Positions 1-64,000 of a DNA stretch of 64,000 nt are shown here, in pieces (position 1 is the stretch's first letter; each line of letters opens with the position of its first letter). The notes under the pieces are model-generated. The model saw only the letters and a list, made by a program, of their open reading frames with translations. It made no database searches and was not told the DNA's origin. The stretch lies in IMG/VR virus record IMGVR_UViG_3300028388_004019, positions 119,756 through 183,755 of that record, one strand, 5' to 3'. A program made the position numbers and the translations under genes. Origin of the DNA: a virus.

Positions 1-2938
1 AATAGTCTTTGTTATTTTGTCTTCTTTCATATTCGGCTTTTATTGTACCATATGATGGAACGGATATTGTAGAACCAGAGTTAGAATACCACGTGGTCGG
101 CATGGATGGTGTATCATTAACTGATGAACTCAAACCTAATTTTGCCTCATTGAAGGACACAACAGTCTTTTTCTCTGATGAGAAATACATTGAATTTCTT
201 GTAATGTTAGATTGGTCAACTGAACCTAATTCAGAACCTCTCGCAACATTTTTCTGTAACCACTCTAAATTTGTCAAAGGGTATACATCGACAAAACCTA
301 TACCATCAGTTTCAGGTGATTCCAAATAATTTCTTAATTTGACCTCACTATCATCTGAAATATCTATAGTTGGTGATTTTTCATTGAATGTTTCTAAATC
401 ATATAATTCAAAAAATTTGTCTGTATAATCCCTTATGTATGGTGTGACGAAAACATCTGCTAGAAATGTATTCCAACTAACCCCCGTCCCATTATTAGAC
501 ACGTGTGACAATAAACTTTCAAAATTTGAGGAGTTGATACCAAGTCTTTTGAGTTTCATCTTAAGAAATGGGTCACTCTCAATTGCCTTTTTTATTGTCA
601 ATGTTTCAAAATCCGCAACCACTTGATAAAGATTTTGAGGAGATTGATTAGGTCTAAACAACTTAGAGTAGTTCGAAGAAAGGTATGTTCTTTCCCAAAG
701 TTCGTATAAGAACGGTACCTCACTTAAATTAGTGTATGGAATTTGAGAATATGGGAATTCAACAGGATTAACAGGAATTGATGATAACTCGGTTTTAGTA
801 TTTCCAAAATTTGCCGACTTTTGTTCAACTCTTCTTTGTAATTTTCCTTTGATAAATTCTTCAATAAATTCAACCTCCGGCCACTTATCATATAGGTATG
901 ATTTTGTAGACGATTCCACCTTAGGGTCACCCAAATATTTAACAACATACCTTTCATTACCATCTTCATCCAACTCTTTTTCAAAATATTGTGGCCATGG
1001 ATATACTACTTTTTCTGTATCAGTGTTTGATAATATAGTATCTTTAGTATCAACTCCATTAGTGGTCTGTTGATTGATAATGACATTTTGTCTTATTGGG
1101 TCATCTTTGACGTTCCATGCATCTGTATGCACTTCATCCATCAATCTGTAAAATGCATCAACGTTAGCCATCAAAATTGCCATGACATTTCTTATTGTAG
1201 GTTTGAACCCTAATGCACCATCAGGATTTTCAATTTTTTGTGCTAAGGCGGTAGATAATTCTTTTTGAATTGTTTCTGCTTTATCTTTATATATTTTCTC
1301 AATCTTATCTAATTTACCCAAGAATGAACTTTTTGTTACATTTCTACTATCACTAATCTGACCAAATCCGTAAAATTTTGAGGTTAACTCCTCATCAGGT
1401 GTCAAATCTAAATTGTAATATGTATTTTGTATGTTGAAGTAATTTCGAACTTCTAATTCATAAGCAGCTAAATCCAAATCAGTAGGGGTTGCATTTTTTT
1501 GTGATTGATATGATTTTGTTAGATTTACATCGTCAAAATCCAAATCAAATTCCAAATCTTCAATCCCTATATTTACAGGAATAGAAGAAGACTTTTTCTT
1601 ACCCAATATACTATATTCACCATTCTCACCAAAGGTGGCATTATCAGATAATTTTTGATTAAATTCTTTTATTTTAGCATCTAAGATGCTACGAGCATCT
1701 TCTTGGTCTTGAAGACTATCTTTTGTTTTTTTTAACCCATAGTATATACCATTTTCATTGTCTATGAAACGTTTGGTAGTATCCAAATACTCAAATGGCC
1801 ACCTCGTGTTTCTGAATAAAGTTACATACTCCCTATAACCTTTGATTACTTTACCATAACTTTCAATATCATTCAAAACTGATAAGTCCTCTTTACTAAA
1901 CTGTTGTCTAATAAAATCTTCTAGCCCTTTCAATCTACTATTTAATTCAGAAAGAGTTAATCTCGGTAATTTTGGGTCAATTAAACCTTTTGAAACATAC
2001 GTACTATAAACATCATTTATTACTTTTTCTCCACGAGTAACAACTATAGGTGTTGTAACCACCTCATCGTCACCTCTCCCAACAGCTTGAGAAGATTCTC
2101 TATTGAGTTGATTATCGATTGTTGTTTGGTCACCATTATAATCTGAAGGGTCTTCATTACTATCGACTAATAAATTTGTTTCATACATATGAGGTAATGC
2201 AAATAACGCACCTAAACTCAAGTCGGATAGTATTGCCGCGGTTCTACCGATAAATGAAATAGAAACTTTATAGTTACCGTCAGTCGGGTCAAAACGAGCG
2301 TTAAAACTCTTCATCATTAATTCGTAACGAACCGCCTTCCCGTAATACCCTTTGACCGTCAAATAAAATAATGGATAGGGTAATTGAAAAAATGCGGAAT
2401 ATGGTGAGTTTTCACCCAATTCAAATAATGTTCTACCCTGAACGTCAACCATTTCAATGTCTACTTGAGGTATGAAAGACGCATTATTTTTTATGTTGAT
2501 TGATGTGATACCTAAAAGTTGAGTGTCTTGTGAGTTGTTGACTATAGAACCTTGTTGTGTTATTTGTGTCTGATTGATTGCAGTGCCATTGAGTGAGCCT
2601 TCACCTGTCAATTGGTCAGTGTAACTTGTATCTAAATACTTTTTTCCTTGTGGTTTTAGAAAATTAATCTTACCATCCTCAGTCTCACCAAAATTAGCAA
2701 TCTTCACATTACGAGACATTTGGTCGGTATTTTCACCAACTGCTAATTTTGTTCTCGGGATTATTCTTGCCTCCAAGTTAGCATACATAACAAGGTTTTC
2801 ATGTTCAACAAGTCTTTCAACCTGTTGACCATCTGAATTGATAACTTTATTCGGGTCCACTAAGACAATATTGTCAAATTGGTCGAACGCTATCTTTTCT
2901 CCTCCATAAAAACTCCTAAAGTTTTGATTAACGGCCAT
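1..2938 (-). CDS. Large tail/baseplate protein, 3' part beyond the window
   Basis: This minus-strand frame is open from an ATG at 2936-2938 to the left edge, at least 979 codons. The start is set by its 11-base overlap with the stop of the upstream gp53-like gene. The protein begins MAVNQNFRSFYGGEK; an early beta-rich part holds LTVKGYYGKAVRYE, and the rest is long, polar and hydrophilic. There is no signal peptide or membrane segment. I do not recognise a family. Its place at the end of the hub/wedge/tape-measure series suggests a baseplate structural component, expressed with the late tail genes upstream. Function is inferred from context only. Confidence 0.75.
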   Translation of the reverse strand, partial: MAVNQNFRSFYGGEKIAFDQFDNIVLVDPNKVINSDGQQVERLVEHENLVMYANLEARIIPRTKLAVGENTDQMSRNVKIANFGETEDGKINFLKPQGKKYLDTSYTDQLTGEGSLNGTAINQTQITQQGSIVNNSQDTQLLGITSINIKNNASFIPQVDIEMVDVQGRTLFELGENSPYSAFFQLPYPLFYLTVKGYYGKAVRYELMMKSFNARFDPTDGNYKVSISFIGRTAAILSDLSLGALFALPHMYETNLLVDSNEDPSDYNGDQTTIDNQLNRESSQAVGRGDDEVVTTPIVVTRGEKVINDVYSTYVSKGLIDPKLPRLTLSELNSRLKGLEDFIRQQFSKEDLSVLNDIESYGKVIKGYREYVTLFRNTRWPFEYLDTTKRFIDNENGIYYGLKKTKDSLQDQEDARSILDAKIKEFNQKLSDNATFGENGEYSILGKKKSSSIPVNIGIEDLEFDLDFDDVNLTKSYQSQKNATPTDLDLAAYELEVRNYFNIQNTYYNLDLTPDEELTSKFYGFGQISDSRNVTKSSFLGKLDKIEKIYKDKAETIQKELSTALAQKIENPDGALGFKPTIRNVMAILMANVDAFYRLMDEVHTDAWNVKDDPIRQNVIINQQTTNGVDTKDTILSNTDTEKVVYPWPQYFEKELDEDGNERYVVKYLGDPKVESSTKSYLYDKWPEVEFIEEFIKGKLQRRVEQKSANFGNTKTELSSIPVNPVEFPYSQIPYTNLSEVPFLYELWERTYLSSNYSKLFRPNQSPQNLYQVVADFETLTIKKAIESDPFLKMKLKRLGINSSNFESLLSHVSNNGTGVSWNTFLADVFVTPYIRDYTDKFFELYDLETFNEKSPTIDISDDSEVKLRNYLESPETDGIGFVDVYPLTNLEWLQKNVARGSELGSVDQSNITRNSMYFSSEKKTVVSFNEAKLGLSSSVNDTPSMPTTWYSNSGSTISVPSYGTIKAEYERRQNNKDY

Positions 2939-3245
2939 AATAATAGAAGTGTGTATCTAAAGCATTTTTATAATCCTGTAAAGATTGAACCAATGGAAAA
3001 GGTACAATTAATACAGACCCATCAGGAATGTCTTTTTCTAAACTACCATATTGTGGGTTAGCCATTTGAATCAACCAACCGAAGAATGGTGTTTTATAAA
3101 ACTCATCACTAATTTTATCTAATCTACTCACACCTGCTCTATAAACATACCTCTTATCCGTAGTTTTTGAAGGCAAATTGATATTAGGAACAACAGTTTG
3201 TCGACCATTCAATAAAAATTTCTGATATCTATCGTAATACTGCAT
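2928..3245 (-). CDS. gp53-like / LysM-type baseplate wedge protein
   Basis: A 105-residue protein. Residues about 33-85 look like a LysM-type fold: YRAGVSRLDKISDEFY, then a helix with FFGWLIQMANPQYG and a closing IPDGSVLIVPFP. T4 gp53, a baseplate wedge protein, has such a LysM-like domain and a comparable position. The start codon overlaps the stop of the 1530-residue gene upstream (TAATG), and its own stop overlaps the next start, so the three genes look translationally coupled. A free LysM peptidoglycan binder is the alternative, but there is no signal peptide and the neighbours are all tail genes. Confidence 0.6.
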   Translation of the reverse strand: MQYYDRYQKFLLNGRQTVVPNINLPSKTTDKRYVYRAGVSRLDKISDEFYKTPFFGWLIQMANPQYGSLEKDIPDGSVLIVPFPLVQSLQDYKNALDTHFYYYGR

Positions 3246-6200
3246 TATTGAAATTTAACTTTGTTATTCCATTTATTTGCCTCTCCTTCATTATTACCAG
3301 TATATAATTTTTCTATCAACTGTTTGTCGGCGTTGCTTGGTGTTGTGTTATTTTTGAATGTGAATTCTCTAACTTTTCCCTTAGCATAAGGTAAGTCTTT
3401 GAACTCGGAAGTAGAGTTTACTTCATCTTCATACCCATCGAAAAGATTTTTTATCTGTGTCTGTGCGTCTTGGAAGTCAGATTTCCATTGACCTATTGTG
3501 AATTTTATAGCCTGAATCCACTTATCGGGTTTTGTGAAATTATTTTCATTAATGAACTTAGTCAGTTCCTCTATGAGTGATATATCGTTATCAAGGATAT
3601 ATTTAAAGAATGTCAAATAAAATCTTTTACCAAAGGCATCTTTAACATCCGAAATCATGACTGTCATACTTAAATCTTTTTGATAAACAGTATTACTATT
3701 TTCAGGTGCAATTATAGCGAAGTTATTACCATTAACTTCATATACATTCGTTTTGGTTAGAGAATCTAATTGATTAAGTTTTGAACTAATTATACCAAAG
3801 TCACCTTCCAACTCGTCAAATGTATCTGTATAATCATTACTATACACTTCCGTAGTTGCAGTCAAATCATAAATGACCGTTTGGTCACTCTGAATAAAAC
3901 CATCAATCTTCTCATATACTACATTCAATTTATCCATGACACGAGTCATATCAGTCTCTTTAGTGGTCAACTCTTGTAATTTAGTTGTCATCTCAGACAC
4001 ATAACCATTTTGGACTCGAGTGATAATTTCTTTTATCTTTTTATCGTATTTATTTACATCTTTATTTTTAAAACCTCTACTATCTCTAAATGTAATTCCT
4101 CCCGAAGCATATTGTAATGGGTGTTCGTCATTGTCAACATCTTTTAGTGATTCTTTAAATTGGTAATCCATCTCTTGGGTCAAGTTTTGACTTTTACCAA
4201 ATATCCTTGTTGATGTTCCCATTACCTCACCATTAAAATATCTTCTATCTTTAGTGAATAGTCTCAAACCTATCTCACCATAATTTTCGGCAATACTTTG
4301 TAAAGTAGGAGATACACTGTCTCTGTAGGTTTCATATTTATCAGATAAGTCATCCATAATACCTTTATAAGAAATTGTACCAGTAACAGAGGTACCTGAA
4401 TTTTCTGTTAGTATTGATGTGACTTCACCGATAGTTGACCCACCGTCCTTTACATCTTCACCACTAATATCATCTATACTGAAAGCAACATCACCACCCA
4501 AAGCTTCAATAATTTCTCTGTCAATTTCTGATTGGTCTTCTGTTGCCACAGACCTTTCATCATACATTTCAGTATTAGCGTAGTAGTTGAAGGAAAGTGC
4601 ATTCTGTAATTGAGCAACAGGCTCCTTCAGACCATGACCTCCGATAAAATAGAATGATAAACTTACATCAGCAATCATCGGTTGAACCCCAATACCCTCA
4701 GGATTCAAATCCAAAACTAAAGGTTCGTACCTTAGACTCATCTGATTAATAGCAATTTTAGTATGCCAGAAATCCCCAACTCTTAAAACACATATCGGTG
4801 GTGAACCAAATGCAGTATTCAAGGCATTATTCTCGAGTGGATTACCATCAGGACCTATGGTAGGAATTGTTTCACCAGGTCTCATACATTGTTGTAAGAA
4901 AGTTAATCGTGAATTCAAACCTTCGGGGGTCATTGAATGGAATACAGGATTAAAGTATTTAATTTTTTCTTTTATTCCTTCATATAGGAATGAAGTATCA
5001 TCAGATATACTTTCGAAGTAATCACACTCAGACAGTAATTTTCTAAGTATCTTCTTAGTGATACCTTCTCTCAATTGTAATTCTTGTGTCTGTCGTGGGG
5101 CACCAGTACCTTTTTCTATGACTTTTACTTTTTCAGAAGTTTCAGAAACTTCCTTTACAACTTCCTCGTCTGTTTGGTCTTTAGGTTTTGGTGTTTCTAT
5201 AAGTGTAATATTTTTCACAACACTTCTACGACATCCCATCGCTTGTACGGAATAAATCTTAGAGTCCCCACTCAGAGGAGATGAACAATCAACACCATCA
5301 ATGGTAGTTGTTTCTCCCACGGCAGATTCACTAAAACCAATGAATTTTTTACCTTCTAATTTTTCAATTCGAGAATCCCCAAATATTTGTTTTCTTACTG
5401 AATCATTTCTCCTTTTAGATAAGTTTATATTATAAGTGTTATCATTTGGAGATGATGCTGAACCCGCTAATTCAATATTTACTCTATATCCATTCGTTAT
5501 TGCTTCAACTAATTTGTTTATAAAAGTATCTAAAGAATTTTTACCCTTTTCTATCTGTTGAGTAAAAAATGTTTCCACTTGTTCTTTTTGTCCTATTCCT
5601 TCAGCCTTTTTTAGGTAAGTACTTTTTTGTGAAATATAAGAGTTATATGATGTATTGTAGTTTATAGTCGAAGTTGTTGTTCTTGTATTTGAGTTTGGTT
5701 TATCATTATCAAAATATAATGAAAGATTCTCAAACTGAGTAAATTGTGGTTTTTGTGGAGTATCCACTGGAACATTATCAGGTTCAGGATTTTCTTTTGG
5801 AATTTCTCTTTCGTATTCTCTAAATGTTTCAGGATTATTAGTTTTAGTAACAACTTCGTAAATATCATTGAAACTCAACTGACCATACTTTTTAGCTAAC
5901 TCATAAATGTCCAATGTCTTACATCCCGCAAAGAAACTATCAACAATTTTTGTAACTTCCGAGTCAGGGGTAATATTAGCCAATTCTTTCTTAACCAATG
6001 TATTCAATACCGAAGGGTGGTCAACTAACATTTTGAATGATAATGAACCCTGTCTTTGACTATTCGAATAGGTGTATATTGGTTCAGGTCTCCCTAAAAA
6101 ATCATTGGTGGTCCAATTTGCAGTGACACTTTCATCAACTCTAATATCATATGGTGGGAACCACATCACTCTACCACCCGAAGGACCCTTTTCACAATTT

Positions 6201-7837
6201 GGTAAGTCTTGTGTCATATTTGATGTTCTCCACGCTAAATTCTCAATAGATAACATATATTTTGTCGCCTCACCATTCTGAATATTCAGACCTTCTACAG
6301 GGGCTATGTTAAGATTGTATGTGTTATCTAAAACAGAGTTAGTAAACTTACGAATGTTACCTTCACTCTTTTGAAGGTCGGCCATTGTATAATAAGGAGT
6401 ATCTTTGGTGAATACTCTACAATATTCTTTTCCAACCTCAACACCGTTTTCATTCACATATCTTTTAACTCTCGAACCTTTGGTTATTTCTCTTGTCCCA
6501 TCGAAAAATACTTTCGATACTTGATTGATAGCATTTCCTACATGACTAAGTCGTGCTTGTCCTTGTAACCCATCAGCTGCATCAACCAACCTTTGAGTAT
6601 CATCGAGTATTGAACCCTTTGTGAGGTTATATCTTCCTGATGAAGAAGCGTTGAATTGAGAACTAATTGGAGGGAAACCGTCATCTCCACCTTCAATTTT
6701 ACCACCCTTACCAACTTTTTTACCTGCAGCTCTCGAACTTTTTGGGGAAACCCATGTAAACCCTCCTTGAATGTCAGGGGAGTCACCAGGTTCTACAGTA
6801 TTCAAACCAAACTTAAACTTTTGTTCACCTTCATATAAGTCAGCTAATTCACCATATCCTCTGACCGCAGTCGGTACTCTCTTACCAAACTCATCAACAG
6901 GTAATTCATTGGAAGGTGCAACAATATCGTTAGGGTCTTGTACTCTCGAACCGATATAGTAATTTGGACCTGGTGCAAAAAAGTTAGGGTCTGATATAAA
7001 ATTCAATTTATAATCAGGTCTAAATCTATTATATTCTAACGCTTTGAATAACGAAGAAGTCTGACCTCTACCTGTGTTGTTTAGGAAAATATCTGAACCA
7101 TTTTTCTTCTCAGGTAATAAATCTCTAAAACCTAATAGGTTACTAATAGCATTTATACCTGTGTTTAAGTAACTCGTTGAACCCTCAAAATAATCACCAG
7201 GAATCCATGAGAATGGAACATAAACACCAGTAATTCTACTGATGAAGTCCAATCCTTTACCCACAATATTTGTGGGAGATGAAATCGTCCAATCAGGTTC
7301 AATTAATTCCTGTCTACCCCTTAATATATCAGCGGCAATAAATGGGTCTTGTAACGCACTTAATATATTGACCCTACCTAAAGTTTCTTGTCTTATTTCC
7401 TCGTCAACTCTATACTGAAACTCATCTTGTAATGATTTGGCTGCAATCTGTACCATTGCAGAATCCTGAGTCAATGAACCATTTGTACCTTGTGGGTCGT
7501 CATTGAATAAAATCTGAGCACCTGTATATGTTGAAGCTACAAACTTATAATACGTGTCTCTTTGGGTTACTAACTTTTGTACGTCTTGAACTACATACCT
7601 ATCATCATAACCATCGGATGGACCATATTGGTTTTGTATGAATAATCTAACCTCTTCTTTATCACCAATATCTTCAACTTCAGCACTATCCACAACAGAA
7701 TAATTGGTCAATGTAAGTTCTGATTGACCAGGGTTTGTTGTAGGAGAAAAACCATCACTATTGAAAGGTGGTAAGTTCTTTACCAACAACTTCTTTCTGA
7801 TGTCTTCTGTTGAATTAAATGATAATGGACTTGGCAT
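3245..7837 (-). CDS. Very large baseplate/tail protein with an OmpA-like segment
   Basis: A 1530-residue protein, one of the largest here. The N-terminal 750 residues are mixed and contain a conserved-looking stretch around GSLSFKMLVDHPSVLN (about 595-615). Around residues 785-815 the pattern IELAGSASSPNDNTYNINLS followed by KRR resembles the OmpA/MotB peptidoglycan-binding signature, in which a glycine/aspartate turn precedes an asparagine and LS-x-RR. A second structural block (LRYEPLVLDLNPEGIGVQPM) follows. No lysozyme motif is visible. A TATTTATA element lies 16 bases before the ATG. Its position between the tape measure and gp53 suggests a central baseplate component that contacts the cell wall. 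The specific T4 counterpart is not clear. Confidence 0.6.
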   Translation of the reverse strand: MPSPLSFNSTEDIRKKLLVKNLPPFNSDGFSPTTNPGQSELTLTNYSVVDSAEVEDIGDKEEVRLFIQNQYGPSDGYDDRYVVQDVQKLVTQRDTYYKFVASTYTGAQILFNDDPQGTNGSLTQDSAMVQIAAKSLQDEFQYRVDEEIRQETLGRVNILSALQDPFIAADILRGRQELIEPDWTISSPTNIVGKGLDFISRITGVYVPFSWIPGDYFEGSTSYLNTGINAISNLLGFRDLLPEKKNGSDIFLNNTGRGQTSSLFKALEYNRFRPDYKLNFISDPNFFAPGPNYYIGSRVQDPNDIVAPSNELPVDEFGKRVPTAVRGYGELADLYEGEQKFKFGLNTVEPGDSPDIQGGFTWVSPKSSRAAGKKVGKGGKIEGGDDGFPPISSQFNASSSGRYNLTKGSILDDTQRLVDAADGLQGQARLSHVGNAINQVSKVFFDGTREITKGSRVKRYVNENGVEVGKEYCRVFTKDTPYYTMADLQKSEGNIRKFTNSVLDNTYNLNIAPVEGLNIQNGEATKYMLSIENLAWRTSNMTQDLPNCEKGPSGGRVMWFPPYDIRVDESVTANWTTNDFLGRPEPIYTYSNSQRQGSLSFKMLVDHPSVLNTLVKKELANITPDSEVTKIVDSFFAGCKTLDIYELAKKYGQLSFNDIYEVVTKTNNPETFREYEREIPKENPEPDNVPVDTPQKPQFTQFENLSLYFDNDKPNSNTRTTTSTINYNTSYNSYISQKSTYLKKAEGIGQKEQVETFFTQQIEKGKNSLDTFINKLVEAITNGYRVNIELAGSASSPNDNTYNINLSKRRNDSVRKQIFGDSRIEKLEGKKFIGFSESAVGETTTIDGVDCSSPLSGDSKIYSVQAMGCRRSVVKNITLIETPKPKDQTDEEVVKEVSETSEKVKVIEKGTGAPRQTQELQLREGITKKILRKLLSECDYFESISDDTSFLYEGIKEKIKYFNPVFHSMTPEGLNSRLTFLQQCMRPGETIPTIGPDGNPLENNALNTAFGSPPICVLRVGDFWHTKIAINQMSLRYEPLVLDLNPEGIGVQPMIADVSLSFYFIGGHGLKEPVAQLQNALSFNYYANTEMYDERSVATEDQSEIDREIIEALGGDVAFSIDDISGEDVKDGGSTIGEVTSILTENSGTSVTGTISYKGIMDDLSDKYETYRDSVSPTLQSIAENYGEIGLRLFTKDRRYFNGEVMGTSTRIFGKSQNLTQEMDYQFKESLKDVDNDEHPLQYASGGITFRDSRGFKNKDVNKYDKKIKEIITRVQNGYVSEMTTKLQELTTKETDMTRVMDKLNVVYEKIDGFIQSDQTVIYDLTATTEVYSNDYTDTFDELEGDFGIISSKLNQLDSLTKTNVYEVNGNNFAIIAPENSNTVYQKDLSMTVMISDVKDAFGKRFYLTFFKYILDNDISLIEELTKFINENNFTKPDKWIQAIKFTIGQWKSDFQDAQTQIKNLFDGYEDEVNSTSEFKDLPYAKGKVREFTFKNNTTPSNADKQLIEKLYTGNNEGEANKWNNKVKFQ

Positions 7838-7853
7838 CTATTTCAGTTTTCTA

Positions 7854-7861
7854 TATAAATA
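7854..7861 (-). promoter_or_regulatory. Putative late promoter element (TATTTATA)
   Basis: Exact TATTTATA on the coding strand, 16 bases upstream of the start of the 1530-residue tail gene. Confidence 0.5.
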
Positions 7862-7883
7862 GATGAAAGGATTATTTTATGAT

Positions 7884-9653
7884 TTAATAAGTAGTACCTT
7901 GACGAGCCATTTCTTGTTGAATCATCTGAGTAAGATTGGCTAACGCGGTTGGGTCGGTTTGTAATGATGATAAAGACATACCACCACCCTGTAATTGAAT
8001 GGTACCACTGTGGTTTACATTGAGGTCATCAAATGTTCCTCTAACTACTTCAACCTTCATTGGGTCTGTATTGGTCACTTTTGCTACATTAACAGGAATA
8101 ACCGCACTTGGTACTACACCTGAACCCGAACCTGAATTAGAACCACTACCACCTGTATTATTACCACCAGGTAAATTAGGTAAACCTACACTTGGTAAAT
8201 TATAATTTGGTAACGATACGTTTGGTAGGTTTAAGTTAGTAAGTCTTTGGTTGAAGGAATTAGCTAAAGACACACCTAATCCTTGTACACCCCTTTCAGA
8301 ATACGCGGTAAATGCATCACTAAAAATACCTGCAGCATCTTTGAATACATCATCAGTAACTTTAAACGCTTTTTGTACATTCTCAGGTGTAAGTGCTTCG
8401 CCTATCGTATCACTAATTGTTCCGGCAGTATCCTTTAATCTACTTTCTAATAATTCAAACTGTTCAGTAGCGGCAATACCTGCAACAACTCTTTTTGCAG
8501 GTTCTTTAAGTGTTGCCTCAATTTGTTCTAATACAGTAAGTTGTTCTCGTGCAATATCATCAGAATCTAAATTACTCTTTCTAAACGTTTCCTTTAGTGT
8601 TTCAATTTCAGCAGTAGTTAATTCTGTTGCAGATTTCAATTCATCTTGACCAGGTAGATTAAATTTAAGTTCACCACCATCAAACTGACCAATATTAGCT
8701 AAAAATTCTTTATCTTCATCAGTATATGTACCACCCAATAAATCTAATTGTGATAATGCCTCTTGTCGTTGTGCAGACTTAACCGCAGTATTTGCCAACT
8801 CTTCATAATCCATACCAAGAGCTTGTGCCTGTGCTCTCAAACGTCTCATTTCAGTTGCAGATATATCAAAACTTCCTGTTTCACTATTGAATGAAACCGC
8901 AGCACTCGCAGCATTTACAATAGACTCTTGAAGACCATCAATATCATTTTGAGCCATGTTCATTAATTGGAACGGGTCTGCTAAAGCACCAACAGCACCA
9001 CCCAACATTTGGAACTCAGCCGCTAAATTAATAGCTTCAGAAGGGTCAAGTAGTTTACCTGCCAAACTTGTAACATCAGCCATGTTAATTCTCAATGCCT
9101 GAGAACGAGCAACCATATTAGTGAATCCTTCAACTCCGTTTCTAAAATTGTAAGCGTTGATGAGTTTCACATTATCACCAACAGTTTTCAAGAATTGACC
9201 AGTATTTAGACCTAAAGAAGCCGCCCTTTTACGTGCACTTTCTATTTGTTCAGCAGCTTGTGTAGGTCCAACACCAATTGAATCAAATCCCTCAACTAAT
9301 GTTGCCATGTCTTCACCTGTAAGATTTGTGGCTTTTTGAATTGCAATGAAACTCTCTAACTGTTGATTAGTTAAATATACATTTCGTTGCATGATAGTAC
9401 CAATAGATGCCATCGTAGTGGCAACATCATTAGCACTAACACCAAGACCCGCCATGTTAGAAGTTGCCTCAGCAATTTCTTTTCTCATTTCAGCAGCTGC
9501 CGCGGCACCCTGACCAAAGACATCTGCCGAAACAGACTTCGCCGCCTTATCGAATTCTAAGATTGCTGATTGTAATTGTGTATAAGCTTGAGCAGCATTC
9601 TGAAATGCACCTTTCAAACTATCAGCACCACCACTATTATCTTGTAAAAACAT
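7884..9653 (-). CDS. Tape measure protein (gp29-like by position and length)
   Basis: A 589-residue, mostly alpha-helical protein. The first 430 residues are Ala/Glu/Gln-rich helix with repeated TNLTGEDMATLVEGF-type segments, resembling tape measure proteins. A Gly/Ser/Asn/Pro-rich linker (about 480-520) follows, then a small C-terminal region. It lies directly downstream of a tube gene and a two-frame chaperone gene, the classic tape measure location. T4 gp29 has about 590 residues, so a tail of T4-like length (around 90-100 nm) is expected if the whole helix acts as ruler. TATTTATAAGTA lies 15 bases upstream of the ATG. There are no transmembrane helices or lytic domain. Confidence 0.75.
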   Translation of the reverse strand: MFLQDNSGGADSLKGAFQNAAQAYTQLQSAILEFDKAAKSVSADVFGQGAAAAAEMRKEIAEATSNMAGLGVSANDVATTMASIGTIMQRNVYLTNQQLESFIAIQKATNLTGEDMATLVEGFDSIGVGPTQAAEQIESARKRAASLGLNTGQFLKTVGDNVKLINAYNFRNGVEGFTNMVARSQALRINMADVTSLAGKLLDPSEAINLAAEFQMLGGAVGALADPFQLMNMAQNDIDGLQESIVNAASAAVSFNSETGSFDISATEMRRLRAQAQALGMDYEELANTAVKSAQRQEALSQLDLLGGTYTDEDKEFLANIGQFDGGELKFNLPGQDELKSATELTTAEIETLKETFRKSNLDSDDIAREQLTVLEQIEATLKEPAKRVVAGIAATEQFELLESRLKDTAGTISDTIGEALTPENVQKAFKVTDDVFKDAAGIFSDAFTAYSERGVQGLGVSLANSFNQRLTNLNLPNVSLPNYNLPSVGLPNLPGGNNTGGSGSNSGSGSGVVPSAVIPVNVAKVTNTDPMKVEVVRGTFDDLNVNHSGTIQLQGGGMSLSSLQTDPTALANLTQMIQQEMARQGTTY

Positions 9654-9668
9654 TTAGACTATTTTACT

Positions 9669-9676
9669 TATAAATA
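9669..9676 (-). promoter_or_regulatory. Putative late promoter element (TATTTATA)
   Basis: TATTTATAAGTA on the coding strand, 15 bases before the tape measure start and just after the stop of the chaperone extension frame. Confidence 0.5.
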
Positions 9677-9678
9677 CC

Positions 9679-9831
9679 TTAACGTGAACTTTGTCTACGT
9701 TTCTCATTCAACTTTTCCATATCATCAATGTACTTTTTGATAAAATACTTCCTCTCGAACGTAGGCATTTTAAGAAGGTCAGAATAGGAGAACCCCAATT
9801 CTTTGACACAATAATAAAACTCATCAAGCAT
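9679..9831 (-). CDS. Tail assembly chaperone extension frame (probably made by +1 frameshift)
   Basis: A 50-codon frame counted from the first ATG (MLDEFYYCVKELGFSYSDLL), ending in a basic helix with MPTFERKYFIKKYIDD. The same frame is open upstream across the stop of the 249-residue gene, back to a TTTTTTC run at 9859-9865. Slippage of tRNA-Phe from TTT to TTC there would fuse 245 residues of the upstream protein to 59 residues of this frame (about 304 in total). The order tube, chaperone, overlapping extension, tape measure matches the lambda G/GT arrangement. Independent initiation at the internal ATG, giving a gp51-like small protein, is the alternative. Confidence 0.6.
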   Translation of the reverse strand: MLDEFYYCVKELGFSYSDLLKMPTFERKYFIKKYIDDMEKLNEKRRQSSR

Positions 9832-9844
9832 AGCTTGACGGTAA

Positions 9845-10594
9845 TCAGAAGAAAGGACGAAAAAACTCCGCCCCGAAGGCGATACGTGTCGACACCTTTT
9901 CTCCTGACGGGGCTACAAAAACACGGTCCAAATCTAACTTCGGTTCCGCACCTTCCATTGTGTTTCTGATATACTTTGAATCAGCAATTGGAAGATTGAC
10001 AATAGTTGATGATATATCTGCAGGGTCCTTAGAACCATCAAACTCAATAATCATTTTTTCTAATCTCTTAGTAACCACAGGAGCAACCATACCATCAGGG
10101 TATGCGTCTCTCATCTTTTGAAGGTCTTGAATATCTCTTTGATTTAAGATACGACACTTAACCGTTTTTTGACTAACAGGTAACATCAACTCAAATAAAC
10201 CTTCACCATTTGGTTCAATAGTGGTCGGTTTAACATTTAACTCATCTAATAAAATAGTCTGTTCAAAATCCTTCATTGTTTTAGGGTCACGAAGATTGAA
10301 TGTATATTCAGGACCAAATGAAGTGTTTCTTAAAAAGATAAGAATTGCTTCAACATCACATTCCAACAAATCCATCGGGTCGAAACCTGGTTCATAGATT
10401 TTACTTTTCAGTAAAGTCATAATGATATTATCACCATTTCTTTGACCCAATAATGTATTTTCATCTTGAGCAGTTAAAAAACCTACTTTTATCGAGGACT
10501 TCCCACTCTTATAATACTTACCCTTTGAAGGTAGTTGTACCACGTCGTGAGGTAGGTTGAAGTCTTGTTGTCCGTATTGTGCTGCGTTATCCAT
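9845..10594 (-). CDS. T4 gp26/gp51-type baseplate protein or tail assembly chaperone
   Basis: A 249-residue soluble protein. It starts with a short polar tail, then VVQLPSKGKYYKSG and FLTAQDENTLLGQR, the pattern of the T4 gp26-type baseplate family (LPSKG, then a DE-L helix). The remainder is alpha/beta with a predicted all-helical end. The family's usual Cys-rich segment appears to be missing: FGPEYTFNLRDPKTM occupies that place. The gene lies between tube and tape measure, and its 3' end carries the candidate frameshift run. A tape-measure chaperone role is inferred from this order. The final residues, AEFFRPFF, overlap the second frame. Confidence 0.6.
   Translation of the reverse strand: MDNAAQYGQQDFNLPHDVVQLPSKGKYYKSGKSSIKVGFLTAQDENTLLGQRNGDNIIMTLLKSKIYEPGFDPMDLLECDVEAILIFLRNTSFGPEYTFNLRDPKTMKDFEQTILLDELNVKPTTIEPNGEGLFELMLPVSQKTVKCRILNQRDIQDLQKMRDAYPDGMVAPVVTKRLEKMIIEFDGSKDPADISSTIVNLPIADSKYIRNTMEGAEPKLDLDRVFVAPSGEKVSTRIAFGAEFFRPFF
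9859..9865 (-). promoter_or_regulatory. Candidate +1 frameshift site TTTTTTC
   Basis: On the coding strand the zero-frame codons are GAG TTT TTT CGT. A one-base forward slip of the Phe tRNA re-pairs on TTC and enters the frame that runs into 9679-9831. The zero frame stops 12 bases further on, at TGA (9845-9847). Confidence 0.45.
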
Positions 10595-10611
10595 ATCTTA
10601 TATAATAAAAA

Positions 10612-10639
10612 AACCATAGAGAGTTTCCCCTCTATGGTT
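10612..10639 (-). terminator. Rho-independent terminator after the tail tube gene
   Basis: A 10-base perfect inverted repeat (AACCATAGAG / CTCTATGGTT) is followed on the minus strand by a run of seven T. It lies about 40 bases after the stop of the tube gene and just before the next gene's start. Confidence 0.85.
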
Positions 10640-10677
10640 AAATATAAATGAACTGATTTTTTCGTAAATAGTATATC

Positions 10678-11166
10678 TTAGTAAACTAATACACATCTAT
10701 CTGGACGAAGAGTTGCCGTGATAGTTGCAATACCATCATCAGAATAACCCAACGAATCAAAGTTTACATCCGTTAAGAATGTACCTTGTAAAATCCACTT
10801 TTCAACTGCCACACCTGTTGGGTCTAACATTTCCAAGTTGATGTTTTTCTTATAACCTGCAGCGTATCCCATACGACCCGTTACAGATTCTGCGTGTAAA
10901 CGAACCCACTCCATCAACGCTTGAGAAGCAGAAGGACCGATTGGGTCACGGAATGTTACGTTAATTGTGTTCCAAGTAAATCTACCTGCAACGTAAGTTG
11001 AAGTGTTCAAGAATGGTACTTCAACTGAATTGATTGAAACTTGAGGACGTGAAGTTGACTCCACATACCAAGAGTTGATACCCAATGATGAATCAAAAGT
11101 TAAGATGAACCTATTCTTTCTTTTTGGTTCATAAGGTATCGGCATTTTCATTAATAAATCAGCCAT
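10678..11166 (-). CDS. Tail tube protein (gp19-like)
   Basis: A 162-residue protein matching the T4 gp19-like tube family in length (T4 gp19 is 163) and pattern. It begins with a short linker and a beta strand (NRFILTFDSS), then WYVESTSRPQVSINSVEVPF, the central WNTINVTFRDPIGPSASQAL, and a closing beta section (GIATITATLRPDRCVLVY). It polymerises into the inner tube of the contractile tail. It is a single-gene transcription unit, with an upstream TATTTATAAGTA element (35 bases before ATG) and a strong terminator, as expected for a highly expressed virion protein. Confidence 0.88.
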   Translation of the reverse strand: MADLLMKMPIPYEPKRKNRFILTFDSSLGINSWYVESTSRPQVSINSVEVPFLNTSTYVAGRFTWNTINVTFRDPIGPSASQALMEWVRLHAESVTGRMGYAAGYKKNINLEMLDPTGVAVEKWILQGTFLTDVNFDSLGYSDDGIATITATLRPDRCVLVY

Positions 11167-11201
11167 TGTATTTTCGTTTTTATATTTTTTTGTTTATTAC
11201 T

Positions 11202-11209
11202 TATAAATA
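11202..11209 (-). promoter_or_regulatory. Putative late promoter element (TATTTATA)
   Basis: TATTTATAAGTA on the coding strand, 35 bases before the tube gene start, followed by an A/T-rich leader with no Shine-Dalgarno. Confidence 0.5.
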
Positions 11210-11282
11210 GTTGGACAAGTGAAAATTTTTCTATTTACTTTGTTTTGAAAAATTAGATTATATAGAAGCTAACTAGAAATTA

Positions 11283-12134
11283 TTATACTTCTTTTTTCTC
11301 TCCTCCTTTAGTTAAATAAGTTTTTACTGGTTTATCATCCTTATATTCTTTATCTAAAAAATTCTTAATGCTTTCAATATTACCTGGGTCATCATCAGAA
11401 AAACCAATCATAGGAACGAAATTGTTTTTAATGTCGTTCTTAAAGAATGCTCTTTGATTTAATTTACCAGCCATATCCTTCACATAAGAGATAAAGTTTT
11501 TAAGGGCTTTAATTTTTCCTTCTTCAGGGTTCGCAGCACTACCTTCACCATAAGTTACAGGGTGGAACTTTAATAAGTCCAAATACGATTCAACAATATC
11601 ATCATCAGTCATTTCGTCCTCACCAGAAATGTCTCTAAACTTCTTGAGGTTTGAGATTAACTCATCTTTACTTATACCCTTGTGATTGGTCATAATCATA
11701 TTGTACACCGCATCTTTTAATACTGAAGGTGTATGTCCACGAGCAGTAATAATTGAGAATATTGAACCTCCATTGATTGCTTCAACAAAATCATCCCATG
11801 AAGGACCCGTCTCAGCAACCATTGCATCAACAATAAATTGTGAGTCACCTTCAGTTGTGAAGTTTCTATAAGGGTTTTCAGCATAACCAACAATAGTTTC
11901 ACCTTTATAATCAAAAGGTTCTTTACCTAACACCCCACGATATTCTGCAAAGTCCTCAGTAGACATACCTACTTCTTTACCGTCCTCTGTTTTAACGATA
12001 ATTTGAGTTGGCATCATCATAATGTTGTCATCCCAATCAAAAGCATAATACTTCATATTAGGATTACCAGCTTCATCAAAACCTTCTTTGAGTTCTTTTT
12101 CCTCGATATATTCTCTTAATATTGTACGAATCAT
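11283..12134 (-). CDS. HAD-superfamily phosphatase with an N-terminal tag-like helix
   Basis: A 283-residue protein. After an N-terminal helix MIRTILREYIEE, HAD motif I is plain: YYAFDWDDNIMMMP (nucleophile Asp and the +2 Asp, about residues 33-35). Motif II is FSIITARGHTP, and a motif IV-like acidic cluster appears as IGFSDDDPGN near the end. It should therefore be an Mg-dependent phosphohydrolase; the substrate is unknown. The N-terminal helix ends in I-E-E, like the other tag-like starts here, so it might travel in the capsid. Its start overlaps the stop of a 47-residue gene (TAATG), so the two are coupled. Confidence 0.7.
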   Translation of the reverse strand: MIRTILREYIEEKELKEGFDEAGNPNMKYYAFDWDDNIMMMPTQIIVKTEDGKEVGMSTEDFAEYRGVLGKEPFDYKGETIVGYAENPYRNFTTEGDSQFIVDAMVAETGPSWDDFVEAINGGSIFSIITARGHTPSVLKDAVYNMIMTNHKGISKDELISNLKKFRDISGEDEMTDDDIVESYLDLLKFHPVTYGEGSAANPEEGKIKALKNFISYVKDMAGKLNQRAFFKNDIKNNFVPMIGFSDDDPGNIESIKNFLDKEYKDDKPVKTYLTKGGEKKEV

Positions 12135-12277
12135 TACTTTGTTTCGTTTAACTTCTCAATTAATCTTTCTAATTGTTCTTCTGAAATTACAATGTTTTGT
12201 GATTTTTCAGAAAATGTTTTAACACCGTTACTTTCTACACTAAGGTGTTCCATTAAGTTTGATTTTTTAAATTCCAT
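12134..12277 (-). CDS. Small protein with ISEEQLERLIEKLNE motif
   Basis: A 47-residue frame starting MEFKKSNLMEHLSVES and ending with an amphipathic helix, ISEEQLERLIEKLNE. This helix closely resembles the N-terminal ITESQL/ITEEQL helices of the proteins at 62106-62504 and 55203-55466. Its stop overlaps the ATG of the HAD gene. A TATTTATA element lies upstream, beyond a terminator hairpin. Function unknown; it may be a structural or scaffold-interacting peptide. Confidence 0.6.
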   Translation of the reverse strand: MEFKKSNLMEHLSVESNGVKTFSEKSQNIVISEEQLERLIEKLNETK

Positions 12278-12311
12278 GTTCTTATTTTAATTAAATGTTT
12301 AATAAGGCTAA

Positions 12312-12336
12312 TGGGGGTCACCATCGGTAACCCCCA
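12312..12336 (-). terminator. Terminator after the tail sheath gene
   Basis: A 7-base inverted repeat, TGGGGGT / ACCCCCA, lies about 20 bases after the sheath stop. On the minus strand it is followed by an A/T-rich stretch rather than a clean T run, so it may be leaky. Confidence 0.55.
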
Positions 12337-12339
12337 ATT

Positions 12340-12347
12340 TATAAATA
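12340..12347 (-). promoter_or_regulatory. Putative late promoter element (TATTTATA)
   Basis: TATTTATAAAT on the coding strand, between the sheath stop and its terminator hairpin; it would serve the 47-residue gene and the HAD gene. Confidence 0.35.
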
Positions 12348-12354
12348 TATCAAA

Positions 12355-15300
12355 TTAGATATCTTCGAAAGATGCTCCCGTTGGAGTAATCAAGAACTCA
12401 ATATCGATGAATTCAAGTGCTCTCGTCGGTTTCAAGTAGATTTTACCTGTCAACTGGTTGTTATCCAAATCTTCAGGTGTGTTTTCTACGACCACACGGA
12501 AGTCGATTAAACCTCTGTCTCTTCTAATAGAGTCTAAGATTGGGTTAACCGCATCTAAGAAGTCTTGTCTTACTTGGTCATCATTCTGTTCGAACAACAA
12601 TCTTACAGCCACAGCTGAAATCAACTTACGAGCTTGTAACAACAATCTTCTTACATTAATTCTGTCAAGTGCAGATTCTCTAACTTGTAGAGTCTTATTA
12701 CCCCAAATTACTGTACCCACATCTGAGAATGTTGCTATTGGGTTCAATCTACCTTGGTATAATGTATCTCTATCTTCTTGAGTTAACTTCTTACGTGCTT
12801 TAACAGCATTTACCAAACCTCTTGTGTAACCCGCAGTTGCGAACCAAGGGAATGCGATGTTATCTGTTAATGCTAAGTTCTTAACAACCTCTGCCGTTGG
12901 TGGAATGTAGATTTGTGTGTTATTAGCACCGTCTCTAACCAAAATCCAAGGATAATAAGTTGCTGTGTAGTTTGAATCAATATCTGACTCTTCCAAATTA
13001 TCTACCGCTTCATCAGGATAAATGAAATCAGATTCAAATGCTGAAGTATTTGGAACAAACATATTATAGTCAGGAGTAGTACATATGTAGATTGAATCAG
13101 CTCTGTCAGTTTCAATCATATCTATAGCTTCCTCGACCAAATTAGAATGATTAGTGTAATCAATACCTGGTGTAGTGAAAATATTAATATTTACTGCTTC
13201 AGGGTTTTCGAATGTTTTTTGACCCAATAGGTAAGCGTAGTAATCACTGTTTGCCCAATTATTAGAATCTTCACCTACAGTGATTTGTTTGAATTGACCC
13301 CATCCTGTTGCCGTAGGGAATGATACTGAAGGTGCTGCACCTTTCAAGTATGCAGTTCCACCTAAACGGAATGTGTCTTGATTCGAACGGAACTCTCTGT
13401 AGATATCCCAACCATCAAAACCACCTTTAGGAAGTAATGTAAACTTACGAGAGTTCAATCTATAATAAGGGTTAGACTGTGAAGTTGGTTCACTTCTGAA
13501 TTCAGCCGCACCTACATCAAACGCAGTTTCACCTGATGTCACGTACTCACCAGCAATCTTCACGACTGTTGCACCTGAGTCCATGTGGAAACCTTTTGTC
13601 AAGTAAGCCCAAGAGTTACCTTCGATAGCTGTACCGATGTTTGAAGGATTTTGTTTACCTTTATACATCAAGAAGTCAGAATCGATACCAATGGTATTTG
13701 AAACACCTAAATAAGTTTTTCTTACTTTATCACCAGCACTTCTTGTTGAGTTATCACCTCCCGAAGTTGTACCAAATGGTGGGTTATAAACTACCTCACC
13801 TGGTGTGTTGTATTTTGTTTTATATACTAAGAATGGACTCTTTACTCCTGAATATTCTCTAAAGTCGTAACCCTCGAAACCACAAGGAAGTGCATCGATT
13901 GGTGCATCTTCACTCATTTCAATCATAATATACTTAGACTTTAACTCAAATTCACCATTAGAAGTACCTACTTTTTTAGCTACATAACCATTTTCATTTG
14001 GGTTCAAAGTACAATTAGTGAACTTCTCAATTACTACAGGATTAGCATCTGTATCGAAGAAGTCACGTACTAAAATATCGAACGTTAAGTTATTGAATGA
14101 AATGTTAGCAATAGATACTTTAACTTCATTGTTAGCAACGTTACCATCTGAAATTGAAATAAATCTAAATAGTCTGTCAACTTGATTACCTCTCAACTCT
14201 GAAACTATAAACGGAGTTGATGGTGTTTGATATTGTTCTAAATACCAACCAATAGATGTATTAGTACCATTATCTTCTCTCGCTGAAGGTAAAGCAGTTA
14301 AGTCACAGTTCAAACCACGTATTTTACCTAACTTGTATCCTTCTGTTAATAATGAGTAATATACTTCCTCTGCAAATAGTGGGAATTCACTTCTATTCTT
14401 ACCGAAGTTTGTACCACCAAATACTTTATTAATATAGTTAGTATCTGTTAATGTGAATGATGTTTTGAATGTAAATGAATCACCCGCATTTGTAATACCT
14501 GAAATACCGAACGATGAGTAAGGATTTTTCTGTACTGACGCATATTCACCTGAACAATCCATAACTACTTGTGATGTACCACTTGCCATATAAACAGGAC
14601 CACCATCACTATTACTGTTAATACCTCTCGAACGTAGTGTTGCAACAACAACATCATTGTATTCAGTAAACGCAGTAGCGTTATATGAAAGTACTGTACC
14701 ACTGATTGTACCTGAGAAGTTACCACCACCCAAATCAGTAAAGTCATTATTCATTACTGCATTAAATGAAATACCTGAGTATTCATTACCCGAACCTGGT
14801 TCGAAACATGCGTAATACCAAGGGTCCATCAATGAGTCATCATAATCAGCAACAGAGTTGTATAAACCGTCAACACCTAAGTTGTTAGTTACAACAGTAT
14901 AACCGTTACCTGTATATGTTGAATAAACTGAGTCTGTCAACACACCCCATTGTGAAGAGGATGTACCTGATAATGAATTATCAAGGATAATATTGTGAAT
15001 GAATGATTGTAGTTGACCCGACATCGTTGTTGAGTCACCATTATATAATGTAATCGAGTCGTTGATGTAGTCACTTACAGGGTCAGAGAATGCACCCGTA
15101 AATTCTACCGTTGCTGAAGAACCTGTAGAACCAGTAAAAGTAACTGACCATGTTGATTCAGTTGGAGTATCCAATGTGTCAGGGTTTAAGTTTGCTTGTG
15201 TAGTGATAGACCAAGATGGACCAGCATCATAACCTGATAAACCTAATACTCTTGTTACAAATAATTGATTAGATTGTTGTAAGTACGCCTTAGCAATATA

Positions 15301-15534
15301 AGCTGCCTCATATTTTGGAATCTGCGTATTCACAAATTTAGTTGGATTTGTACCTCCGAAGTACGCTTGAAATTCGTCATATGAACTCACAAAAATAGGT
15401 TCGAAAGCGGGACCTGATAAAGTCTCACCAACAATACCCATAGTGGTTACACCCACACTCTGTGCCACGAAACTCAAGTCTCTTTCTGATGTATAAACAC
15501 CTGGAGAAACAAAAACTTTGTTTGAACTTGCCAT
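12355..15534 (-). CDS. Contractile tail sheath protein (gp18-like), enlarged
   Basis: A 1059-residue protein with clear sheath ends. The N terminus, NKVFVSPGVYTSERDLSFVA, is the usual PGVY start. The C-terminal part contains GTVIWGNKTLQ, INVRRLLLQARKLI and an end with GKIYLKPTRALEFIDIEF, typical of T4 gp18 and other sheaths. T4 gp18 has 659 residues, so about 400 residues are inserted, mainly beta-rich Ser/Thr/Gly/Asn sequence between about residues 110 and 600; these are probably surface domains on the sheath. A TATTTATAAT element lies 31 bases upstream, and a hairpin follows the stop. Confidence 0.88.
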   Translation of the reverse strand: MASSNKVFVSPGVYTSERDLSFVAQSVGVTTMGIVGETLSGPAFEPIFVSSYDEFQAYFGGTNPTKFVNTQIPKYEAAYIAKAYLQQSNQLFVTRVLGLSGYDAGPSWSITTQANLNPDTLDTPTESTWSVTFTGSTGSSATVEFTGAFSDPVSDYINDSITLYNGDSTTMSGQLQSFIHNIILDNSLSGTSSSQWGVLTDSVYSTYTGNGYTVVTNNLGVDGLYNSVADYDDSLMDPWYYACFEPGSGNEYSGISFNAVMNNDFTDLGGGNFSGTISGTVLSYNATAFTEYNDVVVATLRSRGINSNSDGGPVYMASGTSQVVMDCSGEYASVQKNPYSSFGISGITNAGDSFTFKTSFTLTDTNYINKVFGGTNFGKNRSEFPLFAEEVYYSLLTEGYKLGKIRGLNCDLTALPSAREDNGTNTSIGWYLEQYQTPSTPFIVSELRGNQVDRLFRFISISDGNVANNEVKVSIANISFNNLTFDILVRDFFDTDANPVVIEKFTNCTLNPNENGYVAKKVGTSNGEFELKSKYIMIEMSEDAPIDALPCGFEGYDFREYSGVKSPFLVYKTKYNTPGEVVYNPPFGTTSGGDNSTRSAGDKVRKTYLGVSNTIGIDSDFLMYKGKQNPSNIGTAIEGNSWAYLTKGFHMDSGATVVKIAGEYVTSGETAFDVGAAEFRSEPTSQSNPYYRLNSRKFTLLPKGGFDGWDIYREFRSNQDTFRLGGTAYLKGAAPSVSFPTATGWGQFKQITVGEDSNNWANSDYYAYLLGQKTFENPEAVNINIFTTPGIDYTNHSNLVEEAIDMIETDRADSIYICTTPDYNMFVPNTSAFESDFIYPDEAVDNLEESDIDSNYTATYYPWILVRDGANNTQIYIPPTAEVVKNLALTDNIAFPWFATAGYTRGLVNAVKARKKLTQEDRDTLYQGRLNPIATFSDVGTVIWGNKTLQVRESALDRINVRRLLLQARKLISAVAVRLLFEQNDDQVRQDFLDAVNPILDSIRRDRGLIDFRVVVENTPEDLDNNQLTGKIYLKPTRALEFIDIEFLITPTGASFEDI

Positions 15535-15565
15535 GTTTTTTTAATATCTTTAGAATTTATTTTAT

Positions 15566-15573
15566 TATAAATA
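15566..15573 (-). promoter_or_regulatory. Putative late promoter element (TATTTATA)
   Basis: TATTTATAAT on the coding strand, about 31 bases before the sheath gene start. Confidence 0.5.
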
Positions 15574-15659
15574 TTTGAGAAAATATCAAAAAACATTTAC
15601 ACCAGCACTATATTTATGGGTTAGGGAGATTTTTTTCTGCCTTTTTTCACACTAATATT

Positions 15660-15809
15660 ATGAAAGATATAAAGAACATTAAGATATCCACAGAGGTCCA
15701 TTCAACACTTAAAGAGTATTGTGATGAGAACGGTTTGAAGATGTATAAGTTTTTAGAAAAGATGATTATGGAAAAATGTTCCCGTCCAAAAGATATCTAC
15801 GGTGAGTAA
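15660..15809 (+). CDS. Small ribbon-helix-helix-like protein
   Basis: A 49-residue plus-strand gene between two minus-strand tail operons: MKDIKNIKISTEVHSTLKEY and so on. A short strand (KNIKIS) followed by two helices (TEVHSTLKEYCDENG; KMYKFLEKMIMEKC) fits the ribbon-helix-helix DNA-binding fold of small phage repressors. It stops immediately before the convergent stop of the 15810 gene. TATTTATG occurs about 40 bases upstream. A transcription regulator is likely; the target is unknown. Confidence 0.55.
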   Translation: MKDIKNIKISTEVHSTLKEYCDENGLKMYKFLEKMIMEKCSRPKDIYGE

Positions 15810-16847
15810 TTAAACCAATTTAGCGGTAGTGAATATTTTTGATTCACCATTACTATCTTTGGTAACAACAAACCTTACTAAATCATTAGTATTAATTTGA
15901 ATTTTACTAATATTTTCACCCACATAATCACCGTTTATATAAACTTCGAAACTTTTTACGTTATAAGTTTCAGTAAGTATCAAATCGGCCGTATATGAAA
16001 ATCTTTCACTTAGTTCGGTATTACCACTAACAAATAATAAATCTACAGGAAACTCGTTTGGATTTTCAGGTTTAGGTTCTACTTTACGGTCTTTATTCAA
16101 CAAAGGAATTTCATACATCGTTAATGTTCGTGAAATACCAGGACTCACTTCAAACTCTTCTTCATCCATTAAGAAACCTAACATCGTGAATTCATAGTTT
16201 TGGATGTAATATTTTCTTCTATCGATATCTAAAACAGACTCATCAGAAATGTTGTTTAATATAATAGGAATGTAATGACCTTTGATATTTGTATACGCTT
16301 GTCGAGAAGCGAAGTTTTGTAATACGTTTTTGTTGAATTCATTCAACGACCTCATTCTGTTCACAAACAGTTTAACATTATAAGTAATATCAACAGGAAT
16401 AGGTTGAGGTATTTTATAGACATCGACACCTTTTCTTTGTCCGTCCCAAGTTGGTACTTTAGCATAATAAAATTGTTTTCTATTTGGAATAGTATATTGT
16501 AATGATGGGTTGGTACCATAAGGAACTTCAGGTTGTCTTACCGTGGATATAAAAGGTGGTTTCACATTCTTATCCAAATCTTGGAAGTTCCATGTTTCAG
16601 TGAACTGAGACCAATTCTGTGTGGTGATAATAATATCAACAGTAGGTATAACCTTACCATCCATAAATGTTTTTAAGTCATTCTTAACAAAGTCCAACAT
16701 ACCACGGTCCAAATCTGCGTGACCGATACCTTTCGGCAAATAAGTTCCGTCCTTTTGAATATCTTCCAAAAGTTGTTCCCTTCTTGCAAGTCCCGTTTTA
16801 TTAGGGATTAGGTCAAGTGTCTTTTTTATTTTCTTTGGTAACGCCAT
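15810..16847 (-). CDS. Tail completion / sheath terminator candidate (gp15-like)
   Basis: A 345-residue soluble protein. The middle part, PIPVDITYNVKLFVNRMRSL, then FNKNVLQNF and SVLDIDRRKYYIQNYEFTML, follows the strand-helix-strand pattern of T4 gp15 and related tail terminators. It lies immediately upstream of the sheath gene, where gp15 lies near gp18 in T4. The C-terminal 80 residues form an additional beta domain. The start overlaps the stop of the upstream 171-residue gene (TAATG). The assignment rests on pattern and synteny, not on a decisive motif. Confidence 0.45.
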   Translation of the reverse strand: MALPKKIKKTLDLIPNKTGLARREQLLEDIQKDGTYLPKGIGHADLDRGMLDFVKNDLKTFMDGKVIPTVDIIITTQNWSQFTETWNFQDLDKNVKPPFISTVRQPEVPYGTNPSLQYTIPNRKQFYYAKVPTWDGQRKGVDVYKIPQPIPVDITYNVKLFVNRMRSLNEFNKNVLQNFASRQAYTNIKGHYIPIILNNISDESVLDIDRRKYYIQNYEFTMLGFLMDEEEFEVSPGISRTLTMYEIPLLNKDRKVEPKPENPNEFPVDLLFVSGNTELSERFSYTADLILTETYNVKSFEVYINGDYVGENISKIQINTNDLVRFVVTKDSNGESKIFTTAKLV

Positions 16848-17362
16848 TAGATTCCGTTGAATTCATCATTTGATACCGGCGATGCAGTGATACTGCGGTA
16901 ATATGGTTTATAACCACCATAAGTGTGCCTGTTATCCGAGGTGATACGACCGTCATCAACGACGGAATAATATCTAACTCTATCTTCTTTTTCATAATAA
17001 CCAATGTAGTCTCCGAACTCAATCTCGACACCCATCTCATCTAAGTAAGATTGATAGATACCTACTTTGAGATTACCTGGTTCTACCTGTCCAATTCTTG
17101 AGTTCCCCATAAACGCATTTGTTGGTGCTTCAATCTGAACATAACCTTTAAGTTCCACAGGTGCCTGGTACTGAATACCTTCAGACACAACCTCACCATA
17201 GACATCGTCTTTTTTTGTCCTTTGTTTATCAACACGATACAACACAAACGTAAAGTTCATATCCCCGTGCAACCATTCTTGGCCGAGGGATATGTCTAAA
17301 TCAAAATCTTCTTCTGCGAAGAATTTGTTTAATCTCGTTATTGGAACTTTTCTTTGACTCAT
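16847..17362 (-). CDS. Neck / head-tail connector candidate
   Basis: A 171-residue, beta-rich protein: QEWLHGDMNFTFVLYRVD, VELKGYVQIEAPTN, a GDYIGYYEKEDRVRYYSV strand pair, and a conserved-looking YGGYKPYYRSI near the end. An ATG at 17360-17362 is preferred over the TTG three bases upstream. It is translationally coupled to the gp15-like gene. The position suggests a gp14-type neck protein or connector, but no diagnostic motif proves it. TATTTATC lies five bases upstream of the start. Confidence 0.45.
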   Translation of the reverse strand: MSQRKVPITRLNKFFAEEDFDLDISLGQEWLHGDMNFTFVLYRVDKQRTKKDDVYGEVVSEGIQYQAPVELKGYVQIEAPTNAFMGNSRIGQVEPGNLKVGIYQSYLDEMGVEIEFGDYIGYYEKEDRVRYYSVVDDGRITSDNRHTYGGYKPYYRSITASPVSNDEFNGI

Positions 17363-17367
17363 CAATT

Positions 17368-17375
17368 GATAAATA
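17368..17375 (-). promoter_or_regulatory. Putative late promoter variant (TATTTATC)
   Basis: TATTTATC on the coding strand, 5 bases before the neck candidate start; differs from the main element in the last base. Confidence 0.35.
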
Positions 17376-17411
17376 TTAAGAAAATGATTATTATTAAAGG
17401 TATTTGGCTGT

Positions 17412-19169
17412 ATGGAAGAAAATAAAGTAGTATCAAAAATACCTGAAGTAAGGGCAACTCGTATCTTAGAAGACTACGAAGGGTTCAACAATTACATATT
17501 GGGCCTGAAGAAAAAAATGCAAGTCAAAAAGCATTTTAAGATGACTCGTGCTCAGGCCGACTACATCATTGACTTCCACGACATCACCCCAAAGGTTGCA
17601 AGAAAGTGGGTGGAGTTGGACGAATACTTTGGTAAAAAGATGATGGAAGAAAAACTTCTTACCAAAAGACCAACGCAAATATACGTAGAAAAAATCTTAG
17701 TAGAAAAAGATAAATCATTTCATATCTACGGAAAATTATTCGAAACTGAAGAACTATATGACTTTTGGTTACCCAAAGCCGCAGTTATTCAAAACAAAGA
17801 AAGACAAGTTGAAGTGGATTATTCAAAATACAGTCATAGACCACCACTCGAACATCAGAAACTCGCAATTGAAAAGTTAGTAGGTAACGACAAATATATC
17901 CTTGCTGATGATATGGGATTGGGTAAGACCACATCTACAGTAATTGCAGCTTTAGAAGCAGAAGCTAAAAAGATATTGATTATATGTCCTGCGTCTTTGA
18001 AGATTAACTGGCAACGTGAGATTGCGAATTACACCGATAGAGAGGTTTCCATCATTGAAGGAAAGAAGTGGGAACCTACAGACTTCACCATCATCAACTT
18101 TGATATCTTAAAGAACTTTCATGACCTAAAGAAAGTAAAAGAATCTTTGGTATTGAAGGAAGATTTTGATTTGGTAATTATTGATGAGGCACATTATATT
18201 CAAAACAAACAAGCTCAGAGAACAAAGATAGCTAATGACATCTGTAAGAAGGTTGGAAAGGTTTGGTTATTAACAGGTACTCCAATGACCTCACGACCAA
18301 TCAACTACTTCAATCTATTAGATTTGGTGGATTCACCGATAGCTTACAATTGGATGGCATACGCAATCCGTTATTGTGAAGGTTACCAATTCAATGTAGG
18401 TAACAGAAAGGTATGGAATGTTAATGGAGCATCCAACCTAATAGAATTAAGAGACAGAACAAAAACACACGTCCTAAGAAGGTTAAAAGAGGACATCTTA
18501 GATTTACCTGAAAAGATTCTTACACCAGTTTATCTAAGGCTAAAGTCAAAACAATACGAAGCACTTATGGGTGAATACTTTGATTGGTATGACAACCACA
18601 CCGAGGAGTCGTCCTCATTAACCGTGCAATTCTCAAAACTGATGAAAGTAAGACAAGTCATCGCTGAAGAGAAGGTGAGAGACACCATTGAGATTGCACA
18701 AAATATTATTGAACAGGGAAAGAAAGTTATTATCTTCACCAACTTTACCGATACATTAAACCAAATTAAATCACATTTTGGAAAGTCTGCAGTTGCGTTA
18801 GACGGAAGAATGAGTAAACCCGCAAGACAAAACTCGGTGGATGAATTCCAAAATAATGAAAAGGTAATGGTATTTGTTGGTAACCTCAAAGCCGCAGGTG
18901 TGGGTATCACACTGACCGCAGCTGAAGCCGTTATTATGAATGACCTCTCGTTCGTTCCTTCTGACCACTCACAAGCAGAAGACCGAGCATATAGATACGG
19001 ACAAAAATCAAACGTATCCGTATTTTATCCAATTTTTGAGAATACAATTGAAGGTGTTATTTATGACATCTTATCCAATAAGAAAAATGTATTTGAAACA
19101 GTTATGGGTGATAACGTAGACAGAGGGACGGTTGTAGAAGAAATCTTAAATACAATTTCAAGAAGATAA
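17412..19169 (+). CDS. SNF2-family helicase (SMARCAL1/UvsW-like role)
   Basis: A 585-residue protein with the full SNF2 helicase set. Walker A is DDMGLGKTTS (about 168-177), then ICPASLKINW (motif Ia region), motif II IIDEAHYIQN, motif III LLTGTPM, and in the second lobe VIIFTNF, GVGITLTAAE and motif VI SQAEDRAYRYGQ. The N-terminal 150 residues form a separate domain. Proteins of this type are ATP-driven DNA translocases that remodel forks; T4 UvsW plays an analogous role in recombination-dependent replication. There is no TATTTATA element before it, in line with early or middle expression. It is divergent from the tail operon. Confidence 0.85.
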   Translation: MEENKVVSKIPEVRATRILEDYEGFNNYILGLKKKMQVKKHFKMTRAQADYIIDFHDITPKVARKWVELDEYFGKKMMEEKLLTKRPTQIYVEKILVEKDKSFHIYGKLFETEELYDFWLPKAAVIQNKERQVEVDYSKYSHRPPLEHQKLAIEKLVGNDKYILADDMGLGKTTSTVIAALEAEAKKILIICPASLKINWQREIANYTDREVSIIEGKKWEPTDFTIINFDILKNFHDLKKVKESLVLKEDFDLVIIDEAHYIQNKQAQRTKIANDICKKVGKVWLLTGTPMTSRPINYFNLLDLVDSPIAYNWMAYAIRYCEGYQFNVGNRKVWNVNGASNLIELRDRTKTHVLRRLKEDILDLPEKILTPVYLRLKSKQYEALMGEYFDWYDNHTEESSSLTVQFSKLMKVRQVIAEEKVRDTIEIAQNIIEQGKKVIIFTNFTDTLNQIKSHFGKSAVALDGRMSKPARQNSVDEFQNNEKVMVFVGNLKAAGVGITLTAAEAVIMNDLSFVPSDHSQAEDRAYRYGQKSNVSVFYPIFENTIEGVIYDILSNKKNVFETVMGDNVDRGTVVEEILNTISRR

Positions 19170-19190
19170 GAATATTTTCCCATACGATAT

Positions 19191-19198
19191 TATTTATA
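19191..19198 (+). promoter_or_regulatory. Putative late promoter element (TATTTATA)
   Basis: TATTTATAAG, 15 bases before the start of the superoxide dismutase fusion gene. Confidence 0.5.
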
Positions 19199-19213
19199 AG
19201 AAAATGAAAACGT

Positions 19214-20755
19214 ATGGAATTCAAAAAAAGCCAAGAAAGAATCCATGAGATAGAACAACAAATCTCGGGTTCAGAAAAAAAAGAAATAATTCAAGAACAA
19301 CAAAAGAAAATGAAAAGAATAACGGCAATTAAGTTACCGTATTCTTATTCTTCATTAGGCCAATTCATTGACAAAGAGACAATGAATGTTCACTACAATC
19401 AACACTACAAAGGGTATATTAAGAAACTCAACAACGCTCTCAAGTCAGTTAAGGACAAAGACTTAGATTTAGAACTTCTTATCAAAGGTATATCTCGTTA
19501 TAACAGGACTATCAGAAATAATGCTGGTGGTGCCTACAATCACGAACTATTTTGGCAAATGTTATCACCAAAAAAACAAGAACCAACAGGTCCTGTTTTA
19601 GATAAGATTAAGAAGAAGTTTAAGACTTACGCTAACTTCAAAAAAGAATTTAAGAATAAAGCAAAACAACAATTCGGCTCAGGATGGGTATGGTTGGTAT
19701 TAACAAAAGGTGGTGATGTAAAAGTGATGACCACCTCAAATCAAGATAACCCAATGATGAACACAATGAAAAACGGTGGTATTCCATTGTTAGGGTTGGA
19801 TTTGTGGGAACACGCATATTACTTAAAATACAAAAATAGAAGAGACCAATACGTAGACAACTTCTTTGAGGTAATCAACTGGTCATTCGTCAACAAACAA
19901 TTTGACGAATTCCAAAAGGGTAAATTGAACGAATCAAGAGTGGTTAAGTCTTTGATTACTGAGGGTACTTCAAGAGGATGTTCACCAAAACAGGTAAACT
20001 CTTATAGAATGATTTTCAATAGAAACCCTCAGGTCAAGAAGAAGTTTATGTACGCCATCATGGATATATTGAAAGAAGTTTATTCTGAATTCCACTACGG
20101 TAAAAATGAATATGCACCAGGTCAGATGTCAGGTATCTATGACTTTGAACAACCAGGTCGTTCAGTAATCAACAAACTTAATACCAACTACTCAGCATTC
20201 TGTATTTTAGTTAATGACTTGAATGCAGTATTGAAACACTATGGTCAGGACCCTCTAAACCTTATAGGTTCCGACAACAAAAAACAATTACAAGAGGTCC
20301 AAAGAATGATTAACCTAATGATTCAATTTAGACATCGTATATTCAATCAAGAATCGGCAACCTTCCAAACAATTATGGCATCATTAGATAGGTCAAATAA
20401 GTTTGGCGATGAAAGAGAATTGAAGGCAGTTGTTAACATGAAAGATATTTTCAATACTAAGAAGGTATTCAAAGTTGGTGAACTCGGAGGTAAAGACGAC
20501 ATGATTGGTGGTATTGACGCTACAGTTGAAATTGATGGTGAAAACAAAACAATTCAAATTAAACCTTTTAATGGTTATGAAGAAGAAGATGGTAGAATGG
20601 TTGTGTTCGGTACAGGTAACGTAAAACCTTACAAAACAGACTACATAGCTTTCCATAACGACTCCAAAGGTACAATTGTATTTGCTAACGATAATACTGA
20701 AATCAAAAACGGTAGATTTACATTCCCTGTGGATAGTTGGGTGAATCCTAAATAA
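19214..20755 (+). CDS. Fe/Mn superoxide dismutase fused to a nuclease-like domain
   Basis: A 513-residue protein. Residues 1-38 are a charged helix. Residues 39-235 are a complete Fe/Mn superoxide dismutase domain: LPYSYSSLGQFIDKETMNVH, then RNNAGGAYNHELFW, FGSGWVWLVL and LDLWEHAYYLKYKNRR. All four metal ligands are present (His60, His110, Asp196, His200); the usual GGH is GGA. A helix NESRVVKSLITE/G (239-251) follows, resembling a prohead protease site. Residues 252-513 form a second domain; GDERELKAV, GGIDATVEIDG and IQIKP give an E402, D435, Q448-x-K450 arrangement typical of PD-(D/E)XK nucleases. A late-type promoter element precedes it. Iron versus manganese specificity cannot be read by eye. 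Confidence 0.85.
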   Translation: MEFKKSQERIHEIEQQISGSEKKEIIQEQQKKMKRITAIKLPYSYSSLGQFIDKETMNVHYNQHYKGYIKKLNNALKSVKDKDLDLELLIKGISRYNRTIRNNAGGAYNHELFWQMLSPKKQEPTGPVLDKIKKKFKTYANFKKEFKNKAKQQFGSGWVWLVLTKGGDVKVMTTSNQDNPMMNTMKNGGIPLLGLDLWEHAYYLKYKNRRDQYVDNFFEVINWSFVNKQFDEFQKGKLNESRVVKSLITEGTSRGCSPKQVNSYRMIFNRNPQVKKKFMYAIMDILKEVYSEFHYGKNEYAPGQMSGIYDFEQPGRSVINKLNTNYSAFCILVNDLNAVLKHYGQDPLNLIGSDNKKQLQEVQRMINLMIQFRHRIFNQESATFQTIMASLDRSNKFGDERELKAVVNMKDIFNTKKVFKVGELGGKDDMIGGIDATVEIDGENKTIQIKPFNGYEEEDGRMVVFGTGNVKPYKTDYIAFHNDSKGTIVFANDNTEIKNGRFTFPVDSWVNPK

Positions 20756-20770
20756 ATCACATTTACTGGA

Positions 20771-20778
20771 TATTTATA
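20771..20778 (+). promoter_or_regulatory. Putative late promoter element (TATTTATA)
   Basis: TATTTATATATA, 14 bases before the start of the gp13-like neck gene. Confidence 0.5.
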
Positions 20779-20792
20779 TATAAAAGTCCACG

Positions 20793-21905
20793 ATGTCGAT
20801 TATTATAGAACCACAAAGAACAAAACTTTACACAAGAATTCGTCACCTACTCGGTGCACCTCTAAGAGGTATCGAGATAGAAGATGAAATGATGGATTCT
20901 TTATTGGAATTATCTGTTGAAGATTATTCTCAATACGTAAATGATTGGTTAATTGAATCACAATGGACATCTTTATATGGTCTTAATCAGGATACTCAAT
21001 CTGTTGCTAAAGCACTTATCACACGTTCTTTAGATTGGGAAACTCAATACACTTACGCATATTCTAAGATTGTTGGTTTACAAGCTGGTGGTGATGCTGT
21101 TCTTAAAAAGGACTACATCAACCTACAAAGAAACCAACAAATATATGAAATACCTGCGGGTCGTGAACTTAATGAATTATTATGGTTCACAAGAGCAGAG
21201 TTAGACGCTGCATTCTTCGACCCATTCATGGGTGGTTTTGGAGGATTTGGTGGTATCGGTCTTGGTGGTGGTGCTGGCTTCTCACAAATGGGAGGTCAAG
21301 GAAACTACTTTGTTACACCAGCGTTTGACATCTTATTAAGGATGCAAGACATCAATATTAAAAGAAGACTTATCGGTGGTGAACTTACTTATAGAGTAAC
21401 TGCACTTCCTGAAGGTAAAAAGGCAATACACCTTTATAACGTACCTGGTGGTAAGTTTGATTTTGGTAATATCGCAAACAACGAATACAAAGTATGGTAT
21501 TGGTATTATGAAACAGATGACAGAGAATCTTGTTTAGCCGAAAACCCTGATATTGTACGTTTACCGTCAGATGTTAATTTAGATAACTTAAGATGGGACG
21601 AACTTAACTCACCAGCACAAACGTGGGTTCGTAGATGGTTCACTGCTTACGTTAAAGAAACGTTAGGTAGAGTAAGAGGTAAATTCAGTGGTAATCTAAA
21701 AACTCCTGATTCTGAACTTCAATTGGAATACGATTCATTATTAAGTGAGTCTAAAGATGAGAAGTCTAAATTAGAGGAGGAACTAAAAATGAGATTAGAA
21801 AGACTCCGTCCTGATAAAATGATGGAAGTTAAGGCTAGTCAAGCTGAAAGCTTGAACAAACAACTACAATACAGAGCACTTCCACGACAAATCTATATAG
21901 TCTAA
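20793..21905 (+). CDS. Neck protein (gp13-like)
   Basis: A 370-residue protein. A helical N terminus (TRIRHLLGAPLRGIEIEDEM) is followed by a Gly/Phe-rich loop (about 146-168: GGFGGFGGIGLGGGAG), a beta section, and a long helix with WVRRWFTAYVKETLGRVRGK; it ends in coiled-coil-like charged sequence. The overall plan resembles T4 gp13-type neck proteins, which complete the filled head before tail joining. A late-type element sits 14 bases upstream. The neighbour at 21907 follows one base after its stop. The family call is by pattern and is moderately secure. Confidence 0.55.
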   Translation: MSIIIEPQRTKLYTRIRHLLGAPLRGIEIEDEMMDSLLELSVEDYSQYVNDWLIESQWTSLYGLNQDTQSVAKALITRSLDWETQYTYAYSKIVGLQAGGDAVLKKDYINLQRNQQIYEIPAGRELNELLWFTRAELDAAFFDPFMGGFGGFGGIGLGGGAGFSQMGGQGNYFVTPAFDILLRMQDINIKRRLIGGELTYRVTALPEGKKAIHLYNVPGGKFDFGNIANNEYKVWYWYYETDDRESCLAENPDIVRLPSDVNLDNLRWDELNSPAQTWVRRWFTAYVKETLGRVRGKFSGNLKTPDSELQLEYDSLLSESKDEKSKLEEELKMRLERLRPDKMMEVKASQAESLNKQLQYRALPRQIYIV

Positions 21906-21906
21906 T

Positions 21907-22239
21907 ATGGGGATTTTTAAGAGTTATCCTGTTACAAAAATTGTTAACGGGAATACAGTCAAAACTTCTGATGCAATAATCTGTACAAATACAGGATACA
22001 CTACAAATGGTGAAGCGGCAATTATCGTAAAAAATGTGGAACAGTGTGTTGTAACTTTAGATGAAACAACCACTGACCACATTACAATTAAATCTATGAC
22101 TAATGTCACGATTAAAAGTGACAAACTAATTGACGACGAATACAATCAGATTGAGACCGAAAGAGGTGCGTCTGTTGAATTAAGATACGTCGGACAAGGT
22201 TGGTATATTATGTCATCTGATGGACTGAAGAACTCATAA
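21907..22239 (+). CDS. Small beta-rich putative virion protein
   Basis: A 110-residue, strand-rich protein: SYPVTKIVNGNTVKTSDAI, IIVKNVEQCVVTLDETTT, and an end with VELRYVGQGWYIMSSDGL. The repeated short strands and terminal GWYIMSSDG resemble pieces of phage fibre or decoration proteins, but no family is recognised. It is cotranscribed with the neck gene. Its last 32 bases overlap the 3' end of the convergent DNA polymerase gene. Confidence 0.5.
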   Translation: MGIFKSYPVTKIVNGNTVKTSDAIICTNTGYTTNGEAAIIVKNVEQCVVTLDETTTDHITIKSMTNVTIKSDKLIDDEYNQIETERGASVELRYVGQGWYIMSSDGLKNS

Positions 22240-24967
22240 GTTCTCTATTTTTACTGACATATTCTTCATCCACTAAATCCATAGTACCATCCACATACAT
22301 ATAGTATGGGTCAATACCTACACTATTCCAAAACTTAATCTCAGTATCAGATATGGTTAAAACCTCTTCTAAAGTATCTTGGTCACCTTCACGACGAGGA
22401 TATCCTCTTACCAATTCCGTTTGTGTTTTAGTGAAGAATGGTCTTTGTGTCGGGTCATCTACTAATATTTCATCACGAATGTCTGTCGAGAACACAACCA
22501 ACAAAGGTTCAATACGTTTGTTAAATGCAGCAAGATAACGAGGAACATTATACTCACCCAACATATCGGGTTTTTCAGTAATGTCTTTTTCATTTACGTG
22601 ATAACAATTGAGTACAACTTGGTCTTTTTTCTTTTGTACATCACCGTGAGACTTTCTTTCACCATTATTAACATAGTAGATAGTATCACCCAAACCAACA
22701 GGTAAATCATGTTTCATTGCCAACTCCATATGTGCTTGACGTGACATTAATGAACCTGACTTTGTTCTTTTAGTGATGTGAACTTTATATTCTGCAATAC
22801 TTTGTTTTACACGGGCTTTGTTTGCGATTTTAGAAATAGGAATCTGACGATTATAAATCACATCTACATATTCATAGTAGTACTCTAAGAATTCGTGACC
22901 CTTACCATCTAACAACATACGAAGACCTTTATCCAAAAACTCTGCAACATATGTTGGGAGTTTCTTAGATTTAATCGTATTACCTGTAAGTTTTACCTTA
23001 CCTGAGTCTGTGAGTAGTGCATAGTTCTTACGAGCCACGTTGATAGTTGACGGCCAAACACCATCGGTATCTAATCCCATCTCACCTCTCATAAAGATGT
23101 CATTGTATTCTGCAACATCGGCTTCAGTACCATAATAAGTTTTACCTTCTTTTACCAAACCATTAAGACCCTTACCAACATAACTATGTTCCTCACGACC
23201 AGGAGGGGAAGAGAAGTTAACACCATCCGTATCCATTACCAATGGTTTGTATCCACGAGACATAAACCACATAATCATCTGTCGTAGGTATTGACGACCA
23301 GTACAAGTAATCTGTTCACCCATATCCATGTCACCCCATGGGAATACGTGAGGTGCCGACAATGAACCGAAGAATGCGTTGATGAAAATCTTAATCGGTA
23401 ATTGTTTACGGTTATATTGTGAGGATAGTTTCTTATCCGTTGATGAGTATTCTGCTGCGAGTTGTTTGTATTTTATACGAGTATCACGGAAATACTTCAA
23501 CATACTCTTCATCGCACCTGTAACATCACACTTAGGGAACACGTCGTGAACCAACTGAATAGATGGGTATAGTGACGAGTAGTCAAGTTTTAGTACGTCA
23601 GTGGAGTATCCAACAGCAAGAAGACGAGAAAGTCCACCAGTGAACGGTCTTTTATCCCCTTTTGCAGGAATTGCTAATCCGTTCTTATACGACCACGAAG
23701 CCATAATCATTTTCCATAGTGTGGCGGTTCCCATCGTAGAAAGACGTTCGTAGGTGGTTGGTACCAACTTAGCAAGAAGGAAGTTTGCTTGGTTATATTC
23801 TTCATCTACAACCATTGTTTCCCAAATATCATCGTATAAGTATCGTTCAATGATGTACTTACCATTAACCTCCTCAAACGCACCTGGATAACGTTGCATT
23901 AAGTTTTCAGTACCAGGTGCTCCGACCTCTTTGTAACCACCTGACTTGGGATTAAAGTAGTAGTCCTTATTGTCAAAATAGATTTTACCAATCTTATCAC
24001 CCTGAACATACACACGATTTTCTTTCTCCGCCCCGATGAATTGGGTAATATATTTAAGACCCCAACTCTTAATGTCTGAGTTGATGGCTTGTGCTCTACG
24101 GACCGCATGGGCAATATCAACAACATTGTAACCCCACATCTGCATCTGAGTGTATTCTTCCATCTCGTTTGCCAACTTCAACATTCCGTCCTTTGTACGG
24201 TAGTTTACTTCAGGGTTGAGGGTTTTGATAATCTTCTTTGGGTCCAATCCTAAAATCTCTGCTCTACGAATTAAGAATGGAAAATCGAAGAATGCTGAGT
24301 TGTATCCACCGATAAGTGTTGGTTTGAGGTGATTTACAATATCGAAAAACTCAATGATAAGTTTTCTTTCTTCTTCAGGATTTTCCGCTGACAATACCTT
24401 TTCATATCCTCTATTGTCTTTCATTCCAATAAGGAATATTTCACTATCCTCAGGTGAAAGACCTGTGGTCTCAATATCGAATACGAAACGGTGAACCTCA
24501 TCATATTCGTCAAACCCTTTGAAAAGTCGTTTACCCTTCTGACATAGATATTGTTCTGTCGGTGGTAAAATCATAATATCCCCTGAGTTATCTCTATTCC
24601 ATGGGTCTAATCCACCTCCTTTGAAGAAGTTTACTAAGTTTGAGTATGATTTGGTTGTTTTGACAATATATTTCAAACCTTTCTCCATTCTTTCATCACC
24701 GTGAGTTTCCAATCTTTCGATAAGAATTCCGTGGGTTGACATTGCTTGTTTCTGAGCTGCTTTTGAACCACCATAGAAATTCTTTCCATGGAGGTCTCCC
24801 ACCCATGCAAACGGAATAAATGAGTCTGATTTGATTTGTTTACCCTGAATAGGGTCTTGAATTACTTTGAATATTTTCCCTGAACGGTAGTCATACTCTA
24901 ACGCCACTATATACTTTTCAGGGTCTTCCCCTAATAGGAATTCTTCGATTACTTCTTGTGATACCAT
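22208..24967 (-). CDS. DNA polymerase, family B
   Basis: A 919-residue replicative polymerase with proofreading. Exonuclease motif Exo I is FVFDIETTGL (about 161-170), followed by YNSAFFDFPFLIRR (Exo II). Polymerase motif A is LKLDYSSLYPSIQ (about 460), motif B is IKIFINAFFGSLSAP, and motif C is VMDTDGVNFSS (about 578). All catalytic Asp residues are present and there is no intein. T4 gp43 has 898 residues, so the size is normal. No late-type element precedes it. A 7-base inverted repeat lies about 30 bases upstream. Confidence 0.93.
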   Translation of the reverse strand: MVSQEVIEEFLLGEDPEKYIVALEYDYRSGKIFKVIQDPIQGKQIKSDSFIPFAWVGDLHGKNFYGGSKAAQKQAMSTHGILIERLETHGDERMEKGLKYIVKTTKSYSNLVNFFKGGGLDPWNRDNSGDIMILPPTEQYLCQKGKRLFKGFDEYDEVHRFVFDIETTGLSPEDSEIFLIGMKDNRGYEKVLSAENPEEERKLIIEFFDIVNHLKPTLIGGYNSAFFDFPFLIRRAEILGLDPKKIIKTLNPEVNYRTKDGMLKLANEMEEYTQMQMWGYNVVDIAHAVRRAQAINSDIKSWGLKYITQFIGAEKENRVYVQGDKIGKIYFDNKDYYFNPKSGGYKEVGAPGTENLMQRYPGAFEEVNGKYIIERYLYDDIWETMVVDEEYNQANFLLAKLVPTTYERLSTMGTATLWKMIMASWSYKNGLAIPAKGDKRPFTGGLSRLLAVGYSTDVLKLDYSSLYPSIQLVHDVFPKCDVTGAMKSMLKYFRDTRIKYKQLAAEYSSTDKKLSSQYNRKQLPIKIFINAFFGSLSAPHVFPWGDMDMGEQITCTGRQYLRQMIMWFMSRGYKPLVMDTDGVNFSSPPGREEHSYVGKGLNGLVKEGKTYYGTEADVAEYNDIFMRGEMGLDTDGVWPSTINVARKNYALLTDSGKVKLTGNTIKSKKLPTYVAEFLDKGLRMLLDGKGHEFLEYYYEYVDVIYNRQIPISKIANKARVKQSIAEYKVHITKRTKSGSLMSRQAHMELAMKHDLPVGLGDTIYYVNNGERKSHGDVQKKKDQVVLNCYHVNEKDITEKPDMLGEYNVPRYLAAFNKRIEPLLVVFSTDIRDEILVDDPTQRPFFTKTQTELVRGYPRREGDQDTLEEVLTISDTEIKFWNSVGIDPYYMYVDGTMDLVDEEYVSKNRELMSSSVHQMT

Positions 24968-24997
24968 AATATTTTCTTTTCGTCTGAGACATTATAC

Positions 24998-25016
24998 TCA
25001 CATCGTAATGATGTGA
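24998..25016. promoter_or_regulatory. Inverted repeat upstream of the DNA polymerase
   Basis: TCACATC and GATGTGA flank a five-base loop, 31 bases before the polymerase start. It could be an operator or an mRNA hairpin; T4 polymerase represses its own translation at a leader hairpin. No Shine-Dalgarno is covered, so the role is open. Confidence 0.3.
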
Positions 25017-25068
25017 TTACTCTTTGACATTTATACTATGGAAATAATAAGAAGTCTTTCTCTTCTTG

Positions 25069-25422
25069 TCAAATGATATTGATATAAAGATTTTCTCTGA
25101 TTGGTGCAATCAGTTCACCCATTGAATTGATGATTGAGAATTCACCTAAGTACCTACCTTTTCTTCTTGTGTCTCTCAAAGACCACTTATAAAAAATATA
25201 ATATTCTTTCGGAGAGTCAGGGTTTTCTTGATTTTTTTCTGTGATAAATGCATTATTCATCACAATTTTTGGTATTCCTGTTGACAGTTCCTTCATGGAA
25301 AATCTGATGGTAGCGTTATCTAAATCCGCATCGAATGTTTTCCATGAGTCTGTTCTACCATCTTTCACCACACTCATCTTGAGTATCGGTAATTCACTGT
25401 TTTGTTTTATAAAGAATTCCAT
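25069..25422 (-). CDS. Baseplate-attachment-like domain protein (BppU N-terminal-like)
   Basis: A 117-residue protein beginning MEFFIKQNSELPILKMSVV. The start at 25422 was chosen over an ATG 18 bases upstream because the protein at 28716-32066 begins the same way (MEFFIKKNSTLPKLQ). Both share the same strand pattern, ending here in GRYLGEFSIINSMGELIAPI. The pattern recalls BppU-type N-terminal domains that attach adhesion proteins to the baseplate. TATTTATA lies only 3 bases before the ATG. It is probably a free copy of the attachment domain. Confidence 0.55.
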   Translation of the reverse strand: MEFFIKQNSELPILKMSVVKDGRTDSWKTFDADLDNATIRFSMKELSTGIPKIVMNNAFITEKNQENPDSPKEYYIFYKWSLRDTRRKGRYLGEFSIINSMGELIAPIRENLYINII

Positions 25423-25425
25423 GTT

Positions 25426-25433
25426 TATAAATA
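25426..25433 (-). promoter_or_regulatory. Putative late promoter element (TATTTATA)
   Basis: TATTTATA on the coding strand, only 3 bases before the ATG of the attachment-domain gene; any T4-like start site would fall in or after the start codon. Confidence 0.4.
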
Positions 25434-25445
25434 TCCACATAAAGA

Positions 25446-25469
25446 AAAACCCCTCCGAAGAGGGGTTTT
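25446..25469 (-). terminator. Terminator after the first Pro/Thr stalk gene
   Basis: A 10-base perfect stem, AAAACCCCTC / GAGGGGTTTT, with a four-base loop that reads TTCG on the minus strand. It lies about 20 bases after the stop at 25491 and is followed by T-rich sequence. Confidence 0.9.
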
Positions 25470-25490
25470 ATATTTTTATTTATGTTTTGG

Positions 25491-28400
25491 TTATATCGGT
25501 TGTGGTGTCCAATCGTAACTAATTGTGATGTTACTACTTCCCATAGTAAACGTTTCTGAGTCGTTACCTGGTGATAATCCACTATTTGCGGAAATCGAAG
25601 GAACACTTTGTCCTGAGACTGAACCGATACCTTGTGTCTCACCATATATTTGACAACCTGAACCAAGTACACCTTGAGATTCAACGTAGTATATGATAGT
25701 ATCACCTTCGAATACCGTAATTGAGTCGGTACTGTCATTACCATTACCCAATGCCGTGAATGACGACCTAAGAGTACCATTGACGTAAACATTCGCACTA
25801 CCTCTAGCACACGTTGCACTTGTGTAGTTAATATTAATGGTCTTCGGTTGTGCCGACGTTGAAGGAGTTACTGTTGGTGTTCTCGTCGGTGTTCTCGTTG
25901 GTGTTGCACTTCTCGTAACCGATGGTGTCGGTGTTGGAGATGCCGGTGGTGGAGTACTCGTTGGTGTTCTCGTTGGAGTTGCCGAAGGAGTTGGTGTTGG
26001 TAATGCACAGAATGAACAAGAGTCACCGACCGCATCAATAGTGTATGTTGCGGGTTCAGGACTATCGTGAGTTGTGAGTATTTGCCAACATCCTGTCACT
26101 TCTTTAACCGATACGTAATCACCAATTGATGGTACTGAAGAGAATCCTGTTCCTAATACTGCGGTTTGTTGTTGAGCACCTGTCTGACAGTTACCATCAA
26201 CATAATTAATTTCACCAATTATGAACTTATACTCAACACACGGATATGTTTGTTGACAAACAGTACAGTTTGAATAAAGTTCCGCACCTGGATTCCAAGT
26301 TCCATTATCATTTTCAAAGACACCGTCAAGTATTCCCAAGTCAGTAACGTTGTCACCAGCATAAGAGTCACCAATGAATCCAACACAACCATCAAGGACA
26401 CCTGTTTGTCCTTTTAAGTGTAATGATGCACTTCCTTCATCAAGTGCTTGTAAAATTGCTCCGAACTGTGCACTGTTTATACTAATTCTATATACTAAAT
26501 CATCACAACACCCTGACATGTACATCGGGTAGTATACCGTTGAAGGAGTTACCGATGGTGTCACAGACGGAGTCAATGATGTTGATGGGGTAATAGTCGG
26601 TACCGGTGTTGTTGTCGGTTCTGGCGTTTCAGTAGGTGTACTCGTTTGAGTAGGACCTGGAGTACTTGTTGGTTGTGCTGTAGGAGTTACTGATGCTGTT
26701 GGTGTAACAGTTGGCGTTTCCGTTTGAGTAGGTGTCACCGATGCTGTCGGAGTTACCGAAGCTGTTGGTGTTACTGATGCTGTTGGAGTATTAGTTGGTG
26801 TTTCCGTTTGAGTAGGTGTTACTGATGATGTTGGTGTCACCGAAGCTGTTGGTGTATTAGTTGGTGTCACAGTATTACTTGGTGTAACCGAAGCTGTTGG
26901 AGTAACTGATGATGTAGGTGTGACTGATGAAGTAGGTGTATTTGTTGGTGTTACAGTATTACTTGGCGTTACTGAAGATGTTGGAGTTACTGATGCCGTC
27001 GGAGTTACCGAAGCTGTTGGAGTATTGGTTGGTGTTGGTGATTGAGTTGGTGTATTCGTTGGTGTTCTTGACAATGACACTGTTGGTGTAACTGTCTGAG
27101 TAGGAGTATTTGTTGCCGTAACTGTTGGTGTTACCGATGAAGTTACGGATGGCGTTGGAGTATTTGATGCGGTGACCGTAGCGGTAACGGTAGGGGTAAC
27201 TGATGCGGTCACTGTTGCCGTTATAGTTGCTGTCGGTGTCAACGTTGATTGTGGTGTTGTAGACGGTGTTACAGATTGAGTCGGTGTATTTGTTGGTGTT
27301 GAAGTTGCGGTGTTTGTTGGTGTCACAGATGGTGTAACAGAAATCGTTGGTGTTACAGACGCTGTAGTTGTTGGTGTAAATGAAACCGTTGGTGTTGGCG
27401 TTTGAGATACACCAGGCGTATCCGATACTGTTGGTGAAGGAGTATTTGTCGGTGTGAATGATATTGTCGGAGTAACAGTGGCTGTTGGAGTTACCGTTGA
27501 AGTTGAGGTTACTGAAGGGGTTGGTGTACTTGTAGAAGTTGACTGAGGAGTTGCCGTCGGAGTTGGAGTTGTAGTAGACTGTGGTGTTTGTGTAGGTGTA
27601 ACTGTAGATGTAACCGTAGACGTAGGAGTAGGTGTTGAAGTACCACCAGGTGTTTGTGTTGGTGTACTTGTAGATGTAGAGGCGGGTGTTGATGACGGTG
27701 TCACTGAACTCGTTGGTGTTGGTGTCGATGTCCCAGCAGGTGTACTGCTTGGAGTAACTGACGATGTCACTGTCGGTGTAAATGATACTGTCGGTGTTGG
27801 TGTAGCACTTGAACCAGGCGTATTCGATACTGAAACTGTTGGAGTAACAGTTGTCGTGACAGTTGGAGTATTTGATTGTGTCGGAGTATTCGTTGGTGTG
27901 GATTGAGGTGTTGACGAAACAGTCACAGAAGCGGTTGGTGTAGGTGTAGATGTTCCACCTGGTGTTTGTGTAGGAGTGTTTGTAGGCGTTGAAGTGGCAG
28001 TATTCGAAGGTGTGACTGAAGTTGTAGGTGTATTAGTTGGGGTAACATCAGGAGTAGTAGAAATAGTTGGGGTTGGAGTTGCACTAGCACCTGGAGTGTC
28101 AGAGACTGATACTGTTGGGGTGTTTGTCGGTGTTACCGCAGCAGTACCTGTTGGACTCGCAGTGACCGTGGCTGTTGGTGTACCCGTTGATTGTGGTGTT
28201 GATGTTGGTGTAGAAGTTGTTGTTGATGTTGGTGTCGATACTGGAGTTCCTGTTGGACTAGCGGTTACCGTGGCAGTTGGTGTACTCGTAGACTGAGGTG
28301 TTGATGTTGGTGTTCTCGTTGGAGATACTGTTTGAGTAATAGTCGCAGTTAACGATGGAGTCACCGTAGATGTTATCGTGGCAGTTATAGACGGAGTTAC

Positions 28401-28667
28401 GGATGGTGTATTTGACGGAGTAATAGTAGGTGTTACGGTCTGAGTTTGTGTAGGTGTTGGTGTTGGTTGAGCTATAACATACGTATACGATGCTTCATAT
28501 TTTTCAGAGTAAATCGTATATGTTCCATAGAAATAGTTAGTTTCTAAATCTGCGGGCATAACCACAGTACCAAAGTCTGTAACTGTTGAGCCCGTATCTG
28601 CCGTGAATGTAATGTGAACATTTTCACCACTCAGGTTTTCACTAATAAATCTAATTCCTTCTGCCAT
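25491..28667 (-). CDS. Pro/Thr-repeat stalk protein with C-terminal globular domains
   Basis: A 1058-residue protein in three parts. Residues 1-66 are a small beta domain. Residues about 67-711 are a low-complexity stalk built of P-T/S-x units such as TPTNTPTQT and [10 protein letters not shown]. Residues about 712-1058 hold a Cys-containing domain ([27 protein letters not shown]), a short second Pro/Thr linker, and a beta domain ending in SYDWTPQPI. There is no signal peptide, as expected for a virion protein. This is probably an extended tail fibre or adhesin. TATTTATA is 4 bases before the ATG. Such stalks are often O-glycosylated, and glycosyltransferases lie 8 kb away. Confidence 0.7.
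25855..26010 (-). repeat. Short second Pro/Thr linker
   Basis: Low-complexity coding sequence for units such as [20 protein letters not shown], joining the two C-terminal domains of the stalk protein. Confidence 0.75.
26535..28472 (-). repeat. Pro/Thr-rich repeat coding region, about 1.9 kb
   Basis: About 645 residues of T-P-T/S/N units. Third codon positions vary freely between near-identical peptide copies, so the DNA repeats are much less perfect than the protein repeats. The top strand is strongly G/T-biased. Confidence 0.9.
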
Positions 28668-28671
28668 CGTA

Positions 28672-28679
28672 TATAAATA
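28672..28679 (-). promoter_or_regulatory. Putative late promoter element (TATTTATA)
   Basis: TATTTATATACG on the coding strand, 4 bases before the first stalk gene start. Confidence 0.4.
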
Positions 28680-28715
28680 CTTTGTTATTAAATAATGTTA
28701 TTTTTTTTATACATA

Positions 28716-31700
28716 TTATGTGAATCTTGGTAATGTTGCATTGTAGTTAGATAATACCTGTGCCGCCGTCAATGAGATATTATATAGTCTAACAATAGAG
28801 TATCTACCTGCGAACATACCCGTGTTATCAGCACCTGGGTTTTGTTGGCCTAAGAATATGAAATTATCTACATTACTTGATAAATAAGATATACCCCCTT
28901 GAGAATCATTCAATGTTCCATTCACATATAAAGATTGAGTTCTATTAGGGAAGTCCCAAACTAATACAACTTGATACCATAGTCCTTGAGTAAATGTGTT
29001 GTCGGACGTTAATAAATTATTATCCCATATTTTAGCATTAAATCTACCACTAGATGCCGATATTGGTGGCATGTTCCAAGCGGTTTGAGGATTTTCCGAA
29101 GACATTGACATTATATTACCATCATTATCTAAAGGATTTACCCATAGTTCATAAGTGAATGATTGATTTGCAGTACCTGTCCCTGGTACTCTTCCAATCA
29201 ATATATAATCGTTAGACCCGTCAGTTTGTATTGAACCTTGGAACTCAGAATTATAAGTTGGTCCATTTATCAATGTACCGTTATTATTACCCTGTAAATC
29301 TGTCCAAACCGTCCCTGTACCCGCATAAGAATCTTCATTACCCGCGTCCAAATTAACAATTAGATTGTTTACAAATGGTGGTGTTGGTGATGGTGTTACT
29401 GTTCTTGTTGGTGATGGAGTTATTGATGATGTTGGTGTTGGTGTTGAAGTTGCTTGTGGTGTTCTTGTTGGTGTGGGTGTTGGACTCTCCGCGAATGGTG
29501 TTGCCGTGAAGTCCATTGTTGGTGCTGGTGTGTCTGTAGGTGTAACCGATTGTGTCGGTGTAAATGTAGGGGTAACCGTAGAAGTGACTGATGGGGTTAT
29601 TGTTGATGTAACTGTCGGAGTTACTGTCGATTCAGGCGTATTAGTGACGGTCACCGTGGGTGTCACACTTGAAGTTAAAGAAGGTGTTACCGTTTGTGTT
29701 GGTGTAACACTTGAGGTTACAGATGGAGTAACACTCAATGTAATTGATGGTGTCGGAGTATTAGTTGGTGTAACAGACGGAGTGATACTTGGTGTGAGTG
29801 AAGCGGTTACTGTTTGTGTCGGTGTACTCGTTGGTGTAACACCCGGTGTTTCTGATTGGGTAACCGTTGGTGTCACCGTAGATGTTACCGTCGGAGTAAT
29901 AGTACTGGTTGGTGTTATCGTTTGAGTTGGAGTGTTAGTTGGGGTAACAGACGAGGTTACCGATGCGGTTACAGTTTGTGTTGGGGTGTTCGTAGCAGTT
30001 ACTGTTGGTGTCACTGAAGCAGTTACTGATGGAGTAACCGTTTGAGTTGGGGTATTAGTAGGTGTTAATGTTGGTGTGATAGATGCGGTTACTGTTTGAG
30101 TTGGTGTATTCGTTGCAGTCACTGTTGGTGTTACGGATGAAGTCACTGAAGGAGTGACAGTCTGAGTTGGCGTATTAGTTTGTGTGATAGTTGGGGTAAT
30201 CGATGCAGTTACCGTCTGAGTAGGAGTGTTAGTGGTAGTTACCGTTGGTGTTACTGATGACGTTACCGAAGGAGTGACAGTTTGAGTAGGTGTGTTTGTC
30301 GGTGTAACAGATGCGGTTACCGACGAGGTCACTGTTTGAGTCGGCGTATTCGTTGCAGTTACTGTTGGAGTTACCGACGAAGTAACTGACGGTGTAGGTG
30401 TTTGAGTATTTGAAGGAGTTACGGTCTGTGTTGGAGTGTTCGTTGGGGTAACACTCGGTGTTGGTGTGTTTGTCGGAGTTTTAGAAATTGTCAACGTAGG
30501 TTGTGGTGTATTAGTGACCGAAGGAGTTACCGTTTCTCTCGGTGTTCTCGTTGGTGATGGTGTTAATGTTGGTGTTGGGGTATTTGTTGCACTACCAATA
30601 GGTGTTGCCGTTAAGTCCGAAGTCGGGGCAGGTGTACTTGAAACACTTGGAGTTACAGTACCAATAGGTGTCGCAGTTAAATCAACTGTTGGTGCTGGTG
30701 TGTCTGTAGGTTGAGGGGTATTTGTTGGTGTATAAGTTACAGACGGAGTAACAGTTGATTCAGGGGTATTTGTTGGTGTTGGTGTCTGACTAACACCTGG
30801 AGTATCAGAAACAGAAACAGACGGAGTCACTGTATTTGTTGGTGTGACACTACTTGTCGGTGTCACTGTTGAGGTAGGTGTGATTGTTGGGCTTGGACTA
30901 ATATCTGGTGTGATTGTCGGTTGTGGAGTGTTAGTGACAGAAGCAGTGACTGTTGGTGTTACTGATGAAGTATTTGTCGGTGTCGGAGTATTACTTGAAG
31001 TATTTGTAGGAGTATTTGTTGGTGTTACTGTTGAAGTTACACTAGGTGTCGGTGATAAAGTACTTGTTGGTGTATTAGTAGGTGTTACTGTTGAACTAAC
31101 TGAAACTGTAGGTGTCACAGTAGTTGTTTGCGTAACCGCAGGTGTCGATGTTGGTGACGATGTCTGTGTAACAGAAGGTGTAACCGTAGACGTTGGACTA
31201 TTTGTTACCGAAACAGTTGGGGTAACAGTTGAGGTTGGACTTGGAGTTGTACTCACAGAGATAGTCGGAGTCACAGTCATCGTAGGTGTTTGTGTAGGTG
31301 TCGGTGTGTTAGATGACGCTGGTGTAGAAGATGGTGTTGGAGAAGGACTAGCGGTTGGTGTCGGTGTTAATGTAGTCTCGAACTCAAACTTAGGCTCAAC
31401 AACAAATCTAAATTCCGGTGATACAGTTTCAGTATCCACCTTAATATCTTTATAGAAACTACTTCCCTGTACTAAGTTATAGTCTCTATTTGTACGTGTA
31501 ATATAAGTCCCAACTTTTTCTCCCTTAAGGATTTTCAGAATGATATTATTCACAATGTCATTACCATCAGACATGGTAATTGTGTTAGTGAATTTAATTT
31601 CAACTTCAGTATCAACAGGGAATTCGGATGTTGCGGTGTATTTAGAAACCACAGAACCGTCAGTATATTCAGCTGTAAGAGAAATAAAGTTTGTTCTTTT

Positions 31701-32066
31701 ATTTCTTCTACAACACATTTCTGAATCTACAAAAGATTCAGCAATTGTTACAAATATTTGACTTTCAAGTGGAATTCTATACGTACCCTGACTATTTGTC
31801 ACAGTAAAGAAACCACTAAACCTACCTATTTTCTTTGTAAATTTTTTACTAAATTGGTAAGAAACAATATAACCATTATCTTTTTCTTCAACAGTTGCTG
31901 GTGAATTAGCGATTCTATAGATACCCGTTTCTACATCATACATAGAGAAGGTCACCGTTGAAGCGGAAATAAGAGAATCAAGTTGGTTATACCCGTTTCT
32001 TGATTCTTTTATCACTTCAACCTGAAGTTTAGGTAACGTACTATTTTTCTTTATAAAAAACTCCAT
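28716..32066 (-). CDS. Pro/Thr-repeat stalk protein with attachment domain and LamG-like tip
   Basis: A 1116-residue modular fibre. Residues 1-115 match the free attachment protein at 25069 (MEFFIKKNSTLPKLQ; GRFSGFFTVTNSQGTYRIPL). Residues about 116-230 are an Ig-like beta domain with a CCRR pair. Residues about 232-896 are Pro/Thr stalk, with a recurring TNTPTQTVT unit. Residues about 900-1116 form a LamG/concanavalin-like domain (LIVNLDAGNEDSYAGTGTVW; NGTLNDSQGG; GRYSIVRLYN), a common sugar-binding fold. The plan is attachment at the baseplate, an extended stalk and a carbohydrate-binding tip. It follows the 674-residue gene by three bases, so one transcript is likely. Confidence 0.72.
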   Translation of the reverse strand: MEFFIKKNSTLPKLQVEVIKESRNGYNQLDSLISASTVTFSMYDVETGIYRIANSPATVEEKDNGYIVSYQFSKKFTKKIGRFSGFFTVTNSQGTYRIPLESQIFVTIAESFVDSEMCCRRNKRTNFISLTAEYTDGSVVSKYTATSEFPVDTEVEIKFTNTITMSDGNDIVNNIILKILKGEKVGTYITRTNRDYNLVQGSSFYKDIKVDTETVSPEFRFVVEPKFEFETTLTPTPTASPSPTPSSTPASSNTPTPTQTPTMTVTPTISVSTTPSPTSTVTPTVSVTNSPTSTVTPSVTQTSSPTSTPAVTQTTTVTPTVSVSSTVTPTNTPTSTLSPTPSVTSTVTPTNTPTNTSSNTPTPTNTSSVTPTVTASVTNTPQPTITPDISPSPTITPTSTVTPTSSVTPTNTVTPSVSVSDTPGVSQTPTPTNTPESTVTPSVTYTPTNTPQPTDTPAPTVDLTATPIGTVTPSVSSTPAPTSDLTATPIGSATNTPTPTLTPSPTRTPRETVTPSVTNTPQPTLTISKTPTNTPTPSVTPTNTPTQTVTPSNTQTPTPSVTSSVTPTVTATNTPTQTVTSSVTASVTPTNTPTQTVTPSVTSSVTPTVTTTNTPTQTVTASITPTITQTNTPTQTVTPSVTSSVTPTVTATNTPTQTVTASITPTLTPTNTPTQTVTPSVTASVTPTVTATNTPTQTVTASVTSSVTPTNTPTQTITPTSTITPTVTSTVTPTVTQSETPGVTPTSTPTQTVTASLTPSITPSVTPTNTPTPSITLSVTPSVTSSVTPTQTVTPSLTSSVTPTVTVTNTPESTVTPTVTSTITPSVTSTVTPTFTPTQSVTPTDTPAPTMDFTATPFAESPTPTPTRTPQATSTPTPTSSITPSPTRTVTPSPTPPFVNNLIVNLDAGNEDSYAGTGTVWTDLQGNNNGTLINGPTYNSEFQGSIQTDGSNDYILIGRVPGTGTANQSFTYELWVNPLDNDGNIMSMSSENPQTAWNMPPISASSGRFNAKIWDNNLLTSDNTFTQGLWYQVVLVWDFPNRTQSLYVNGTLNDSQGGISYLSSNVDNFIFLGQQNPGADNTGMFAGRYSIVRLYNISLTAAQVLSNYNATLPRFT
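29379..31372 (-). repeat. Pro/Thr-rich repeat coding region, about 2 kb
   Basis: About 665 residues of stalk. Between about 29.8 and 30.4 kb a longer unit is visible: TNTPTQTVT followed by [12 protein letters not shown] or ASITPT, repeated at least six times with synonymous differences between copies. Confidence 0.9.
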
Positions 32067-32069
32067 CTA

Positions 32070-34094
32070 CTACTGTATACAATTTACATCAAATGCACAA
32101 GCCACATCATTCGCTATGAAATCAAAATCACAAGACGTCAAATCAATATTAAAATTAAAATAACATTGAGTAAGTGTCTCCAAACAATTTGGACACCAGA
32201 AGTCGAATAAATTATAAGTATCCCTCTCAATCCTGAAATTGTGTTGAACCTGAGGGGAACTCAATGGTTCAGTGTAGAATCTCATCTTCGAAATACCACC
32301 CATAAAAGTACCACCAAATGCAGGTTCCATCTCCATATTAGTTCTTAAATCACTTAATGATGTCCCTGAAAGTGTTTCATTCGGCATACATTCAGGGTCC
32401 TGAATATACGGACCTTCAAATGAGGTGCACCCTGATGGTATCAAACTTTCTCTTAAACCTTGTGTACCGCCACCCCATGATATTGTGTAAGGAACACCGA
32501 TTTGTTTTTCCTTTTCTGTGCTCAATTCGTGAGGTATAATTTCTTCAAAGTCTTCAATAACCATGAAAAGATAACCGTTCACATATAATCTTAATACCCC
32601 TCTTCGGTCATCAACTTGGTTCAACCACTTTTGGGTCCATTGGATTTCAGATACTTTGAAATCATTCAAACCACCTGGCTGTATGAGGTTCGTTGTAACA
32701 CCATAAGTCGACGCAGAATAAACCTCTTTTCTTATATCACCCAAACCACCGATATTTAATAGGTCACAATCCTCGAGATATTTGTATCTCTCGAACACCG
32801 CGGACAACATTACCCATCTTTCCAAAGTCCTTTCAGACTCACTGATTGGGAACCCACAGACATCATAGATACCTGCTGTAGAACACACTTCATTAATACA
32901 GTACCCTGATGAGAATGTTTGACCTGTAGTCTCACAACTTCCTGTCGTCACACAATCACCAGTATAACGAATGTATTTAACACATAATCGAGGATTTTTA
33001 GGGTCCCCACTCAATCTCAACGACATACCATTTGAAAGTATATCCAACCTCGGGTCTTGTGTTTGACCCGTCCAATTCACATTTGTACCTCTACATATCA
33101 ATCCATTATTCCTTGTCACGGTTGTGGCAGTGGTAGGATAAATCTTGAAACAACTTGAAGAAGTGACTCCTGTATCAGAACAAGCACATGTCTTAAAACA
33201 ATTCGCCAAGTTGCTTGTAACTCTTTGGTACTCTTCTACTGTTGCACCACTTATACTTACCCCAAAATCACAAGAAAAATCATTATAAGTTTCAACCATA
33301 CCGCTTGCAGGGTGATAAAACTTATCCTCAGCTCTTGCCCCAAAGAAGAAGAATGTACCGGCGTTGTCAGGATAGACATCATTCAAGTATTCTTGACGGT
33401 CCATCAAAGTATACTCCTCAACCTGACGTGGTTTGATTAATGTTTCCATCGTCCATCCCTTGTTAACCCTTTCAGGGAAGATTTCATAATCATAACCGTG
33501 TAATTTGTAGAAACCTTGGAAAAATCCACCATATAACTCTTGGTAGTACCCAACAGAACTATCTGACTTATTGACAATATTGTATATTGTTTCTTTGGTA
33601 TTTCCTGAAAATCTATGATTTGGTTGGTTAGTAAATGAACCTACAGGGTGTAATTTCATCCTTCTATCATGATATAGTGGGTCGTGTGTCCTCGCTGAGA
33701 ATACACCCATAGAATAGTATAAAGTATTACCTGTAATCTTATCAAAAAGACCAACATCAATCATTGTTAGTCCAGCATCACAAAGTCCTGTAAATCCTGT
33801 GTAACAACTCAAATCTTCATTGTTGGGATTGTAGTAATTTGTTGAAGTAAGTGTATTACCTGTATTCGGTACACCCCAAAATAGATTTGGTTGTGTTGTG
33901 GTACCTGTTTTTGTGAGGTCAAAATTAATCGGAAGACGGTTACCTTCATTTAATCCAATGACATCTTTTGAGAAGATTACCTCCTCATCATAATCACGCT
34001 CATCAGAAGCCAAAGTGATATCGAAATACTCACTTGTATCCAACCTAACCTTGAAACGTTTGTTATTATAATAGTTGATGCTTTGACCTGCCAT
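32070..34094 (-). CDS. Virion protein, probable fibre base or adhesion component
   Basis: A 674-residue protein, beta-rich and unusually Cys-rich for a phage (for example CACSDTGVTSSSCFKIY and CDLLNIGGLGD). It contains DDRRGVLRLYVNGYLFMVIE and HNFRIERDTYNLFDFWCPNC, both compatible with a lectin-like jelly roll in the second half. It is the first gene of the adhesion operon and is followed after three bases by the long stalk protein. No catalytic motif is seen. The style of its N terminus resembles that of the protein at 53740-55206. A variant late element (TATTTATC) lies 12 bases upstream. Confidence 0.55.
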   Translation of the reverse strand: MAGQSINYYNNKRFKVRLDTSEYFDITLASDERDYDEEVIFSKDVIGLNEGNRLPINFDLTKTGTTTQPNLFWGVPNTGNTLTSTNYYNPNNEDLSCYTGFTGLCDAGLTMIDVGLFDKITGNTLYYSMGVFSARTHDPLYHDRRMKLHPVGSFTNQPNHRFSGNTKETIYNIVNKSDSSVGYYQELYGGFFQGFYKLHGYDYEIFPERVNKGWTMETLIKPRQVEEYTLMDRQEYLNDVYPDNAGTFFFFGARAEDKFYHPASGMVETYNDFSCDFGVSISGATVEEYQRVTSNLANCFKTCACSDTGVTSSSCFKIYPTTATTVTRNNGLICRGTNVNWTGQTQDPRLDILSNGMSLRLSGDPKNPRLCVKYIRYTGDCVTTGSCETTGQTFSSGYCINEVCSTAGIYDVCGFPISESERTLERWVMLSAVFERYKYLEDCDLLNIGGLGDIRKEVYSASTYGVTTNLIQPGGLNDFKVSEIQWTQKWLNQVDDRRGVLRLYVNGYLFMVIEDFEEIIPHELSTEKEKQIGVPYTISWGGGTQGLRESLIPSGCTSFEGPYIQDPECMPNETLSGTSLSDLRTNMEMEPAFGGTFMGGISKMRFYTEPLSSPQVQHNFRIERDTYNLFDFWCPNCLETLTQCYFNFNIDLTSCDFDFIANDVACAFDVNCIQ

Positions 34095-34106
34095 TCCCTT
34101 TTTTAT

Positions 34107-34114
34107 GATAAATA
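34107..34114 (-). promoter_or_regulatory. Putative late promoter variant (TATTTATC)
   Basis: TATTTATC on the minus strand, 12 bases before the adhesion operon; it lies back to back with the plus-strand element at 34127. Confidence 0.35.
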
Positions 34115-34126
34115 CTTTCTTTGTGG

Positions 34127-34134
34127 TATTTATA
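34127..34134 (+). promoter_or_regulatory. Putative late promoter element (TATTTATA)
   Basis: TATTTATAGT, 13 bases before the gene at 34148; the second half of a divergent promoter pair. Confidence 0.5.
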
Positions 34135-34147
34135 GTTAAAAAGTAAT

Positions 34148-34846
34148 ATGATTAAGTCCGATATCTTTAGAAAAGAGAAAGCTGCTTTATCAAAAGCCAA
34201 GGAATTGGGTTGTGAAGGTACTCACAAACACGATGGTGGTTTCATGCCTTGTAAGTCTCACAAAAAGTGGGAAGAACTTACGTCAAACGTAGATGGGGAG
34301 ATTGATGAGTTGGTAGATTTCGATGGTACAATGAACAGTTCAAAGATTCCAATCGTTGACCCTCATGTTTCACCTAAGAAAACAACCGACCAAACTGTGG
34401 CAGCCACAAGAACGGCACAAGACCCTTACGCTTTAGGTTTCAGAAGATACGTAGGTGAAGAAGACATGTCAGGAGCCTTCGGTTGGGAAGAGACTGAAGA
34501 TATGGGATTTGAAGATACAATCAAATACTTGGAAGATGAATTAGGTGTAGACAACGCCGAAGAAAGAGCTGAAGAAATGGGTAAGGACCCAAAGTTAGAA
34601 AAGAAAAAAACTGACGGAGCCTTCACAAGAATGAGACTTCAGGAAAAAGAAAAAATGTTCACCAAAGAACAAATAATGAAAATGAAAGAAGATTTATTGG
34701 TAGATAAAGATGCCGATAATGACATCAGACCATCAGACGAATCTGTTTCAAAAATCATTATGAGAAATATTAAGGCACTCAAGAAATTGGCTAATAAAGA
34801 AGGTATTAGTGTAAAACAACTTTCAAAATTATTGAATAATGAATAG
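34148..34846 (+). CDS. Unknown phage protein with a Cys/His motif
   Basis: A 232-residue acidic protein. Residues about 17-38 contain KELGCEGTHKHDGGFMPCKS followed by HKKW, a Cys-His-His-Cys-His arrangement that might bind zinc and resembles a short motif recurring in phage virion proteins. The C-terminal half is helical and ends KLANKEGISVKQLSKLLNNE. It leads a five-gene set with overlapping or adjacent starts and stops. The late-type promoter suggests a virion or assembly role. Function unknown. Confidence 0.5.
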   Translation: MIKSDIFRKEKAALSKAKELGCEGTHKHDGGFMPCKSHKKWEELTSNVDGEIDELVDFDGTMNSSKIPIVDPHVSPKKTTDQTVAATRTAQDPYALGFRRYVGEEDMSGAFGWEETEDMGFEDTIKYLEDELGVDNAEERAEEMGKDPKLEKKKTDGAFTRMRLQEKEKMFTKEQIMKMKEDLLVDKDADNDIRPSDESVSKIIMRNIKALKKLANKEGISVKQLSKLLNNE

Positions 34847-35294
34847 TAACTTATATGATAGAAAGGCAAAATTACCTAAAACACTAATCAAACACTTAGA
34901 AGAGTGTGGTGGTATGGTAGAAGCAGACTCAAACACTGAAGGTTTCAATAGAAACAAAGAATTGAGAGAGTCAGGTGTTGTTACTTACCAACAAATCAAA
35001 AGAATCAAAAACTTCTTTGATAACTTTGAAGGTAATAAGGAAGATGCTCCTTTCATATTAAATGGTGGTGACCGCATGAACAAATGGTGTAACCACGTTT
35101 TGGACCACTGGCGAGCGGTAGATAAAGGTGGAAAGAAAAGAAAAGCCGATGGGGGAATGGAAAATCAATTTATCGATAACCATGAAAAAGATGGTATCAC
35201 TATGAACCCACATGATAAACATGAAAGAGGAATAAATAAATTTGATACTTCTATACAAGAAAGTATTACAAAAAGATTCAAAAGATTAATATAA
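34839..35294 (+). CDS. Unknown protein of the small virion-gene cluster
   Basis: A 151-residue, basic and hydrophilic protein beginning MNSNLYDRKAKLPKTLIKHL. The middle has FILNGGDRMNKWCNHVLDHW; the C-terminal helix is FDTSIQESITKRFKRLI. Its start overlaps the previous stop by eight bases, indicating coupled translation. No enzyme motif is visible. The QESITKRFKRLI tail resembles the amphipathic tag-like helices seen elsewhere here, but at the other end of the protein. Confidence 0.5.
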   Translation: MNSNLYDRKAKLPKTLIKHLEECGGMVEADSNTEGFNRNKELRESGVVTYQQIKRIKNFFDNFEGNKEDAPFILNGGDRMNKWCNHVLDHWRAVDKGGKKRKADGGMENQFIDNHEKDGITMNPHDKHERGINKFDTSIQESITKRFKRLI

Positions 35295-35295
35295 A

Positions 35296-35592
35296 ATGGC
35301 TGAACAAAATGACAAGTTAGATTTCTCACAACCAAAAAACTCTTTGAGTGAGATTGCTGATAGAGAAAGAGGAAGACTTTTTCCTCGTAACGACTATTCA
35401 CCTGTTTCTGATAAGTATTCTGCGGAACATCCTAATGCAATGGCTGACGGTGACGATGAAGGTAGAGGAACAGGTTCATTCTTGGATGTACATAATTTCG
35501 GTGCCGGAACTACTACTGACATCAATGAAAGAAACGATGACATCAAAATCAATAAATACAACTATAAGAACGGTTATAAAGTAGAAGAATAA
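35296..35592 (+). CDS. Unknown small acidic protein
   Basis: A 98-residue, probably disordered protein rich in Asp, Asn and Gly (RERGRLFPRNDYSPVSDKY; EGRGTGSFLDVHNFGAG). It starts one base after the preceding stop and its own stop overlaps the next start. No family is recognised; it is probably a minor virion or assembly protein by context. Confidence 0.45.
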   Translation: MAEQNDKLDFSQPKNSLSEIADRERGRLFPRNDYSPVSDKYSAEHPNAMADGDDEGRGTGSFLDVHNFGAGTTTDINERNDDIKINKYNYKNGYKVEE

Positions 35593-35987
35593 TGAGACTA
35601 CAAGAAACCCTTAGAAGTGTTCTTTTAGAAGTGGCATCGATGGATGACATTCAAAGAGCAATTAAACAAAAACAGGTTGCCACCATTTTCTACGATGGTG
35701 ACGAACCTGGTGGTCGTGGTCTCAGGACCGTAGAACCAGTATGTTTGGGTTTCTCAAAAGCAGGTAACAGAGTAGTCAGAGTATGGGACATGGAAGGTGC
35801 TTCCCACACCGCCAGAACAGGTGAACAACCTCTACCAGGATGGAGATTGATGAGGTTAGATAAGATTATGACATTCAAACCTACAGGTGAAAACTTTACA
35901 ACTCCACGACCAGGCTATAACTTTAATGGTGATAAGAGCATGACAAGAGTCATAATCAACGCACAATTTGATAACAACAATGAATAA
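35592..35987 (+). CDS. WYL-like small-domain protein with an N-terminal tag-like helix
   Basis: A 131-residue protein. The N terminus, MRLQETLRSVLLEV, is an amphipathic helix with L-L-E, similar to the prohead-protease-type ends discussed elsewhere. Residues 25-100 (VATIFYDGD; GLRTVEPVCLGFSKAGNRVV; PGWRLMRLDKI) follow the beta pattern of WYL-type ligand- or nucleic-acid-binding domains, without the helix-turn-helix of bacterial WYL regulators. It is translationally coupled to both neighbours. A packaged or virion-associated role is inferred only. Confidence 0.5.
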   Translation: MRLQETLRSVLLEVASMDDIQRAIKQKQVATIFYDGDEPGGRGLRTVEPVCLGFSKAGNRVVRVWDMEGASHTARTGEQPLPGWRLMRLDKIMTFKPTGENFTTPRPGYNFNGDKSMTRVIINAQFDNNNE

Positions 35988-36579
35988 CGATTTAATGCAA
36001 AAATTAGCGATGTCCAAGAAAATTATGGACGCGTCAGATAGAATCAAGCCGGGACAGGCACAAGGTGGTCTTCCCATGACAGAGAATATTAATGCCACAT
36101 ATAATATCCCTCAGGATATGATGCAACAACCAGTTCCTCAACAACCACCACAACAAATGGTACAGGCACAACAGACGTCTCAACCACAACCAGTAACTGA
36201 AAGTAAAATTCAAAATTCTAAGTTACCTGATGAAATAAAACAATTGATGATGGAACACCCTATTCAACAACCAGCTTTCGGTGGTGGTAGTGGTACAGTT
36301 CTTTCAGATGATGTTATCGAAGGAGCACAGAGACTGATGGGGAACACTCCTAAACAACCTGTAACGGAAAATGTTTCTATACCGACAACAAACAACTCAG
36401 ATTTGAAACAAATGATTCGTGACGTTGTTAGAGATACTGTTAGGGATGTAGTCAGAGAAGAATTACAAAGTGCTGGAATGATTATGGAAGGTAATACAAA
36501 AACCAACGAATCATTACAACTTAGAGTGGGTAAACACGTATTCGAAGGTAAGGTTACAAAAATTAAGAAAGTAAAATAA
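35980..36579 (+). CDS. Gln/Pro-rich protein of the virion-gene cluster
   Basis: A 199-residue protein from an ATG at 35980 that overlaps the previous stop by eight bases; an upstream TTG is less likely. Residues 50-75 are a Gln/Pro-rich disordered segment (QQPVPQQPPQQMVQAQ). A charged helix, DLKQMIRDVVRDTVRDVVRE, follows near residue 150, and the protein ends in a small basic strand region (GKHVFEGKVTKIKKVK). This could be an assembly or core protein that multimerises through the helix. Not assigned to a family. Confidence 0.5.
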   Translation: MNNDLMQKLAMSKKIMDASDRIKPGQAQGGLPMTENINATYNIPQDMMQQPVPQQPPQQMVQAQQTSQPQPVTESKIQNSKLPDEIKQLMMEHPIQQPAFGGGSGTVLSDDVIEGAQRLMGNTPKQPVTENVSIPTTNNSDLKQMIRDVVRDTVRDVVREELQSAGMIMEGNTKTNESLQLRVGKHVFEGKVTKIKKVK

Positions 36580-36634
36580 CCACCCCCTTTTCTTATTACT
36601 GATTTTATCTTATACTTTTAACAAAATTGAAAGT

Positions 36635-37852
36635 ATGTCAAAGATAAAAGTATTAGTATTACCCTCAGACCGTACAGGGGTGGGTAAATTCCGTTCTGTC
36701 GAACCTCACATTTTCTTACAACAATCCTACCCCGAAGATTTTCACGTAGACATTGATTATGAACCAAAAATGGAAGATATCAATTATTGGAAACAATATG
36801 ATATGGTCCATTTTCATAGGTCAATAGGTAAGAGTCCTGAAAACTCCATTCAAATTATTAAAATGTTGAATGATTTGGGTATCGTTACTGTTATGGATTT
36901 GGACGACTACTGGTTACCCACAAAAGAACATCCCGCACACAACTTAGTCGTAAAGAACGATTTACACAAAAAAATTATAGCAAATCTTAAGTTGGCTCAG
37001 TATGTGACAACCACGACTACTATATTTGCAGATGAGATTAAAAAATATAATAAAAATATTTTTATCTTACCCAACGCCATCAATCCCAACGAACCTCAAT
37101 TCCAAGCGGAGACTAAACCTTCTGATAAGTTGAGATTTGGATGGTTGGGTGGTTCTTCTCACTTGCACGATTTAAAACTATTAGATGGTACATTCAATAG
37201 ATTATCATCAATCAAAGACCAATACAGACTTTATCTCTGTGGGTTTGATATCAGAGGGACCATCACTGAAATCAATAGACAAACAGGTCAACAAAACACA
37301 AGACCTATCAAACCACATGAGACAGTGTGGTACAACTATGAAAAGATTTTTACCAATGATTATAAATTGGTAAATCCTGAACATAAAGAATTTTTACATA
37401 AATTCATACCCAATGAAAATTATACTATAGAGGACGACCCATTCTATACACGTGTTTGGACAGAACCTGTTACCGCATATGCTAAAAATTATGCAAACTT
37501 CGACGTATCTTTAGCACCACTTAAAAATCATATCTTTAATAGAGTGAAATCACAATTAAAAGTTATTGAGGCTGGTTTTTACAAAAAGGCATTGATTGCC
37601 TCAGATATTGGTCCTTACACTATAGACTTGAAACATTCATTAAAAAATGGTAACTTTGTGGATGGAAATGCTTTGTTGGTTAAAGAAAATAGAAATCACT
37701 CTGATTGGTCGAAGTTTATGAAAAAACTTATTGATAACCCGTCATGGGCTGAAGATTTGGGTGAGAGACTATATGAAACAGTATCCAAAACCTATGACTT
37801 AAATATTGTAACTGAAACACGAGCACAAATTTATAAGGAGATTACAAAATGA
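36635..37852 (+). CDS. Glycosyltransferase, GT4-like (GT-B fold)
   Basis: A 405-residue protein, first gene of the glycan island. The N-terminal half has VLVLPSDRTGVGKFRSVEPH and MVHFHRSIGK; the C-terminal half begins RFGWLGGSSHLHDL and contains SQLKVIEAGFYKKALIASDI, the usual GT4 nucleotide-sugar-binding helix region with its conserved Glu. It transfers a sugar from an activated donor; the acceptor is unknown. No late-type element precedes it. Its stop overlaps the start of the sulfotransferase gene (ATGA). Confidence 0.75.
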   Translation: MSKIKVLVLPSDRTGVGKFRSVEPHIFLQQSYPEDFHVDIDYEPKMEDINYWKQYDMVHFHRSIGKSPENSIQIIKMLNDLGIVTVMDLDDYWLPTKEHPAHNLVVKNDLHKKIIANLKLAQYVTTTTTIFADEIKKYNKNIFILPNAINPNEPQFQAETKPSDKLRFGWLGGSSHLHDLKLLDGTFNRLSSIKDQYRLYLCGFDIRGTITEINRQTGQQNTRPIKPHETVWYNYEKIFTNDYKLVNPEHKEFLHKFIPNENYTIEDDPFYTRVWTEPVTAYAKNYANFDVSLAPLKNHIFNRVKSQLKVIEAGFYKKALIASDIGPYTIDLKHSLKNGNFVDGNALLVKENRNHSDWSKFMKKLIDNPSWAEDLGERLYETVSKTYDLNIVTETRAQIYKEITK

Positions 37853-38469
37853 TAGATAAACGATTTACATATGATAGGTATTTACAATGGGATGGAAAAA
37901 CATTTCAAATTTCGGCATATGAAAATGAAAATTATATTTACGTACCGATACCAAAATGTGGTTCAACAACTATGAATAAAAGATTAAATTTAAAATCACC
38001 ATTTTATCCAAGAATCGATATTATGGATTTAAAGAATAAAAATAAATTTAAATTTACATTTGTCAGAAATCCATATGCTAGGTTATTAAGTTGTTGGAAC
38101 GGAAAAATTAAAAATAGATTAGGTAGTCAAATAACTAAAATGGAAGGTTTCAATTATGATATGTCTTTTAATGAGTTTGTCAGAAAAGTATATTTAACAC
38201 CAGATTATTTATGTGACCAACATTTTGCACCAATAACAACTATTGTTGAGGATTTATCATTTGATTTTATTGGTAAATTAGAAAATTTTGAAGAAGATTA
38301 TGTTAAATTACAAAAAAAAATAAATTTACCAAATGCTACACAAAAATTGGCAATGACCAATGTAGGTAAAAAATATGAAAGTTACTTTACAACGGAACTA
38401 TACGAATTAGTGAACGAAAAATATGATAAAGATTTTAAGAAATTCAATTATAAAAAAATATTAAAATGA
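37849..38469 (+). CDS. Carbohydrate sulfotransferase (Sulfotransfer_2 type)
   Basis: A 206-residue protein. The 5'-phosphosulfate loop is VPIPKCGSTTMNKRL (about 32-46) and the 3'-phosphate site is FVRNPYARLLSCW (about 72-84). The later DFIGKLENFEEDYVKL and YELVNEKYDKDF are typical of the carbohydrate sulfotransferase family 2. It should move sulfate from PAPS to a sugar hydroxyl. Base composition is visibly more AT-rich (AAA, AAT, TTA codons) than in the flanking glycosyltransferase and exonuclease genes, suggesting later acquisition. Overlaps of four bases join it to both neighbours. Confidence 0.82.
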   Translation: MIDKRFTYDRYLQWDGKTFQISAYENENYIYVPIPKCGSTTMNKRLNLKSPFYPRIDIMDLKNKNKFKFTFVRNPYARLLSCWNGKIKNRLGSQITKMEGFNYDMSFNEFVRKVYLTPDYLCDQHFAPITTIVEDLSFDFIGKLENFEEDYVKLQKKINLPNATQKLAMTNVGKKYESYFTTELYELVNEKYDKDFKKFNYKKILK

Positions 38470-39167
38470 TAAACGCACCGAAGACAAAACTATTATTTTT
38501 TGACTTAGAAACTGTTGGTATTGAACAGGACTTCAAGACATTGAAAAAGAACAAACCCGAACTTGCAAAATTGTTTGAGTCCTACCAAGGTTGGTTATTA
38601 AAACGATACCCTGAAGAGGAAGGTAATTCCATCGAAGAAATGTTTTATAACAAGGCGGCCCTTATTCCTGAGTTCGCAAAAATTATAGTGGCGTCTTTTG
38701 CCTTTTATGCTCCCGATGGGAAAATACACAAACAAACATTCTCTTCAGATGAAGAGATAGAAGTATTAACGGAAATTAAAAACCTACTCACCAAAGTGGG
38801 TAAATTGGATTTCTTCCTTTGTGGACACAATATTAAAAACTTTGACATCCCAATGATTGGTAAACGAATGATTATCAATGGGATGAAACCACCATCACTT
38901 ATCCCACAATACGACACAAAACCGTGGGACATCAAAGCAGTGGATACAATGGAGATTTGGAAGTTTGGAAACAACTTCTCAATGGCATCATTGGAACTTA
39001 TGTGTGTTTCCATGGGTGTTTCATCACCTAAAGAAGGAGAGGTAACAGGAAACATCGTACATCAAACATATTGGGAGACCGAAGCGTTGGACCCAATCGC
39101 TACATATTGTGAAGAAGATGTTGATGTATTGGCAAAATTAATGGATAAAATTTATAACTTAGTATAA
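38466..39167 (+). CDS. 3'-5' exonuclease (DnaQ-like, related to PolB exonuclease)
   Basis: A 233-residue single-domain exonuclease. Exo I is LLFFDLETVGIE (about 9-20), Exo II FFLCGHNIKNFDIPMIGKRM, and Exo III near the end is YCEEDVDVLAKLM, giving the D-E-D-D set. The helical insertion (KNKPELAKLFESYQGWLL) is unusual. It may process DNA ends or degrade host DNA. It lies inside the glycan operon but has phage-like codon use, and its start overlaps the sulfotransferase stop. Confidence 0.8.
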   Translation: MINAPKTKLLFFDLETVGIEQDFKTLKKNKPELAKLFESYQGWLLKRYPEEEGNSIEEMFYNKAALIPEFAKIIVASFAFYAPDGKIHKQTFSSDEEIEVLTEIKNLLTKVGKLDFFLCGHNIKNFDIPMIGKRMIINGMKPPSLIPQYDTKPWDIKAVDTMEIWKFGNNFSMASLELMCVSMGVSSPKEGEVTGNIVHQTYWETEALDPIATYCEEDVDVLAKLMDKIYNLV

Positions 39168-39769
39168 TGGGAAAATTTAAGGATATGACAGAGGGTCTCA
39201 AGATGTTGAAAGACCTACAAAAGAATTTGGGTGGTATGAGTAATATGACTGACCCACAAGAAATGTTGAATTCATTAGGTTTGGACATGGACCAATTAAA
39301 TGAGCAGTTTATTCAACAAACCACACCTCAAACTACATTGAGATATTCATATAAATCAGTAAATAAAGAACCTGAATATGCGTACCCAACAGATTCAGGA
39401 TTTGATTTGAGGGCAAATGAGAAAGTCACATTGGAACCTTTAGATAGATTTTTGATTTCTACAGGATTATTTTTGGATATCCCTGAAGGTTATGAAATAC
39501 AAGTTAGACCTAAGAGCGGTTTAGCAATCAACAAAGGTATTTCTGTACTAAATACTCCCGGCACTGTTGATGAGGGTTATACAGGTGAGATTAAAGTTGT
39601 AGTAATAAATCTCAGTAATAAATCACACACTGTTGAAGTTGGTGATAAAATTGCTCAAGCGGTTTTGACACCAGTAATGGCGGGTAAGTTTGTTAATTTA
39701 CAAAGAGTACTAAATGTGGATGATAAAGACCGTGGAGATAACGGATTCGGCTCAACAGGTACACGATGA
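39167..39769 (+). CDS. dut: dUTPase with an N-terminal extension
   Basis: A 200-residue trimeric dUTPase, converting dUTP to dUMP and PPi. All five motifs are present: DSGFDLRA, RPKSGLAI, GTVDEGYTGEIKV, GDKIAQAVLTPV and RGDNGFGSTG. The enzyme domain starts near residue 58. The preceding 57 residues (KDMTEGLKMLKDLQKNLGGM; GLDMDQLNEQFI) are an extra helical region not found in standard dUTPases, perhaps for a partner. Start and stop overlap both neighbours, so the gene is expressed with the island. Confidence 0.93.
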   Translation: MGKFKDMTEGLKMLKDLQKNLGGMSNMTDPQEMLNSLGLDMDQLNEQFIQQTTPQTTLRYSYKSVNKEPEYAYPTDSGFDLRANEKVTLEPLDRFLISTGLFLDIPEGYEIQVRPKSGLAINKGISVLNTPGTVDEGYTGEIKVVVINLSNKSHTVEVGDKIAQAVLTPVMAGKFVNLQRVLNVDDKDRGDNGFGSTGTR

Positions 39770-42237
39770 TTACAATAGGATTTAGCACAAAAAAAGTTGA
39801 TGAAAAATTCGTAGAATACCTACGAAAAAGTTGTGGTATACCCAAAGTAGAAATTATACCTTTCGAAAATCCAGGTACTCATTCTCTGACAGAGGCTTAC
39901 AATATTATTTTAGAAAAATCATCAAATGATATTGTTGTATTGTGTCATGATGATATCTACTTCGAAAAAAATAATTGGGGAAACAAACTAATGAAACATT
40001 TTAAAAGAAATCCTGAATATGGAATCTTGGGGGTTGCTGGTTCTACCAAGTTACCAATGTCGGGTAAATGGTGGGAAGACCCTCGCAGAATGAGAGGTAT
40101 AGTAAACCACGAACACGAAGGTAAAAAGTGGGAGTCCAAATATTCACCAAGCCAAGCTAATAAGTTAGATGATGTTGTATTGGTTGACGGTCTTTTTATG
40201 GTTTTAAATAAAAAGAACATTAAAAAAACTTTTAATGAAGAGGTTAAAGGTTTTCACATGTATGATGTGGACTTCTGTTTTAGAAACTTTATTGAAGACG
40301 TTAAAATTGGAGTTCTATATGATATTCGTATTACACACCTTTCTATCGGACAGACAAATCAACAATGGGAGAAGAACCGTGAAGAATTTGCTGAGAGAAA
40401 TATCACATTATTACCTGTTAGAATAAAAAAACAGATGGATATTAATTCACCAATAAAAGTTTTAATATCATCATTATTTTTTAAAACATTTACAGGTTCT
40501 GAAATGTATGTTTATGAATTGGCAAAGGAACTGGTCAAATTAAATTGTGACGTAACGGTACTATCCGATATTGATGGTCCACTATCAAAAATTGCAAACA
40601 CAAATAAAATTAAAACGTTACCTCACCACCAACCACCAGGATATATTATGGGAGATGGGGTGATGGGTTTTAATACACCACAAGGATTTCATAAAACAGA
40701 AAAAGGAAAATTATATAGAAACGGTAATTATGATTTCGATATAATTCATGTACAACACAAACCAATAACTGAAAGATTATTACAACTTTACCCTGACCTT
40801 CCTAAAGTATCTACTATACACTCTGAGGTTATTTCATTAGAAGACCCGGTAATAGATGATACTATACTCAAATATATCACAATTAGACCTGAAATAAGTG
40901 AAAAAATTATAAACGAAAACGGGGTTGACATCAATAAAATTGAATTGGTTTATAATCCGTTGGATAATAATAGATTCAACACTAAGGGAACATCAAATAA
41001 AAATTATATACTTTTTGTCGGTACAATTGATTATTTACGAGAAAAAACAATCAAAGATATTTCAGAATATACAAAATCTCAAGGTAAAGAATTGTGGATT
41101 GTCGGTGAAAATAAATCTAATTACCTTTCAGAACTAACAAAAGAAAATCACGTTAAACATTTCCCTCCAACACAAAAAGTAGAAAAATATGTAAAGGAAT
41201 GTTCTGAAACCGCAGGTATTTTATTAGGAAGAACCACAATTGAAAGTTGGATGTGCGGCAAACCTTCTTGGATTTATCAAGTAGATGATAAAGGTAACAT
41301 ACTATCTAAAGAAAGAACTTTACCACCATCAGACATCAATAAGTTCTACTCTTCTGAAGTAGCAAAAAAAATTAAGTCTATTTACATCGATTCTTTAAAT
41401 GAATGGGAAAACCTTTTAGACGAAAAGGATGAACTTAACAATAAAAAAATGATTTTCAATGGTAGAAAAATTACACCTAACAATGTAAATAATTGGGGTG
41501 ATTTGGTCCCATATAAGATTATTGATTCTTTGTTTGAGCACGACATTTCAGAAGAAGATGTATTCAATGTTAGACAACCAAATAAAAAATACTCAGTATA
41601 CTCAACTGGTAGTGTGATGCATTTTACAAATAAGGACAGTATAGTATGGGGTACAGGATGTATTAAAGAAAACGCTGTCGGTGAAAAACCAAAAAAGGTT
41701 TATGCGGTTAGAGGTCCTTTAACCAGACAGGAACTCCTTAAGAAAGGAATTGATTGTCCTGAAATATATGGTGACCCAGCACTATTGTACCCAATGATTT
41801 ATAACCCAATTATTGAAAAGAAATACAAATGGGGAATTATACCTCACTATATTGAATTTGAAAGTGACAAAGATATAGAAGTAATTAAAAACTTAGAACG
41901 TCAAGGTTTTAAAATTATTGACATATCTTCAGGTGAAAAAGAATTTATTAATGATATGTTAGAGGTTGAAAATATCATATCCTCAAGTCTTCACGGAATG
42001 ATAGTGGCAGATGCATATGGTATACCAAATGCACGAGTAAACATTTCAAATAAACTGATTGGTGGAGATTTTAAGTTCAAAGACTATTGTCTTTCTGTAG
42101 ATAGAGAAATAGATTTAGGTTATCAACTGACCTCAACAACCACAAAAGAGGATATTGAAAATTTATATTTAAACACTAAAATAACTTTTGACCAAGAATT
42201 ACTTTTGAATAGTAATCCTTGGAAGTTAAAATTATAA
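39766..42237 (+). CDS. Three-domain GT2-like / GT4-like / pyruvyltransferase-like protein
   Basis: An 823-residue fusion. Residues 1-215 look like a GT2 (GT-A) domain: HSLTEAYNIIL, VVLCHDDIYFEKNNW (DD metal motif), VDGLFMVLNKK and FHMYDVDFCFR. Residues about 222-520 are GT4/GT-B: FTGSEMYVYELAKEL, ILFVGTIDYLREKT and LLGRTTIESWMCGKPSW. Residues about 560-823 match polysaccharide pyruvyl transferases: NNWGDLVPYKI, VWGTGCIKENAV, YGDPALLYP and SSSLHGMIVADAYGIP. It could add two sugars and cap one with pyruvate ketal. Only the motifs support these activities. The start overlaps the dUTPase stop. Confidence 0.75.
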   Translation: MITIGFSTKKVDEKFVEYLRKSCGIPKVEIIPFENPGTHSLTEAYNIILEKSSNDIVVLCHDDIYFEKNNWGNKLMKHFKRNPEYGILGVAGSTKLPMSGKWWEDPRRMRGIVNHEHEGKKWESKYSPSQANKLDDVVLVDGLFMVLNKKNIKKTFNEEVKGFHMYDVDFCFRNFIEDVKIGVLYDIRITHLSIGQTNQQWEKNREEFAERNITLLPVRIKKQMDINSPIKVLISSLFFKTFTGSEMYVYELAKELVKLNCDVTVLSDIDGPLSKIANTNKIKTLPHHQPPGYIMGDGVMGFNTPQGFHKTEKGKLYRNGNYDFDIIHVQHKPITERLLQLYPDLPKVSTIHSEVISLEDPVIDDTILKYITIRPEISEKIINENGVDINKIELVYNPLDNNRFNTKGTSNKNYILFVGTIDYLREKTIKDISEYTKSQGKELWIVGENKSNYLSELTKENHVKHFPPTQKVEKYVKECSETAGILLGRTTIESWMCGKPSWIYQVDDKGNILSKERTLPPSDINKFYSSEVAKKIKSIYIDSLNEWENLLDEKDELNNKKMIFNGRKITPNNVNNWGDLVPYKIIDSLFEHDISEEDVFNVRQPNKKYSVYSTGSVMHFTNKDSIVWGTGCIKENAVGEKPKKVYAVRGPLTRQELLKKGIDCPEIYGDPALLYPMIYNPIIEKKYKWGIIPHYIEFESDKDIEVIKNLERQGFKIIDISSGEKEFINDMLEVENIISSSLHGMIVADAYGIPNARVNISNKLIGGDFKFKDYCLSVDREIDLGYQLTSTTTKEDIENLYLNTKITFDQELLLNSNPWKLKL

Positions 42238-42243
42238 AGTAAA

Positions 42244-42891
42244 ATGGCAAACGGAATTTACAAAGTAACAGAAGAATTTGAAGAAAAATTAAGTCATTAT
42301 ACAGGGGCTAAGTATGTGGTAACCGTTGATAATATGAGTAATGCGTTGTTTTTATCACTTTATTATGAACATCATATTAAAAATAATACCAGTGAATATA
42401 TTACTATACCTAACAGAACTTATCCGTCAGTACCTTGTGAAATAATACACGCAGGTTTAAAAGTAAATTTTCGTAAGGTAAAGGGTAAAACATTAAAAGG
42501 TGCTTATCAACTCGAGGGGTCTAATGTTTGGGACTCAGCATTAACTTTTACCTCCGATATGTACATTCCCAAAACACACATGTGTATATCATTTACGGGC
42601 CCATATAAACATTTTAAACTTTCTAAAGGTGGTGCAATTTTGACAGATGATAAAGAGGCATATAGATGGTTTAAAAGAGCTAGATATAGTGGAAGAAGGG
42701 AGTGTTCATATTTTGAAGATAATTTTGATATGTTAGGTTGGAACTTTTATATGATGCCTGAATTGTCTGCACGAGGATTATTACTTATGAATCAATTTTA
42801 CAATAGAGACGGAAGTAAAATAAACAATGAAGATTTAGAATTACCTTACCCTGATTTAAGTAAATTTAAAATATACAAATCAAATAAATAA
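42244..42891 (+). CDS. Sugar aminotransferase-like protein (DegT family), short
   Basis: A 215-residue protein resembling the large PLP domain of DegT/DnrJ/EryC1 sugar aminotransferases: VVTVDNMSNALFLSLYY, TIPNRTYPSVPCEIIHAG, SNVWDSALTF (Asp for the PLP ring) and SFTGPYKHFKLSKGGAILTD, in which the Lys before His aligns with the Schiff-base lysine. Family members usually have 360-400 residues, so the C-terminal domain is missing. It may be a reduced enzyme or need a partner. AT content rises here compared with the preceding gene. It follows the fusion gene by six bases. Confidence 0.6.
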   Translation: MANGIYKVTEEFEEKLSHYTGAKYVVTVDNMSNALFLSLYYEHHIKNNTSEYITIPNRTYPSVPCEIIHAGLKVNFRKVKGKTLKGAYQLEGSNVWDSALTFTSDMYIPKTHMCISFTGPYKHFKLSKGGAILTDDKEAYRWFKRARYSGRRECSYFEDNFDMLGWNFYMMPELSARGLLLMNQFYNRDGSKINNEDLELPYPDLSKFKIYKSNK

Positions 42892-42892
42892 T

Positions 42893-43726
42893 ATGATTTA
42901 TAAACACCCAATTTTTATAATATCAAACCCGAGGTCAGGGAGTTCTATTTTCAGAATTATACTTAACCACTCTAATAATACTATTTTCCCACCCGAATGT
43001 GGTTTTATACAATGGTTACATCAGTTCTACAAAGATTGGGATAACTCCCGTATCTCAGAGTTTACAACAGATGTTATAAATTCAAAAAAAATGGAAGGAT
43101 GGTTTTTAAATGAAGAAGAAATAAAAAACTATCTAATTAACCTCAACCCACAATCATATGCCGAGGCTTGTTTTTATGTGTATGAGTTTTACGGAAAAAA
43201 ATTAGGTAAAGATGTTAAAATATGGGGTGATAAAAATAACTACTACATTCAACACCTGGATGATATTTTTGAAATTTATCCTGAAGCTAAATTTATTTGG
43301 TTAAGAAGAGATAGTAGAGATGTTTGTGCATCATATCTTAATTTATCTAAAATATCTGATGAAATCAAATATAAACCTTCAGTACCAAAAGATGTGAATG
43401 ATATTATGAATAGTCTTTATGAAAATAAAGAAATTATTTCTAATTTTTTCTCAAATTTAAATGATAAAAATAAATTAATAATTAATTTTGAAGATTTTAT
43501 TATTCAAGACGAACAAACACTACAAAACTTACAGGATTTTACAGGGATAAATATAAATGAATGTATTATCAACTTTAATAATAAATTATATTATGATGAA
43601 CCAAATATAACTTTACCATGGAAAGAAAAAACCAAAGAAGATTTAGATTCAAATTATATTATGACATATAAAAGACACAAAAAATCTCAAGAAATTTTCA
43701 ACACATATAAAAATTATAATTGGTAA
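42893..43726 (+). CDS. Sulfotransferase (PRSGSS type), unlike the one at 37849
   Basis: A 277-residue protein with the 5'-phosphosulfate loop near the N terminus, FIISNPRSGSSIFRIIL (about 8-24), and the 3'-phosphate motif FIWLRRDSRDVCASYLN (about 134-150). It belongs to the Sulfotransfer_1/3 branch rather than type 2, so it is not a duplicate of the other sulfotransferase. It transfers sulfate from PAPS, the acceptor probably being sugar. The sequence is very AT-rich (long runs of AAA, AAT, ATT codons), as is the next gene, suggesting a shared recent origin. Confidence 0.78.
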   Translation: MIYKHPIFIISNPRSGSSIFRIILNHSNNTIFPPECGFIQWLHQFYKDWDNSRISEFTTDVINSKKMEGWFLNEEEIKNYLINLNPQSYAEACFYVYEFYGKKLGKDVKIWGDKNNYYIQHLDDIFEIYPEAKFIWLRRDSRDVCASYLNLSKISDEIKYKPSVPKDVNDIMNSLYENKEIISNFFSNLNDKNKLIINFEDFIIQDEQTLQNLQDFTGININECIINFNNKLYYDEPNITLPWKEKTKEDLDSNYIMTYKRHKKSQEIFNTYKNYNW

Positions 43727-43730
43727 AATT

Positions 43731-44492
43731 ATGTATCTTGAAATAAACCAAAGTATAGACCAAACAATTGATTTAATAAAAAATAGTATATATAGTGGGA
43801 CACCACTTTCTATTTCACGATTTGGTGACGGCGAAATTTATTTACTAAATCGTAACTCACCCGATTCACATAAAATTAGAAAATGTAAAGATTGGGATTA
43901 TAAATATCCTGAAGAAGTAAATGAGATGTATGATGACGCCAATAATATCCTCATCAAAAGCCTTAAAAATAGTGATATCATTTCTATAATGGATAAAAAT
44001 AATATAATATCAAAAAGAATAGGATTTAGTAATGAAAGGTGGTCAATTTCAAAAGAACTATTATTAAAAAATGGTATTAATCCTGAACAATTAAAAGTAA
44101 CTGACCACATGCTTGCCAGAGATGTAAAATTTGGAAAACCCGAAAATTTTAAAAATATTATTCAGGGTAAAAGTTTAAATATAATAAGTCCAAACACTGA
44201 AGAATTAAAAACAAAAAATTTAGAAACCTTATTGGACTGTGAAGTAACATATACAAATCACCCATTTAGTATAAACTTTAAAAATAGACATGAATTTGTT
44301 GATAATTTGAAAAATATAAAGTCAGATGTAGTACTCGTGGGGACCGGTAACATAAAAGACTATGTTAGTATATTATCAAAACAATATGGTAAAGTAGCCA
44401 TAGATGTTGGGGCAATGTTAGATGCTTGGGCAGGTATAAAAAGTAGACCGTGGTTTAAAAAAGGAGGTCATCAAAATCATTTACTACTGTGA
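43731..44492 (+). CDS. GT-D-fold glycosyltransferase (DUF1792-like)
   Basis: A 253-residue protein. Residues about 25-37, PLSISRFGDGEIY, match the RFGDGE metal/sugar-nucleotide motif of the GT-D fold (DUF1792). The C-terminal KVAIDVGAMLDAWAG is compatible with the same family. Known members extend O-glycans on serine-rich adhesins in streptococci, which is relevant to the Pro/Thr stalks here. Highly AT-rich, like the gene before it. The assignment rests mainly on the motif. Confidence 0.62.
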   Translation: MYLEINQSIDQTIDLIKNSIYSGTPLSISRFGDGEIYLLNRNSPDSHKIRKCKDWDYKYPEEVNEMYDDANNILIKSLKNSDIISIMDKNNIISKRIGFSNERWSISKELLLKNGINPEQLKVTDHMLARDVKFGKPENFKNIIQGKSLNIISPNTEELKTKNLETLLDCEVTYTNHPFSINFKNRHEFVDNLKNIKSDVVLVGTGNIKDYVSILSKQYGKVAIDVGAMLDAWAGIKSRPWFKKGGHQNHLLL

Positions 44493-44524
44493 TTTAAATA
44501 CCATACTTAAAACAAATCTAAATA

Positions 44525-45349
44525 ATGAAAAAAATTGTTGGAATTATTGGTAATGGATTTGTCGGTGAATCTCAAGCGTTTGCTTTTTCACCAACAAACG
44601 AAATTAGAATTTATGATGTTGACCAATTGAGGTCAACACACACAAAAGAAGAGACACATGAGTCAGATTTCATATTTGTTTGTGTACCAACACCAATGGA
44701 TATGGGTGGTAAACAGGACTTATCATATATAGAAAATGTATTCAAGGATTCTAAAGAAGGTCCGATTTACATTATAAAATCTACGGTATTACCAGGCACA
44801 ACAGAAATGTTACAAAGACAATATCCTCACCTTAACATTATATTCTCACCTGAGTTCTTGACTGAGAGGACTGCAAAATTGGATATGTTGACACAGGCAA
44901 GAGTAATCTTTGGTGGTGATAAGGACTTAACAAATAAAGTTGAAGAATTATTCTCTGAACGATTTATGAATAGACATTTCATCCATACAGACTCTAAAAC
45001 TGCCGAGTTTATAAAATATATGAATAATACTTTCTTTGCTACTAAAGTTTCATTGATGAATGAATACTATAGACTTTCTCAGTTAGTTGATGTCAATTGG
45101 GACGATGCACTATATGGATTTACCTCAGATGGAAGAGTTGGCGACTCTCACTTACATGTTCCTGGTCCTGATGGCAAAGTAGGTTTCGGAGGTACTTGTT
45201 TCCCTAAAGATATCAATGCCCTTATCAACATGTCTAAGGAAGTGGGAGTCAATATGAATGTATTGGAAGCCGCTTGGAAAACAAACTTGGAAGTTAGACC
45301 TGAACAAGACTGGTCGACTCTAAAAGGACGTGCAGTATCCGACAAGTAG
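44525..45349 (+). CDS. UDP-glucose/GDP-mannose dehydrogenase-like protein, shortened
   Basis: A 274-residue protein. The NAD-binding start is IVGIIGNGFVGES; then VPTPMDMGG, IKSTVLPGTTE, FSPEFLTERTA and the catalytic region GFGGTCFPKDINAL with Cys225. These are the hallmarks of UDP-glucose 6-dehydrogenase-type enzymes, which make nucleotide-sugar acids. Normal members have 390-450 residues; here the C-terminal nucleotide-sugar-binding domain is absent and the protein ends soon after the central helix. It may use a different substrate or work as a partial dimer. It lies at the end of the first glycan block. Confidence 0.75.
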   Translation: MKKIVGIIGNGFVGESQAFAFSPTNEIRIYDVDQLRSTHTKEETHESDFIFVCVPTPMDMGGKQDLSYIENVFKDSKEGPIYIIKSTVLPGTTEMLQRQYPHLNIIFSPEFLTERTAKLDMLTQARVIFGGDKDLTNKVEELFSERFMNRHFIHTDSKTAEFIKYMNNTFFATKVSLMNEYYRLSQLVDVNWDDALYGFTSDGRVGDSHLHVPGPDGKVGFGGTCFPKDINALINMSKEVGVNMNVLEAAWKTNLEVRPEQDWSTLKGRAVSDK

Positions 45350-45412
45350 TAATACTTACTTTATAATAAAAGTTCGTATTATATATACTAAGTTAAAACT
45401 AAAATATAGTTA

Positions 45413-46123
45413 ATGGCAACAAAAGGTAGAAAAGGAGATTTCAACCCTAAGAAATCAAGAAAAGAAATAATCAGGGAAATAATCGGGAAGACCCCAAGAA
45501 AGAAGTTTCTTTCTGAAAGTCAAAAGGAATATTATAATATTCTCACAAACAACGAAATTACGATTTGTACGGGACCAGCGGGTGTCGGTAAATCATATGT
45601 GGCAATGAGTGCTGCGGTTCAACTACTACTCGATGAGAGTAACTCTTATGAGAAAATAATTATCGTAAGACCAGCAGTTGAAGCTGAAGAAAAACTCGGT
45701 GCATTACCAGGTAACTTGGAGGAAAAATTAGACCCTTATATTTTTCCATCATATTACCTGTTAAATAAAATTATTGGGAAAGAAGCTAGAGAAAAATTAA
45801 AAGAATATGATGTGATTGAGGTATTTGCTTTGGCTTATATGCGAGGTATGAATATTGATAACTCAATATTAATTTTTGAGGAGGCACAAAATTCAACACC
45901 ATCACAAATGAAACTATTGTTGACAAGAATCGGATTCAACTCTAAATTCTTTATATCTGGTGATATCGAACAAACGGACCGTTATAAAGATAAGACACAA
46001 TCAGGTTTATATGATGCAATGAATAAATTTAGTGATTTGGATGAGGTAGGTACTTATGATTTCAAAAATGAAGACATCATTAGAAATCCAATCATCAGTA
46101 AAATATTAAAGAAATACGAATGA
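45413..46123 (+). CDS. PhoH-like ATPase
   Basis: A 236-residue protein. Walker A is CTGPAGVGKSYVAMSAAVQL (about 54-73), the PhoH-specific VRPAVEAEEKLGALPGNLEE follows, and Walker B is ILIFEEAQNSTPSQMK. The end, FKNEDIIRNPIISKIL, is usual for the family. PhoH proteins are common in large phages and related to RNA-processing NTPases; the phage role is unknown. The start follows an A/T-rich leader without a late element. Four-base overlap with the next gene. Confidence 0.9.
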   Translation: MATKGRKGDFNPKKSRKEIIREIIGKTPRKKFLSESQKEYYNILTNNEITICTGPAGVGKSYVAMSAAVQLLLDESNSYEKIIIVRPAVEAEEKLGALPGNLEEKLDPYIFPSYYLLNKIIGKEAREKLKEYDVIEVFALAYMRGMNIDNSILIFEEAQNSTPSQMKLLLTRIGFNSKFFISGDIEQTDRYKDKTQSGLYDAMNKFSDLDEVGTYDFKNEDIIRNPIISKILKKYE

Positions 46124-46719
46124 AAATAGCATTTGAAGTTAATGGTGTATTGAGAAATACTTTTGGTAAAGCTGAAGAGGTTTATCAAAAGTTTTTCATT
46201 GATGACTATGTACTGGGTGAAGATGAAGAAGAGTTTGATTATAAACTTAATCTTCCAATTACATCCACAACCTTGAGTGACCATTTTGTTTTTCCTGATG
46301 AAGAAAGACTAATGGAATTCTTTTATGTGGATTTCCCTATGAACATTTTTGGTCATTCTCAATCAACAGAAAACTCAACATTTCATGACTTGAACGACAT
46401 TTATAAAGATTTAAGAGATGACCATGAATTAGTCATTGTTTCTAATGAGATTGAAAAATCTAAACCTGCAACTTTATTCTTCTTATCTAAGTTTGGTTGT
46501 ATGTTTGAGAAAATAATCTTTTATAACCAATATACGGAAGATGAAATCCTTTCTCAATTTGATTTGATTATATCGACACAACCTCAAATTATAGAAAAGG
46601 ATTATAACTATAAAACTGTAAAATATAAAACCACATATAATGAAGAAGTCTCTTCTGATTTCGAAATAGAAACCTTAAAAGAGTTCAAAGATTTATATGA
46701 AAAACTTAATTTGACATGA
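46120..46719 (+). CDS. HAD-fold-like protein with altered catalytic motif
   Basis: A 199-residue protein. The N terminus, MKIAFEVNGVLRNTF, sits where HAD motif I (DxDGxL) is expected, but both Asp are replaced (Glu and Asn). A motif II-like strand, HELVIVSNEIEKSKP, and a motif IV-like QFDLIISTQP follow. The fold may be HAD with lost or changed catalysis. It overlaps PhoH and the next gene by four bases each. Role unknown. Confidence 0.5.
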   Translation: MKIAFEVNGVLRNTFGKAEEVYQKFFIDDYVLGEDEEEFDYKLNLPITSTTLSDHFVFPDEERLMEFFYVDFPMNIFGHSQSTENSTFHDLNDIYKDLRDDHELVIVSNEIEKSKPATLFFLSKFGCMFEKIIFYNQYTEDEILSQFDLIISTQPQIIEKDYNYKTVKYKTTYNEEVSSDFEIETLKEFKDLYEKLNLT

Positions 46720-47000
46720 TAGAATTTTTAGGACAAATGTATTACATCGATATGGATACACTCGAAAACTTCGTAGAGTTAAAAGACTTCAAACCATCAG
46801 AGGAAGAAGATAAAGACCACCAACATTTTTCAATAATCAAATTCGAACTTTTGAAGATGATGATTGAAGTTGTACTAACTGAAAGAGTTGACGACATGGA
46901 CGACAATTTAGGGCTACATAATGCTAAGAGTACAAGTATTCCCTTTCGTATTGCATTTAATACATTATTAAGACATAACATTATTAAATATTTTGACTAA
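46716..47000 (+). CDS. Unknown small helical protein
   Basis: A 94-residue acidic protein: MIEFLGQMYYIDMDTLENFV, then a helix FSIIKFELLKMMIEVVLTER, and an end FNTLLRHNIIKYFD. No family is recognised. It is coupled to both neighbours by overlapping start and stop codons. Confidence 0.45.
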   Translation: MIEFLGQMYYIDMDTLENFVELKDFKPSEEEDKDHQHFSIIKFELLKMMIEVVLTERVDDMDDNLGLHNAKSTSIPFRIAFNTLLRHNIIKYFD

Positions 47001-48067
47001 TGGACCAAGATACAATTAAAAAAGTAGAACTTTCAATTCAGAAATTGGAAGAAAAAACATCGAGAATTTACCTTATGGTACAAGATACTAAGGGTAATGC
47101 AAAAGCCGGTATCCGTTTGGTTTACCAAATGGCTTTAACCTTAAAAAATAACGGATATAATCCAATCATCTTACACGAATCAAATGATTATACAGGTGTA
47201 AGTGAATGGATGGGTGAAGAATATATGGAATTACCTCACCAATCAATTGAAGGTCAAAACCTACAAATCTCACCTGAAGATTTTGTCATAGTTCCTGAAT
47301 TATATGGACACGTGATGGAACAAATTAAAAACCTACCTTGTGGGAAGATTGTAATGTGTCAAGCGTATGACTATATGCTTGAAACTATTCAGCCAGGTGT
47401 AAATTGGGCAATGAATGGATTTTTGAAAGGAATTACAACCAACGAAACTCAAAAGGAATATATCCAAAGTATTATGAAAAACACCTCTTTAGACGTGATT
47501 ACTCCTTTTATTCCTGAAATCTTTACGAAAAAAACTATTCCTGCAAAACCAATTATTGGAATTCATACACGTGACCAAAGAGATACCGCTAAGATTATCA
47601 AATCTTTCTATTTGAAGTACCCTCAATTTAGATGGGTAACGTTCCGTGATATGAGAGGTCTATCACAAAAAGAATTTGTTGAAAACCTACAGGAATCTTT
47701 TGTTTCAGTGTGGGTTGACGATATTAGTGGATTCGGTACCTTCCCAATTGAGAGTATGGCTTGTGGGACACCCGTAATTGGAAAAGTTCCAAACATGAAA
47801 CCTGAATGGATGTCAGACACTAACGGTGTATGGACATATGAACTAAATAACATGGTTGATATTATTGCAGAATATACACAAAATTGGTTGGAAGATAATA
47901 TCTCAGAACAACTTTATGATGGTGGTTTGGAAACCGCATCAACATATCAAAATAAAGAAGATTTTGAATCACAGGTTATTTCAACTTTCGATTCTTACTT
48001 ATCAATTCGTAAACAAAATTTTGAAACTCAATTAGAGAGATTAACAATAACAGAAGAAACAGAATAA
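47000..48067 (+). CDS. Glycosyltransferase, GT4-like
   Basis: A 355-residue protein. The N-terminal half has KAGIRLVYQMALTLKNNGYN, typical of the GT-B acceptor domain. The C-terminal half has KPIIGIHTRDQRDTAKIIKS and VDDISGFGTFPIESMACGTP, the GT4 donor-binding segment with its conserved Glu, followed by VIGKVPNM. It begins the second glycan block, right after the small gene (TAATGG overlap). Acceptor unknown. Confidence 0.75.
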   Translation: MDQDTIKKVELSIQKLEEKTSRIYLMVQDTKGNAKAGIRLVYQMALTLKNNGYNPIILHESNDYTGVSEWMGEEYMELPHQSIEGQNLQISPEDFVIVPELYGHVMEQIKNLPCGKIVMCQAYDYMLETIQPGVNWAMNGFLKGITTNETQKEYIQSIMKNTSLDVITPFIPEIFTKKTIPAKPIIGIHTRDQRDTAKIIKSFYLKYPQFRWVTFRDMRGLSQKEFVENLQESFVSVWVDDISGFGTFPIESMACGTPVIGKVPNMKPEWMSDTNGVWTYELNNMVDIIAEYTQNWLEDNISEQLYDGGLETASTYQNKEDFESQVISTFDSYLSIRKQNFETQLERLTITEETE

Positions 48068-48069
48068 TT

Positions 48070-48867
48070 ATGAAAGATATTTCAGTAATTCTCCCAGTCG
48101 AGAGTTCAAAACACAAGAATTTTACTGAGTTGTTTACCAACTCAATCGTATCAATTATAAACCAATCAGTACAACCTAAAGAAGTTGTTTTGGTCCACAC
48201 AAATGAAGAATCATTAGTTTCTTATTTGAATGATTTTGACTTCAGTGGTTTGACAGTAAATATGGTTGAAAACAAAGGAAATTCAGATTTCGCATCACAG
48301 ATGAATTTAGGTGTTGAAAACGCAACATCTGAATGGGTTTCATTCTTAGAATTTGATGACGAGTACGCATCGATTTGGTTCAAGAATGTGCAAGAATATA
48401 TTACTGCACACTCTGATGTCAAAGCATTCTTGTCATTGGTTGTTGATGTTGACGATAAAGGTACATTTGCTGGTTTCACAAACGAAGCAACATTTGCAGC
48501 GTCGATGAATAGTGAAATCGGTTATCTAACAAATGAAGTGTTACTTGATTACCAAAACTTTCAAACTGCAGGTATGGTTGTCAGAAAAGATATATACCAA
48601 GAATTAGGAGGTTTTAAACCATCAATCAAATTAACATTTGTTTATGAATTCTTGCTTCGTTTGACTTACAATTCTACAAAAATTATGACCATACCACGTA
48701 TTGGTTACAAACACCTTAACATGAGAGAAGGGTCTATCTTTTGGAATTATAAGAATGGTGAAAACTCAGTCACAGAAGATGAAGTCAAGTTTTGGTTAGA
48801 ATCCGCAAAAAAAGAACATTTCTTCACTGAAGACAGAAATATAAAATACGAACCTGAGAATGTTTAA
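48070..48867 (+). CDS. Glycosyltransferase, GT2-like
   Basis: A 265-residue GT-A protein. It starts DISVILPVESSKHKNF, then IINQSVQPKEVVLVHTN, and the metal motif region ATSEWVSFLEFDDEYAS (about 88-104), followed by FQTAGMVVRKDIYQELGGFK, the usual second-half pattern of GT2. The terminal 60 residues have a helix-rich extension. It lies between the GT4-like gene and the late sigma gene; the latter starts on its stop codon. Confidence 0.78.
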   Translation: MKDISVILPVESSKHKNFTELFTNSIVSIINQSVQPKEVVLVHTNEESLVSYLNDFDFSGLTVNMVENKGNSDFASQMNLGVENATSEWVSFLEFDDEYASIWFKNVQEYITAHSDVKAFLSLVVDVDDKGTFAGFTNEATFAASMNSEIGYLTNEVLLDYQNFQTAGMVVRKDIYQELGGFKPSIKLTFVYEFLLRLTYNSTKIMTIPRIGYKHLNMREGSIFWNYKNGENSVTEDEVKFWLESAKKEHFFTEDRNIKYEPENV

Positions 48868-49622
48868 TGTTGTTATCAGGAAACACAAATTCTCCGGAAC
48901 CTACCCCAACAAAAAAAAGGGGTAGGAAACCGAAGACCAATAACAACTATTTCGCTGAAAGGGAAGAAAAGGCTGTTAGAATGTTTCTCACTGCCAGTAC
49001 TTTCAATGAGAAAAATGAGATTTATAATGAATTTCTAAGAGCACCTTTGGATAAGATGATTGAATCAATCATCAGGAGATATAAGTTATATCGTAAAGGA
49101 ATGGAGTTCAATGATATTCACGTAGATACTCACTCATTTTTAATCACAAAAGTTGACAAGTTCAAACCAGCGAAAGGTAAAAAAGCATATTCGTATTTTG
49201 GTACAATATGTAAAAACTATCTGATGGGTCAAATCATCAAAGACCAAAAAGAACAAAACAGAAAAATCTCTTATGAGGACATATCCTCATCTTTAGAAAA
49301 TAGACCTGATTTAATTTATCACTTGGAACACGATAAGATTGAACCGAGTCAAGTTATCAAACATTTCTTGAAAGAAATGGAGGAATTCATGGAAGGGACA
49401 AATCTTAATAAAAATGAAGTAAAATTAGGTTATGCACTTATGGAATTGTTCGAAAATTATGAAACAATTTTTATTGGTACTGACAACAACAAATTCAATA
49501 AGAATATAATACTTCTTTCATTGAGAGAAATGACAAATATGTCAACTAAAGAAATTCGCACCTCTATGAAAAAATATAAGACTTTATACTACGAATTGGT
49601 TAAAAAAATCAATAATCTATAA
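48867..49622 (+). CDS. Late transcription sigma factor (gp55-like)
   Basis: A 251-residue protein. After a basic Pro-rich start (TPTKKRGRKPK), residues about 50-125 look like sigma region 2: LRAPLDKMIESIIRRYKLYR, DIHVDTHSFLITKVDKFKP and KAYSYFGTICKNYLMGQII. This resembles T4 gp55, the divergent sigma that directs late transcription from TATAAATA promoters. A C-terminal helical part ends near LREMTNMSTKEIRTSMKKYK. The candidate late element TATTTATA is abundant in this genome, which makes the pairing attractive. Its own start has no such element. Confidence 0.68.
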   Translation: MLLSGNTNSPEPTPTKKRGRKPKTNNNYFAEREEKAVRMFLTASTFNEKNEIYNEFLRAPLDKMIESIIRRYKLYRKGMEFNDIHVDTHSFLITKVDKFKPAKGKKAYSYFGTICKNYLMGQIIKDQKEQNRKISYEDISSSLENRPDLIYHLEHDKIEPSQVIKHFLKEMEEFMEGTNLNKNEVKLGYALMELFENYETIFIGTDNNKFNKNIILLSLREMTNMSTKEIRTSMKKYKTLYYELVKKINNL

Positions 49623-49637
49623 AATTTGTTCCAAAGA

Positions 49638-49645
49638 TATTTATA
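49638..49645 (+). promoter_or_regulatory. Putative late promoter element (TATTTATA)
   Basis: TATTTATAAGTA, 4 bases before the ATG of the gene at 49650; it would open the baseplate operon. Confidence 0.45.
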
Positions 49646-49649
49646 AGTA

Positions 49650-50027
49650 ATGGGACGACCGAAGAAAAAAGAAATATCATTAAATAAAGATTCTGTACTG
49701 AGTCTGATGCAGGAAATCTACAATGAACTTGTGGAACAGAGAGCTACTGCTGTTAGAATCCAAAATAAGATGTTGGCAATGTTGAAAGACCCTAAAGACA
49801 TGACTGTCATCGGTCCAGTAATCAAAGAACAACAAAAGATTATTAATGATACTATCGAAAAGAAGTTATCACTTTCAAAACTTCAATCCACCATTTGGGA
49901 AAAATCCAATAATACATCGGAAGAATCATTCAATATATCTGACATGGATGATGATGTCCTATCCGCTCTCATAGAAAAAGACTCTGACAATACTAAAGGA
50001 AACTCTGAAGGGTATAAATTAGAATAA
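49650..50027 (+). CDS. Unknown coiled-coil-like phage protein
   Basis: A 125-residue protein starting MGRPKKKEISLNKDSVLSLM. The middle is helical (LMQEIYNELVEQRATAVRIQ; EQQKIINDTIEKKLSLSKLQ), the end acidic (DMDDDVLSALIEKD). It is first in the baseplate operon behind a late-type element, so an assembly or minor structural role is likely. No family identified. Confidence 0.45.
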   Translation: MGRPKKKEISLNKDSVLSLMQEIYNELVEQRATAVRIQNKMLAMLKDPKDMTVIGPVIKEQQKIINDTIEKKLSLSKLQSTIWEKSNNTSEESFNISDMDDDVLSALIEKDSDNTKGNSEGYKLE

Positions 50028-50039
50028 TACAATACTCCA

Positions 50040-51983
50040 ATGGGTTTAGATTTAAGCAACGACTACAAACAGGTTAAAACCAAAATTTCTGCTTATCAGA
50101 CTACAGTCGAAAGTCAAAAAAACTTTGTGACCGCTAAAAAAAATAATGCAGGTGATAATTTTGAAAAAGCAAAAAATACACAATTTAGTAATCTAAATGA
50201 ATGGGGACAAACTGTTGATGGTTATACCGCAGAAAAAAAGAAACAACTACAAGATAATGTAAAGTCTCAGCTGGACCAGTTGACAGAAATTTTTATGGTA
50301 TCGTCATCCGTTGGTGGTGATTCGAAAAGTTTAGACAAATTGTTTGACATATATAATCAAACTATTCTTAATACTAAGGATAGAATCAAAGAGATGTTCA
50401 TAACAGAGGTAATCAAAGCCGCGGGATGTTCTGAGGAGCAACAATTCACAACATCTCCATTGTATATTCGTGTACAATCAGTAGACCTTTACAAAAAACT
50501 TTATGAAGACCCGAATACCAAAACTGGTTCACTTTTATACGAAAAAGATACTACACCTAATGGGTCAGTACCTTATGCAATGAATCGTGAGTTATTTAAT
50601 AGAATGAAAAACTTAGGTTTTTCATTTTCACAAGAATATGGTTCAGATTATGTTGGCGCGTCTACAAATCAGATATTCGATATTGAATATGTGGACCAAG
50701 ACAATAATGGTAATTTAGGTGACTATTTCAAGGTAACATTGAAAAATCAGAATCGGTCTGTTGGTAGTGTGACTCAATTTTTGCAGGACTACTATTCATC
50801 TATAGATATGATAGATATAGATGAATTGTTAAGTATCATTATGAATAACTTAACAAATGCAATATCAATCGACCTCGGTGTAGATATTGATTTTCAAAGA
50901 GAACAGTTGAAGATTGAAAAATTCCTTCAAAGAATCTTGGGATTATGTTTTGACAACACAAAGGAAATTGATGTATCAGGAATTGCCAAACTTTCAGTTT
51001 TAGATAATATTGACGAGTCTTTTTTCGAGCTCACTTCTAATGACTTGAGAACTATTGAGAATAACTTGGATAATATTCAAAGAGGAGTTACAGAATTTAC
51101 TGATTGTGATAATGTAAAATTACCCTTGAATAGAGAGGCGATAATTAATAACCTTCTCGATGGTAGAAATGAAACCACTGAAAGTAAAAAAATGGAAGCT
51201 TTCAAAGGCTCCATTGATAGTTTGGCAGACAATCAAGAATGGAAGTCAATCATTCCTAATGTCAATATTGATGGTTCTATAAAATTTGATTTATTAGGAA
51301 TAATACCGAAGGGTATTATGCAATCACTTTTATCACCTAAAAACTTATTGGGTGTTATGGTAGTATTCAAATCAGTACAAAACTTCATAGTTGACCAAAT
51401 TGAAAACTTAGAAGATTTTTTCAATGAGTTCAAAGATATGGTAATTGAAATTATGAGTAAAATTGGTGCAATATTTGTCGAAGAGTTATTTAACGAAATA
51501 AAGAAAAATCTTACTGTATTAGTTAGATTGATTATCGAAGAAATCGCCAGAGAATCAAGAGACGCAAGAGCGAGAATGATATTCTCAATCATTAACACCG
51601 TAATATTGGTGGGTGAATTGGTTTCAGATTGGAGACAGTGTAAGAGTGTGGTAGATGAATTACTGGCACTTCTTTCACTTGCAGGTAGTCAATTGGATAT
51701 TGGAATGCCGGCCTTTGCACTATCTTTATCGAGATTCCTTCCTGGTATGTCAGAAACAAGAATGTTTGCCAATCATATCGAAGAATTACAAAAATCAGGG
51801 ATACCAACTGGTGACTTACCCGATGGTTCACCTAATCTTATGTTACAAGCAGCATTTTCACAAATAAAAGGACAATTCAAAGAAATGCAAGAAAATGGTA
51901 AGACTGAGGTAAGTATTGACCCATTATCAATTGTTGGTGGTGCAACTACGGGTGTTGTTAAGGCATATGGTAAATCATATTAA
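50040..51983 (+). CDS. Large structural protein of the baseplate operon
   Basis: A 647-residue, mainly helical protein. The first 90 residues form a Lys/Gln/Asn-rich helix; one hydrophobic helix occurs near residues 515-530 (MIFSIINTVILVGELV), preceded by EEIARESRDARAR. The rest carries no recognisable catalytic motif. It is flanked by late genes and precedes the gp5-like hub gene, so it is probably a baseplate or tail-tip protein. Not assigned to a T4 counterpart. Confidence 0.5.
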   Translation: MGLDLSNDYKQVKTKISAYQTTVESQKNFVTAKKNNAGDNFEKAKNTQFSNLNEWGQTVDGYTAEKKKQLQDNVKSQLDQLTEIFMVSSSVGGDSKSLDKLFDIYNQTILNTKDRIKEMFITEVIKAAGCSEEQQFTTSPLYIRVQSVDLYKKLYEDPNTKTGSLLYEKDTTPNGSVPYAMNRELFNRMKNLGFSFSQEYGSDYVGASTNQIFDIEYVDQDNNGNLGDYFKVTLKNQNRSVGSVTQFLQDYYSSIDMIDIDELLSIIMNNLTNAISIDLGVDIDFQREQLKIEKFLQRILGLCFDNTKEIDVSGIAKLSVLDNIDESFFELTSNDLRTIENNLDNIQRGVTEFTDCDNVKLPLNREAIINNLLDGRNETTESKKMEAFKGSIDSLADNQEWKSIIPNVNIDGSIKFDLLGIIPKGIMQSLLSPKNLLGVMVVFKSVQNFIVDQIENLEDFFNEFKDMVIEIMSKIGAIFVEELFNEIKKNLTVLVRLIIEEIARESRDARARMIFSIINTVILVGELVSDWRQCKSVVDELLALLSLAGSQLDIGMPAFALSLSRFLPGMSETRMFANHIEELQKSGIPTGDLPDGSPNLMLQAAFSQIKGQFKEMQENGKTEVSIDPLSIVGGATTGVVKAYGKSY

Positions 51984-51984
51984 T

Positions 51985-52182
51985 ATGGACGAGAATAAAT
52001 TAAAAAATATCATTTCTGATTATAAAAATCGAGGTAATAACGAGTTAAAGTTTGCACTTTCAGAATTGTCAAAAGATTTTGAAGAAACCAAAGCATTAAT
52101 GGTAAAATTATCACATCACCTCGATGGTACTGAAAAAATATATAATGATATTTTGAAAGAATATAAAAAAAGAGGTAATTGA
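51985..52182 (+). CDS. Small helical protein
   Basis: A 65-residue protein from an ATG one base after the upstream stop (MDENKLKNIISDYKNRGNNE). It is two helices with ELKFALSELSKDFEETKALM. A longer in-frame start upstream would overlap the previous gene extensively and is rejected. It overlaps the next gene's ATG by four bases. Probably a baseplate assembly factor by context; not recognised. Confidence 0.5.
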   Translation: MDENKLKNIISDYKNRGNNELKFALSELSKDFEETKALMVKLSHHLDGTEKIYNDILKEYKKRGN

Positions 52183-53717
52183 TGTCTATTCCTGGAGTTG
52201 TTGATATACAGGGAAGTGGTAAACTTCCATTTAATTATAGACAAATTGTTTATCAAGGTGTCGTCGTAGACACCCAAGACCCCTTCATGCTCGGAAGATT
52301 AAGAGTTTACCCTGAAGACCAAAATATTGAAGATAGGTTAGGTTCAATTCCAAATTGGAACGAATCAACAGATAAGTGGACTGAGAAAGACCCGTTTGTT
52401 TTCATACCTTTGATTCCTTACTTCATCTATCAAGTACCTAAAATAAACGAGTATGTACACCTGATATATACTAACCCAAACGATAAAACTAATAAAGGTC
52501 AGTATTATGTTCAGGGTCCATTTTCGTCACCCACGACAATAGAACAAGAAGACGCTGACTCTGCTCGTTCATTTTTAAGTTCTGGAATTAGGAATAAAAG
52601 ATTCCAACCAATAAAAAATAAAGATGGAGAGGTATCAAATCCTCAAACTTATGGGGTTTATCCTGAACCTCAGGACATTGGTATACTGAGTAGAAACAAT
52701 GCAGATATAATCCTGAAAGACGGTGAATTATTATTGAGAGCTGGTAAACATGGAAATTTCAATAGAACACAAATACCTGTTGCTAAGACGAATCGAGCCT
52801 TCATTCAATTGAGTAATTATGAGACATTAGAACGTTATGCCTCACCTACTGAAAGATATTTACTAAGAAAAGAAGACCTACAGACAAAAAAGTTGATTGA
52901 GTATGAAATATTTAATCCTGAAAACCAGTTCAGTGCATTCACAGGTCAAATTATCCTTTATAATTTAATACCTGATGACGTTTCAGGAACGACTATGACT
53001 TCTTCAATAGTAAATAATTCAGATTTAGAACAGTTTAAAAGAATACAGTACATTGAACAGTTTACATCATTACCAATGAATGAAGTGGCTACCAAGATAA
53101 ATAAATTTATCAGAAATGTAGTAAAAGGTAGAATGGAAAATGGGATGAATATTAATAATCAGTTTCCATTATTTTTTCGAGCAAACAAACAGAATAGGGA
53201 TACAACAGATATAATAGGTTTCGGTAATCTATTGAATTTATATACACTTATAAAACCTACTGAATTCACTAATAATTTAAAAGGTTTCGGATTGATTTAC
53301 GACAAAACTGGACGAGATAATGTACCAACTAATGTTGAAAAACAAACTTTTAGACCCAAACAAATATTAAATCAAGAAAACACAGTTGGTTTGATAGGGG
53401 CTAATCAACTGTATTTATTATCTCATGATGCGAATAACCCAGCCAAAGCAAAAATAAATTTGGACAATACGATATATGGTATAGACCAAACTAAGTTGGT
53501 TGATGAAATCCAACCAAAAACATCATCAGTGGTAAGAGGGGAAGAATTGATGGATTTAATCGAACTAATAGTTAGATACCTTGCAACTCATGTACATCCA
53601 TATCCTGGTTTACCTCCAGTTCCTGTAAGTTCTGATGGGACAAGAGTAGATGACCTTCTAAAAGAACTATTAGAAGCAAGTACAAAAATATTAAATAAAA
53701 ATATTCGTATAAACTAA
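52179..53717 (+). CDS. Baseplate hub protein with gp5-like OB-fold
   Basis: A 512-residue protein. Residues about 12-115 resemble the N-terminal OB-fold of T4 gp5 and related spike proteins: YQGVVVDTQDPFMLGRLRVY, a WTEKDPFVFIPLIPYF strand and VYVQGPFSSPTT-like end (YYVQGPFSSPT). A long middle part follows, then a C-terminal AIRYLATHVHPYPG-like segment (VRYLATHVHPYPGLPPVPVS) resembling hub repeats. The lysozyme domain and the triple-stranded beta helix of T4 gp5 are not visible, so a separate needle gene should exist elsewhere. Confidence 0.65.
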   Translation: MMSIPGVVDIQGSGKLPFNYRQIVYQGVVVDTQDPFMLGRLRVYPEDQNIEDRLGSIPNWNESTDKWTEKDPFVFIPLIPYFIYQVPKINEYVHLIYTNPNDKTNKGQYYVQGPFSSPTTIEQEDADSARSFLSSGIRNKRFQPIKNKDGEVSNPQTYGVYPEPQDIGILSRNNADIILKDGELLLRAGKHGNFNRTQIPVAKTNRAFIQLSNYETLERYASPTERYLLRKEDLQTKKLIEYEIFNPENQFSAFTGQIILYNLIPDDVSGTTMTSSIVNNSDLEQFKRIQYIEQFTSLPMNEVATKINKFIRNVVKGRMENGMNINNQFPLFFRANKQNRDTTDIIGFGNLLNLYTLIKPTEFTNNLKGFGLIYDKTGRDNVPTNVEKQTFRPKQILNQENTVGLIGANQLYLLSHDANNPAKAKINLDNTIYGIDQTKLVDEIQPKTSSVVRGEELMDLIELIVRYLATHVHPYPGLPPVPVSSDGTRVDDLLKELLEASTKILNKNIRIN

Positions 53718-53718
53718 G

Positions 53719-53726
53719 TATTTATA
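53719..53726 (+). promoter_or_regulatory. Putative late promoter element (TATTTATA)
   Basis: TATTTATAGT, 13 bases before the gene at 53740. Confidence 0.5.
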
Positions 53727-53739
53727 GTAAAAACGAATA

Positions 53740-55206
53740 ATGTCAATTTACAAGTCATATTTCAAACGTAACGATACGTTAATCTTTAACTCTTACACAA
53801 ACACGGGTAGAAATCCTGTGGTTGAATTATTTTATGGTAGAGTAGATAACCTAAACTCACCAAAAGGGTTTTCTCGTTTCATTTTTGATATAGATTTGAC
53901 TAATTTACAATCCAAGCTTTCGAGTGGGGAAATATCAACTGGGTGTACCGAAGATATGACACACACTCTTAGAATGACAAACACATCTTCATTTGATGAA
54001 GAATTATTAAATTCAACGTGGTCAAACGGAAGAAGAAGGGCGACCTCTTTTGATTTAGTACTGTTCCGTATACCTAAAGTTTCAGGTTCTACTGGAGACG
54101 AACAAACATGGGACGAAGGTGTAGGTCAAGACTACTACAATGTAAAAGATGTCTTTGAAGGCAATAAATCTTTTTCTGATAGACCAGCAAATTGGTATCA
54201 AAGAAATACAATAAAAAACTGGTCAGTTAATGGTTTATATGATAACGAGAATGGTAACAATATAAGTGGATTAAATTATTCAGGTCTTACAATCGTTGAT
54301 ACTCAGCATTTCGAATTCGGAAATGAAGATATAGAATTCGATATGACGAATGAAATCAATGATATTTTATCAGGTGCAACTACAGGTGTTACTGGTTATG
54401 GTATAGCATTTGTTCCTGAAGTTGAAAATATTACAGGTATGACTGAAAATTATTCAGTAGGTTTCTTTTCACGACACACCCAAACTTTCTATGAGCCTTA
54501 TTTGGAAACAAATTATGATGATTTGATACAAGATGATAGATACACTTTTTATCAAGGAAAATCAAACAAACTTTATTTATACGCTTACGTAAATGGTAAT
54601 CCAATCACATTAGATAACGACCCTGTTGTTGATATTCTCGACGAGGACGATGGTGTGATATACACACTTACAGGTTGTAGTAGAACCAAGGGGGTATATG
54701 AGGTTACTGTACCTTCTATTACAGGGGCTACTACTCTACCTTGCATGTATTACGATAATTGGAGAGATTTGAACTACAATGGAGATTCAATATCTGCAAT
54801 CGAAAATGAATTTGTACTTCTTAAGAGTGGGGATTACTTCACTATTGGGACTAGAACTGAAGAGCCATCAATTTATGGTTTTGACTTTAACGGTATCAAA
54901 CAAAATGAAAAAATCCTTAACACTGACATTAGAAAAGTCAATGTAACCCTTAAAAAGGCTTACACCGCCAAAGAAGTACTTAAACACGTAGAATGTTTCT
55001 ACAGAGTTTATGTTAGAGAAGGTAACATCGAGGTTCAGGTCCAAGATTGGACACAAATCAATAGAACTGCCGACGGTTACTACTTCGTATTCGACACAAC
55101 AGATAAGATACCAAATGAATACTTTATAGATATCAAGGTGAACACCGACAGGGAAGTTAATACTTATAAAAGAGAACTACAGTTCCAAATCGTAAGCAAA
55201 AAATGA
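53740..55206 (+). CDS. Virion structural protein (baseplate or fibre-associated)
   Basis: A 488-residue, beta-rich protein starting MSIYKSYFKRNDTLIFNSYT. It contains GFSRFIFDIDLTNLQSKL, GYGIAFVPEVENITGM, SVGFFSRHTQTFYEPYLE and several Ig-like strand runs in the C-terminal 200 residues (VNVTLKKAYTAKEVL; EGNIEVQVQDWTQINRT). The general plan resembles the 674-residue adhesion protein, with a beta sandwich and linker. No catalytic motif. A late-type element precedes it. The next gene's start overlaps its stop by four bases. Confidence 0.55.
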   Translation: MSIYKSYFKRNDTLIFNSYTNTGRNPVVELFYGRVDNLNSPKGFSRFIFDIDLTNLQSKLSSGEISTGCTEDMTHTLRMTNTSSFDEELLNSTWSNGRRRATSFDLVLFRIPKVSGSTGDEQTWDEGVGQDYYNVKDVFEGNKSFSDRPANWYQRNTIKNWSVNGLYDNENGNNISGLNYSGLTIVDTQHFEFGNEDIEFDMTNEINDILSGATTGVTGYGIAFVPEVENITGMTENYSVGFFSRHTQTFYEPYLETNYDDLIQDDRYTFYQGKSNKLYLYAYVNGNPITLDNDPVVDILDEDDGVIYTLTGCSRTKGVYEVTVPSITGATTLPCMYYDNWRDLNYNGDSISAIENEFVLLKSGDYFTIGTRTEEPSIYGFDFNGIKQNEKILNTDIRKVNVTLKKAYTAKEVLKHVECFYRVYVREGNIEVQVQDWTQINRTADGYYFVFDTTDKIPNEYFIDIKVNTDREVNTYKRELQFQIVSKK

Positions 55207-55466
55207 GAAAAGTAAGAATCACAGAGGAACAACTCGAACAAATTGTTAGACGAGTTATTGACGAAAAGAAAAAGTCTAAGAAGAAAAAAAAGAAGAAAAA
55301 AGACACAACCCTATGTTCACGTGGTAAAAACGCGGCAAAAGCAAAATATGAAGTCTACCCTTCAGCTTACGCTAACGGATACGCTGTCCAAGTCTGTAAA
55401 GGCAAGATGCCAGGATTGGACGGGAAAAAAAGATGTTCAGGAAAGTATTGTTCAGGTAAGAAATAA
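55203..55466 (+). CDS. Lys-rich protein with tag-like N-terminus and VYPSAYANGYA motif
   Basis: An 87-residue strongly basic protein. It starts with an amphipathic helix (ITEEQLEQIVRRVIDE) and a run of lysines, then CSRGKNAAKAKYE and VYPSAYANGYAVQVCKG, a motif widespread in phage virion peptides. Cys residues are regularly spaced near the end. This composition suits DNA condensation inside the head, and the N-terminal helix ending in I-D-E looks like a capsid tag. Start overlaps the upstream stop. Confidence 0.65.
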   Translation: MRKVRITEEQLEQIVRRVIDEKKKSKKKKKKKKDTTLCSRGKNAAKAKYEVYPSAYANGYAVQVCKGKMPGLDGKKRCSGKYCSGKK

Positions 55467-55498
55467 TTCTTATCTTTGTTTTGTAAATTATTTGTGTC

Positions 55499-55675
55499 AT
55501 GTTATATACCCAGTCAACCTATCAATTAAAGAAAGGAGATAAAGTACTAATGGAAGTTAGTGCAAGTTGTGTTGAGAGAGCTCAAGATTATTTCTATGAA
55601 GAAATACCTGAGTCATATAGTTCAGACTATATGATTACTCCAAAACCACTAACTGTAACTCCTTCGTTAAACTAA
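55499..55675 (+). CDS. Small protein of unknown function
   Basis: A 58-residue frame, MLYTQSTYQLKKGDKVLMEV onwards, with CVERAQDYFYEEIPESY. Its last nine bases overlap the 3' end of the convergent minus-strand gene. It follows the Lys-rich gene by 32 bases. No family recognised; coding potential is moderate. Confidence 0.4.
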   Translation: MLYTQSTYQLKKGDKVLMEVSASCVERAQDYFYEEIPESYSSDYMITPKPLTVTPSLN

Positions 55676-56197
55676 CGAGTTGATAACCCACTCGTAACCC
55701 TTTAGACCCCCATAAGATAGATAAGTCATATTGTTCTTATCATTTTGGGGGTTTCTATTTTCTGTAATGTATGATTTATCACAAAAAGATTTGATTTCTT
55801 CTAATACTTCTCTCGGAACGTACTGATTTTCCAAAATCATATTGGCTATTTTTGTATCAACACCTGACTTTTTAATTCTATATAAGTTCTTCTTAACTGA
55901 TTCCCTTACCACTTTTGGTACTCTAAACTTATTGAACCCCTCATCAACGGTAATTTTAAGGTCACCAGTACCTTTAATCACCCTGTGATACACCATCTTA
56001 GGTATGGTATAAGTTTGTCCCTCTTGCAGGTCCTGAGGTAGTTCCTCGTCCATTTGTAACATCCATCCGTTACTTTGCTCAACAAAAACCTTACGGTCAC
56101 TTGTATCTCTATGCCATACCAATTCCTCTGAGTCCACATTTTCAGTGAATACTCTCTTGAATTTATACTTACTGATATTTTCCTGTTCGTATACCAT
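55667..56197 (-). CDS. Cupin-like phage protein
   Basis: A 176-residue protein from the ATG that overlaps the upstream stop (TAATG), preferred to a TTG two codons upstream. Residues about 25-85 contain ELVWHRDTSDRKVFVEQSNG, GWMLQMDEELP and PKMVYHRVIKGTGDLKITV, a pattern of His/Asp-bearing beta strands similar to cupin-type phage proteins. The C-terminal helical part (REVLEEIKSFCDKSY) is separate. Metal binding through the two His-containing strands is possible. Role unknown. Confidence 0.5.
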   Translation of the reverse strand: MVYEQENISKYKFKRVFTENVDSEELVWHRDTSDRKVFVEQSNGWMLQMDEELPQDLQEGQTYTIPKMVYHRVIKGTGDLKITVDEGFNKFRVPKVVRESVKKNLYRIKKSGVDTKIANMILENQYVPREVLEEIKSFCDKSYITENRNPQNDKNNMTYLSYGGLKGYEWVINSLV

Positions 56198-57078
56198 TAC
56201 CAAAATCTTCCAGGTACATTCTTACCAAAGTCTTTATGGGCTCTACATGCCCAATAACCTGCCTTAGTTTTGTCCTTCTTCTTTTCACATTGGTGTCTTG
56301 CGGCAAATGACTTACGAGCTGCAGGGTCGTTCCACTTGGCGGTCATAACAGGGGAACCGTAACTTACCTTTTTGATTTTACCCGTCTTAGGGTTACGAAC
56401 GTATACATACCATTTCTTAGGACCGCCACTTTTAGGGTCATTAAGTTTAACTTTCTTACCCTTATACTCAGCTTCGTTAACCATTGGGAAATCTAAAGGT
56501 AATCTTTCACCTTCATAGATAAAGAACTTACCCAAGTCACTATCCAACAACTCATTATCCAATTCATTCTTATAAAGTCCTTTTTCTCTCAACTTCCTTG
56601 CTTCATTAATAACATCAAAATATTTTGGTGAACCTGTTCTAAACATATTCTCACTTAATGGTATGTTATTATCAATATGGTATTGTAAATCTTCAGAAAT
56701 AGTATTTTTTACTTGAATAAATTCCTGTAACACATTTTGAATCATTTTAGGGTCGATAGACTCCTTTTTGTAATTTTTCACTTTGATACGTGTCGGCTTT
56801 TGACCTTTACCCGTCTGAGTATCTTTCTTTTCCTTTTCTCTCTTTCTACGACATGCAGAATCTTTTTCCTTTTGTGACATCTTTCCTGCCACACCAGCCC
56901 CTCTACATACAGGATATCCACCCTCATCGGCATCTTTTCTTCCACAAGGAGGGTGACCCCCACCTTTTTTCTTCTTACATATATTGACCCACGGACCTTT
57001 AGGTTGAGATGAACCTTTCTTTTTCTTCTTCTTTCCAAACCAAACCGCTAAATCTTCACTTAAAATGTATTTACTCAT
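56197..57078 (-). CDS. Lys/Cys-rich virion-type protein
   Basis: A 293-residue basic protein. The start, MSKYILSEDLAVWFG, is again a tag-like helix with I-L-S-E, followed by lysine runs. PWVNICKKKKGGGHPPCGR and GYPVCRGAGVAGKMSQKEKD form a Cys-rich motif seen in phage and giant-virus proteins (DUF6321-like). The C terminus has AARKSFAARHQCEKKKDKTK and GYWACRAHKDFG, another recurring Cys module. Probably a DNA- or RNA-binding packaged protein. Its stop overlaps the next start. Confidence 0.55.
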   Translation of the reverse strand: MSKYILSEDLAVWFGKKKKKKGSSQPKGPWVNICKKKKGGGHPPCGRKDADEGGYPVCRGAGVAGKMSQKEKDSACRRKREKEKKDTQTGKGQKPTRIKVKNYKKESIDPKMIQNVLQEFIQVKNTISEDLQYHIDNNIPLSENMFRTGSPKYFDVINEARKLREKGLYKNELDNELLDSDLGKFFIYEGERLPLDFPMVNEAEYKGKKVKLNDPKSGGPKKWYVYVRNPKTGKIKKVSYGSPVMTAKWNDPAARKSFAARHQCEKKKDKTKAGYWACRAHKDFGKNVPGRFW

Positions 57079-57111
57079 AACTTGACAATCATATACTTTT
57101 GATATACATTT

Positions 57112-57119
57112 AATAAATA
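57112..57119 (-). promoter_or_regulatory. Putative late promoter variant (TATTTATT)
   Basis: TATTTATT on the coding strand, about 33 bases before the Lys/Cys-rich gene; last base differs from the main element. Confidence 0.3.
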
Positions 57120-57154
57120 TTCAGAAATAGATAAACAAAACAATATTTCCAAAA

Positions 57155-57496
57155 ATGGCAAAAAAGAAAAAAACTGAGACTCCCGAAGAAATCGTGGAAC
57201 AAGTATTAGAAGAAACAACAGAAGAGACTACCGAACAGGAGGGTCCTAAACCAATTGGTCAGTTATTCAACGCTATCAACTACAACAACATGGATGATTT
57301 GAATAACTTTATTACAAACATGACACCTGACCAAGGTCTATATATCTTGGTTCAAGCAACACGAGCAGCACAGTCGAGAGGTTCTTTCAATATGGAAGAA
57401 ACTGAAACTGTATCAAAAGCAATTAGAACATTGACTAACCCTTCTAGTCAGCCTCAGGAAGTCACAGGACAACCTGAAGTAAAAGTGGAGGAATAA
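57155..57496 (+). CDS. Unknown small protein with acidic N-terminus
   Basis: A 113-residue protein. After a Lys/Thr/Glu-rich disordered start (EEIVEQVLEETTEETTEQEG), a helical core contains QLFNAINYNNMDDLNNFITN and GLYILVQATRAAQSRG. A terminator hairpin follows. Isolated plus-strand gene between minus-strand operons. No family recognised. Confidence 0.5.
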   Translation: MAKKKKTETPEEIVEQVLEETTEETTEQEGPKPIGQLFNAINYNNMDDLNNFITNMTPDQGLYILVQATRAAQSRGSFNMEETETVSKAIRTLTNPSSQPQEVTGQPEVKVEE

Positions 57497-57515
57497 TTTT
57501 TAGTTTAGTTGGAAG

Positions 57516-57534
57516 TGGGGAGTTTTACTCCCCA
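57516..57534 (+). terminator. Terminator after the 113-residue gene
   Basis: An 8-base perfect stem, TGGGGAGT / ACTCCCCA, with a three-base loop, followed by TTTTTA. Confidence 0.85.
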
Positions 57535-57573
57535 TTTTTATGCTCTAAAAAATTTTGCTTAAAAATTACTGAT

Positions 57574-57747
57574 ATGAATAAAAAAGAAATGAATTCACGT
57601 ATAATTGAAATTGAAATGATTATACGTAGAGCAATGGCTAAAGGTCACCATCCTTCTGACGGTGACGAATTTCAACCACTGAGAGTTGAAAGGGATATTC
57701 TAAAAATGATAGTCTCTCAGGACTATAGACCAAAACCATGGAAATAA
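57574..57747 (+). CDS. Small basic protein
   Basis: A 57-residue frame, MNKKEMNSRIIEIEMIIRRA onwards, with GHHPSDGDEFQPLRVERDIL and a terminal DYRPKPWK. It lies between two good terminators and so is its own unit. The helical, charged composition looks like a real small protein rather than chance; function unknown. Confidence 0.5.
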   Translation: MNKKEMNSRIIEIEMIIRRAMAKGHHPSDGDEFQPLRVERDILKMIVSQDYRPKPWK

Positions 57748-57752
57748 AAAAA

Positions 57753-57770
57753 GGGGACCAAACGGTCCCC
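57753..57770. terminator. Bidirectional terminator between the 57-residue gene and the capsid gene
   Basis: A perfect 7-base stem, GGGGACC / GGTCCCC, has T-rich sequence on its right and an A run (T on the minus strand) on its left, so it can stop the plus-strand gene and the convergent capsid transcript. Confidence 0.88.
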
Positions 57771-57793
57771 TTTATTATTGATATTAAGATATA

Positions 57794-59572
57794 TTATCTT
57801 AAAGAGTTCAAATCGAACGTTCTAACACCATCAACAGTGATTACACCATAGAAACGGTTGTTAACCATTTTCTTAGCGTATCTAGTCATGATACCCTTGA
57901 TTGGTGTAAAGTTGAATGGGTTGTACATTGTAGGTGTCAACTGTAATGGTACATATGGTGCGTAAACGTAACCTGTATCCAATAAAGAAGAACCTTTATG
58001 ACCCATCAATACAGTGTTAGGTGGGAAGTAAGGGTCACGGTAAACTTGGTATCTACCTGATAACGTACCTACTCTCTCAATACCCATGTTGTATTGGTCT
58101 TGGTCTGGTGCTGCGTTTGAAACGTGGAAGTACTCCAAGTCATCGAAGATTGCAGAAATTTCAGAAGAAACTACAATCCAGTTAGCACCACCTCTAAGAG
58201 TTGATTTGTGAATTTGAGCTGAGATTTGGTTAATTGCAGTAATCAACGTTTGGTTCCAATCTTTTTGGTTGTAGTTTACTGAACCATTGTTCACTCTCTT
58301 CCAACCGTTGTAGTCCCATCTTAATGACCATGCCGCACCTTTTCTCAAGTCTCTTAAGATTTCACGGTCAATTTCTGCCGCCACTTGCTCAGACAATAAA
58401 GCTGTCAATTCAGCTTCAGCGTCGATGTTGTGGAATGCAGAAACGTCTTGTGCAAGTTCTGGAGACCATTGTGCTCTTAATTTTCTTTCTGTTACAGAAA
58501 CAGTAACTGCTTCAAGGTCGAAAGATACCTCACCGATAGCGTCTTCAAATTCTAATGTTTCGTAGATTCTGTAAGTCGCCTCAAATGCTGGTGCATCTGC
58601 TGTAAGAGCCGCACCGAATGTAGTTCCTGAGTAACCATCTGTTGAAGTTGTTGAACCGATAGCAACAGGTACTGCTGTATCAATTGCTAAATAAATTTTA
58701 CCATCAGCAGAACAGATATCATCGTAAGAACCACCAGGACCTGTACTTGGGAAAGATGTTGATTTTTCACTTCCGTATTGTACCATACCTTTACCGTACT
58801 TCTGAGTAACAACATTAAAGTTGTAGTATGGAGTATCACCAGATGCTCTTACTTCTAATGAAGCTAAGAATTCTTCAGTATCCATTGCGTTACCATCAGG
58901 ACCGATTAATTTACCAGCACCGTCAGAAGAGAAACCTGATAATACAGCGATAACTTGTCTTTGCTCACCTGAGTAGTATGTGTCAGCAGCAGTGTTAGCA
59001 GCTTCTATTAAGTCTGAACCATCCCATCTGTAGTTAACCAATGCTTTAGTTACTTCAGAATAACGACCTTTTGAATAATCGAAAAGACCTGCTGGGTCAG
59101 AGTTTGGTGTTTCACCTTCGTAGAAACGGTCGTACAAGTTTTTGTCAGTTGACGAGTAACCTGTAGTGCTTGAAGAAGGACCTCCTGGTGCACCGAATGG
59201 TTTATAGTGCTCACCATCGTTACCGTTAGCGTTAGCACTTTGGATTTTAGGTACAAAGTAGAACAATTTACCGATTGGTAAGTTCATAGCTTGTACAGAT
59301 ACGATATCGTTAGCCAATAATTTAGAGAATACTCTTCTAACGATAGGGAAGACTACAGTTTCGAATGAACCTGAGTCAGAAGCGTTTGCTGCTTCGTTGA
59401 TTAAGTGAGACGCTTGGTTTTCGTATAATTGTGCCACGTTTTCTTTTAAGTGACCTTTCAATCCATCCAAGAAACCTAATTTGTCCCATTTGTTGATTGT
59501 GTCTTCTTTGATAACTTTCAAGTGCTTAAGACCGATGTTACCAACAAGACCTGATTCTAATAATGCTCCCAT
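57794..59572 (-). CDS. Major capsid protein (gp23-like)
   Basis: A 592-residue protein. Residues 55-60, SHLINE, followed by AANASD, look like the T4 maturation site, where the prohead protease cuts after (I/L)-x-E; mature length would be about 532. Right after it, VVFPIVRRVFSKLLANDIVS and VQAMNLPIGKLFYFVPK align with the gp23 start of the HK97-fold domain (T4 MGMVRRAIPN, VQPMNSPTG). The end has MYNPFNFTPIKGIMTRYAKK and GVITVDGVRTFDLN. T4 gp23 has 521 residues. It lies downstream of the scaffold and protease genes; the transcript ends at a strong hairpin. Confidence 0.92.
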   Translation of the reverse strand: MGALLESGLVGNIGLKHLKVIKEDTINKWDKLGFLDGLKGHLKENVAQLYENQASHLINEAANASDSGSFETVVFPIVRRVFSKLLANDIVSVQAMNLPIGKLFYFVPKIQSANANGNDGEHYKPFGAPGGPSSSTTGYSSTDKNLYDRFYEGETPNSDPAGLFDYSKGRYSEVTKALVNYRWDGSDLIEAANTAADTYYSGEQRQVIAVLSGFSSDGAGKLIGPDGNAMDTEEFLASLEVRASGDTPYYNFNVVTQKYGKGMVQYGSEKSTSFPSTGPGGSYDDICSADGKIYLAIDTAVPVAIGSTTSTDGYSGTTFGAALTADAPAFEATYRIYETLEFEDAIGEVSFDLEAVTVSVTERKLRAQWSPELAQDVSAFHNIDAEAELTALLSEQVAAEIDREILRDLRKGAAWSLRWDYNGWKRVNNGSVNYNQKDWNQTLITAINQISAQIHKSTLRGGANWIVVSSEISAIFDDLEYFHVSNAAPDQDQYNMGIERVGTLSGRYQVYRDPYFPPNTVLMGHKGSSLLDTGYVYAPYVPLQLTPTMYNPFNFTPIKGIMTRYAKKMVNNRFYGVITVDGVRTFDLNSLR

Positions 59573-59602
59573 TTTAATACTTTTTAATTTAAGGATTTAT
59601 TT

Positions 59603-60982
59603 TTATTTTATAATTTTTGACATCAAATCCTTCATTCTCATGAATTGTGGATTCTCATATGTCTTAGATTCGATAAGATTAGCAGATGAACCTTTCACTG
59701 GACTCTTAGACACTTTCTCAGAAACTGATTCTGAAATTGTGTTAGCTTCCTTGCTTTCAAATTCTTCTTTCAAAGTCTTATACAAACCTTTTGATTCTTT
59801 CAATGTTTCTACTGAATCGAATCTTCTGAGGATATTGATTTTCTCTTGCTTAGTGGTAGTGTTCTCTGTGAACAAACGTGTAGCGTAAGCCAAGTTAGAG
59901 TTGAATACTGCAACCTCGTTCAACTTCTCTTTGAAGATGTTAAGTGCCTTACGGTACTCTTCATTCTTTTCTCTAAGTTGTTGTAACTCTTTTTCTGTAC
60001 CTTCACCCAATCGAGCTTTGTTTGGTACTGAATGAGGTCTTGGTAAACCTTTAGATTTGTCAGAAGATGCATTCTGTCCAGCAGCGTGACTTCTCACCAT
60101 ACCTTCAGTAGCTTCACCTTCTTCCATTTCACCTTCTTGGTAATCACCTTCAGCCATTTCCTCTTCTCTTGTTTCGAAATGTGCATCGTCTCTTCTTGCT
60201 TTTTTAGAATCTAAATCCTTGTCAGCAATTTTACCATGCTTCATTCCTTCTCTTTCGTCTTCACGGTCATCATAACCCTGACCTTCAGCCATTTCCTCTT
60301 CTTTATACTCTTCTTCCATATCGTCTTCTTCAGATACTTCGATTTCGTAAACAACTTCGTCCATTTCTTCTTCCATGTCACCTTCGTGCATTTCTTCTTC
60401 CATATCACCCTCAGCCATTTCTTCCTCTTTCTCTTCTGATTCCATTTGGATTTTGTATTCAACGTCAGCTTCTTCGTCTTTGAGTACAACATCGTCACCA
60501 TCTTGAGAGATGATAATTCCGTCTTCTTCACCCATAGCTTTGAAAACCTTTAAGATTTCCTCGTCAGATGCTCCTGTCAAATCAAGAGGTAAAAGAACTT
60601 CTTCTTCATCATCAACTTCCAACTCATCACCAGGTAAGTCCATATCCAACATATCCTCTACATCTTCCATGTCCATTTCCTCGCCTTCGTCTTCCATTTC
60701 TGAATCTTCATCAGACATGTCAACCATGTCTTCTACGTCTTCAATGTCAAGTTCCATTTCTTGTTCAGCCATTTCTGACCCTTCTTCCATTTTTGAACTT
60801 TCTTCCATTTCGACCATGTCAACCTCCTCTTCCTCAGAGAGCGATTCTTTTACTAATTCACTGATTTCTTCCTTCATAGTAGAAGCAAGTATTCCTTTTG
60901 CATTTTCCGTTACGGCTTCTTCCAAATTTTTCATTTGAAGTAGTGCCTCTTCAACTAATGATTTTTTAGTTTCGTTCGCCAT
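59603..60982 (-). CDS. Prohead core/scaffold protein (gp22-like)
   Basis: A 459-residue, extremely acidic protein. The first 300 residues are dominated by Glu/Asp/Met (for example MDMEDVEDMLDMDLPGDELE and EEEMAEGDMEEEMHEGDME), and the last 150 residues are a helical segment (LRRFDSVETLKESKGLYKTL) ending SRIIK-like (MKDLMSKIIK). The location directly before the capsid gene and after the protease matches T4 gp22, which forms the prohead core and is degraded during maturation. A TATTTATAGT element lies 38 bases upstream. Confidence 0.75.
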   Translation of the reverse strand: MANETKKSLVEEALLQMKNLEEAVTENAKGILASTMKEEISELVKESLSEEEEVDMVEMEESSKMEEGSEMAEQEMELDIEDVEDMVDMSDEDSEMEDEGEEMDMEDVEDMLDMDLPGDELEVDDEEEVLLPLDLTGASDEEILKVFKAMGEEDGIIISQDGDDVVLKDEEADVEYKIQMESEEKEEEMAEGDMEEEMHEGDMEEEMDEVVYEIEVSEEDDMEEEYKEEEMAEGQGYDDREDEREGMKHGKIADKDLDSKKARRDDAHFETREEEMAEGDYQEGEMEEGEATEGMVRSHAAGQNASSDKSKGLPRPHSVPNKARLGEGTEKELQQLREKNEEYRKALNIFKEKLNEVAVFNSNLAYATRLFTENTTTKQEKINILRRFDSVETLKESKGLYKTLKEEFESKEANTISESVSEKVSKSPVKGSSANLIESKTYENPQFMRMKDLMSKIIK

Positions 60983-61020
60983 TTTTTACTTTTTGCGCAA
61001 ATGTTTATTTATTCGTATAC

Positions 61021-61028
61021 TATAAATA
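61021..61028 (-). promoter_or_regulatory. Putative late promoter element (TATTTATA)
   Basis: TATTTATAGT on the coding strand, 38 bases before the scaffold gene. Confidence 0.5.
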
Positions 61029-61076
61029 TTACAAAAACACAAAAAATATCATTTTTGAAATATTAGGGCATAAAAA

Positions 61077-61098
61077 AATCGGAAGTCACCCTCCGATT
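61077..61098 (-). terminator. Terminator after the 69-residue gene
   Basis: A 7-base stem, AATCGGA / TCCGATT, followed on the minus strand by seven T. It separates the protease unit from the scaffold unit. Confidence 0.75.
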
Positions 61099-61123
61099 CT
61101 TTAGTTTTTTGGTTTGGTTTTTG

Positions 61124-61333
61124 TTATTCGTAAACCTCGTCGATTTTACTTTCAGCACATGCGGTGATTCTCCAATCATGTGGGAAACCCTCGAATTTCT
61201 TAGTAACTTTAGATTCAACTTCTGTTACGTTGTATCCTCTTACAAGTTTCTCTTCTCTGATTTTTTTAATCTTTCCTGAGTTCTCATCAGGTAGGTCATA
61301 CTGAATTTTTGCTACGAAATATTTCTCATCCAT
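61124..61333 (-). CDS. DUF4494-like small protein
   Basis: A 69-residue protein: YFVAKIQYDLPDENSGKIKK, then EEKLVRGYNVTEVESKVTKK. The order (basic strand, charged turn, YNVTEVE helix) resembles the N-terminal half of DUF4494, a family associated with Bacteroidota and their phages, though full members are about twice as long. It lies between the protease and a terminator, in the same transcript as the protease. Function unknown. Confidence 0.5.
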   Translation of the reverse strand: MDEKYFVAKIQYDLPDENSGKIKKIREEKLVRGYNVTEVESKVTKKFEGFPHDWRITACAESKIDEVYE

Positions 61334-61347
61334 GGTTATAAAAATTT

Positions 61348-62067
61348 TTAATTACCTAAATAATCGGATAATCTTCTCATTAAGTCAATAGACGCACCCA
61401 TTCCACCATCAATTCTTGCTTCAGGTTCAGGTCTTTTTTCTTCTTCTAAGTTTTCTTCGTATTTACCTTTATCGTCCTTATTAAGGAAAAGGTATGCGCC
61501 AGGTGTAGATGGAGACGATACAAGGTCAAAACAGATAAGTTCAAAATCTTCTTGTACTTCGTTTCTTTCACCCTTCTTAGCTAATGAACCTACACCACGT
61601 GAGGATACACCCATGGTAACACCTTGTCTCATTAAGTTCGCCGCTTGGTCACCAGGACAAGAAACAACACCACTATCGTGGAAACCAGGTGAAGTTAATA
61701 ATTTTAACTTACCCATCAATGTATTACCTTCCCACCACATATCAGTGATAAGGTGTGATACACGGTCCAAATCAATCAATGATGATTCAGGGTGGTTCAA
61801 CTCAGAAATGGATAAACCTTTATTGATAGCCCCTTGATATCTTTCGGCTTCTCTTCTTAATATTTTTTCAGGGTAAACACGACCATTTCTATTTGGTGTG
61901 TCGAATTTTTGTAATACGGCATAAAACTCAAATGGTTTCGAGTGGTCCAACTGACCATACGATTCTTTGATAACTTCAGCATTACGGCTATCGTGTGGGT
62001 TTACATATCCAGCATCCCATTCAATCAATATTCCCTTCCCTGTATCTTGTGGTCCTAAAACTCTCAT
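61348..62067 (-). CDS. Prohead protease (gp21-like)
   Basis: A 239-residue protein of the U9/S80 assemblin-like protease type. After NRNGRVYPEKILRREAERYQ, the catalytic His lies in ISELNHPESSLID (about residue 92), the Ser in GVTMGVSSRGVGSL (about residue 154), and an Asp follows in LICFDLVSSPSTPGAYL. It cleaves capsid and core proteins after (I/L)-x-E during head maturation. The position upstream of scaffold and capsid matches T4. TATTTATAAT lies 16 bases before the ATG. Confidence 0.9.
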   Translation of the reverse strand: MRVLGPQDTGKGILIEWDAGYVNPHDSRNAEVIKESYGQLDHSKPFEFYAVLQKFDTPNRNGRVYPEKILRREAERYQGAINKGLSISELNHPESSLIDLDRVSHLITDMWWEGNTLMGKLKLLTSPGFHDSGVVSCPGDQAANLMRQGVTMGVSSRGVGSLAKKGERNEVQEDFELICFDLVSSPSTPGAYLFLNKDDKGKYEENLEEEKRPEPEARIDGGMGASIDLMRRLSDYLGN

Positions 62068-62083
62068 ATGAATAAATCTTTAT

Positions 62084-62091
62084 TATAAATA
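62084..62091 (-). promoter_or_regulatory. Putative late promoter element (TATTTATA)
   Basis: TATTTATAAT on the coding strand, 16 bases before the prohead protease start. Confidence 0.5.
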
Positions 62092-62105
62092 CTTAGAAAT
62101 GGGGA

Positions 62106-62504
62106 TTATTCTATGATGATGTCCCACTCACTTATTTCTATACCAATATACTTTGTATATTTTTTATTCATCACTTCAGCAACTCTGTTATTAATAACAT
62201 GACCTAATGATAAATCTTCTCCTGAATAGATGTCTTTGATTGCCCAAGTCATTGCGAAACTAGTCACATCTTGTTCACCGTAATAGGTATATAGGATTTT
62301 ATCGACACCAACTCTAACAGATACATCACTATCCTCTATGTCTCCTTCTAATATTACGTGACGAAATGTCACAACAGTAAAATCCTCCTCCACTGTAAAA
62401 TCGGATGGGTCAATAATATTGTTAAGGTCATCAATAGCGGTGTTACCCTCACTGATGACCTTTCTCAATTTTTGTAGTTGTGATTCTGTAATTTTGATTT
62501 TCAC
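62106..62504 (-). CDS. Unknown protein with ITESQL tag-like N-terminus
   Basis: A 132-residue protein starting at GTG. The first residues, MKIKITESQLQKLRKVISEG, form an amphipathic helix ending in I-S-E, which fits the (I/L)-x-E site cut by gp21-type proteases. The remainder is a small alpha/beta domain with a DUF-like end (YTKYIGIEISEWDIIIE). If cleaved, the mature protein would begin at Gly20. A late-type variant (TATTTATC) lies 15 bases upstream. It is adjacent to the protease gene. Confidence 0.6.
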   Translation of the reverse strand: MKIKITESQLQKLRKVISEGNTAIDDLNNIIDPSDFTVEEDFTVVTFRHVILEGDIEDSDVSVRVGVDKILYTYYGEQDVTSFAMTWAIKDIYSGEDLSLGHVINNRVAEVMNKKYTKYIGIEISEWDIIIE

Positions 62505-62515
62505 GAAAAAGGTCT

Positions 62516-62965
62516 TTATGATAAATATTCTTTCTTTTTCGTTTTGGTCTTAGATAGTGTAAAATAATCTGAAGACATCAACTCATCTGAATATATTGAC
62601 TTACATATTTTCTTTACACGGTCTCTCAAAATAATTGATTTGAAATCCATATGTTCTTTTATGAATAATGTGACTTCTAAATTCATAAAAGATTTTTTAC
62701 CCATTTGAATACCACTTGTTCTTAAGTCTAAATCTACGATATTATGTGTTTCGAAAATTAATGGGTCAACACACTCTAATAAGTTGTGTTTAATGTTGCG
62801 ATTTAAGTTTCCGTTTATTCTGTTCCAATTGTCACTTTCAACAGTTGGCTCAATCCATGATTGAATTGAAATATAAATTGATTTTAAGTTTTGTGCATCT
62901 ACAGTTCCATAACTACACTTAGCGTTTTCGAAAATATTTAATTTCGAACTTTTACCTTTTTTCAT
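62516..62965 (-). CDS. Unknown phage protein
   Basis: A 149-residue protein: KLNIFENAKCSYGTVDAQNL, then IQSWIEPTVESDNWNRINGN, and a beta section with MNLEVTLFIKEHMDF. The end is Lys-rich (SKTKTKKKEY). It lies between the tag-like gene and the convergent/divergent bS21 region. No motif assigns it; a structural or assembly role is suggested by neighbours only. Confidence 0.5.
   Translation of the reverse strand: MKKGKSSKLNIFENAKCSYGTVDAQNLKSIYISIQSWIEPTVESDNWNRINGNLNRNIKHNLLECVDPLIFETHNIVDLDLRTSGIQMGKKSFMNLEVTLFIKEHMDFKSIILRDRVKKICKSIYSDELMSSDYFTLSKTKTKKKEYLS
62520..62527 (-). promoter_or_regulatory. Putative late promoter variant (TATTTATC)
   Basis: TATTTATC on the coding strand, 15 bases before the GTG of the 132-residue gene; overlaps the 3' end of the upstream gene. 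Confidence 0.3.
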
Positions 62966-63050
62966 ATATTCTTCATATATCTTCTCGTTTATTTGTTGAT
63001 AAAAGTATAAGAAACATTTCCTCCTCAGTCAAAATTTGACTTAAAAAAAC

Positions 63051-63058
63051 TATTTATT
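63051..63058 (+). promoter_or_regulatory. Putative late promoter variant (TATTTATT)
   Basis: TATTTATTATAA, 13 bases before the bS21 start; last base differs from the main element. Confidence 0.35.
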
Positions 63059-63071
63059 ATAATAGTCAAGT

Positions 63072-63266
63072 ATGATAGTAGTAAAAGTAGATAAGAAAAA
63101 AGGTGGTATTGAGAGAGCTCTCAAGAATTATAAGTATAAGGTTATAAAGACCAAACAACTCAATAATTTACGAGAAGGAAGATATCACACCAAAAAAACC
63201 ACAAAGAGAAGAAAACAATTAGAGAAAGCCAAGTATGTGGAAAAATTAAAGGGTTCAGAAGACTGA
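63072..63266 (+). CDS. rpsU: Ribosomal protein bS21
   Basis: A 64-residue basic protein of the right length for bS21 (about 60-70). It has the family pattern: IVVKVDKKKGGIERALKNYK, then KTKQLNNLREGRYHTKK, and a final helix RRKQLEKAKYVEKLKG. bS21 sits on the small subunit near the anti-Shine-Dalgarno sequence and affects initiation. The gene is alone on the plus strand, with an upstream TATTTATT element and a strong terminator overlapping its stop. Its leader has no Shine-Dalgarno, unlike what is reported for flavobacterial host rpsU genes. Probably exchanges into host ribosomes. Confidence 0.85.
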   Translation: MIVVKVDKKKGGIERALKNYKYKVIKTKQLNNLREGRYHTKKTTKRRKQLEKAKYVEKLKGSED

Positions 63267-63270
63267 ACCC
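63251..63270. terminator. Bidirectional terminator after bS21
   Basis: An 8-base perfect stem, GGGTTCAG / CTGAACCC, followed by six T. The bS21 stop lies inside the stem. The A-rich left side lets it also stop the convergent minus-strand transcript. Confidence 0.88.
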
Positions 63271-63278
63271 TTTTTTAA

Positions 63279-64000
63279 TTATAGACCTGAATGTAATTGT
63301 TTCAGTTTGTATAGTGAAACTAAATCGTTTTCACTTTCATTAATTTTAGATATTGTATTATTAACTTTCTCAGTTAATTCTTTGTCAGTACTTTCAGTCA
63401 AAGTGGATTGAAGTTTACCAATAACCGACTCTTTCAATTCAGTCATTTCTTTTACAATTTCTTCTTTTGTCATTGATAATAATCCTTTCAATTCTTCTTT
63501 ATCAGATTCGTTGATATTATCGTATTCTTTGTTGAATGTATTCGATGCGATTTTCAACATTGTAGATAATGGTAAGTTTACAGATTCTTTGATTACATCT
63601 TCAATCTTTGTTTCAGAAAGTGCTCTCTCAATCTTTAATTTTGATTCCACTACCGCTTCCAATTTTGTTAAAGACTTTTCATAGATAACGTTATCAATAT
63701 CTACATAATTATTCTCAACAGATTCATCTAAAAGTTCATTAACCCATTTAGATAATTCTTCGATTTTTTCTTTGTTATTTGTGATGATGTCATTTAACTT
63801 TTCAAACGACTCATTTACATATACTGAAGCAACTTCTTTAGACAAACCTTTTTGTGAACTTAATTCGTCATAAAGGTAATAGGCTTCAGCCAAATTTTTG
63901 TCACCCAAGATTCTCTTTTTGAAACCCTGAAGATTAGACTTGAAAGATTCTTTACCGTAAGTAGAAACTAACGTTTTTTCAATCTTTGATTTAATAGCAC
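63279..64000 (-). CDS. Helical phage protein, 5' end beyond the window
   Basis: This minus-strand frame is open through the right edge; a TTG at 63908 is only an internal codon, since AIKSKIEKTLVSTYGKESFK and more precede it. The visible part (about 240 residues) is a charged helical protein: YLYDELSSQKGLSKEVASVY, NNKEKIEELSKWVNELLDES and TELKESVIGKLQSTLTESTD. This suggests coiled coil. The site upstream of head genes makes a core or head-assembly role likely. Not assigned. Confidence 0.65.
   Translation of the reverse strand, partial: AIKSKIEKTLVSTYGKESFKSNLQGFKKRILGDKNLAEAYYLYDELSSQKGLSKEVASVYVNESFEKLNDIITNNKEKIEELSKWVNELLDESVENNYVDIDNVIYEKSLTKLEAVVESKLKIERALSETKIEDVIKESVNLPLSTMLKIASNTFNKEYDNINESDKEELKGLLSMTKEEIVKEMTELKESVIGKLQSTLTESTDKELTEKVNNTISKINESENDLVSLYKLKQLHSGL

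Follow-up and report, generated by a model that had tools for sequence, protein, structure and literature searches.

The window analyzed here is a stretch of 64,000 nt of viral DNA, taken whole from positions 119,756 to 183,755 of the IMG/VR record IMGVR_UViG_3300028388_004019. On its plus strand, a single open reading frame joins a superoxide dismutase (SOD) to a second, nuclease-like domain and lies between a helicase gene and a neck gene. A T4-type prohead protease and a gp23-type major head protein are encoded on the minus strand. The features considered below are the following:

17412..19169, plus strand: SNF2/UvsW-type helicase, the upstream syntenic neighbor
19191..19198, plus strand: late-type promoter candidate, TATTTATA on the coding strand, with 15 nt between the element and the ATG
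19214..20755, plus strand: SOD-nuclease polyprotein gene (propeptide, SOD, linker, nuclease), 513 aa from ATG to stop
19214..19297, plus strand: N-terminal propeptide (residues 1–28), a putative capsid-targeting leader that ends I-I-Q-E28 (site 0)
19322..19912, plus strand: Mn/Fe SOD domain (residues 37–233), with ligands H60, H110, D196 and H200 and the Mn-type Q177
19925..19963, plus strand: linker L238-N-E240/S...L-I248-T-E250/G, with two [ILV]-x-E motifs (sites 1 and 2)
19964..20752, plus strand: predicted PD-(D/E)XK-type nuclease domain (residues 251–513; AlphaFold2 pLDDT 77, Foldseek)
20417..20419, plus strand: catalytic-type Glu402, in a helix, invariant in 23/23 representatives
20516..20518, plus strand: catalytic-type Asp435, invariant in 23/23 representatives
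20555..20563, plus strand: catalytic-type Gln448-x-Lys450, invariant in 23/23 representatives
20793..21905, plus strand: neck/head-tail adaptor protein, the downstream syntenic neighbor (phrog_211, synteny)
57794..59572, minus strand: gp23-type major head protein with a LINE/A propeptide site at residue 60 (PF07068 E 4e-73, phrog_138)
61348..62067, minus strand: T4 gp21-type prohead protease (Peptidase_S77; PF03420 E 4e-23), the presumed processing enzyme

The fused gene and its two domains

The original prediction described an SOD followed by a second domain in one reading frame at 19214–20755, and this was confirmed by the 513-aa frame, by Pfam and by the invariant residues. Using a profile of the C-terminal domain, we found 54 IMG/VR loci (57–95% identity), all of them fused to an SOD. 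A more distant search with the same domain returned 206 candidate stretches; among the best 80 loci, which partly overlap the earlier set of 54, most were fused, and relatives of the domain in IMG/VR contigs reach down to ~25% identity. A total of 88 distinct proteins were compared, and conservation was counted across 23 representatives, 18 of them SOD-bearing (<80% identity to one another). Since the fusion is kept in relatives from many IMG/VR contigs, an assembly artefact or a chance read-through was ruled out as its source. The SOD-nuclease gene family is shared by many aquatic phages.

The fusion was not found in any cultured phage of INPHARED. Among named phages, the C-terminal domain was present in only one, an uncultured phage of 735 kb in which it is a stand-alone homologue, and a search of cellular genomes confirmed no relative. 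The UniProt entry A0A6J5L953 (501 aa; "superoxide dismutase [uncultured Caudovirales phage]") shares 37% identity with the C-terminal domain across 257 columns and is evidently a database member of the family; it carries the SOD name only, and we found no description of its nuclease half or cut sites. Likewise, no description of an SOD-nuclease fusion or of its processing was found in open-access PMC papers. Some copies present a disrupted frame. In L113, a frameshift separates the SOD and nuclease halves (around 5782–5791), probably through sequencing error because close relatives are intact. In L072, L073 and L074, contigs from three metagenomes, the propeptide is one base out of frame with the SOD near a CCCCC run (around 5280–5370), and either a frameshift or an error is possible.

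Both halves of the SOD were recognized by Pfam: Sod_Fe_N at residues 39–118 (E 8e-20, 71.5 bits against a cut-off of 27) and Sod_Fe_C at residues 124–228 (E 7.5e-39, 132.3 bits against a cut-off of 20.9). Among solved structures, bacterial MnSODs come closest (phmmer on the PDB, E ~6e-55), and Foldseek also matched the domain to MnSODs (E 4e-17). His60, His110, Asp196 and His200, the four ligands of the complete Fe/Mn SOD proposed at the outset, are invariant together with the Mn-type Gln177 in all 18 SOD-bearing representatives. The conservation of the ligands suggests that selection maintains the enzymatic function of the SOD. By these sequence criteria the domain is a complete Mn/Fe superoxide dismutase, with predicted activity. 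It shares its fold, the four ligands and the Mn-type Gln with bacterial Mn/Fe SODs but differs from them in the phage leader in front and the nuclease domain fused behind. The closest cellular SODs found, from Sphingobacterium and Clostridioides, are 43–48% identical, matches that are pattern-limited and too distant to name a host.

The second domain of about 260 residues was predicted to carry E402, D435 and Q448-x-K450. These residues are as described, and they are invariant across the 23 representatives, both SOD-bearing and SOD-less, and kept in the stand-alone homologue of the 735-kb phage (~22–27% identity). Separate profile searches of the two halves, proposed as a check, succeeded for the SOD half but not for residues 251–513, which have no Pfam match and no PDB sequence match; among PHROGs, the domain yielded a weak match alone, to phrog_5018 (function unknown). 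The AlphaFold2 model of this domain is of moderate confidence (pLDDT 77, pTM 0.62). Its top PDB match by Foldseek is I-Ssp6803I (E 2.5e-3, probability 0.97, with low TM-scores); Hjc resolvases also match it in the PDB, and among viral models it matches PD(D/E)XK proteins and resolvases. The moderate model is thus closest to PD-(D/E)XK enzymes, a group with a core alpha-beta-beta-beta fold, and the C-terminal domain is a probable DNA-cutting enzyme of this family. A helix Glu, an Asp and a Q-x-K on adjacent strands are common to it and to I-Ssp6803I, archaeal Hjc and phage PD(D/E)XK nucleases. Unlike these, it matches no Pfam family and possesses an additional, helical N-terminal part of ~140 residues. 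The nuclease domain is also matched, at 24% identity, by a 1113-aa protein of an uncultured marine phage (BFVD A0A8D9CCA0), where it may be fused to something else.

Candidate cut sites, head genes and the upstream element

The gp21 protease of T4 cuts after L/I-X-E, the pattern seen at sites 1 and 2, and T4 propeptides act as capsid-targeting sequences (PMC9026906). [LI]-x-E is a short motif that is often present in proteins by chance, and our argument therefore rests on its conservation rather than on its presence. Site 2 (I248-T-E250/G251) reads I/L-x-E in all 18 SOD-bearing representatives, with T, S, N, E, F, I, K or M as the middle residue. Site 1 (E240), 10 residues upstream, is likewise found in 18/18, with I, L or V at −2 and D, K, L, N or Q in the middle. 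No Glu of the protein other than E240 and E250 has an [ILV] at −2 in every representative together with a middle residue that varies; a looser test at 80% was passed by two further Glu, the first belonging to the SOD metal site and the second to a helix. Site 0 (I26-Q-E28), where V is allowed at −2 besides L and I, is an [ILV]-x-E located 8–13 residues before the LPYSYS of the SOD start in all 16 representatives with the leader in the reading frame, and in many members MKK or AKK of the SOD start follows it directly.

A single gp21-type site between the domains had been proposed. Its motif at E250 is indeed invariant, but it is not the sole site, since E240 and E28 present the same signature. 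With three conserved sites, the likely products are a propeptide, the SOD, a short linker peptide and the nuclease. The structure model is of low confidence at residues 20–32 and 235–242, which is weak evidence for flexible linkers. Across the aligned relatives, the idea of cleavage appears better supported than the original prediction could tell.

The S77 protease is also encoded by the relatives whose contigs reach that region; its absence from shorter contigs carries no weight. In gp23, LINE/A is found at the expected propeptide position and is conserved in seven relatives; the corresponding site of Flavobacterium phage immuto is IVSE/A, that of Mel-JY01 LISE/A and that of RM378 LMET. The closest gp23 proteins among isolates include those of immuto and RM378. 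The phage is T4-like, probably with a host among Bacteroidota. The order helicase, SOD-nuclease, neck is kept in nearly all representatives.

Several other reading frames present similar leaders. Near the protease, a 132-aa frame (window 62106–62504, minus strand) begins MKIKITESQLQKLRKVISE/G, like the SOD-nuclease linker KLNESRVVKSLITE/G, and is a candidate processed head protein. Two frames of the contig of L175 are comparable: an acidic one of 199 aa (G000:34163–34762, minus strand), whose leader ...KSDLNESRKSLIKAGLINE/QEE shows a two-motif pattern as in the SOD-nuclease linker, and one of 209 aa (G000:37950–38579, plus strand) that starts MKKISLTESQLTDLIQKVVKQKLGQINE/D with a TATTTAT element upstream, possibly a packaged protein. 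Finally, frames at window 11283–12134 (minus strand) and 35592–35987 (plus strand) have short leaders ending ELKE/G and VLLE/V, respectively, and no Pfam match.

The element TATTTATA is located 16–23 nt before the ATG and is present in 17 of the 18 representatives. It precedes 29 of the 142 reading frames of the phage, among them those of the protease, the scaffold, the neck and large, presumably structural proteins. The late-type promoter element of the original prediction is thus real and conserved. On the coding strand, however, its sequence is that of TATAAATA, the late element of T4, in reverse complement. Identity with a T4 late promoter was rejected for this reason, and the label would call for transcript mapping. 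In the window, TATAAATA has 16 sites against 7.35 expected by chance, most of them just upstream of genes but in the antisense orientation. Upstream of 5926 in L142, a locus lacking the SOD, the TATTTAT element is absent and TATATTTG stands in its place. This sequence resembles a −7 element of Bacteroidota promoters.

Relatives that lack one of the two enzymes

Seven loci present a leader, an [IL]-x-E and the nuclease with no SOD (L102, L111, L123, L124, L142, L143 and L168). In five of them (L102, L123, L142, L143 and L168), the SOD-less gene sits between the helicase and the neck genes. Two SOD-less contigs, 308 and 318 kb long, still encode both nuclease and protease, and no SOD was detectable elsewhere in them. 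The leader of L123 still ends SINE/MKKIEIEKL, a match to the beginning of the SOD in the sister group of L123, and KSIISE/G comes directly after it, as if the SOD had been cleanly deleted. The starred branches of the nuclease tree require that the SOD state changed at least three times, twice by loss within the fused family. L100 and L113, the latter being the frameshifted copy, were labelled as SOD-bearing by hand, and the placement of L094 and L096, stand-alone homologues on long branches, is unreliable. The tree indicates that the SOD was lost at least twice at this locus while the leader, the cut site and the nuclease stayed. The converse arrangement was found in L021, a contig of only 51 kb, where an SOD alone with a short leader (...SLLLE/E) adjoins the neck gene; with a contig of this length, a nuclease may be encoded elsewhere.

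A candidate packaged polyprotein

We consider it probable, at roughly 0.6, that this T4-like phage packs the product of the gene into its head as a late cargo polyprotein, and that gp21-type processing frees an SOD and a nuclease there. The N-terminal leader would target the polyprotein to the prohead core, where the gp21-type protease would cut after [I/L/V]-x-E at E28, E240 and E250. Mn-type SOD and PD-(D/E)XK-family nuclease would thereby be released within the capsid and leave it together with the DNA. The SOD may remove superoxide, either in the particle or at an early stage of infection; the nuclease is the more conserved core function and may act on competing or host DNA. The data show the fused gene with its SOD fold, a probable nuclease fold, intact catalytic residues, conserved sites, a protease in the genome and modules gained and lost at one locus, whereas packaging, cutting, ejection, activity and targets are inferred. 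Against the model, a nuclease enclosed together with the genome would have to be held in check.

Such a system would have precedents. T4 ejects internal proteins, the IPs and Alt (PMC9026906), and in PBCV-1 a late viral SOD is packaged in the virion (PMC7019647). With the T4 internal head proteins (IPI, IPII, IPIII and Alt), the locus shares a leader ending [L/I]-x-E, an S77 protease, gp23 and a candidate late-type element. It differs from them in uniting two enzyme domains within a single polyprotein whose internal sites are conserved, and in a cargo of SOD and nuclease where T4 carries anti-restriction proteins or an ADP-ribosyltransferase; no sequence relation between the SOD-nuclease protein and T4 internal proteins was found. 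The likeness to the Cu/Zn SOD of PBCV-1 (A245R), a late viral SOD in the particle, extends to packaging by proposal only, and A245R is an unfused protein of an algal virus with an unrelated SOD fold and no prohead-protease sites described.

The main alternative is a bifunctional cytoplasmic enzyme, or auxiliary metabolic gene, in which the SOD counters oxidative stress in the infected cell, the nuclease is a fused enzyme of DNA metabolism and the linker motifs arose by chance or for structural reasons. Freshwater phage SODs have been read in this way, as host oxidative-stress genes acting inside the cell (PMC6802176), and helicase and DNA polymerase genes lie close by. We nevertheless regard it as unlikely: it leaves unexplained an invariant [ILV]-x-E with a variable middle residue at the domain boundaries, an element TATTTATA common to structural genes, the precise absence of the SOD with leader and cut site kept, and the L-x-E leader retained by the SOD-only form. 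It is rather improbable that the PD-(D/E)XK-like fold is a structural or DNA-binding head component with no active nuclease, which would be compatible with packaging; the modest fold scores and the hazard of an active nuclease in a full head speak for it, but the E, D, Q and K are all invariant down to ~25% identity. Finally, a packaged and processed head protein of which one part only is functional cargo (for example the nuclease, with the SOD as an accessory or a long propeptide) would agree with the repeated loss of the SOD beside a retained nuclease and with the propeptides of 111–254 residues in SPN3US (PMC10052503), but it is very improbable given that none of the 18 SOD-bearing representatives has lost an SOD ligand and that an SOD-only version exists.

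For the furthest-reaching reading, a dual-payload internal protein that is split during capsid maturation into two virion enzymes, both delivered to the host with the DNA and with the SOD as a removable module, the chance falls slightly short of even. If the reading is true, T4-type head targeting and processing would bring a two-enzyme polyprotein, and with it an antioxidant cargo, into a single particle, and some phage SODs now seen as auxiliary metabolic genes would be recast as virion proteins. The leader together with the [I/L/V]-x-E signature could also predict other packaged proteins. The locus would then offer a readily testable system in an abundant and mostly uncultured group of aquatic phages.
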